From a virus, in the IMG/VR virus record IMGVR_UViG_3300036715_001952, positions 1 through 27,956 of that record: a stretch of DNA of 27,956 nucleotides. One strand, written 5' to 3'. The notes beneath the pieces were generated by a model that was not told the origin of the DNA, did no database searches, and saw only the letters and a list, made by a program, of their open reading frames with translations. Shown one piece after another: positions 1-27,956 of this stretch (positions are counted from its first letter, which is position 1; each line of letters starts with the position of its first letter). The position numbers and the translations under genes were made by a program.

Positions 1-611
1 CCGACTCGCTTCAGGTCATGGACCTCGAGCGCCACATCCTGAACTGGCACCCTGAGGAGTTTGTGAATGTCATCCACTACCGGCAGAATGAAGGCCAGAA
101 GGCTTACTCAGGGGCCTACATCGTTTCCACTAACGGTCGCACGATGGACAAGGCAGAATATCTCGCGAAATATGTCCTGGACCCCCTGTGGGAAAACCGT
201 GAGCGGATTGCGCCTCGGCATGGCGACAGTCTGGAATCCTTCTATGCCCGTCTCTCGCGTTACAATGGCATGGGTTCATTCATGAGCGGGCAGGTTATCG
301 CCGACACGAAATACGTTGGCGAGCTCTACACGGCACCTGATTGGTGGACGTGGGCAACCCCTGGCCCCGGCAGTCTTCGGGGGCTCAACAGGGTCATGGA
401 GCGTCCCGTTGATGCTCGCTGGACTGGCGGTAGCTGGCACCAAGCCCTCCAGGAGCTTCGTGGTGAGGTCGACAGCGCGATTCACGCCAATCAAAGCATG
501 GACACGCTCCACGCGCAGGATCTCCAGAACTGCCTCTGCGAATTTGATAAATATGAGCGGACTCGCCTGGGCGAAGGGCGCCCCCGGTCCCGATATCCCG
601 GAGGTAAGTGA
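1..611 (+). CDS. Partial gene: probable thymine-hypermodification enzyme (alpha-glutamyl/putrescinyl-thymine pyrophosphorylase or 5-hmdU kinase helical-domain type)
   Basis: The reading frame is open to the left edge (frame from base 3). The first Met, at base 18, has no good ribosome-binding site, so the N-terminus is probably outside the window. Counting from that Met, recognisable blocks are NGMGSFMSGQVIAD (83-96), WATPGPGSLRGLNR (112-125), NCLCEFDKYER (171-181) and GEGRPRSRYPGG (185-196). From memory these match the DNA-glycosylase-like helical family of phages with hypermodified thymine. In such phages, 5-hydroxymethyl-dU in DNA is phosphorylated and the pyrophosphate is then replaced by an amino acid or amine. 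The neighbours fit: a thymidylate-synthase-type enzyme starts on the last base of this stop codon and an HD nucleotidase follows. Family membership is fairly secure. Which reaction it performs, and whether a kinase domain lies upstream, cannot be told. Confidence 0.68.
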   Translation, partial: DSLQVMDLERHILNWHPEEFVNVIHYRQNEGQKAYSGAYIVSTNGRTMDKAEYLAKYVLDPLWENRERIAPRHGDSLESFYARLSRYNGMGSFMSGQVIADTKYVGELYTAPDWWTWATPGPGSLRGLNRVMERPVDARWTGGSWHQALQELRGEVDSAIHANQSMDTLHAQDLQNCLCEFDKYERTRLGEGRPRSRYPGGK

Positions 612-1588
612 TGTTTCTCATTGGTGCAAGGAACGTGAACGACGCACTGAGTCAGGGGCTCCTCTACCTGAACACGCAGGGTGGGAAGGAGCCCAGCCGG
701 AATGGGGAGGTCCTGGTGTCGCCCTGTCCAGTCACGACCCTGTTCGCCCTCCCCACCCACAGAGTCCTGTTCAGCCCTATTCGGGACGCCAACCCATTCT
801 TCCATTTGATGGAGGCGCTGTGGATGCTCAGTGGGAGGGATGACCTCGCGTGGCCCCAGTTCTTCAATAGCCGCTTCGGGGAGTTCTCTGACGACGGCGC
901 TACCCTGAACGGAGCCTACGGGTTCCGCTGGAGGCAGCACTTCGAGTTCGACCAGATTTTCGCCATCGTGCAGATGCTGAAGGCCGACCCCTCGTCCCGC
1001 CGTGCTGTCCTGCAGATGTGGGATGCCCACGACCTCCGCTCCGAGAGCAAGGACCTTCCCTGCAATACGGTAATCTACTTCCGGGTGCGCGAAGGACGCC
1101 TGGACATGACTGTCAGCAACCGGAGTAACGATATCTACTGGGGAGCTTACGGTGCGAACGCTGTGCACATGTCCATTCTGCTCGAGTTCATGGCATCGGC
1201 CATCGGCGTCGAGGTCGGATTCTACTACCAGATCAGCAACAACTATCACCTCTACACCAACCTCGACGCGCTGAATTCTGAGGCCGCGCGCGAGTTCATG
1301 GCGACACGTGTCGCCAAGGACAGCCTCTACGAACTGCGGGAAGTGACCCCAGCCAAGCTCGTCACCAAGCCAGCCGATGAGTGGATGTCTGACCTCAACG
1401 ACTTCATGACCCACCCCCTGTCGCCGACGCTCTACTGCGACGACTTCTTTAAGGGGACGGCCCACCCGATGTTCGCGGCCTACTACCGCAGGAAAATGAA
1501 ACTGGGGAACGGATTGGCCGAAGCCCAGCAGATCGAAGCTCCCGACTGGCGTCGTGCCAGCATTGATTGGATTGAGAGGCGCCTGTGA
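611..1588 (+). CDS. Thymidylate synthase / dUMP (dCMP) hydroxymethylase homologue
   Basis: The 325-residue protein has the thymidylate-synthase core. The catalytic Cys is C151 in DLPCNTVIYF. A phosphate-binding NRSND (170-174) follows, then WGAYGAN with N183 in the position of the pyrimidine-reading Asn, and NNYHLY with H213 and Y215. Asn at the N177-equivalent position (E. coli numbering) favours dUMP over dCMP, since dCMP hydroxymethylases carry Asp there. The residue after the catalytic Cys is Asn rather than the usual His. It should methylate or hydroxymethylate dUMP with a folate cofactor. The hydroxymethylase role is an inference from the upstream modification-type gene and the downstream nucleotidase. 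A GTG at 608 is also in frame, but GGAGGT at 600-605 is better spaced from ATG 611. That start shares one base with the previous stop. Confidence 0.85.
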   Translation: MFLIGARNVNDALSQGLLYLNTQGGKEPSRNGEVLVSPCPVTTLFALPTHRVLFSPIRDANPFFHLMEALWMLSGRDDLAWPQFFNSRFGEFSDDGATLNGAYGFRWRQHFEFDQIFAIVQMLKADPSSRRAVLQMWDAHDLRSESKDLPCNTVIYFRVREGRLDMTVSNRSNDIYWGAYGANAVHMSILLEFMASAIGVEVGFYYQISNNYHLYTNLDALNSEAAREFMATRVAKDSLYELREVTPAKLVTKPADEWMSDLNDFMTHPLSPTLYCDDFFKGTAHPMFAAYYRRKMKLGNGLAEAQQIEAPDWRRASIDWIERRL

Positions 1589-2118
1589 TGGACCAGCACA
1601 AGTTGATGAAGCAGATAGACTTCATCCGTAAGGGTGGGATCACCAAGCGGTATCACACCAAGAACACCCTTAAAGACAACACCGTCGCGCATCATAGTTT
1701 CGGCGTGGCGTGGATGTGCTACCTCCTCAGTGAAGGACGCCCCTCTGCCGCCCTGCTTGTCGCCGCCCTGGCCCACGACCTCGCGGAGCAGTTGACTGGT
1801 GACATCAGCTCCCCCACCAAGCGGAAGTTCCCGGTCCTGGCTGAGATGGTGCAGGCCATGGAGTCCGAGGCCCTGGAGGAGCATGAGTTGAACCTGGAAC
1901 CTGAACTCACCAACCAGGAGGCCCGCGTTCTGAAGATGGCCGACTGCATGGATGGGATGCTCTTCTGCATCAGTGAAATGGAGTTGGGCAACCGCTCCAT
2001 CTACGAAGTCTTCCGTCGCTACTGTGACTACGTCGATATCCTGCGCCCCACCGGACGCGAGCATCGCGTGTTCTCCGCCATCCGCCTTCTCATGGTGCCC
2101 CATGAATCCGAACGATAA
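1588..2118 (+). CDS. HD-domain nucleotide phosphohydrolase (YfbR-like)
   Basis: The 176-residue protein shows the HD metal-binding set: H35 and/or H36 in VAHHSFGVAW, H63-D64 in AALAHDLAEQLTGD, and D119 in KMADCMDG. The E-x-x-TGD-x-x-x-P-x-K pattern at 67-78 resembles the YfbR family of 5'-deoxynucleotidases. Removing dTMP (or a dNTP) would keep ordinary thymidine out of phage DNA if the upstream enzyme makes 5-hydroxymethyl-dUMP. That is inference from neighbours. A DatZ-like dATP hydrolase is a possible alternative, but no PurZ-like gene is in view. The start is ATG 1588, sharing a base with the preceding TGA, with GAGAGG at 1574-1579 as ribosome-binding site. The gene overlaps the next one by 17 nt. 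Confidence 0.75.
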   Translation: MDQHKLMKQIDFIRKGGITKRYHTKNTLKDNTVAHHSFGVAWMCYLLSEGRPSAALLVAALAHDLAEQLTGDISSPTKRKFPVLAEMVQAMESEALEEHELNLEPELTNQEARVLKMADCMDGMLFCISEMELGNRSIYEVFRRYCDYVDILRPTGREHRVFSAIRLLMVPHESER

Positions 2119-2518
2119 CCAGGTGGGGGGATCCCACTACAAGAGTGGCTACCAGCATTGGGACTTCGTCCTGGACTGCCTCGCCGGCCTCTATCTCGAG
2201 GGCTGCATCACGAAATACGTGGCCCGCTGGCGCAAGAAGAACGGCCTTCAGGACATCCTCAAGGCCAAGCACTACCTCGAGAAGCTGATGGAGCAGTGTG
2301 ACGCTGAGTATCTGGGCAAGCAGACGTTCACCTGGGAAGTGTCGCCGGTCGACCGCTTCTGCCTCGCAAACAGTCTCGGCCCCCTGGAGGGCCGAGTGAT
2401 GTATCTGTGTGCGACCTGGGAGAACATGCGCGACCTGCGCGAACTGGAGGGTGTCCTTCACAAGTTAGAACACGAGGCCCGGCTTCTTGAGCAGGCGCCT
2501 GTGATCCACCCCATCTAG
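2102..2518 (+). CDS. DUF3310 phage protein (T7 gp1.7-like family)
   Basis: The 138-residue protein begins with QVGGSHYK (7-14), continues with EGCITKYVARWRKKNG (33-48) and then ILKAKHYLEKL (52-62). This is the DUF3310 signature seen in many phages. T7 gp1.7 of this family has been described as a nucleotide kinase, which would suit this operon, but the activity here is not shown by the sequence. Residues 70-138 are not part of the motif and I do not recognise them. The start inside the end of the HD gene is chosen because the DUF3310 motif begins right after it. The ribosome-binding site is weak, so translation may be coupled. It is the last gene of the plus-strand operon before the convergent hairpin. 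Confidence 0.75.
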   Translation: MNPNDNQVGGSHYKSGYQHWDFVLDCLAGLYLEGCITKYVARWRKKNGLQDILKAKHYLEKLMEQCDAEYLGKQTFTWEVSPVDRFCLANSLGPLEGRVMYLCATWENMRDLRELEGVLHKLEHEARLLEQAPVIHPI

Positions 2519-2537
2519 TTCAGCACCATGCAGAGAC

Positions 2538-2557
2538 AGAGCCCCGAAAGGGGCTCT
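2538..2557. terminator. Convergent-gene terminator hairpin
   Basis: A perfect 8-bp stem AGAGCCCC/GGGGCTCT closes on a GAAA tetraloop. It lies between the plus-strand stop at 2518 and the minus-strand holin stop at 2560. On the plus strand it is followed by TTCTATTT, a weak U tract. On the minus strand no U tract follows. It probably ends the left operon and may also serve the late operon. Confidence 0.75.
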
Positions 2558-2559
2558 TT

Positions 2560-2973
2560 CTATTTGGTAGCGACGCCCTTGATCTTCTCGAACGTGCGAA
2601 GGCCACCCAGGCCCAGCATTCCGGTGAGGAGCTCCCAGAGGTTGTTGTCCAGACCCGGGAAATCGAGCATGGGGTGGTGAGTGGCCTGCGCGATCGCCAT
2701 GACGATGGGCCGCACGAGATACTGGAAGCAGAGGGCCAGCCCGCAGACCCATCCGATGAACGGACGCCACCCGGCTACGAAGGTAGAGGAACTCGCGGCC
2801 TCAACCTTATTCACATCCATCTGACCCTGCTGGAGAGCAAGCTGGCCCTGGAGAAGGAGCATGCTCTGCGCCATCTCATCCTTCTCTTTCTGCGTCTTGT
2901 CAGGCCAGATCTTGTCGATGCCACTTTTGATGAGGTCAGCGATGCTGCCAAGGCCGGTGAGGTCCATACCCAT
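2560..2973 (-). CDS. Holin (3TM / GTA-holin-like)
   Basis: The 137-residue protein has a polar, Gln-rich N-terminal half. A hydrophobic stretch follows from about residue 65 to 96, opening with AGWRPFIGWVCGLALCFQYL, and a second apolar stretch lies near the C-terminus (NLWELLTGMLGLGGL). The AGWRPFIGW block is typical of the phage holin family described from gene transfer agents. It would permeabilise the inner membrane so that the endolysin encoded upstream in the operon can act. ATG 2973 is chosen because AAGGGG lies 7 nt upstream of it. It is the last gene of the leftward late transcript. Confidence 0.72.
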   Translation of the reverse strand: MGMDLTGLGSIADLIKSGIDKIWPDKTQKEKDEMAQSMLLLQGQLALQQGQMDVNKVEAASSSTFVAGWRPFIGWVCGLALCFQYLVRPIVMAIAQATHHPMLDFPGLDNNLWELLTGMLGLGGLRTFEKIKGVATK

Positions 2974-3069
2974 GGTTTTGCCCCTTAAGATGTGTTAGTG
3001 GTGAACGCTGGAGGCATCTAGGGGCTGCGGGACCAAAGTTTACGCCCCACCAGCACCCCTAAATGGCCT

Positions 3070-3228
3070 TCACTTTTTGTATTTCTTCATGATGGCCTTG
3101 TCAGCTTTGAGGTCGGCCTTCGACCCCTCCTTGATTCCCTTGGCCTTGTCCATCTTGTCGTCCGCTCGCTTGGCGGCGGCAGGGGCATTCTTCGGGATAC
3201 CGATTTCGCGCATTTGCTTGGGCTTCAT
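3070..3228 (-). CDS. Small Lys-rich protein in the lysis cassette, function unknown
   Basis: This 52-residue ORF begins MKPKQMREIGIPK and ends AIMKKYKK. It is very rich in Lys, Ala and Asp and has no hydrophobic segment. Its ATG overlaps the TGA of the preceding spanin-like gene (ATGA), and AGGAG lies 6 nt upstream of the start, so expression is well supported. The spacing of charges suggests a soluble helix. I do not recognise the family. It is about 100 bp before the holin start; the gap between (3001-3069) shows no other gene. Confidence 0.6.
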   Translation of the reverse strand: MKPKQMREIGIPKNAPAAAKRADDKMDKAKGIKEGSKADLKADKAIMKKYKK

Positions 3229-3539
3229 TTGTTACTCCTGCTGAAGTTCTTCCAGCCGTGTTCCACCATGGTCAGTCGAAGAGCCTCGATCTCCTCGATC
3301 TGGAGCCGATCATTGACGGTGAGTCCCTGAAGTATGTTTTCATGCTTCTCAAGCTGCCGGTCGTTCTGCTTCCCATGCTCCAGGATGGTGGCGGTATCCT
3401 GCTTCAGCGCCATGGTCTGGATGCAGAGCCACCCAATCAGGGTCGTAAGAACCGCCAGCATACTCGTAAAAACATACACAACGATTTGGTCCAAGATGAT
3501 GCCAATGGGGGTCCTCCTATCAGGGCTGGGTTCGGTCAT
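3225..3539 (-). CDS. Single-pass membrane protein of the lysis cassette, possible inner-membrane spanin or holin partner
   Basis: The 104-residue protein has a short polar N-terminus. One long hydrophobic segment runs from about 12 to 42 (GIILDQIVVYVFTSMLAVL and onward). A charged, probably helical or coiled-coil tail rich in Glu, Gln, Lys and Leu follows. That topology fits an inner-membrane spanin (Rz-type) or an antiholin. Its place between endolysin and holin supports a lysis role. No outer-membrane lipoprotein spanin partner with a lipobox Cys was found. The ATG overlaps the TGA of a short upstream frame, and the TGA overlaps the ATG of the Lys-rich gene, so the cassette looks translationally coupled. 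Confidence 0.5.
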   Translation of the reverse strand: MTEPSPDRRTPIGIILDQIVVYVFTSMLAVLTTLIGWLCIQTMALKQDTATILEHGKQNDRQLEKHENILQGLTVNDRLQIEEIEALRLTMVEHGWKNFSRSNK

Positions 3540-3634
3540 GGCGTGTCCTTCGGAAGTGGGGTGTCGTAGGGATCCTCATCGTAAGGATCATCGGTATAGG
3601 GGTCAGGGGCGCTCGCCAGTAATGGTGATGTCAA
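3536..3634 (-). CDS. Possible 32-residue acidic mini-protein (TTG start)
   Basis: A frame overlapping the end of the endolysin gene could start at TTG 3634, with AAGGGAG 6 nt upstream. It runs through the 60-bp gap to a TGA that overlaps the next ATG (ATGA). The peptide carries an Asp-Pro-Tyr repeat: DPYTDDPYDEDPYDTP. The stop/start overlap copies the junction style of the neighbouring genes. Alternatives are a chance frame or a frameshifted C-terminal tail of the endolysin. Confidence 0.3.
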   Translation of the reverse strand: MTSPLLASAPDPYTDDPYDEDPYDTPLPKDTP

Positions 3635-4031
3635 CTGATTCTCCCTTGTCCAGAGCGCCTTGGATCTTACTCTGCAGAATGGGAAGGGCAATGGAACCTC
3701 CGTGGATGTAGTCATCACCCAGCCGTTCCTGCCCTACCAGCACACACCCTTCGGTATTGAGATCAGTGTTCCCACTGTGGATGCGAATGCCTGTGAACCA
3801 GGGGACGTCGAGAATATGGATCATGTTCTTCTGAAATTTCTGCGAAAAGTCGATTGTCACCTTGTAGGTGCCCGAAGAAATGGCCGTCGCACCGAAGACC
3901 TTACCGGATCCATCCGGCCCCATGGGGCGGACCGCGTCTTCAAGAGTCCAGCACTCGAACCCATCGTCCACGAACAGGTGGCCGAGCGTGGACTTCTCGA
4001 AGAACTCGGTGCGGTGAAGGATGATGCGCAT
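3603..4031 (-). CDS. DUF5675 protein, probable endolysin
   Basis: The 142-residue protein matches the DUF5675 pattern as I know it: TLGHLFVDDGFECWTLED (15-32), GATAISSGTYKVTID (47-61), VPWFTGIRIHSGN (76-88, H85) and TEGCVLVG (93-100, C96). The IHxGN...TEGC arrangement resembles the His and Cys layout of murein-processing (YkuD-like) folds. The holin and spanin-like neighbours point to cell-wall degradation, though the catalytic chemistry of the family is not something I can confirm here. The frame opens further upstream to 4082, inside the tailspike gene. ATG 4031 is preferred because AGGAG lies 5 nt upstream and the family motif begins there. Confidence 0.7.
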   Translation of the reverse strand: MRIILHRTEFFEKSTLGHLFVDDGFECWTLEDAVRPMGPDGSGKVFGATAISSGTYKVTIDFSQKFQKNMIHILDVPWFTGIRIHSGNTDLNTEGCVLVGQERLGDDYIHGGSIALPILQSKIQGALDKGESVDITITGERP

Positions 4032-4039
4032 CACAGCTC

Positions 4040-5581
4040 CTAGTAGGTGACCCAGGTTCCGGGCGTTCCCGCGACCGTGCAACGGCAGCGGAACGGGGCC
4101 GCTGTCTTCCCACCCATGGCGAGGTCGGTGCCCTGTCTCCAGGTGCCCCCCGAAGGCGCCGCAGAACCCAGAATCAGGTTGCCATCTGCCGAACCAGCCG
4201 CCGAGATATTGATCTCACGCCCATAAATGGTCGCGGCAATATCCTGAAAAACGACCTGGCTGGACCACACCAGAGCCTGGGCCAGGTTGTAGATTCTGAA
4301 ATCGGCCCCGCACTGAGCGACGAGGTCGTTGTTCAGGAGGAAAAACCGGTTGTTCTCCCAGAAGGAGGGGCGGGCCAAGTTCGTCGTGGGGAGGGTGATG
4401 GCGACCTGGGTGACGTTGGTGAGCGCAGAAGTGGAGTCCACGAACACCACTTTCAGGTTGCGGATATTGAACTGCTTGCAGCCGGTGAGGTCCATCCAGG
4501 CGTTCAGCGAGCCGGTGCGGACGGTGTCGTAAACATAGGTGATCTCGCCACCGCCGATGGAGAAGGACTCCACTGAGTCGTTAACTGAAGTGATATAAAT
4601 GCAGGTCGATCCAGTGAGCTTTCCCCAGACTTCGCCAATGCGGATGTTACCGATCTTGTTCCCCGTAGCGTTGCGAGTCTTGAACACGCAAGCGGCAGAG
4701 TCATTGACCGTGGCCCCCTGCTGGAGACGCAGAATGCCCACGTGGACATCGAAGGGGACAGCGTTCTGCCCCTGGCAGTCGAAGCCGCAGCCAGACTTGC
4801 CGATGACGGTGATCTCACCGATGCGGGTCGGACCTTCCAGAACCGCCGGTTCGTCGTTGCCAGTGTAGACCAAAGCGCCCACATCCAGGCCGACTGCGCC
4901 CGCCGTGGGGGTCTGAAGCTGATAGAGGCCATTGTCCCCCGCGTTGTCCATGAGGATCTTGCCGATGTAACCACCGATGGTGGCAGTCCCTACGCAGACA
5001 CCACCCCAACAGTTGACGCCGACCACTTCTTCGATGACGAAGTCCGTGCTGGTCCCCTGGACAGTGAGGATTCGAGGAGTTGAGCCGCTCCCAGCCGGGA
5101 TGGCGCTGTTCCATCCGCGCACGGAGCCCTTGAACCGATTGGCCGAGTTGATCTCCAGTGCGGAGACGTAGTTGGTGGAGGAGCCATTGAAGGTGACGTT
5201 GATCGTGCGATGCAGCCGCACGATGCAGTCGTCGGCAGTGACAATCATCAGCGACCGGCCCGAGGAGTTCGCGTCCAGCACACCGAAGCTCTCGAAAGAC
5301 GAGCCGGCGGCAGAAAGCGTGATCGTGGGTGTGGTGGTGACTGAGGCGGCGCTTTTGGTGATGAGCGTAACACCGGAGCCGATCACGATGTCGCACTTCA
5401 CGGCGATGGTGATGACGTCGATGAGATACGTGCCGGCCCCACCGAGGTAGACTGGCCCCGCGCTATTGAAGAGCGCAGAGATGGCGGCGGTATCATCAGT
5501 AACGCCATCCCCTGCCGCGCCGATGCAGAAGGAGATTTCATTTTCGTTGGCGCGGTTGGCGAGGGAACGGGCTTTGCTCAT
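4040..5581 (-). CDS. Beta-helix tailspike without a head-binding domain
   Basis: The 513-residue protein has a pectate-lyase-3-type motif near the start (CIGAAGDGVTDDTAAISALF, 19-38). A long run of Val/Ile/Gly/Asn-rich rungs follows, typical of a right-handed parallel beta-helix. The C-terminal 50 residues (SAAPSGGTWRQGTDLAMGG and onward) look like a trimerising or capping end common to phage spikes. Such proteins bind or cleave surface polysaccharide. Only about 18 residues (MSKARSLANRANENEIS) precede the helix, too few for the usual virion adaptor. It may therefore dock on the longer spike encoded just upstream. Catalytic residues cannot be assigned. Start: ATG 5581 with AAGGAG a few bases before. 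Confidence 0.75.
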   Translation of the reverse strand: MSKARSLANRANENEISFCIGAAGDGVTDDTAAISALFNSAGPVYLGGAGTYLIDVITIAVKCDIVIGSGVTLITKSAASVTTTPTITLSAAGSSFESFGVLDANSSGRSLMIVTADDCIVRLHRTINVTFNGSSTNYVSALEINSANRFKGSVRGWNSAIPAGSGSTPRILTVQGTSTDFVIEEVVGVNCWGGVCVGTATIGGYIGKILMDNAGDNGLYQLQTPTAGAVGLDVGALVYTGNDEPAVLEGPTRIGEITVIGKSGCGFDCQGQNAVPFDVHVGILRLQQGATVNDSAACVFKTRNATGNKIGNIRIGEVWGKLTGSTCIYITSVNDSVESFSIGGGEITYVYDTVRTGSLNAWMDLTGCKQFNIRNLKVVFVDSTSALTNVTQVAITLPTTNLARPSFWENNRFFLLNNDLVAQCGADFRIYNLAQALVWSSQVVFQDIAATIYGREINISAAGSADGNLILGSAAPSGGTWRQGTDLAMGGKTAAPFRCRCTVAGTPGTWVTY

Positions 5582-5590
5582 GGTGGCTCC

Positions 5591-7714
5591 TTACGTGGCG
5601 TAGTAGGGGATTTTGTAAAGAGTCCCCAAAACAGCAATGGGGAGATACCCAGAGGGGGAGGCAGGGAGCGCCGATGCACCACCGGCTGCGCCGACTGTGC
5701 TGGCTGGGGTAGACCCCAGGCTAGGCGCTAGGGAACTATCCGATCCGAAGATGTAGCTATTGACCGCCCCTACCAATTTGTTTGTGATGGCGCCGCTGTT
5801 GTCCTCATAAGTGTTCCCCAGCACAGTAGGGGTTTTGACAGTATTGGACGCAAAATTGAGGCAATTGGTGATCGTCACATTTCCGTTGGCGACAAAATGA
5901 TTGTTCGCAATCAACGCGTTATCGACGTTGGCGGCAAGCAGAATGCAATCTGTAAACGTAGTCGGCGCGGAATTGTTGGTCTGTGGCCCGAACGTATTAC
6001 CCAGGATCACCGGAGCCAGCACATGGTAAGAACCTGAACCAGTCAACCGGATACCGGCCAACATCGTTCCGCCGCTACCCATGCCGAACCCGCAATTCTC
6101 GATCTTCAAACCACCAAGAGAAAGGGACGCGCCAAGCGATGCGTCCACGCCCACGGCGGCAGCGCACGTATTCACAAACTCGAAATTGCAATCCCGAATC
6201 GCCACGTTGCGGCAGCCAGTTCCGACCTGAACGGTGATCTGGCCTTTGGCTACGTCAAGCTGGCCAAACGCCATGCCTTGGAACGTGATGAGATCGTTCT
6301 GCACACCAGCGCCTAGAAGATTGACCACACTCGGTAATCCGTTCTTCGCCCGGCCCCCAAAGAAATTGATGCGGTTGCAATTGGTGAGATGGATCAAACC
6401 ATCTGTCGCCCCTCCGGATCCGGCCGAGTTCAGCACGGAGCCGAAGAAGTCAACGCCAATGCAGGTATTGAGGAAGACGCAATTGTTCACCTGTTCAGTG
6501 GCCAGGAAATCGTAAAATTTGCTCTTTTGAGTGAGGCTCATGTGGAGCCCGTAAGCGCCATCCGAGACATTGATCCGCCGTCCGACCATGCTCAAGGTGG
6601 AATAGACATAAACCCCAGCCGCGCCCATGGGGGCTCCAGCCTGGGAAGTCCCGAAACCTTTATGCCCATCGATCAACAGGTTTTCGATCAACATCTGCTG
6701 GTTGTCCCAGTGGGAAACCCCAGCACCAGACTGATAGTCCACGATGGCAACCGCATGACCGTTGCCCCCAGCGCCGACCACGCTGTTACCGTGCAACCAC
6801 AAATTGCGAATGGCGCAATTGTTTCCCATGCCACCGAACTTAATCAGCGGTTCCGCCTTGGTAGTGCCTGTGATGGCATTGGTGATCTTGGACCTCATCC
6901 CCGACTCGCCTTCGATGGCACAGTAGTTGGTGCCGCCTGAAGTAAAATCGATGGTTTGGGTGACCAGATACGTTCCGGCAGGGACGAACAGTGTCCCGCC
7001 GCCATTAGCCCTCAGATGAGCGATCCCGGCCAGGAAAGCTGCGGAATCATCTGTGATGCCGTCCCCCGCGGCGCCTTTGTCCTTGACGCTAATCACTTCT
7101 CTCAGCTTGGCCTGTGCATTACTTTGGACAGCCCCAGAACCGGCGGGGAGGTAGGTCACTAGTGCGGCGTCGATTCCCGTACTGTTGGTCATCTTCGCGG
7201 AGCAGAACTGCACGACGTCGCCAGCCGAAGCGCCGACTGTAAGCGTGATTGCTGTGGGGGTAGTCTCCAGGTAGTCGGCTCCGAGAATGAGCTTTGCGCC
7301 ATTCTGGAACACTGAGACCGAGTTGATGCCGGGGATGTAGGAGTTAGCGAGGGCGAAGGCGGTCTGCCCCGGCGTAGCAGTCTGCGTATCCACCAGAGTG
7401 GGCTGGTTCAACACTGACGCGGCAGCCGAGCTCACGTTGTCGATGGGGTAGGGGAAGATGGTGACCCCACTGGCGTCGGTGAGGAGGAACTTGTAGGGGA
7501 GCGGCCCGAGGTAGATCTGGCCCAGCCCCGAGGAGTCGAGGATGACGGGATTGGAAAGTGGGGTCAGCCCACCAGCATCGGAGAAGACAGCCTGGGGGAT
7601 CAGCGTTCCGGCGGCGTAGCACCAGAGCTTTCCACCCGGGATGGGGACCATCGCCCCCGTAGCGTTCTGCTGAAGGGGCTGAAAGACCAGGGCGGGGAGG
7701 AGCGAAGCGGTCAT
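5591..7714 (-). CDS. Tailspike with N-terminal virion-binding domain and beta-helix
   Basis: The 707-residue protein starts with a head/tail-binding domain (residues about 1-95; PIPGGKLWCYAAGTLIPQAV and LSNPVILDSSGLGQIYLG). An insert-like domain follows (SVSVFQNGAKLILGADYLE, roughly 132-170). The pectate-lyase-3 motif KDKGAAGDGITDDSAAFLAG starts near 210 and opens a long beta-helix. It is probably the main receptor-degrading spike attached to the short tail, in the position of P22 gene 9 after the ejection genes. Its ATG overlaps the stop of the 907-residue ejection gene by 4 nt. No active-site residues can be fixed by eye. Confidence 0.8.
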   Translation of the reverse strand: MTASLLPALVFQPLQQNATGAMVPIPGGKLWCYAAGTLIPQAVFSDAGGLTPLSNPVILDSSGLGQIYLGPLPYKFLLTDASGVTIFPYPIDNVSSAAASVLNQPTLVDTQTATPGQTAFALANSYIPGINSVSVFQNGAKLILGADYLETTPTAITLTVGASAGDVVQFCSAKMTNSTGIDAALVTYLPAGSGAVQSNAQAKLREVISVKDKGAAGDGITDDSAAFLAGIAHLRANGGGTLFVPAGTYLVTQTIDFTSGGTNYCAIEGESGMRSKITNAITGTTKAEPLIKFGGMGNNCAIRNLWLHGNSVVGAGGNGHAVAIVDYQSGAGVSHWDNQQMLIENLLIDGHKGFGTSQAGAPMGAAGVYVYSTLSMVGRRINVSDGAYGLHMSLTQKSKFYDFLATEQVNNCVFLNTCIGVDFFGSVLNSAGSGGATDGLIHLTNCNRINFFGGRAKNGLPSVVNLLGAGVQNDLITFQGMAFGQLDVAKGQITVQVGTGCRNVAIRDCNFEFVNTCAAAVGVDASLGASLSLGGLKIENCGFGMGSGGTMLAGIRLTGSGSYHVLAPVILGNTFGPQTNNSAPTTFTDCILLAANVDNALIANNHFVANGNVTITNCLNFASNTVKTPTVLGNTYEDNSGAITNKLVGAVNSYIFGSDSSLAPSLGSTPASTVGAAGGASALPASPSGYLPIAVLGTLYKIPYYAT

Positions 7715-10434
7715 GGTGTGTTCTCCTGAACGGCAGTAGTCGAGGGGAGGGCCTTTTCGATCGCGTCGACAACTTTCGCCATCGAAGGGCTACCGACTTT
7801 GAGGTCCGAAGCGGCGAGCAGAAGACTCTTACCGCGAGGAGTGGTGAGCATCCACTTCGTTAGAACGCTGGGCTCGCTGAGCATACGCTGGGAGAAGGTG
7901 AGCGAGGGCGTCCCAATCTGCCCCGCCAACTGAAGATGGTTCATCAACTTGGCGAATCCATTGATGGCCCACTTGTCTTCGCCCTTCACTGTAAGCCCCA
8001 GGGACTCCTGGAACTGTGGGTTCTGGATCTTCGCTGCAAACGCAAGTGGCTGGAACCGGTAGGCTTCCGGCCGCGAGAGGTCCATGGAGTCCTTCACCGC
8101 TCTGTCGATCATATTGAGGGTGGCCGCGGCCTTCCCCTTCTGACCAAGGACTGAGGTGACGTGGGCCACTTCATCAGGTGACATCGTGCTGAGGCGATTC
8201 GCTACCTTGTCCGGGGTCAGCGTCCGGAGTTCGTTGATGATTGCCCGATTCTTGAACGGCAGAACATCGGACTTGTAGAGTTCCCGCGCGTAGCGATCGG
8301 CCTTGGCCGCGCCGGGAGAGAACTCAGCCATCTGCGCCATTGATTCTTCACTGGCATTCTGTAGTTCCTTCAGAGCCGCCGTGGCATCATTTCCAACAAG
8401 CTCACTGCCAGGGGTTCCCACCGCGCGACGCTTCTGCTGAATACCCTTGCGATAATCGGCGGTTGTGGAATACGTGGCCTGCCAATCACTGGATGAAGTG
8501 GGGGCGGGCTTGGGAGCCGCCGCCTGCCGCTCGGCCTCCAACTTGTCGAGCGAGGCCGAAATGCGAGGCATGGCAGCGTCGACTTCAAACTGCGGAGCTT
8601 TGGAGTTGTGATCCAGGACGACCCAAGCATTGGGATCTTTGCCGACGCCCTTCTGCACGATCGCCGTGTGTGGCATGGCAAGTTGATCAACCGCGTCCAC
8701 ACTGGCAGGGATGGGAGTGGCCTGCCCAGTCCGCAGGTTGATGATGTAGCGCGGTCGCCCCAGCTTATTCTCTTGGGCCACGCGATTGATCGCTTCCTGC
8801 GAGGCTGCGGAGTCACCTGACCCATTAGGGACGACCTCCATTCCTTCGTCAGGCGCCTTGCCTGAGAGATCCTTGATGACCTTCCGCAAGTAGGCGGTGA
8901 GGGGCTTGTTCTCATTCGCCTCGCCAACATCCGTAGCCTTCTTGAGCTCGCGTTTTGCAGTATCAAGCATCGGCTGGAGTTCGGGAGAGTCGGGGGCGAA
9001 GACAACGCCGGTGTCCAGGCCACGCGCCCGATCGAAGGCGTGGTCCACCTGCGTCTGGGCCATGAACAGATTGACGTTGCCATCTGCCTGAAGCACCTTG
9101 GCGGGATCGTCACCAGCCGCCTTGATCATTTCCACGAGTTTGACAGCCTGCTGGTTGCCAGACTTCGCAGCCTTGAGAAGGAAGTCCTCATTCTGGAACC
9201 CGAGGTCCTTCATTTTCTGCTTCAGGCCGTCGACCAACTTCAGCGCTGCGACCTGAGCCTTGGCCTGCTGCTCGGTATTGAGCTCTCCCAGGCCACCCAG
9301 CGGAGCTCCGGTCTGCAACTTGCCCAGCGCCTTGATCTTCGAGGCCGGATCTTCCACAGCATCGGCTGCCGTAGTGGGGACATTGAAGTGTTCTCCCAAC
9401 GCAGCAACGGAGTCTTGACCAGCCGCACCCGTAGGCATGGGGCGCTTGGAAACGAAGTTCATCACTCTCTGCAGAATGGGGCTGAAGAGTTCGCCCGCAA
9501 CATGAGTCGCAGGGATGAGCACCGCGGCAGTCGCAGCAGCGTTCGTGCGATCCTCAATACTGCCAGGAGTCGTGACGAACGTCGCGGCGGCATTAGGAGC
9601 GATCTGGGGCGTGGAACGAGCTGCGAGGGCACTGGCTCGCGAGACAATGGGCGTGACGCCTTCCTTGACGAGGGCCTTGCCCGTAGTCTGCAGAGCGGTG
9701 TTCGTCAGGGCAGTATCCACGGAAGCAGCAGTCGGAAGCGAAGCTCCTTCAGCTTCAGGACCAAGCGGACCCGCGAGAATTGCACCAGGGATGAACTTCG
9801 ACGCCGAATAGAGTGGATCAGTAAAGAAACCCCCATCCTCACCAACGTTCCTCCCCTGGTTGAGATTCTGATTCTTCTGGTTGAGACGCCCGAGAGCCTG
9901 ATACAACATCTCATTCCGCGAGTCGCCACCCCATGTCTGCGGTTTGGAGATCAACTGCGCGACGGCATTGGTGCCCGAGCGAAGTCCGCCTAGGAGGCTC
10001 TTACCGATCGTGCCTGTATGCCTGGAAAGGAAGTTCTCCGGATTGTCGAACCCCTGCTGAAGCATTCCAGGCCGGTAATCCGGGGCACTAGCGATGTTGA
10101 TATACTGCTCCGGGGTCATACCCAGGATATGCACCGCGATATCAGCGTCGCCCATCTCGTAGGGATTCTTGTTCGGCGTTGCGTCAGGGTTAAACTTCTC
10201 CGGCGCATCAGGCCCCTTTTCCCACCCATTCTTCGTCTTGACATTGGGGCGATACCATCCCGGGCCTTCGTAGCCCTTGGGGATGTAGGCGTAGCCATCC
10301 GAGCGAAGCTGACTGGGAATGCCGCCTGGGAGGGTGACAGGCTTGAGGGCTTTCTGCCAGGGGACCCGGTGATCATCATGGACGAGGGTATCGCCATCAT
10401 TGACAATCGCGTCATCGATGATCGGGTCGCTCAC
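7711..10434 (-). CDS. Large probable DNA-ejection (internal virion) protein
   Basis: The 907-residue protein is the largest in the window. It is Ala/Lys/Gln-rich and largely helical by composition, with no enzymatic motif I recognise and only weak hydrophobic patches. An early segment reads NPYEMGDADIAVHILGMTPE; the middle has Ala-rich helices, and the C-terminus looks soluble. It lies where P22 has gene 16, between a gp20-like gene and the tailspike, and it overlaps both by 4 nt. P22 gp16 (609 residues) is ejected into the cell and helps DNA cross the membrane. The role here is inferred from order and size class; this protein is about half as long again. Confidence 0.55.
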   Translation of the reverse strand: MSDPIIDDAIVNDGDTLVHDDHRVPWQKALKPVTLPGGIPSQLRSDGYAYIPKGYEGPGWYRPNVKTKNGWEKGPDAPEKFNPDATPNKNPYEMGDADIAVHILGMTPEQYINIASAPDYRPGMLQQGFDNPENFLSRHTGTIGKSLLGGLRSGTNAVAQLISKPQTWGGDSRNEMLYQALGRLNQKNQNLNQGRNVGEDGGFFTDPLYSASKFIPGAILAGPLGPEAEGASLPTAASVDTALTNTALQTTGKALVKEGVTPIVSRASALAARSTPQIAPNAAATFVTTPGSIEDRTNAAATAAVLIPATHVAGELFSPILQRVMNFVSKRPMPTGAAGQDSVAALGEHFNVPTTAADAVEDPASKIKALGKLQTGAPLGGLGELNTEQQAKAQVAALKLVDGLKQKMKDLGFQNEDFLLKAAKSGNQQAVKLVEMIKAAGDDPAKVLQADGNVNLFMAQTQVDHAFDRARGLDTGVVFAPDSPELQPMLDTAKRELKKATDVGEANENKPLTAYLRKVIKDLSGKAPDEGMEVVPNGSGDSAASQEAINRVAQENKLGRPRYIINLRTGQATPIPASVDAVDQLAMPHTAIVQKGVGKDPNAWVVLDHNSKAPQFEVDAAMPRISASLDKLEAERQAAAPKPAPTSSSDWQATYSTTADYRKGIQQKRRAVGTPGSELVGNDATAALKELQNASEESMAQMAEFSPGAAKADRYARELYKSDVLPFKNRAIINELRTLTPDKVANRLSTMSPDEVAHVTSVLGQKGKAAATLNMIDRAVKDSMDLSRPEAYRFQPLAFAAKIQNPQFQESLGLTVKGEDKWAINGFAKLMNHLQLAGQIGTPSLTFSQRMLSEPSVLTKWMLTTPRGKSLLLAASDLKVGSPSMAKVVDAIEKALPSTTAVQENTP

Positions 10435-11984
10435 TGAGCACCCCCACTAGGAGGGAGCGCCGTGTGCCGCTTTCCATCACTGGCCCAGCGATACCACTTC
10501 ACCGCACCCTCCTGGCCCTGCTCCTTAACACCAGGGGGCAAACCGCCTGTCGCAGAGGGGCTAGGCGAGCCCTGCGAGGCCTCAGGAGCCAGGGAAGGGT
10601 CCGAACCCGGCCCTTGGCCCACACTAACGCCATGCCGCGCAAAGAGCGCATTGACTTCAGGCAGGAGCTTCTCAGAGACCGAGTGACCGCGGAAATAATT
10701 GCCGTAGATCTGCTCCATGGCGCGGGGACGAGCACCCATGATCTTCACGAGGTTATCGATGACGCCGGCAATCTGCCCGGGAGAATTGGAGTTCTCGGAA
10801 ATCTTGAGCATCCGCTCCATCTCCTTTTCATTGATCATGCCAGCACCCTTGACGATGCGCAGGATCTCGGACAACACCGGGAGCTGAACCGCTGCGTAAT
10901 TCGTCGCAGAAGCTGCACCAGATATTCGAGTCTTCAGCTTGTTGGTGATCTCGTTGGCGACCTGATTGTTGCCATTCTTCAGAGCCTCGCCAAGCTGTTC
11001 GAGAAGATCGAGATGCTGGGCAGCCACGTTCACAGACTGAAGAACCTGCCCATTCCTGCCCTTGGGGCCGAACTCTTCCTTACCGACCTTGAGCTCGTTG
11101 ACCGCCGTGGGGCCAAGCAGCCCAGGGAATCCATTCTTCTTGGCAAGCCAGTCACCGCGCGCGTTCATTTCCCCAGCGTGGGGAGTTCGCGTTGTGGGGT
11201 CGTAGCCCTGCCGCTCGCCTCGGCCCATCTCGTTGGCGAAGGCCTCGCGCCCGGGATCGGCGAGGGGCTTGCTGGGATCGAAGTCCGTCGGCACATCGTT
11301 CATGGCCTGCAGGACCAGACTCGCCGGGGGCTTCTCGGCAGCGATACGAGCAGTCTTTTCGGACTCGAGGTTGTGGCGCTTCGTTTCACCGAGCACCGAA
11401 GACTGGTGCTGCTGAAGAGCATTCTGGGTCTGCTCGGAAAGTCGCTGGGCCTCAGTCTGCGTGAACTGATGCATCTGCGTGGCGACAGCGTCACCGGGAT
11501 ACTGCGGATACTTCTGCGCGACAGCCGAGGCCTTCTCAGGGTTGACTTCCGCCAGCTTCTGTAGAGCGAGGGGCCAAGCTGCCGGCCTCTGCTCGGGGGG
11601 TAGGGCCAGAAGACCGCCGGTGACCCCGCTGGCAGCGTCGTTCTCCTGCTTCTGCTGGAGAAGCTGCGCGATGTTGGCTTCCCGCTGAGCCTTGGTGGTG
11701 GCAAGGCGTGAAAGGACGAGTTCCTGGTGGGCCTTCAGCGCAGCCGGAGTGCCGAGTTTCAGAAGCCCATACTCGTAGTCATCCTGGGTGGCGGAGTTCT
11801 TCGCCAGATCTCGCAGCTGGGAGGAGTCATCCAGCGCCTGCTGCGAGGCGATATTCTGAAGTGACATTGCCTTGGTCTGCTCATTCAGGTGCTTGTCCTG
11901 ATCTGCGCGCATCCAAGACCCGACCGGGTCAATGGGGGTGACCCCATGACCGAGCTGACTGTAGACAGAAGCGTCGATCGGCAT
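10431..11984 (-). CDS. Probable DNA-ejection protein (P22 gp20 position)
   Basis: The 517-residue protein is rich in Gln, Ala, Glu and Lys. Long helical stretches run over about residues 30-220 (for example QREANIAQLLQQKQENDAAS). A more compact domain follows at about 320-440 (LEQLGEALKNGNNQVANEIT, then RIVKGAGMINEKEMERMLKI). The tail is Pro/Ser/Gly-rich and ends in SGGAQ. Helical, Gln-rich internal proteins of this size are usual for podovirus ejection proteins, and P22 gp20 (471 residues) lies at the same place. A GGAG ribosome-binding site precedes ATG 11984. Its end overlaps the next gene by 4 nt. Confidence 0.55.
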   Translation of the reverse strand: MPIDASVYSQLGHGVTPIDPVGSWMRADQDKHLNEQTKAMSLQNIASQQALDDSSQLRDLAKNSATQDDYEYGLLKLGTPAALKAHQELVLSRLATTKAQREANIAQLLQQKQENDAASGVTGGLLALPPEQRPAAWPLALQKLAEVNPEKASAVAQKYPQYPGDAVATQMHQFTQTEAQRLSEQTQNALQQHQSSVLGETKRHNLESEKTARIAAEKPPASLVLQAMNDVPTDFDPSKPLADPGREAFANEMGRGERQGYDPTTRTPHAGEMNARGDWLAKKNGFPGLLGPTAVNELKVGKEEFGPKGRNGQVLQSVNVAAQHLDLLEQLGEALKNGNNQVANEITNKLKTRISGAASATNYAAVQLPVLSEILRIVKGAGMINEKEMERMLKISENSNSPGQIAGVIDNLVKIMGARPRAMEQIYGNYFRGHSVSEKLLPEVNALFARHGVSVGQGPGSDPSLAPEASQGSPSPSATGGLPPGVKEQGQEGAVKWYRWASDGKRHTALPPSGGAQ

Positions 11985-11986
11985 GG

Positions 11987-12631
11987 CTACTCCAGTCCCT
12001 TGAGGTAAGTCCAGGCGTTGACCCCGGTGCCAAGGGCATTGTTGATGGAGTTGGCGCCCGCGATCCCCGCAGCCGCGTTAGCGTTCGCGGCACCAGTGAC
12101 ATTCGCGCCATACTGCTGCGAGTAGAGCGACCCAGCCTGCTGATCAGCCGCATTCGCGGTCTGGCCCACACCCGCGACACCCGCGAGACGATTATACTGC
12201 TCATTGTTCTGGGCGTTCCACCGGGAGAAGGCCGAGCCGAACTCGTTGGAGGCGTAGTCCTGATTGTAGCGGGTGAGGGCCTTCAGCGTCCCACCGCCAA
12301 GAACCCCGCCGCGAGCCGCTGCGCTTCGTTCGATGGCCTTCGCTCCCTCGCCCATGCGGAAGGCGTAGCCAGGGTCGGCGATGAAGTCATTCATAGTGAA
12401 CTTGCGGTTGAGATCACCGCCAGTCTTGGTCAAGTCACTGAGTTGCCCGAGCGCGGTCAGTCCCGCCGCCCGCCAGGGAGCGTTATCAGCGCGAGTGAGG
12501 TCATACTCACGCTTGGCCTCAGCGTTCGACTTGTCGGCGGCTGCGGACTGACCCTTCGCCCCCTGCTTCGCGGCATTGGCGGAAATGAGGGCCCCACCGA
12601 CGACCGCCGCACCTACGACCCATCCAGCCAT
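11987..12631 (-). CDS. DNA-transfer / ejection protein (P22 gp7-like slot)
   Basis: The 214-residue protein has a Gly/Ala-rich hydrophobic N-terminus (GWVVGAAVVGGALISANAA, 3-21). A conserved block of phage DNA-transfer proteins follows: FIADPGYAFRMGEGAKAIER (83-102) and ARGGVLGGGTLKALTRYNQD (106-125), then an Ala/Gln/Asn-rich end. It should be carried inside the capsid and ejected with the DNA. An upstream in-frame start exists at 12658, but GGAGG lies 7 nt before ATG 12631, which also shares its A with the previous TAA (TAATG). Size and position agree with P22 gp7 (229 residues). Confidence 0.65.
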   Translation of the reverse strand: MAGWVVGAAVVGGALISANAAKQGAKGQSAAADKSNAEAKREYDLTRADNAPWRAAGLTALGQLSDLTKTGGDLNRKFTMNDFIADPGYAFRMGEGAKAIERSAAARGGVLGGGTLKALTRYNQDYASNEFGSAFSRWNAQNNEQYNRLAGVAGVGQTANAADQQAGSLYSQQYGANVTGAANANAAAGIAGANSINNALGTGVNAWTYLKGLE

Positions 12632-13140
12632 TAGAGTTCCTCCGAGAGACTTGCACACGAATCTGTGTAGATTCTTGCACTAAGTTTGTCAATATCGTGC
12701 TCATTGTCTGGATTGGGGTGAACTGAGAAGGCCTCAACATCATCGAGCGCAAAGATGACACGCTTGGTTCCAACAGACGTCTTAGTATAGTATGGCGCAG
12801 TTATGCTCTGAGCGCCACATTCAGTTACAACTATGATGCGCCCAGTGAGGACTGTGAGGAAGCACTCCTCCCGGTAGTAGGGAGTTGTGAACAGCGTTCC
12901 CGCGAGAATATTGGCCTGCCGAAGATAGAGTCCATCGGAGAAGTGGTGGGCGAGGCCATGATCTGCCTGGGGCATCTTCGCCAATTCAACTTCAATCTGC
13001 TCGATTGCAGCCCGCAGTTCTTCACGAGAGCCGCCGCAATCAACCAGTTGGCTGAGGTTGCTCCAGGCGATGAGAACGTCGGACATAGCGACCTGAATAC
13101 CAAGTTCAGTGTCGGGGACCGTGAACACAGGATAGCTCAT
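12631..13140 (-). CDS. Cupin-like phage protein in the gp14 slot
   Basis: The 169-residue protein has a helical first third. A beta-rich segment follows with the pattern HHFSDGLYLRQANILAGT (65-82), LTVLTGRIIVVTECG (95-109), APYYTKTSVGTKRVIFALDD (115-134) and SVHPN (139-143). This matches a recurrent phage family that resembles a cupin or jelly-roll barrel. P22 gene 14 (172 residues, head assembly) has the same neighbours, but I see no clear sequence likeness to it. The start at 13140 overlaps the fibre stop (ATGA). A longer frame to 13209 is inside the fibre gene and is less likely. Confidence 0.5.
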   Translation of the reverse strand: MSYPVFTVPDTELGIQVAMSDVLIAWSNLSQLVDCGGSREELRAAIEQIEVELAKMPQADHGLAHHFSDGLYLRQANILAGTLFTTPYYREECFLTVLTGRIIVVTECGAQSITAPYYTKTSVGTKRVIFALDDVEAFSVHPNPDNEHDIDKLSARIYTDSCASLSEEL

Positions 13141-15368
13141 GAGTTGACCGCCTTGATGATTGCGAAGTTGATGGCGGGGGCTTCTGCCGCGGTGCCGCTG
13201 AAAGACCACAGAGAGATCGTGAATGAGCCGGCGGCGACATGAGTCACAAACAGCGCATACAGATTCGCGCCAGACTGCTGCGTGAGAATGATGTTGTCGG
13301 TGGCGGCGACTAGTGTGTTAGTCACGACGAATGACACTGGAGTCGTCGAGCCAGCAGCAGAGAATAGTGTGATCACACCACAGGGCTTGCTGAGTGTGAC
13401 CCCGGTAGCCTGACTGGTGAGCTGAGTAACAGCCCCGCCCGCTCCTGTCGCGTAGCCGTAGCCCACCGTGGGAGAGGTCCACTTCGCACCACCAGCAAGG
13501 ACTGTGTTGCCGGGGATGGTGACGACACCACCGCCACCGAGCTGAAGAGTGTTGTTCGCAGGAGTGGCGTTGCTCACACCGTAGATCAGGGCTCCGCTGC
13601 GGGCCAGGGCCTGATTGGTCCGGTCAAGGTTGTCAATAATCAGGGTATTCGCCTGAGTCGTTTCCCAACGTCCGGCGTAAGCTCCGACGAAGATAGCGTT
13701 GGCCTGCTGATAGGCGTAACCCGCGAACATCCCCAGGGCGACGTTCTTGTCGAAGGCCGCGCCTGCACCCGCCCCGAGAGCATAATAACCGACGGCGACG
13801 TTGTAGCTAGATGTTCCGTTGAATCCCCCCAGGGTATTCCGACCGAGGCAGACATTGGCAGAACCACCAACGATTCCGCTTCCCGCATAGGCACCGCAGA
13901 GAGCATTGTCCACGCCAGTAGTCAGAGCGAATGCAGCGTGGTCTCCGAAAGCGGAGTTCATTACTCCCGTGGTAAGGCCGGCTCCAGCCACGTTACCGAA
14001 GAAGGAATTCTGCCCACCACTGGTCACACTCGCGCCAGCGTTGATCCCATAATAGGTGCCCATGGCATCAAGTGTCATGGCCTTAACATTGTTGATGGTC
14101 AGATTCTTAGTTGTGGAATTGACTTGATAGTAGCCACCAGCAGTCACAAGCGAGGCATCAGCGGCGTTGTCTACGTAGAGTGTCGTGGTGTTATCCGGGA
14201 TCGTAGCCAGCAGGAATGTTTGGTAGTTCGACCCGCCAGCCTTCGTGCGGTAGAGTTTCCGGCCAGTAACCCGGTAATCTGCTGACGTTGGAATAGTGAC
14301 GTTCACCTGCCCATGGGTGCCATCAGTGGTTACACTACCGATGATATAGCCGCGAGTCTCCCCCAGTGCCGTCGTGTATGTGACCGCGTAGTAGTGAAGT
14401 CCCACATCAACGACTCCTGCAGCAAGAACTAGAGCAAGGGAACCGGTGTTCGGATTGGGCACTTGGTTGAAATTGAACCCGACATCTGACTGCGCCCCCA
14501 CGGTGAAGGCCGCGAGCGAATCACTCAGAGTTAGGCGGATGTTGGCAGTGAGCAGTCCTCCGGTATGGAAGGCCACCGTCTTACCAGGGGTGTCAGTCCC
14601 TAGGGTGAGGTTGTTGCCCTGAACGTAGAGATAGCCATCACTCGGACCAGAAATCGTCCACGCGGCATTTGAAAATGAATTGCCATTGATGCCAAGATCA
14701 ACGTAGTTCGCTGCGGGTGTAGACGCGCCATTATTGAGGATGATATCGGTGCTGGCAAGGACGCCCGCGCTCTTATTCTGGAAGCTGGCTTCGTAGTAGG
14801 TATTCTGACTACCGACCGCGTTGAAGAAGTAGACCGGCGTCGCCATCGGTGTCTGTGCATCAAGCGCAAGGACTTCACCGTCAAGGAAGGTCTTAATCCC
14901 GTCGATGTTCTCCGCACCCGTATTGTGAACGACTTTAGTGTCGTCAGCCTTGCCAGTTAGGGAAAGATGGTCCGCAGCCGTGAAATAGCCAGCGACGGAA
15001 TCCGTGGCGGCAGGCATCCCTAGAGGAGAAGCACTCGTGCCAAGCCCCGCCAGGGGAGGCAGGGAACTGACTTTACTAAGAAAGGAGGCTGAGTAGCCCC
15101 CAAGCTTCTTTTGCAGAAGTTGGAACCACGCCACCCAGGGAGTCGTGATGTGACCAGTGGTATCCTGGATGGGGGCGATCGTAGGGGCGGGGCCAAGGTA
15201 GACGTCCGCAACCCCCGCCTGGGACTCTGATGTAGTGGTCTGCTGGGCAGCCGTTACAGAAGGTGCCATGGGAGAGGGCGGGATGGCGTTGGACAGCTTC
15301 CCATCCACCGCCGGGATAACACCCCACCCACCAGTGGGCTCGGCATCTACAGGGAGCAGGGGCCTCAT
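13137..15368 (-). CDS. Long tail fibre with VxGxExIxGIKTF motif and YadA-like repeats
   Basis: The 743-residue protein is modular. It has a Pro-rich start and then WVAWFQLLQKKLGGYSA (78-94). The tail-fibre motif VVHNTGAENIDGIKTF is at 146-161. A segment with DGYLYVQGNNLTLGT is at 244-258, and a fibronectin/Ig-like region runs about 322-400 (HYYAVTYTTALGETRGYIIG). From about 440 to 566, Gly/Asn/Ala repeats of the kind TGxxNxxxGxxA recall the left-handed beta-roll of trimeric adhesin heads. A hydrophobic C-terminal domain of about 100 residues follows. It probably recognises the host or completes the tail. It sits between the gp10-like and ejection genes, where P22 encodes the tail needle gp26, which it does not resemble. 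ATG 15368 overlaps the upstream stop by 4 nt. Confidence 0.7.
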   Translation of the reverse strand: MRPLLPVDAEPTGGWGVIPAVDGKLSNAIPPSPMAPSVTAAQQTTTSESQAGVADVYLGPAPTIAPIQDTTGHITTPWVAWFQLLQKKLGGYSASFLSKVSSLPPLAGLGTSASPLGMPAATDSVAGYFTAADHLSLTGKADDTKVVHNTGAENIDGIKTFLDGEVLALDAQTPMATPVYFFNAVGSQNTYYEASFQNKSAGVLASTDIILNNGASTPAANYVDLGINGNSFSNAAWTISGPSDGYLYVQGNNLTLGTDTPGKTVAFHTGGLLTANIRLTLSDSLAAFTVGAQSDVGFNFNQVPNPNTGSLALVLAAGVVDVGLHYYAVTYTTALGETRGYIIGSVTTDGTHGQVNVTIPTSADYRVTGRKLYRTKAGGSNYQTFLLATIPDNTTTLYVDNAADASLVTAGGYYQVNSTTKNLTINNVKAMTLDAMGTYYGINAGASVTSGGQNSFFGNVAGAGLTTGVMNSAFGDHAAFALTTGVDNALCGAYAGSGIVGGSANVCLGRNTLGGFNGTSSYNVAVGYYALGAGAGAAFDKNVALGMFAGYAYQQANAIFVGAYAGRWETTQANTLIIDNLDRTNQALARSGALIYGVSNATPANNTLQLGGGGVVTIPGNTVLAGGAKWTSPTVGYGYATGAGGAVTQLTSQATGVTLSKPCGVITLFSAAGSTTPVSFVVTNTLVAATDNIILTQQSGANLYALFVTHVAAGSFTISLWSFSGTAAEAPAINFAIIKAVNS

Positions 15369-16801
15369 GACTTGCCCGTTGAGATGGAAATGTCAGCGCC
15401 GAGAAGGGTGACGCGACTAGGGTCGGAAACACGAACCTGGAATACCCGATTGCGGGAAACGCCCAGTCGGTTCCACAGAACTCGCGTCCGGTAGGCGCCA
15501 ATCGCACCCAGGGACATGTAGATTTCAGGGCTCCAGGTGAACCCGTAGTCGTCAGACCACGAGAGTCCGATTTGGGGATTCGCACCAACTGAAGGAGCTC
15601 CATCCAGACCGACACCCACAGACGCATCAAGCTGGAATCGCGAGTAAAACACCCGCAGAAGATTATCCATCAGGTGGGGCGAACGCCGAATGCGGATGAT
15701 GGGCTGTTCATTGTCGGTGAACACCGCATTATCCATGACGTAGACATTGCCATTCTGGTAGTCGCCCACCAGATGTTTTCCGTAGCAGAAGGCATGATTC
15801 TCGCCACGGTGGCGGGACAGCACCCCATTGTTGAATGACTGGCGCTCAGACCACTGATTGGTGGCAGAATCGTAGACCCAGGTGGTCTTACCATCGGGCA
15901 GATTCAGCGCGTAGAATGAGTGCCCGCCGAATTGATACGTGTAGGCAGTCGTCGTAGAAAGATCCGCCACCTGCTGGATCGCGTATTCCACGGCGTGGTT
16001 GCTGATTCGCTTGGGGGTGAACCCCTGAGACTGCCACACGACACCTGAAGCCTTGGACCCACCGCCAAGCCAGACAACTGAGTTGTCGAACTTCTGCGCC
16101 GTGAAGGGGGCCGCGCACCCGTATTCGATGAAAGCGCCGTCAAGGCGCGTGAAGGGGAAGTCGGCACTGCCGCTATCGAACCAGACCTCTGTGGTCTCAC
16201 TACCGAATAGCCAGATCTGGCGCATGTTGGAGACAATGGCTTGGACTGAGTCGGGCGAACCTTCGGCCGCGGCGAAGTCTGCGCCATCCCAGGCGAATCC
16301 ATCGTAGAGACCGGAGATTGAGAACTGGTTTGACAGTGGCGGATTCGCTAGGAAGTAGCCATCCTGGAAGATGCAGGTGGTCGCGCCAACCATGCCATCA
16401 GCAACGATTTGCGTGAGAACGCCGGTCGCCATCGAAAGGATGTAGCCGTAGCGCCCATCACCGATCATAATCTGAGTGCCGTTGTCTGTGATACTGACAG
16501 AACCGGTGGAAGTGTTGAGGTTCCCCGCCACTCCCGAAGATCCATTGGCGCCCACGCGAAAGACTGTGTCTCCTGAAACCACTGCGAGGACACCGTTACT
16601 CGTGGTCCACATCCCGCGAATAGGGCCGTTGCCGTAGTTGCCGAACAGGGACTGCCCGGGGATCTGCACCAGCGAGCCAACTTCACCGTCGGCCTGCGTC
16701 TGGAGCTCGTTGATCTCCGGGAACCAGTTCACACACCGCTGGCAGTCAGCCGCGATGGACTGGAGTGTGTAGCCAGGGCCGATAAACCCAGGGAACTTCA
16801 C
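15365..16801 (-). CDS. P22 gp10-like packaged-DNA stabilisation / tail hub protein
   Basis: The 478-residue protein opens MKFPGFIGPGYTLQSIAADC and NWFPEINE, the N-terminal signature of the gp10 family. Repeated beta-strand and loop units follow, as expected for its propeller-like body. DSVQAIVSNMRQIWLFGSET is one of the family's better-conserved segments. The protein extends the portal and gp4 ring and helps close the filled head. P22 gp10 has 472 residues. The start is GTG 16801, sharing its G with the TAG of the gp4-like gene, with GGTGAG just upstream. Order with gp4 and the downstream fibre is as in P22. Confidence 0.8.
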   Translation of the reverse strand: MKFPGFIGPGYTLQSIAADCQRCVNWFPEINELQTQADGEVGSLVQIPGQSLFGNYGNGPIRGMWTTSNGVLAVVSGDTVFRVGANGSSGVAGNLNTSTGSVSITDNGTQIMIGDGRYGYILSMATGVLTQIVADGMVGATTCIFQDGYFLANPPLSNQFSISGLYDGFAWDGADFAAAEGSPDSVQAIVSNMRQIWLFGSETTEVWFDSGSADFPFTRLDGAFIEYGCAAPFTAQKFDNSVVWLGGGSKASGVVWQSQGFTPKRISNHAVEYAIQQVADLSTTTAYTYQFGGHSFYALNLPDGKTTWVYDSATNQWSERQSFNNGVLSRHRGENHAFCYGKHLVGDYQNGNVYVMDNAVFTDNEQPIIRIRRSPHLMDNLLRVFYSRFQLDASVGVGLDGAPSVGANPQIGLSWSDDYGFTWSPEIYMSLGAIGAYRTRVLWNRLGVSRNRVFQVRVSDPSRVTLLGADISISTGKS

Positions 16802-17520
16802 TACTCACCAGTCAGCCAGTTGAACACGCGAGAGTGAGCCACCAAGGCCTCATCGCACTTCAACGTCATGGCTGAGGAATTGATGCGCTTGATCTGAGCG
16901 AGGGAATCTACGGCGATCTGGGCCACCACCGGACTGGGGACCACCCCATATTCAGCAGAAAGCTCCAACGCCAGATTGTAGATGATGGCCCGTTCGTATC
17001 CCGGAGGCAGCGATAGGTCGGTATTGACGTCTGCCACGGCATCCAGTTGATCCCAAGTCCACAGCACCAGTTGATTGGCGACGGAGGGCTTGGGCCAGAG
17101 ATAGATGGCGCTGTTCGGGAAGTCCCCGGTCATGAAGAGCCGCGTGGGAATTGCCGAACTCACATCCTTGATGGGGATAGCCGCCCACTCGTCATCCTGC
17201 AGAATCTCGATGGGAAGTTCCAGATTTGGGATGACTGTGGTCACGCGAAGAAGAGCGCGGTCGACTCCGTTGGGACGAGTCTGTGGAGCTACCGCGATGT
17301 CACCGGAAGGGCCCAGAGTATAGATCTGTTTTCCGGCGACCAGGGTGTAGGTGTCGATGTTGCGGGTGAAGACATTTAGGTTGCTGATATTCCATGCAGC
17401 GAGCATGGAATTCAGAGCGACAAGCGCGTCCGCAGCATCCCCCGCCGCCAGGGGAGTTCCCTGAGAAACGGCGCCGAGAAGGCGAACCGCTCTGGTGAGG
17501 ATGCTGCGGACTGCGGTCAT
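16801..17520 (-). CDS. P22 gp4-like tail accessory / head-completion protein
   Basis: The 239-residue protein begins with AVRSILTRAVRLLGAVSQGT, then ALVALNSMLAAWN, YTLVAGKQIYTLGPSGDI and, further on, LPPGYERAIIYNLALELSAE. This is the usual arrangement of the gp4 family, which docks under the portal and starts tail assembly. P22 gp4 (166 residues) also has a muramidase role; no such active site is evident here and the protein is longer. It ends one base into the gp10-like start. GGAG lies 5 nt before ATG 17520. Confidence 0.75.
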   Translation of the reverse strand: MTAVRSILTRAVRLLGAVSQGTPLAAGDAADALVALNSMLAAWNISNLNVFTRNIDTYTLVAGKQIYTLGPSGDIAVAPQTRPNGVDRALLRVTTVIPNLELPIEILQDDEWAAIPIKDVSSAIPTRLFMTGDFPNSAIYLWPKPSVANQLVLWTWDQLDAVADVNTDLSLPPGYERAIIYNLALELSAEYGVVPSPVVAQIAVDSLAQIKRINSSAMTLKCDEALVAHSRVFNWLTGE

Positions 17521-17522
17521 GT

Positions 17523-17699
17523 CTACTCCGACTTCTTGGGCTTGAGGGCCATCTGTTCGGCCGAGGGCGCCGTGAAGACACCGTAGTCGGCGGGGCTGTC
17601 ATACCAGCCCACGAGTTCGTCTTCCTCTTCCTCGGAGTGGACGATGAAGGGCTCGTAATCGGGGTGATACTTGTAGCGAGGGTAGACCTTGGGATCCAT
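17523..17699 (-). CDS. Small acidic phage protein, function unknown
   Basis: A 58-residue ORF reads MDPKVYPRYKYHP at the start, then VHSEEEEDELVGWYDSPADY and GVFTAPSAEQ. The pattern of a Lys/Tyr-rich start, an acidic EEE run and GWxDSPAxxGV recurs in small proteins near capsid genes of many phages. AGGAG lies 5 nt before the ATG, and the stop is 2 nt before the gp4-like start, so it fits tightly into the operon. It may be a minor head protein; nothing shows its role. Confidence 0.65.
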   Translation of the reverse strand: MDPKVYPRYKYHPDYEPFIVHSEEEEDELVGWYDSPADYGVFTAPSAEQMALKPKKSE

Positions 17700-17707
17700 C
17701 TGGACTC

Positions 17708-17974
17708 CTACTGGAGAAGGCCGTTGGCTTTGAGGGCGGTCAGGATCGAGTTGACCGCGACCTGGATCGCGTCAGCCTGAGCCGAAGTCGTGTAGCCATA
17801 CGGAGTTGAGTTGGAGGCGGCGGTTGCCGCCGGAGCGGTGATCGCGGCCGCACGAGCGACAGGAGTCGCGCCGTAGAAGCCGATGACGTCGGTGTTGGAA
17901 GAGCCGAGAACGTAACCGTCAGGGTTGGACGGAGAAACCATCTTGTTGCTGGCCGTGACGGAATTGATGGCCAT
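17708..17974 (-). CDS. Small head-associated protein, paralogue 1
   Basis: The 88-residue protein begins MAINSVTASNK, has SNPDGYVLGSSNTDVIGFYG at about 16-35 followed by ATPVAR, and ends in a short helix ILTALKANGLL. The IGFYGATPVAR block is frequent in small proteins encoded beside phage major capsid genes. These are often called head fibre or decoration proteins. It is clearly related to the next gene upstream. AGGAG precedes the start. A role on the capsid surface is inferred from place and family only. Confidence 0.6.
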   Translation of the reverse strand: MAINSVTASNKMVSPSNPDGYVLGSSNTDVIGFYGATPVARAAAITAPAATAASNSTPYGYTTSAQADAIQVAVNSILTALKANGLLQ

Positions 17975-17983
17975 GGAAAGCTC

Positions 17984-18208
17984 CTAGGAAGTGGTGTCGA
18001 GGACGAGGCCCAGGGCGACGAGGGCCGTCATGAGGGAGGTGAGCGCGGCGTTCGCGCCCTTGGAGCCGGTCACCGTCGGCTTGGCGACAGGGGTCGCGAG
18101 GCCGTAGAAGCCGATCAGATCGGTGGTGGCGGCACCCAGCACGAATCCGTCGGGATTCGATCCGGTAGTGACCTTGGTGCTGGCGGTGACGGAATTGGGG
18201 GAAGCCAT
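17984..18208 (-). CDS. Small head-associated protein, paralogue 2
   Basis: The 74-residue protein shares with its neighbour the start MASPNSVTAS, the block SNPDGFVLGAATTDLIGFYG, TPVAK, and a closing helix LMTALVALGL. The middle linker is about 15 residues shorter. It is the first gene after the coat terminator, and its AGGAG ribosome-binding site directly follows the terminator's U tract, so part of the transcription must read through. It probably decorates the capsid or is a minor head protein. Confidence 0.6.
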   Translation of the reverse strand: MASPNSVTASTKVTTGSNPDGFVLGAATTDLIGFYGLATPVAKPTVTGSKGANAALTSLMTALVALGLVLDTTS

Positions 18209-18219
18209 GAAATTCTCCT

Positions 18220-18249
18220 AAAAGAGCCCCCAGCTCAGGCCGGGGGCTC
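18220..18249 (-). terminator. Intrinsic terminator after the coat gene
   Basis: Reading leftward, the stem GAGCCCCC (18249-18242) pairs with GGGGGCTC (18231-18224) around a 10-nt loop and is followed by TTTTA. It lies 13 bp after the coat stop and before the small head genes. A partial terminator here would make coat and earlier genes more abundant than tail genes. Confidence 0.85.
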
Positions 18250-18261
18250 AGTGGTTGGGGA

Positions 18262-19470
18262 CTAGCCCTGCTGGCGGCAGGCCAGTTCGGGGTAGATCGC
18301 AGCCCAGCCGTAGAGAACGTCGAGGCGGCAGGGGAAGATGTCGTTCACGATGTCGTAGGCACGGATCAGGCGAACGGAGATCCCCAGGTGCTTGGAGGCG
18401 ACCCGAGCGGCCATGTCAACACCGCCAGGGAGCGGCATATCGGCGGAGGCCAGGGTGAAGGCGTTCTGGTGGTAGATCAGGTTGGCAGGGGACACGGTGT
18501 TCGCGGCCCCCAGGACGGTGATCGCGGCACCGTCGACCGGCATGGCGCTGATGGTCTGGAACTGGCCGGAAGCGGTCAGCGCGGGGAAGATGCTGACCGA
18601 GCCGTTGCCCGAGGAATCCGAGGAGAAGTCCGCGGTGCAGACGAACTGGCGAAGCTGGCCGGTATCCTGGCGGATCTGCGGGTTGACGGAGTTCACGTTC
18701 AGAATGGTGAAGACGTCACCCTTCTTCAGCCGGGAGGCGGCAGCGGCGGTCCAGCCGCGAGTGACCAGGGTGTTGCCCGAGGAGCCGGACAGGGTGACCA
18801 GCGGGGAGCCGCCGAGAGGGCCGACCTTGTGGGCCACGACGTTCTGGTCCATGCTGAACTTCATGCCGGCAGCGAGACCCATGTTCCCCTGCTCATACTG
18901 CTCCTTGATCTGGACGGAGCTCTGGAACAGGGACTTCAGGCCGTTGACCAGCTTGCTCTGGCTCCAGGGGCTGATGACCGCGGTGAGGAGGCCGTCCATG
19001 GGACAGGCTTCATCGGCGAGCTTGGCGTTCGCGTCGAGGAAGGAGCTGAGGTCGGTGGCAGGGGTGCCAGGGGTGCCGGTCGCGTTGGCGACGGTCTGGT
19101 AAAGCAGGAGACCGTCACGGTCGATCTTGTTGGACACGACGGCCATGGCGGGCTTGATGAACCGCTTGGAGAAGTCGTCGATGTTCAGCAGCAGGTCCTT
19201 GCTGGTGAACGCGATGTCCACGCCGAACTGCGTGGTGAGGGTGACGGGAACGCTGGTCTCGGTCGAGTTCTCGATCGAGATGGTCTGACCGGTCCGGCCG
19301 ACGTAGCGAGGGGGCTTGCGGACGTTGACCGTGTCGCCGATCTTGGCGCCCTGGACGGCGAACTTGTCGTCGTATTCGCGGTTCACACCCTTGGTGAAGG
19401 TGAGGTTGTTCTCCAGGACCATCGCGGCTTCACGCGTGATGGTGGAGATAGTGAGCAGAGTGCTGGACAT
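18262..19470 (-). CDS. Major capsid (coat) protein, P22 gp5-like
   Basis: The 402-residue protein begins STLLTISTITREAAMVLENN and has VNREYDDKFAVQGAKIGDTV and VRKPPRYVGRTG, the N-terminal pattern of the P22 coat family (HK97 fold). Later parts carry the inserted domain region and close with DIVNDIFPCRLDVLYGWA. P22 gp5 has 430 residues. It assembles on the scaffold encoded just upstream to form the icosahedral shell. AGGAG lies 5 nt before ATG 19470. A strong terminator follows. Confidence 0.88.
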   Translation of the reverse strand: MSSTLLTISTITREAAMVLENNLTFTKGVNREYDDKFAVQGAKIGDTVNVRKPPRYVGRTGQTISIENSTETSVPVTLTTQFGVDIAFTSKDLLLNIDDFSKRFIKPAMAVVSNKIDRDGLLLYQTVANATGTPGTPATDLSSFLDANAKLADEACPMDGLLTAVISPWSQSKLVNGLKSLFQSSVQIKEQYEQGNMGLAAGMKFSMDQNVVAHKVGPLGGSPLVTLSGSSGNTLVTRGWTAAAASRLKKGDVFTILNVNSVNPQIRQDTGQLRQFVCTADFSSDSSGNGSVSIFPALTASGQFQTISAMPVDGAAITVLGAANTVSPANLIYHQNAFTLASADMPLPGGVDMAARVASKHLGISVRLIRAYDIVNDIFPCRLDVLYGWAAIYPELACRQQG

Positions 19471-19478
19471 TCAAGCTC

Positions 19479-20288
19479 CTAGGCTTGGGATTCCCGCCAC
19501 CGTCGGTATTCTTCGAGCGACATTTCGTCAGGACTCTTGGATCCTGCGCTGCCTTTTCCGCCGGTGACTGGAGTGATGGGTTTCTTTGCGGCTGTGATCT
19601 TGACTCCGGGCTTTTTCTCTTCCGGCTTTTCCTCTTCCTTAGGGACCAGCCGGTCCTCAATGATGCCCAGAGCCTTTGCTGCAGCGATGGGGCCAAGACC
19701 AGAGATACGAGCAAGTTCTTTCGGGTGGGATGCGAGGTAATACATGAGTTCGCCGCCGACTTCCGATTCCATGAGGACTTCGTTCACGATGGGGCTGACC
19801 GGCAGATCCTCTTCGAGGAGATCCGCAAGATCAGGGTGCGCTTCATGAGCAGCATTGACCTTGTCCTGCCAAGAGGTAGTCTTAACTTCGGCTTCCTTCT
19901 TGACAACTTCCTGCTTCGTCTCTTCCAGCGCGGCCTTCCGGTCCTCTTCGCGAGTGTATTTCACGAGAGCGGCCAGAAACTCTGCCTGGGTGTCGAAGAA
20001 CAGGGGGTCGGGAGCGCCAGACTTCTGAGCTTCCTCAGTCTTCGCGACTGGGGCCTCAAGTCGGGCGACCTTTGCTTCAAGTTCGCGCTTTTCAGAGACC
20101 AACTTCTCGATTCGCTTCTGGAAGCCACCCTTCTTTCTCGGGTGCTCTTCCTCCTGCTTTTCCTCAGCACCTTCGCCGAGTTTTTGCACTTCTTCCTGAA
20201 CCACTTCTTCCCTCATTTCCAGGCCACCCTGAGCTTCGATGACCTTTTCAGCGGAGTCGGTGGTTGAGGTTACTACGAAATCTGACAT
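19479..20288 (-). CDS. Scaffold protein
   Basis: The 269-residue, highly charged protein is rich in Glu and Lys. It has a coiled-coil-like segment (RIEKLVSEKRELEAKVARLE, about 60-80), a middle domain with AHPDLADLLEEDLPVS, and a basic, Pro-rich linker. The C-terminus is MSLEEYRRWRESQA, as in scaffolds whose end binds coat. It directs procapsid assembly and leaves before or during packaging. An in-frame GTG at 20300 exists, but GGAG with 6-nt spacing favours ATG 20288. Position between portal and coat is that of P22 gene 8 (303 residues). Confidence 0.8.
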   Translation of the reverse strand: MSDFVVTSTTDSAEKVIEAQGGLEMREEVVQEEVQKLGEGAEEKQEEEHPRKKGGFQKRIEKLVSEKRELEAKVARLEAPVAKTEEAQKSGAPDPLFFDTQAEFLAALVKYTREEDRKAALEETKQEVVKKEAEVKTTSWQDKVNAAHEAHPDLADLLEEDLPVSPIVNEVLMESEVGGELMYYLASHPKELARISGLGPIAAAKALGIIEDRLVPKEEEKPEEKKPGVKITAAKKPITPVTGGKGSAGSKSPDEMSLEEYRRWRESQA

Positions 20289-20329
20289 GGAATTCTCCAC
20301 GAATGTTCCCGGTGGGACCGCCGGTAGTT

Positions 20330-22504
20330 CTAGCCTTGAGTGGGCACTTCGCCAGCAAAGGGATCCCCGCCAGTCGATGCCGCAGAGCCAGTATGGGGCA
20401 TTTGCGCCCCTGAAGCAATAGAAGTTGGAGCACTTGAAGCATTATTTGGAGCCGACGCCGGGGTACCCCCAACCTGATTCGGGTCAGGAGTCTGTGCCAT
20501 TTCCTTTTCATGTTCATGCTGCATCTTGGTATCGATCAATTGAACTTCGGCGTCGTAGAGCTTGTGAGCGTCCTTCTGGTCCATCTGCATCGCGGCGATG
20601 GTCAGGTTGTTCCTGAGTTGCGCGTACGCGATGTCTTCTTTGCTCTGACGATCCTTGTCTTTCTGCACATTTTCGTCCTGCGCGTGGTTCAGCGCCTTGG
20701 TCTGCGTGTCGATCATCTGCTCCATGTCCTGGATCTTCTTGATCGCTTCGGGAGGCATCTCAGCCTTGCCCTCTTCAGTATCCGCGAGGCCCGGAGGCAG
20801 CGTTTTCTTGAGCCGATTGGAGATTTGGGTGCTGCCCTCCCAGTCCATGTTGCCGACCACGATGTCACCCGCCACATCCATGAGTTTGGGGAAGCTCTGG
20901 GTAAGCTGAAGCAGGGAGGCCAGGGCTTCCTGGCGCTTGGTTTGGTACGAAGGTCCTGAGCCCACTGTGACGTCATACTTGCCCTTCGACAAGTCAAAGA
21001 TGCGGTCCACGCCGATCTCAGTGGGGGAGGGTTGATCGCCGGCCTGCGCGGCTGAGGGCCCGACCTTCACTAGCTTCTGGTTCCCATCGGGCTCCACGAT
21101 CCGCACTACCCGCTCCGTGTCGTAGATCTTAGGGATCAGGTCAATGAGGATGCGCCCAGCGTGACGAATAGCTCGCGTCATGTTGTCGATGTAGTGAAAA
21201 TTGCTCACCTGACCCTGGTGCTGCCGAGCGAGAATGGCCCGCCCGGTCTGCTCGTTGCCCTGCTCGCCGAGCCCTGAGGCGTAGATTCCGGTCGTGGCCT
21301 TGAGATCGTCTCGGCTCGCCATGCGAGCATGGTTGATGGCCTGGATCGGGGCCTCATAGCTGTTCCGCTGGGGCGGACCGAGCAGATTTCCCGCCACACT
21401 CTTGGGATTGTATTCCAGGAAGGGGAAGTTCCGGTCGTTGGCCTGCCCCCACTTTTCCTCGTAGCCCTCGAACTGACCAGCGGCGCCGATGAAGGGCGCC
21501 TTCGGGCTGAGTGCGATCATCTCGGTCTCAGCGCTCACCCAGTAGTTATACATCCGGGCGGGATCCTTGGCGTGGCGCACGATTCCTTCAAGGACACGCT
21601 CACCATCGACGTCCAATTCATCGCCCAGGACCGGGATAATAGGGATCCACAGCCCCGGCCAGTCCGTCTCCTCGAGGATCTCGACGGCGTTCATCTTGCA
21701 CCACTTCACCACCGGCACCGCGACGGTCCGGCGAGCCTTGATGTTCATCTCGTCGGGTGCCTTCCCCTCGGGGTAGTCTTCGAGGAAGGAGGTCTTGCCG
21801 TCGTGGGTGGCGATGAGGGTCTTCGTCTCGAAGTCCTTGTAGAAATACTCGACGATTCGGCAGCCCTCGTCGCCGATCCAGCCAGGGACACCATCGCCGA
21901 TGGACTGCCAGTCGGAGAAACTGGCGAGCTTCGTCTTCGGGAATGCCCGCTTGTAGTCCTCCTTCGTGTAATCCACGGCCACGAAGCACCAGTTCATGTC
22001 GCTACCGTCGGGTTCCTGCGAACTCGGGTCCATGTAGATCATGAAGGGGTTTCGCACCCGCTTGAACTTGATGATCTGGTCGAAGGACTGCGGATCTTCG
22101 TATTCGGTGATGATGCGGAAGAACCCCAGGCCCGAAGTCACCGCGGATTGACCAGCCGTATCGTAGGCGACGTCGGCGTTCGAGTCGAACTCGATGTGCC
22201 GGATCATACCCTGAAGCACGTTGGCCGTGTCCACCGTCGCTTCGCCACCGGTGGGATTCACCTGGATGGCGGGGCGGTTCTGCCGCTGCTCATTGGTCAC
22301 CTGCCGGATGAACTGGGGGAGCTGATTGATGGTGAGGCACGGACGCTTGTCCAGATCACGCCGTGTCTTCGTGTAAGGATCCCACTGCTCGCCGGCCCGG
22401 AACTTCAGGTCGTCGAGCGCGAGCTCGCGATTCTTCGCTTCATCCTCCGAAGCTGCCTTGAAGCGGAGGAGGGCCTTCTCGATAAACTTCTGCGTGTCAG
22501 CCAT
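20330..22504 (-). CDS. Portal protein, P22 gp1-like
   Basis: The 724-residue protein (P22 gp1: 725) has the family start. After a charged helix come FRAGEQWDPYTKTRRDLDKR and PCLTINQLPQFIRQVTNEQR. VTSGLGFFRIITEYEDPQSF and NPFMIYMDPSSQEPDGSDM follow. The C-terminal third is helical and Gln/Lys/Asp-rich (about 590-680), like the barrel of long portals, and the end is Pro/Ser/Ala-rich. It forms the dodecameric ring through which DNA is packaged and ejected. Its ATG lies inside the last codons of terL (8-nt overlap). Confidence 0.9.
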   Translation of the reverse strand: MADTQKFIEKALLRFKAASEDEAKNRELALDDLKFRAGEQWDPYTKTRRDLDKRPCLTINQLPQFIRQVTNEQRQNRPAIQVNPTGGEATVDTANVLQGMIRHIEFDSNADVAYDTAGQSAVTSGLGFFRIITEYEDPQSFDQIIKFKRVRNPFMIYMDPSSQEPDGSDMNWCFVAVDYTKEDYKRAFPKTKLASFSDWQSIGDGVPGWIGDEGCRIVEYFYKDFETKTLIATHDGKTSFLEDYPEGKAPDEMNIKARRTVAVPVVKWCKMNAVEILEETDWPGLWIPIIPVLGDELDVDGERVLEGIVRHAKDPARMYNYWVSAETEMIALSPKAPFIGAAGQFEGYEEKWGQANDRNFPFLEYNPKSVAGNLLGPPQRNSYEAPIQAINHARMASRDDLKATTGIYASGLGEQGNEQTGRAILARQHQGQVSNFHYIDNMTRAIRHAGRILIDLIPKIYDTERVVRIVEPDGNQKLVKVGPSAAQAGDQPSPTEIGVDRIFDLSKGKYDVTVGSGPSYQTKRQEALASLLQLTQSFPKLMDVAGDIVVGNMDWEGSTQISNRLKKTLPPGLADTEEGKAEMPPEAIKKIQDMEQMIDTQTKALNHAQDENVQKDKDRQSKEDIAYAQLRNNLTIAAMQMDQKDAHKLYDAEVQLIDTKMQHEHEKEMAQTPDPNQVGGTPASAPNNASSAPTSIASGAQMPHTGSAASTGGDPFAGEVPTQG

Positions 22505-24122
22505 TCATCCACCCCGTAGTTGAAAAGGAATACGTGACGTATTCCGGATTCTTCGCCACCTGCTTCAGGTGACCAGCCCTGGCAACCTCGCGCCCGCTCG
22601 CCACAAGGTAGCGGGTCGTGTCCATCAAGTGATCAAAGTCTTTGACAACCTTGCCCTTATCGTCACGTCGATACATGCGGAATTCCGCCAGCCAGTTCTG
22701 GAGGCTGCCAAAGACTTTGATTTTCCCGGTGCTGAGCCCCTGCCAGACCTTGTAGATCCCCGACTCCACCCCGTTGTCGGCTGGCTGAAGCACGAGCCCT
22801 AGGTCCTCGTAGAGGGAGAGAAGCTGGGTGCCATCCGCCTGGGACCGCCCGCGAGAGGCGGGATCAATCACGCCGTTGATCCACGATCCCCGGGCACGGA
22901 TCCCCTGCACGTGGATGATCGGCTCGGCCTGCGAGCGATAATACTCGCTGTAGAGGTAGAGTGTCCCGGTCTCCAGGTCCCACGCACCCCAGATCGCCGC
23001 AGTGCGATTCCACCCGACGTCCAGCGCGAACGCTCTCGGCCAGTAGTCTGGGATCGCAAAGTCCGGCACCACGATCTCGCTCTCGAGCACAGGGTAGATG
23101 GCACCTGACCCGAGCTGCGGGATTCCCTTCGACCGAGCGTCGCGCTGGAAGGGCGGGATCGACTCCCATAGCTCCTTCTTCACTGCGTCGCTCAGATGGG
23201 GCGCATCGTCCCACGTAGCCATGATCACATACTTGCTGGACGCCGGGGCGAGCGGATCCTCCACCGCCGCGTCGTCCTTGAGCCGGCCACCAGGGAGGAA
23301 GTCCAGCACCACCTCGCTCATGCCCTGGAGTGGCGTGAAGGTCAACATCATGATGCCGTCGTTGGTCATCGTGCGGATTAGGCACTCCGTGTGGATCGAG
23401 AGTGGCGGCTCCTCGTCCTCGAGGATCACGTCCTGCTCCGTCCCCTCGAACCCCTTCCGCCCCTGCTCGTAGGACTTGAACTCCACCTGGGAGACTCCAC
23501 CCCACCGACTCGCGACGTAGACCGTAGACACTGAGTCGGCGACACCGCCGCCCGCAGTCACCTTGACAATGGAGTCGTGGGGCAGCATCCCCTCGCCCCA
23601 GTGACCCACCGGCCCGAGGAGTTTGTCCTGCAGGATCTCCCGCACCTTCTGCTGAGTCACGGCGCAGGCCCACGCCTTGATGGGGCGTGTGAACCGCCGA
23701 CCCACCCACCAGTCCGGATAGCGACCTGTGAGGTGAAGCGTCAACTCGTAGAGTCCGACGCCCTCAGTCTTCCCAATGCGGTTCGCCGCCAGCATCAGCC
23801 TCTGCCGATACTTGGCGCCCGCGGCGAAGAACTTCATGTGCTTGACGTAGAGCTCGCGTCGCAGCGGCCCGGTGTCCGGGTAGTAGGTCAGGAACTTCTG
23901 CCGCTTGACCCGGTTCCGCTGCTCCTGCAGCAGGGCGAGTCGTGCCAGCTTCTCCTCCCGTGACCGCTCCACCCGCGCCTCTGGGGAGGGCTGGGCGTTC
24001 CTGATGACTGGGTCATCGCTAAGGAACACAGTCTGTTCTTGGAAGGGCGTGTCCGGCACTGGTCGCAGGGCCTTCGGCGTCTTCGTGGCCCGCGGCTTCT
24101 TAGGGACGATCGCCCTAGGCAT
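22497..24122 (-). CDS. terL: Terminase large subunit
   Basis: The 541-residue packaging motor has a Walker A variant AANRIGKTEG (112-121), a Walker B region DVILEDEEP (231-239, acidic D236/E237) and a coupling motif TFTPLQG (261-267). The nuclease half has ALDVGW (D368), VIDPA (D420) and an Asp-rich DFDHLMDTTRY (495-505), giving candidates for the three metal-binding acids. The first 75 residues are basic and Pro-rich and precede the ATPase. It cuts and pumps genome DNA into the procapsid through the portal. Start ATG 24122 lies inside the end of terS (8-nt overlap). Confidence 0.9.
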   Translation of the reverse strand: MPRAIVPKKPRATKTPKALRPVPDTPFQEQTVFLSDDPVIRNAQPSPEARVERSREEKLARLALLQEQRNRVKRQKFLTYYPDTGPLRRELYVKHMKFFAAGAKYRQRLMLAANRIGKTEGVGLYELTLHLTGRYPDWWVGRRFTRPIKAWACAVTQQKVREILQDKLLGPVGHWGEGMLPHDSIVKVTAGGGVADSVSTVYVASRWGGVSQVEFKSYEQGRKGFEGTEQDVILEDEEPPLSIHTECLIRTMTNDGIMMLTFTPLQGMSEVVLDFLPGGRLKDDAAVEDPLAPASSKYVIMATWDDAPHLSDAVKKELWESIPPFQRDARSKGIPQLGSGAIYPVLESEIVVPDFAIPDYWPRAFALDVGWNRTAAIWGAWDLETGTLYLYSEYYRSQAEPIIHVQGIRARGSWINGVIDPASRGRSQADGTQLLSLYEDLGLVLQPADNGVESGIYKVWQGLSTGKIKVFGSLQNWLAEFRMYRRDDKGKVVKDFDHLMDTTRYLVASGREVARAGHLKQVAKNPEYVTYSFSTTGWMNG

Positions 24123-24456
24123 CGAGTTCCGCCAGCTTCCGATTCAGCTCCTCGTCCGTCATCTCGGTCACCGGGTCCAGGTTCTCCACCTGCTGACTGG
24201 TGAGCTTCGGGGCGTAGTAGTTCGCACACTGATTGGCGGCGTCCACCCGAGCTTCGAAGTCGGGGTAAATCGTAATTTCGCGATGGTTGCCATCCTCGTC
24301 GGTAGTCATGTGCTCGATGGGCTCGCCTCTCGCGATGCGAAGCAGGAACTCGTGGGGGAGCTCTCCGCTCTCTCGGGCCTTGATGCGCGATTCCTCGGCC
24401 CAGCGGCTCGTCGCCGTCTTGCCCTTCTTCCCGAGTCCTACGTTGCCCATTGCCAT
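24115..24456 (-). CDS. terS: Terminase small subunit (probable)
   Basis: The 113-residue protein is adjacent to and overlaps terL. Its segments ESGELPHEFLLRIARGEPI (29-47), PDFEARVDAANQCANYYAPK (65-84) and LTSQQVENLDP resemble a compact small-terminase family of P22-like phages. It would recognise the packaging start site and regulate TerL. No classical helix-turn-helix is obvious. Two Met codons (24456 and 24450) are possible starts; GAGGG at 24465-24461 lies 4 nt before the first. It is the first gene of the late operon, with a leader of only about 15 nt after the predicted promoter. Confidence 0.72.
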   Translation of the reverse strand: MAMGNVGLGKKGKTATSRWAEESRIKARESGELPHEFLLRIARGEPIEHMTTDEDGNHREITIYPDFEARVDAANQCANYYAPKLTSQQVENLDPVTEMTDEELNRKLAELDA

Positions 24457-24477
24457 GATACCCTCACGCGTATACTC

Positions 24478-24506
24478 AGTATATGGCAGATTTACTCCCC
24501 GCGCAA
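24478..24506 (-). promoter_or_regulatory. Late-operon promoter (sigma70-like)
   Basis: On the minus strand, TTGCGC (24506-24501) and TATACT (24483-24478) are separated by 17 bp and would start RNA near 24471, about 15 nt before terS. The -10 hexamer is one arm of an inverted repeat TATACT-C-AGTATA (24471-24483), so a repressor or a second, rightward promoter could overlap. The -35 is poor, which would suit an activated late promoter. Confidence 0.5.
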
Positions 24507-24518
24507 GGAGGATTACGC

Positions 24519-24587
24519 AACTCCTGGGTTACGTAGAATGTAATTCCTGGGTTACACTGAATGTAATTCCTGGGTTACACTGAATAA
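24519..24587. repeat. 23-bp tandem repeat, three copies
   Basis: Copies lie at 24519-24541, 24542-24564 and 24565-24587, with the core CCTGGGTTAC followed by A(C/G)...GAAT. Copies 2 and 3 differ only at their last two bases; copy 1 has four other changes. The array begins 13 bp upstream of the late -35 box, a usual place for activator sites. Confidence 0.85.
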
Positions 24588-24641
24588 AGTTCGTCGTGGT
24601 TGAGAATGGTGGACCAGCACAGGAACCGCGAGGCCCTAAGG

Positions 24642-24656
24642 GGTGCCCCCGGCACC
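24642..24656. other. GC-rich hairpin between repeat arrays
   Basis: GGTGCC-CCC-GGCACC forms a perfect 6-bp stem with a 3-nt loop in an otherwise A+T-rich region. No U tract follows on either strand, so it is not a clear terminator. It may be a structural or protein-binding element. Confidence 0.45.
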
Positions 24657-24671
24657 GGGCGCCGAATTAGA

Positions 24672-24786
24672 TGTTTGACCATGCATGTTATGACACTGAA
24701 TGTTATGACACTGAATGTTACGACACTGAATGTTTGAACATGCATGTTTGAACATGAAAGTTAGAACACATATGTTGCAACATGCA
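24672..24786. repeat. Array of eight imperfect 14-15-bp repeats
   Basis: Units start at 24672, 24686, 24701, 24716, 24731, 24745, 24759 and 24773. Three are 15 bp of the type TGTTATGACACTGAA; five are 14 bp of the type TGTTTGAACATGCA. The unit at 24773 contains the perfect palindrome TGTTGCAACA. ACACTGAAT is shared with the 23-bp repeat to the left. There are no spacers and no palindromic CRISPR-type repeat. Binding sites for a replication or regulatory protein are the likely meaning. Confidence 0.8.
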
Positions 24787-24803
24787 TGAAGGTTGAGCGT
24801 GAT

Positions 24804-24904
24804 GCACTAAGGTTATGTGATGGTGGGCACAGTATGATGGTGGAACACGAACATTTATATAAATGGCCCCGAATGTGATGTTTGGGCACTAAGATTACCT
24901 GATG
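24804..24904. repeat. Diverged 19-bp direct repeat
   Basis: GCACTAAG-(G/A)-TTA-NN-TGATG occurs at 24804-24822 and 24886-24904, 82 bp apart, with 16 of 19 bases identical. Its meaning is unknown. Confidence 0.55.
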
Positions 24905-24959
24905 CCCAGTAATGAGGCAGATTTGGCTAGGCAAATTTTGCACCCAAGCCCTAGTTTGG

Positions 24960-24973
24960 GGGCAATTTTGCCC
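24960..24973. repeat. Palindrome GGGCAA-TT-TTGCCC
   Basis: Six-base arms with a 2-bp centre form an operator-like dyad. A related sequence, GGCAAATTTTGCACCC, lies at 24930-24945, so the two may be sites for the same protein. Confidence 0.5.
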
Positions 24974-25104
24974 ATGACTACTTACAAGGATTTTACTAAC
25001 GTGGACCATATGAGCAGTTACACATTATAGTGTAGTTGACCAAACCAATGTGTAATGGGGGGACATACCCTGGAACCGCTACAGCCAAAGCACTTAGCTT
25101 TCCG

Positions 25105-25222
25105 TTTTACACATTTACACATTACACTTACTTTTAAAAATAATAATAAAATATATAATAAGGAGGCAGTAGTACATATATATAAGGGTTTGGTTTTAGT
25201 GTAAATGTGTAAATGTGTAAAA
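25105..25222. repeat. Origin-like inverted repeat of 8-bp iterons around an A+T-rich core
   Basis: The right arm (25198-25222) contains three consecutive 8-mers, GTGTAAAT, GTGTAAAT and GTGTAAAA (25199-25222). The left arm (25105-25128) is its reverse complement apart from one missing base. Between them lie 69 bp with about 14 G or C. An 11-bp direct repeat GCACTTAGCTT flanks the whole at 25090-25100 and 25238-25248. More TGTGTAA copies stand nearby (25050, 25265). Iterons flanking an easily melted core are typical of replication origins; a large cruciform or operator is the alternative. Confidence 0.6.
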
Positions 25223-25235
25223 TGTGCTGTAAACA

Positions 25236-25250
25236 GGGCACTTAGCTTGC
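25236..25250 (+). promoter_or_regulatory. Sigma54-like site 1
   Basis: GGGCAC-TTAGC-TTGC has GG-N10-GC spacing and one mismatch to TGGCAC-N5-TTGC; it is followed by A, as in the consensus. It faces the rightward genes. It overlaps the 11-bp direct repeat, so it may instead be part of that element. Confidence 0.35.
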
Positions 25251-25294
25251 ACAACACAAAAACAATGTGTAAAATTCAGTATCGTTGTTTAACT

Positions 25295-25309
25295 TGGCAC
25301 AATACTTGC
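25295..25309 (+). promoter_or_regulatory. Sigma54-like site 2 (perfect core)
   Basis: TTGGCAC-AATAC-TTGC matches the sigma54 core TGGCAC-N5-TTGC exactly, with a pyrimidine before it. It faces right, 300 bp before the first rightward gene. A downstream hairpin or gene start is not evident, so it may be one of several tandem starts. Confidence 0.45.
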
Positions 25310-25372
25310 CACGCGTGCGCGTTCCATATTATTAACGCTACATGGCGGCTATAAATCACTAATAATGCCCTT

Positions 25373-25382
25373 ATGCGCGCAT
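25373..25382. promoter_or_regulatory. 10-bp palindrome ATGCGCGCAT, copy 1
   Basis: A perfect dyad follows a -10-like TAATAAT by a few bases. The same 10-mer occurs at 25989-25998 and 26598-26607, next to TACAAT motifs. It may be a shared operator. Confidence 0.4.
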
Positions 25383-25496
25383 ATCGTGTTGCACTTAACC
25401 ACACTGTGTAGTATTTTGCACCTGCGCCTAACCCTTGCATTTAGGGCACTTACAGGCGTTACGTAATTTATACGTTGCATAAAGCATCATATGCCT

Positions 25497-25511
25497 TGGC
25501 AGTTATATTGC
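25497..25511 (+). promoter_or_regulatory. Sigma54-like site 3
   Basis: TTGGCAG-TTATA-TTGC has one mismatch (G for C at the end of the -24 box) and the correct GG-N10-GC spacing, facing right. Confidence 0.4.
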
Positions 25512-25541
25512 GTAAGTGCTGTAATACCGCAAGTTACATTT

Positions 25542-25556
25542 TGGCACGGCCTATGC
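25542..25556 (+). promoter_or_regulatory. Sigma54-like site 4, nearest the first rightward gene
   Basis: TTGGCACG-GCCT-ATGCA fits the whole -24 box including the following G. It has A for T at the first base of the -12 box. RNA would start near 25568, 44 nt before ATG 25612 and just before the dyad at 25572-25590. Confidence 0.45.
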
Positions 25557-25571
25557 AAATATAGGGTATGC

Positions 25572-25590
25572 CTTAACCGCCCCGGTTAAG
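25572..25590. promoter_or_regulatory. Dyad CTTAACCG-CCC-CGGTTAAG before the first rightward gene
   Basis: Perfect 8-bp arms lie around 3 bp, 21 bp before ATG 25612. It could be an operator or, if RNA starts near 25568, a hairpin at the extreme 5' end of the message that protects it. No U tract follows, so a terminator is unlikely. Confidence 0.55.
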
Positions 25591-25611
25591 CCACTTCCAA
25601 AGGTGCCCACC

Positions 25612-25896
25612 ATGGCAAACATCAAAGCCCCCACCGCCGTCACCGCCGTCGTCACCCCTGCTGCCCCCACCAGCATCCCCGCCATCCCCGCCGTCAAGGT
25701 GCCCAAGGTGGCGCTGGGCACCATCACCGTCTTGGCCAAGGCCAACCCCAAGCGGCCCGGCACCATCGCCTACCGCACGTTCGCCCTTTACACCAACGGC
25801 ATGTCCACCCACGCCTTTATCAACGCTGGCGGTTTTGGCGCGGCGCTGGCCTGGGATGTTAAGCACGGCTTTATCACCGTTACCCCTTCCTACTAG
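25612..25896 (+). CDS. Small conserved phage protein with NPKRPGT motif, function unknown
   Basis: The 94-residue protein has a low-complexity Ala/Pro/Val/Thr start (about 1-35). A compact domain follows: VALGTITVLAKANPKRPGT (36-54), FALYTNGMSTHAFINAGGFG and AALAWDVKHGFITV. The NPKRPG...Y..GM...G......WDV.HG.I pattern occurs in small proteins of many phages. The fold and role are unknown to me; a short DNA-binding domain is possible. ATG 25612 with AAGG 6-10 bases before it is preferred over GTG 25603. It is the first gene of the rightward unit, behind the sigma54-like site at 25542. Confidence 0.65.
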   Translation: MANIKAPTAVTAVVTPAAPTSIPAIPAVKVPKVALGTITVLAKANPKRPGTIAYRTFALYTNGMSTHAFINAGGFGAALAWDVKHGFITVTPSY

Positions 25897-25908
25897 CCCA
25901 TCGGCCCT

Positions 25909-25934
25909 GGCCCTGCCCCTTCGGGGGTGGGGCC
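25909..25934 (+). terminator. GC-rich hairpin after the NPKRPG gene
   Basis: GGCCCTGCCCC pairs with GGGGGTGGGGCC around a short TTC/TTCG loop, with one mismatch, 12 bp after the stop. No U tract follows. It is at the same relative place as the hairpin at 26520-26543, so partial termination or RNA protection is likely. Confidence 0.5.
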
Positions 25935-25946
25935 TCCGGCCTAGCC

Positions 25947-26015
25947 GGCCTCCAATCCCAGCCTCACTTCTATCTACCTTCAGCTACAATGCGCGCATCG
26001 GGCGCATCCTCTCAT
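25947..26015 (+). promoter_or_regulatory. Duplicated upstream control block, copy A
   Basis: This 69-bp block is repeated at 26556-26624 with about five differences and no gaps. It contains TACAAT (25985-25990), whose last bases begin the palindrome ATGCGCGCAT (25989-25998). No TTGACA-like -35 lies at the right distance, so if it is a promoter it needs an activator or another polymerase. Confidence 0.55.
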
Positions 26016-26025
26016 GGGGCCTACC

Positions 26026-26118
26026 ATGGTCAATCTTCTTAGTTTCCGCGCCAGTACCCTTTTCTGCGCCATTATCCTCACCGCCGTTGCTTTCTTCCTT
26101 GGGGGTTTCTGTGTCTAA
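26026..26118 (+). CDS. 30-residue single-span membrane peptide
   Basis: A short frame encodes MVNLLSFRAS followed by an apolar stretch TLFCAIILTAVAFFLGGFCV, enough for one membrane span with positive charge only near the N-terminus (R8). GGGG lies 6 nt before its ATG. Its stop overlaps the GTG start of the next gene by 8 nt. The paralogous locus downstream lacks this insert. It could be a membrane effector or simply a leader that couples translation; the family is unknown. Confidence 0.45.
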   Translation: MVNLLSFRASTLFCAIILTAVAFFLGGFCV

Positions 26119-26509
26119 GTTCCAGCCCATCCCGCCCTCCCTGGGCAACCTCTGCCTCAAGCACGTGCCACAGGTTCCGGCCGCCCAGCTTCAGTTGGGG
26201 CAGCTTCTTCGTAGTGGCTCCAACGATCGGCTCCAACGTGTTAGTGCTGTCTTCTCGCACGTGGTCAGCGCCCTCCCCGGGCTCAACCTTGGCGCAGCCC
26301 TCAGCCCCACCCAGTCCCTCGCACGTCTCGCGCAGGGCTGGCGCATCGTGGAACTCGCTTCTATGGGCTACGTCCGCCATGGGGCTTACCATCAGCCCAA
26401 GCGCATCGTCTACCGCACGTATTGGTGCGATCCCAAGGGCAACATCTTCGTCCCCGCCTCAGGCACTCCCAAGCTCCGCTGGGTCCGCATTGCCCAGCGC
26501 TCTCTCTAA
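26111..26509 (+). CDS. Duplicated small phage protein, copy A, function unknown
   Basis: The 132-residue protein is closely related to the one at 26635. They share MSKF, LCLKHVP, GQLLRSGSN-D/E-RLQ, VFSH, SALPGLN, SPTQ, GWRIVEL, GYVRHG, PKR, TYW-x-DP, IFVPAS and RWVR. The protein is basic and rich in Arg, Leu and Ser, with no membrane span. GTG 26111 is chosen because it aligns with the Met of copy B and has GGGGG 5 nt before it; a longer open frame from 25835 runs through the control block and is not credible. The N-terminus has about 8 extra residues compared with copy B. A DNA- or RNA-binding role is possible but unproven. Confidence 0.65.
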   Translation: MSKFQPIPPSLGNLCLKHVPQVPAAQLQLGQLLRSGSNDRLQRVSAVFSHVVSALPGLNLGAALSPTQSLARLAQGWRIVELASMGYVRHGAYHQPKRIVYRTYWCDPKGNIFVPASGTPKLRWVRIAQRSL

Positions 26510-26519
26510 CCTACACTCA

Positions 26520-26543
26520 GGCCCAGCCCTCCGGGGCTGGGCC
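26520..26543 (+). terminator. Hairpin after copy A
   Basis: A perfect 10-bp stem GGCCCAGCCC/GGGCTGGGCC has loop TCCG, 10 bp after the stop at 26509. No U tract follows. It may be a weak terminator or an mRNA 3'-end protector. Confidence 0.55.
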
Positions 26544-26555
26544 AGCACCAATCCC

Positions 26556-26624
26556 GGCCTCCAATCCCAGCCTCACTTCTATCTACCTTAAGCTACAATG
26601 CGCGCATTGGGCGCGTCTACTCAT
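26556..26624 (+). promoter_or_regulatory. Duplicated upstream control block, copy B
   Basis: It is about 93% identical to 25947-26015, with TACAAT at 26594-26599 and the palindrome ATGCGCGCAT at 26598-26607. Just before it, CCAATCCC(G/A)GCCT occurs twice in tandem (13-bp unit, second copy inside the block). Copy B's start codon follows about 10 bp after the block, without the small membrane ORF present in copy A. Confidence 0.55.
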
Positions 26625-26634
26625 AGGGGTGGTC

Positions 26635-27030
26635 ATGTCTAAATTCCTACCACAAGGTTCAGGCCCTCTGTGCCTCAAGCATGTCCCCGCCAATCCGATT
26701 ATCGGCCAGCTTCTTCGTAGTGGCTCCAACGAGCGGCTCCAGGTCATCACTGGTGTCTTCTCGCACATGATCTCGGCCCTTCCTGGCCTCAACCGGGGCG
26801 TATCCATCAGCCCCACCCAGGCCCAGAATCGGCTCGCCAACGGCTGGCGCATCGTTGAACTCCGCAGCGCGGGCTATGTCCGTCATGGGTTCTACACATT
26901 CCCCAAGCGCAGCGTCAGCACCACCTACTGGCTTGATCCCAACAACCGGATCTTTGTCCCCGCTTCGGTCGCTCCGCCCTTCCGCTGGGTGCGCGTCGCT
27001 CGTCGCAACATCAGCCAACCCACCGCCTAG
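26635..27030 (+). CDS. Duplicated small phage protein, copy B, function unknown
   Basis: The 131-residue protein starts MSKFLPQGSGPLCLKHVP and keeps the shared blocks GQLLRSGSNERLQ, SALPGLNRG, GWRIVEL and GYVRHG, and ends ISQPTA. By eye roughly 60% of residues equal copy A, and some stretches are nearly identical in DNA (around 26705-26745 versus 26200-26240), which indicates a fairly recent duplication. AGGGG stands a few bases before ATG 26635. A longer open frame from 26422 overlaps copy A and the hairpin and is rejected. Divergence is greatest at the N-terminus and after PKR. Confidence 0.68.
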   Translation: MSKFLPQGSGPLCLKHVPANPIIGQLLRSGSNERLQVITGVFSHMISALPGLNRGVSISPTQAQNRLANGWRIVELRSAGYVRHGFYTFPKRSVSTTYWLDPNNRIFVPASVAPPFRWVRVARRNISQPTA

Positions 27031-27038
27031 GAGATCAC

Positions 27039-27341
27039 ATGTCCAACATCGCTACCCTCGTTACCGCCGAAATTCTTGCATCCATGGCCCGGGACAACGG
27101 AATCACCGCGTTCAGGCTCTCTCAGGCGCAACAGTCCGCGCTTGAATCAGCCGTGGCAACCATGATGACCACGTTGATCACCGACATCGCCAGTCCGGTA
27201 AACAGCGATGTGCCCACCATTTCCACCGACTACCTCAACAAGATCCCCGGGTATCTGGGCACCGGCGGCGTGGATAACTCGCTCACCAACATCTTTGTCA
27301 CCGCCGATACCTACGGCTACCCCACTTCCAAGGAGGTCTAG
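27039..27341 (+). CDS. Small protein, function unknown
   Basis: The 100-residue protein has AGGAG 5 nt before its ATG and lies 8 nt after the previous gene. It appears to have a helical N-terminal half (LVTAEILASMARDNGITAFR, then an Ala-rich helix to about 50). The second half is rich in Gly, Asn, Thr and Asp (YLGTGGVDNSLTN). There is no membrane span and no motif I recognise. Gene packing suggests one transcript with the genes on either side. Confidence 0.55.
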   Translation: MSNIATLVTAEILASMARDNGITAFRLSQAQQSALESAVATMMTTLITDIASPVNSDVPTISTDYLNKIPGYLGTGGVDNSLTNIFVTADTYGYPTSKEV

Positions 27342-27342
27342 C

Positions 27343-27552
27343 ATGGCCTACACCGAAACGAACTTCAAGACCAAGAAAGCGCTGAAGGAGGCCGTCGCCC
27401 TTGGGCGTCAGATCAGCGTCTACAGCCCCGGCCTCGGCACGATCCCCGCCAACGGCGAGGTCTGCGTAGAGGGCCCGCACTACCCTGAGCCTCACCGCTG
27501 GTATGCGAGAGTCAAGCTGGCTAATGGTGTGATCACCAAGGTGCTCGGATGA
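27343..27552 (+). CDS. Small conserved phage protein with GPHYPEPHxWYA motif
   Basis: The 69-residue protein reads KTKKALKEAVALGRQISVYS, PGLGTIPANGEVCVEGPHYP, EPHRWYARVKLANGVITKV. The block EGPHYPEPHxWYA followed by a short beta hairpin is common in small phage proteins of unknown function. AGGAGG lies 6 nt before ATG 27343, directly after the previous stop. A small beta-rich fold with conserved His and Trp is likely. Confidence 0.7.
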   Translation: MAYTETNFKTKKALKEAVALGRQISVYSPGLGTIPANGEVCVEGPHYPEPHRWYARVKLANGVITKVLG

Positions 27553-27743
27553 TCATGGTCTGGCACATTGACCCTGAGTGCATCAAGCTCATCGAAACGA
27601 ATTTAGGCCGGCAGATGACTGGCGCGGAGTTCATCTCGCGAGTGACCAAGATCCGAACCACCAGTGCAGTCTCTGCCGGAGCTCTCGTGCGCCACATGCG
27701 CCAGAAGGGCGAGATGGCCGACTGGGAAGAAATCTATGAGTAG
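27549..27743 (+). CDS. Small phage protein, function unknown
   Basis: The 64-residue protein (MIMVWHIDPECIKLIETNLG and onward) overlaps the previous stop by 4 nt (ATGA), so it is probably translated by coupling. The Met at residue 3 is an alternative start. It contains a helical segment with TGAEFISRVTKIRTT and ends in acidic residues WEEIYE. I recognise no family. A small nucleic-acid-binding or regulatory protein is possible. Confidence 0.5.
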   Translation: MIMVWHIDPECIKLIETNLGRQMTGAEFISRVTKIRTTSAVSAGALVRHMRQKGEMADWEEIYE

Positions 27744-27888
27744 CCGGTATCAGGCCGCGGAGGTCTTCAAAACCTACAAGGAGTGGCGACTGCTGAACCG
27801 CGAAGTTCTCACACATTCCGTTCCACATGGGTGGACCTGGAACAACTATGCACTCTACACCATCTCTCAAACCAAGGAGCTCACATGA
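27736..27888 (+). CDS. Small protein, function unknown
   Basis: A 50-residue frame begins MSSRYQAAEVFKTYKEWRLL and ends YTISQTKELT, rich in aromatic and charged residues. Its ATG overlaps the previous gene's stop by 8 nt, and its TGA overlaps the following ATG (ATGA). The tight chaining supports it as a real gene. No homologue is recognised. Confidence 0.45.
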   Translation: MSSRYQAAEVFKTYKEWRLLNREVLTHSVPHGWTWNNYALYTISQTKELT

Positions 27889-27956
27889 GCGTCAACACTG
27901 CCCACGACTACCAGGAAAAGGTGACCCACCGGATCAGGATCACCGTGCCTGTGATC
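27885..27956 (+). CDS. Partial gene at the right edge
   Basis: ATG 27885 has AAGGAG 5 nt upstream and opens MSVNTAHDYQEKVTHRIRIT before the window ends. The 24 visible residues do not identify it. The overlap with the previous stop suggests it continues the same operon. Confidence 0.5.
   Translation, partial: MSVNTAHDYQEKVTHRIRITVPVI

Follow-up and report, generated by a model that had tools for sequence, protein, structure and literature searches.

Inverted iterons around an AT-rich core form a probable replication origin between the early and late genes of a phage genome fragment

The DNA analysed here, referred to throughout as the window, is the whole of virus record IMGVR_UViG_3300036715_001952, a 27,956-bp fragment of an incomplete phage genome. 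Its late genes, comprising tail, coat, scaffold, portal, terL and a putative terS, run leftward from 24456, and its early open reading frames (ORFs) run rightward from 25603. The large terminase (TerL) shares 58% identity with its EBPR podovirus 1 counterpart. A homologue of the putative terS occupies the equivalent place in the related contigs L004 and L005 (60%), and the first early gene has homologues in L004 (48%) and, more distantly, in L025 and L026. Homologues of this early gene also recur in phages with thymine-modification genes like those of the window (L034, L042, L046, L081, L104 and others). Nucleotide-metabolism genes are located at the left end of the window, where an alpha-glutamyl/putrescinyl thymine pyrophosphorylase-like gene, named by its matches to annotated phage genes, is followed in a row by thymidylate-synthase-like and HD-domain-like genes (3-2118) that likely make up a thymine hypermodification pathway. 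On the early side, the ORFs at 26100-26509 and 26632-27030 look like tandem paralogues of an unassigned family (GWRIVEL..GYVRHG..TYW.DP..FVPAS), and no relative of the second was found in viral contigs. As the initial annotation had stated, no initiator gene is in view in the 28-kb fragment, which has no VapE-domain match; genes for replication are expected to lie in the stretch that the fragment lacks, between its right end and its left end.

Table 1. Features of the early-late intergenic region and its two boundary genes, in window coordinates.
Feature	Coordinates	Length	Strand	Description
Putative small terminase gene (terS)	24115..24456		-	Bounds the intergenic region on the left; named from its place ahead of terL
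Outlying single TTACAC	25018..25023		-	Lone site outside the arms
Outlying single GTGTAA	25050..25055		+	Lone site outside the arms
Direct repeat, copy 1	25090..25100		+	GCACTTAGCTT, exact; its GCACTTAG part is kept in both relatives
Left iteron arm	25105..25128	24 bp	-	TTTTACACATTTACACATTACACT; TTACAC cores (GTGTAA on the - strand) at 25107, 25115 and 25122
AT-rich core	25129..25197	69 bp		14 G/C, 20% GC; includes AATAATAATAAAATATATAATAA and TATATATAAGGGTTTGG
Right iteron arm	25198..25222	25 bp	+	AGTGTAAATGTGTAAATGTGTAAAA; three GTGTAAA(T) units at 25199, 25207 and 25215
Direct repeat, copy 2	25238..25248		+	GCACTTAGCTT, exact in the window; not kept in relatives
Outlying single GTGTAA	25267..25272		+	Lone site outside the arms
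First early gene	25603..25896		+	~95 aa, assigned to no family; bounds the intergenic region on the right

Within the intergenic region, the stretch from 25105 to 25222 forms a 118-bp element in which two mirror-image sets of 8-bp repeats surround an AT-rich core (Table 1). The arms are inverted copies of three GTGTAAAT-type iterons each, with the TTACAC units of the left arm spaced by 8 and 7, and they differ by one 1-bp insertion or deletion. The core, presumed to be a DNA unwinding element, overlaps the AT-richest 69-mers of the entire window. This anatomy agrees with the initial annotation, which had described inverted arms of 24 and 25 bp differing by one base, their construction from tandem units, a 69-bp core with only about 14 G/C and a position between divergent early and late arms. 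The flanking direct repeat that it had also reported is present in two exact copies, but the right-hand copy is not kept in the relatives. A detector that searches for tandem 6-mers facing their own reverse complements across an AT-rich gap picks out this element in the window. Since the same detector finds no match in 200 dinucleotide shuffles of the window or in 2000 local shuffles of the 1.1-kb region, the element is far beyond chance. An Rfam search found nothing, and a BLASTN comparison of the region with named phages returned no match. Because the arms carry an indel and the repeats are in register, protein binding fits the structure better than a cruciform or an RNA.

In L004 and L006, two relatives whose TerL is 82% identical, the element is kept in the corresponding gap that separates terS from the first early gene, so that the comparison with related phages proposed in the initial annotation came out in favour of an origin. 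In a three-way alignment, 22 of 24 positions are invariant in the left arm (92%), 18 of 25 in the right arm (72%) and 41 of 69 in the core (59%), compared with 24-36% in the flanks; the arms are therefore under the strongest constraint. The inner TTACAC and GTGTAA hexamers stand 66-71 bp apart, and the core is kept AT-rich and near-constant in length. The relatives that carry the element are short contigs without an initiator, and searches with TerL, portal, the first early protein, a later early protein and a left-end gene yielded no longer contig with the element. More distantly, no copy is visible in L008 (TerL 55%), nor was one seen in the named TerL relatives CV-1-33, ct2G2228, ctype202, ctRVW222 and EBPR podovirus 1, which have other annotated replication genes. 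In L007 (TerL 63%), the gene for an NrS-1-type primase-polymerase, which includes a DUF3987 part, has inverted GTAGATA iterons downstream of it in an intergenic region close by, a further point in favour of an origin. L034 has the hypermodification genes and the first early gene in common with the window; it codes for a DUF3854-DUF5906 primase-helicase, and no matching element was seen beside this gene. In L026, where a homologue of the first early gene follows terS, inverted GCGTAACAC repeats lie just past that homologue.

The same alignment bears on whether the host initiator DnaA could be the protein that acts at this site. The DnaA box TTWTNCACA is matched by the outer repeats TTTTACACA, a AATAATAATAA tract resembles DnaA-trios, and the element or its immediate surroundings hold three of the four perfect boxes present in the 28 kb. 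In L004 and L006, the arms contain no such boxes even though their GTGTAA units remain, and the spacing is set by the 8-bp iterons rather than by 9-bp DnaA boxes. Since the boxes are not conserved in the arms of relatives, the DnaA-dependent reading fails and is considered very improbable.

The bare DNA pattern, blind to gene content, was used to scan 2.9 million viral contigs and bacterial genomes. The viral scan returned eight stretches, of which two belong to the window family, two fall in apparent coding sequence (L019 and L023) and four come from other phages. In two of these phages (L018 and L024) the element is directly 3' of a BT4734/PriCT-2/VapE primase-helicase gene. In a third (L021) it lies between a DUF3854-DUF5906-VapE-like primase-helicase gene and a divergent terS-like/terL pair, a setting as in the window, and in the fourth (L020) the element is present and no initiator is visible. 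The bacterial scan gave a single match on a proteobacterial contig (L027), where GTGTAACT iterons are found directly 3' of the gene for an 826-aa Toprim primase, the position that the element also has in L160; the C-terminal part of the primase reads as helicase-like from the sequence, with Pfam reporting only Toprim. A primase gene of the VapE/DUF5906/Toprim kind thus abuts the element in three of the four independent non-coding contexts from these gene-blind scans. A last, looser pattern scan returned known loci only.

The DNA that leads from the element up to the first early gene has features of its own. Sigma54-like -24/-12 motifs (TTGGCAY-N5-WTGC) are located at 25294-25309, 25496-25511 and 25541-25556, all pointing towards the gene, and they are the only ones in the 28-kb window at up to one mismatch. 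Two of the three are exact, a result matched in 0 of 5000 local shuffles. Comparable motifs are present in L006 (182-196) and L004 (851-865), and L008 has four within 180 bp (1483-1662) at the equivalent place, a pattern suggestive of early promoters of the sigma54 type, arranged in tandem, in this lineage.

The initial annotation had named a phage origin or a master switch as expected at this place, and the position of these motifs bears on the second. As an operator or enhancer for the early-late switch, the element would have a phage regulator bound to its GTGTAAAT arrays to control divergent terS and early transcription, with the core serving as a loop or promoter region. Its place between divergently transcribed gene blocks is consistent with such a role, as are weak sigma70-like matches in the core (five in the region against 2.8 in shuffles) and the frequent autoregulatory use of iteron sites. 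However, the best promoter-like motifs, the sigma54-like ones at 25294-25309 and 25541-25556, lie outside the element, making a master switch less likely, and the L018 and L027 elements lie directly 3' of a replication gene rather than between divergent promoters. Nor does an operator need symmetric arms and a 69-bp core of 20% GC. Regulation as the sole function is therefore judged unlikely, and an operator role in addition to an origin is possible.

Turning to the terS side, tandem repeats just upstream of this putative gene consist of 2.8 copies of a 23-bp unit and 6.8 copies of a 15-bp unit (ATGTTATGACACTGA) at 24522-24585 and 24671-24768; they are possible terminase or regulator sites, and L004 and L006 carry other repetitive sequence at the same position. 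The 118-bp element adjoins the putative terS as well, and it could be conceived as a packaging start (pac) or a place where the neighbouring TerS binds, or as a structural site of some other kind, for instance for partition, in a region where other tandem repeats approach terS still more closely. Those 15- and 23-bp repeats at 24522-24768 are nonetheless the better candidates for packaging, pac sites do not usually consist of iterons around AT-rich DNA, and the elements of L018 and L027 have no neighbouring terS. A packaging or partition function is accordingly given the least credence of the explanations weighed here.

Inverted iterons of other sequences were found by eye in the gap 3' of VapE in most of the named phages and satellites examined. 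Within AT-rich DNA of this gap, the repeats are GTTACC in Streptococcus phage CHPC1282, GTCTACA in Streptococcus phage Javan640, TGATGGTACA in Streptococcus phage phi20c, ACTGCAACA in Paenibacillus phage Bloomfield, TGATGCAACA in Staphylococcus phage phiSa2wa, GGTAAGAA in satellite Javan228 and CGGCTACAC in satellite Javan344. Flavobacterium phage mymlan6-2 has inverted GTTACC iterons one gene further on, and Septimatrevirus UF_RH5, ECO1230-10 and PPpW-3, which have related primase-helicases, showed no such iterons. GTGTAA as a universal VapE iteron was rejected, most VapE phages having other iterons. The sequence-blind detector, run at one strict setting that misses several elements plain to the eye, recovered such an arrangement at 3 of the 18 VapE loci that were sampled (92 kb) and at none of 123 control loci (1.56 Mb). 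As a separate observation, GGGTTT or its complement, a motif picked after looking, is present in 6 of 13 independent origin-like cores, where shuffles give 0.9. These sites are at 25186-25191 in the window and in the cores of L112, L124, L172, L128 and L007, and offer a lead to a possible priming site.

Among characterized systems, the origins of phage-inducible chromosomal islands (PICIs), including staphylococcal pathogenicity islands (SaPIs), share the layout of the window element (SaPIbov1 and EcCICFT073; PMC6092414), although its iteron sequence is its own. PICI origins with this layout replicate plasmids in published tests (PMC6092414). They lie immediately 3' of the rep gene, as the L018 and L027 elements lie 3' of theirs, whereas the window element stands between terS and the 95-aa early gene; PICIs are also satellites that borrow a capsid, whereas terL and genes for portal, scaffold, coat and tail are all present in the window. 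Since the layout is shared but the position 3' of an initiator and the satellite nature are not, the element is viewed as working like a PICI/SaPI origin without being filed as a member. SaPI Rep, which apparently acts as two hexamers, recognises its iterons through a C-terminal domain; the D5-type self-loading helicase Cch2 of SCCmec binds iterons likewise (PMC7581432). The putative SCC origin, unlike the window element, has just three short direct iterons and no inverted arrays around an AT-rich core (PMC7581432).

CHPC1282, a relative of Streptococcus thermophilus phage Sfi21, resembles the window in having inverted iteron pairs that surround AT-rich DNA of the AATAATAAAATATAT type beside a gene for a VapE-type helicase. 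It differs in its iterons, its longer core, its location directly 3' of the helicase gene and its occurrence in an unrelated phage. This stretch of CHPC1282 may be the counterpart of the Sfi21 origin-like element. A further comparison is offered by the NrS-1 primase-polymerase and its TTTGGTTA sites (PMC8718748, PMC7102993), given that the relative L007 encodes an NrS-1-type enzyme. The TTTGGTTA site is absent from the window core, which has TTTGGTTTTA, a near-match only that may be due to chance, and the enzyme is not seen in the window.

Taken with the conservation in relatives, the identical iteron element beside primase-helicase genes in unrelated DNA, the like layout 3' of VapE in named phages and satellites and the published PICI tests (PMC6092414) support the origin proposed in the initial annotation. 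The element is probably the DNA replication origin of the phage, of a bipartite iteron type, and a primase-helicase whose gene is in the part of the genome that the fragment lacks is a somewhat favoured candidate for its initiator. Such a phage-coded protein, of the D5/VapE/DUF5906/DUF3987 or NrS-1-like class, would bind both inverted GTGTAAAT iteron sets through a DNA-binding domain and assemble on the arms as two facing helicase rings. The rings may then melt the 69-bp AT-rich core lying between them, from which two divergent forks would start. Evidence against an origin is that no initiator is in view, that the element adjoins terS and a small gene rather than replication genes, that L008 shows no copy and that some phages with related primase-helicases lack such iterons. 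The GC-skew check suggested in the initial annotation also went the other way, since cumulative skew shows a local maximum near the element instead of a minimum and the GC skew itself turns negative to its right, opposite to the usual pattern, a weak indication in that the skew covers a fragment only. A more tentative extension is that the GTGTAAAT iterons are convergent or exchanged and are used by unrelated initiators. The origin in this podovirus lineage might then have become detached from its initiator gene and been set in the early-late divide beside terS and sigma54-type early promoters, an arrangement that would couple replication with packaging and with early transcription.

The layout has been described as exclusive to phage-inducible islands and satellites; the phage cases found here bear on that claim and hence on the source of satellite replicons. 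Their precedence is uncertain, as an origin-like non-coding element is already known for phage Sfi21 (PMC6356513) and the literature surveyed comprised papers available without subscription. For most environmental phages, origins are unknown. This anatomy, which a simple sequence-blind detector can find and which predicts the initiator class, may allow origins to be assigned in metagenomic phages without cultures.
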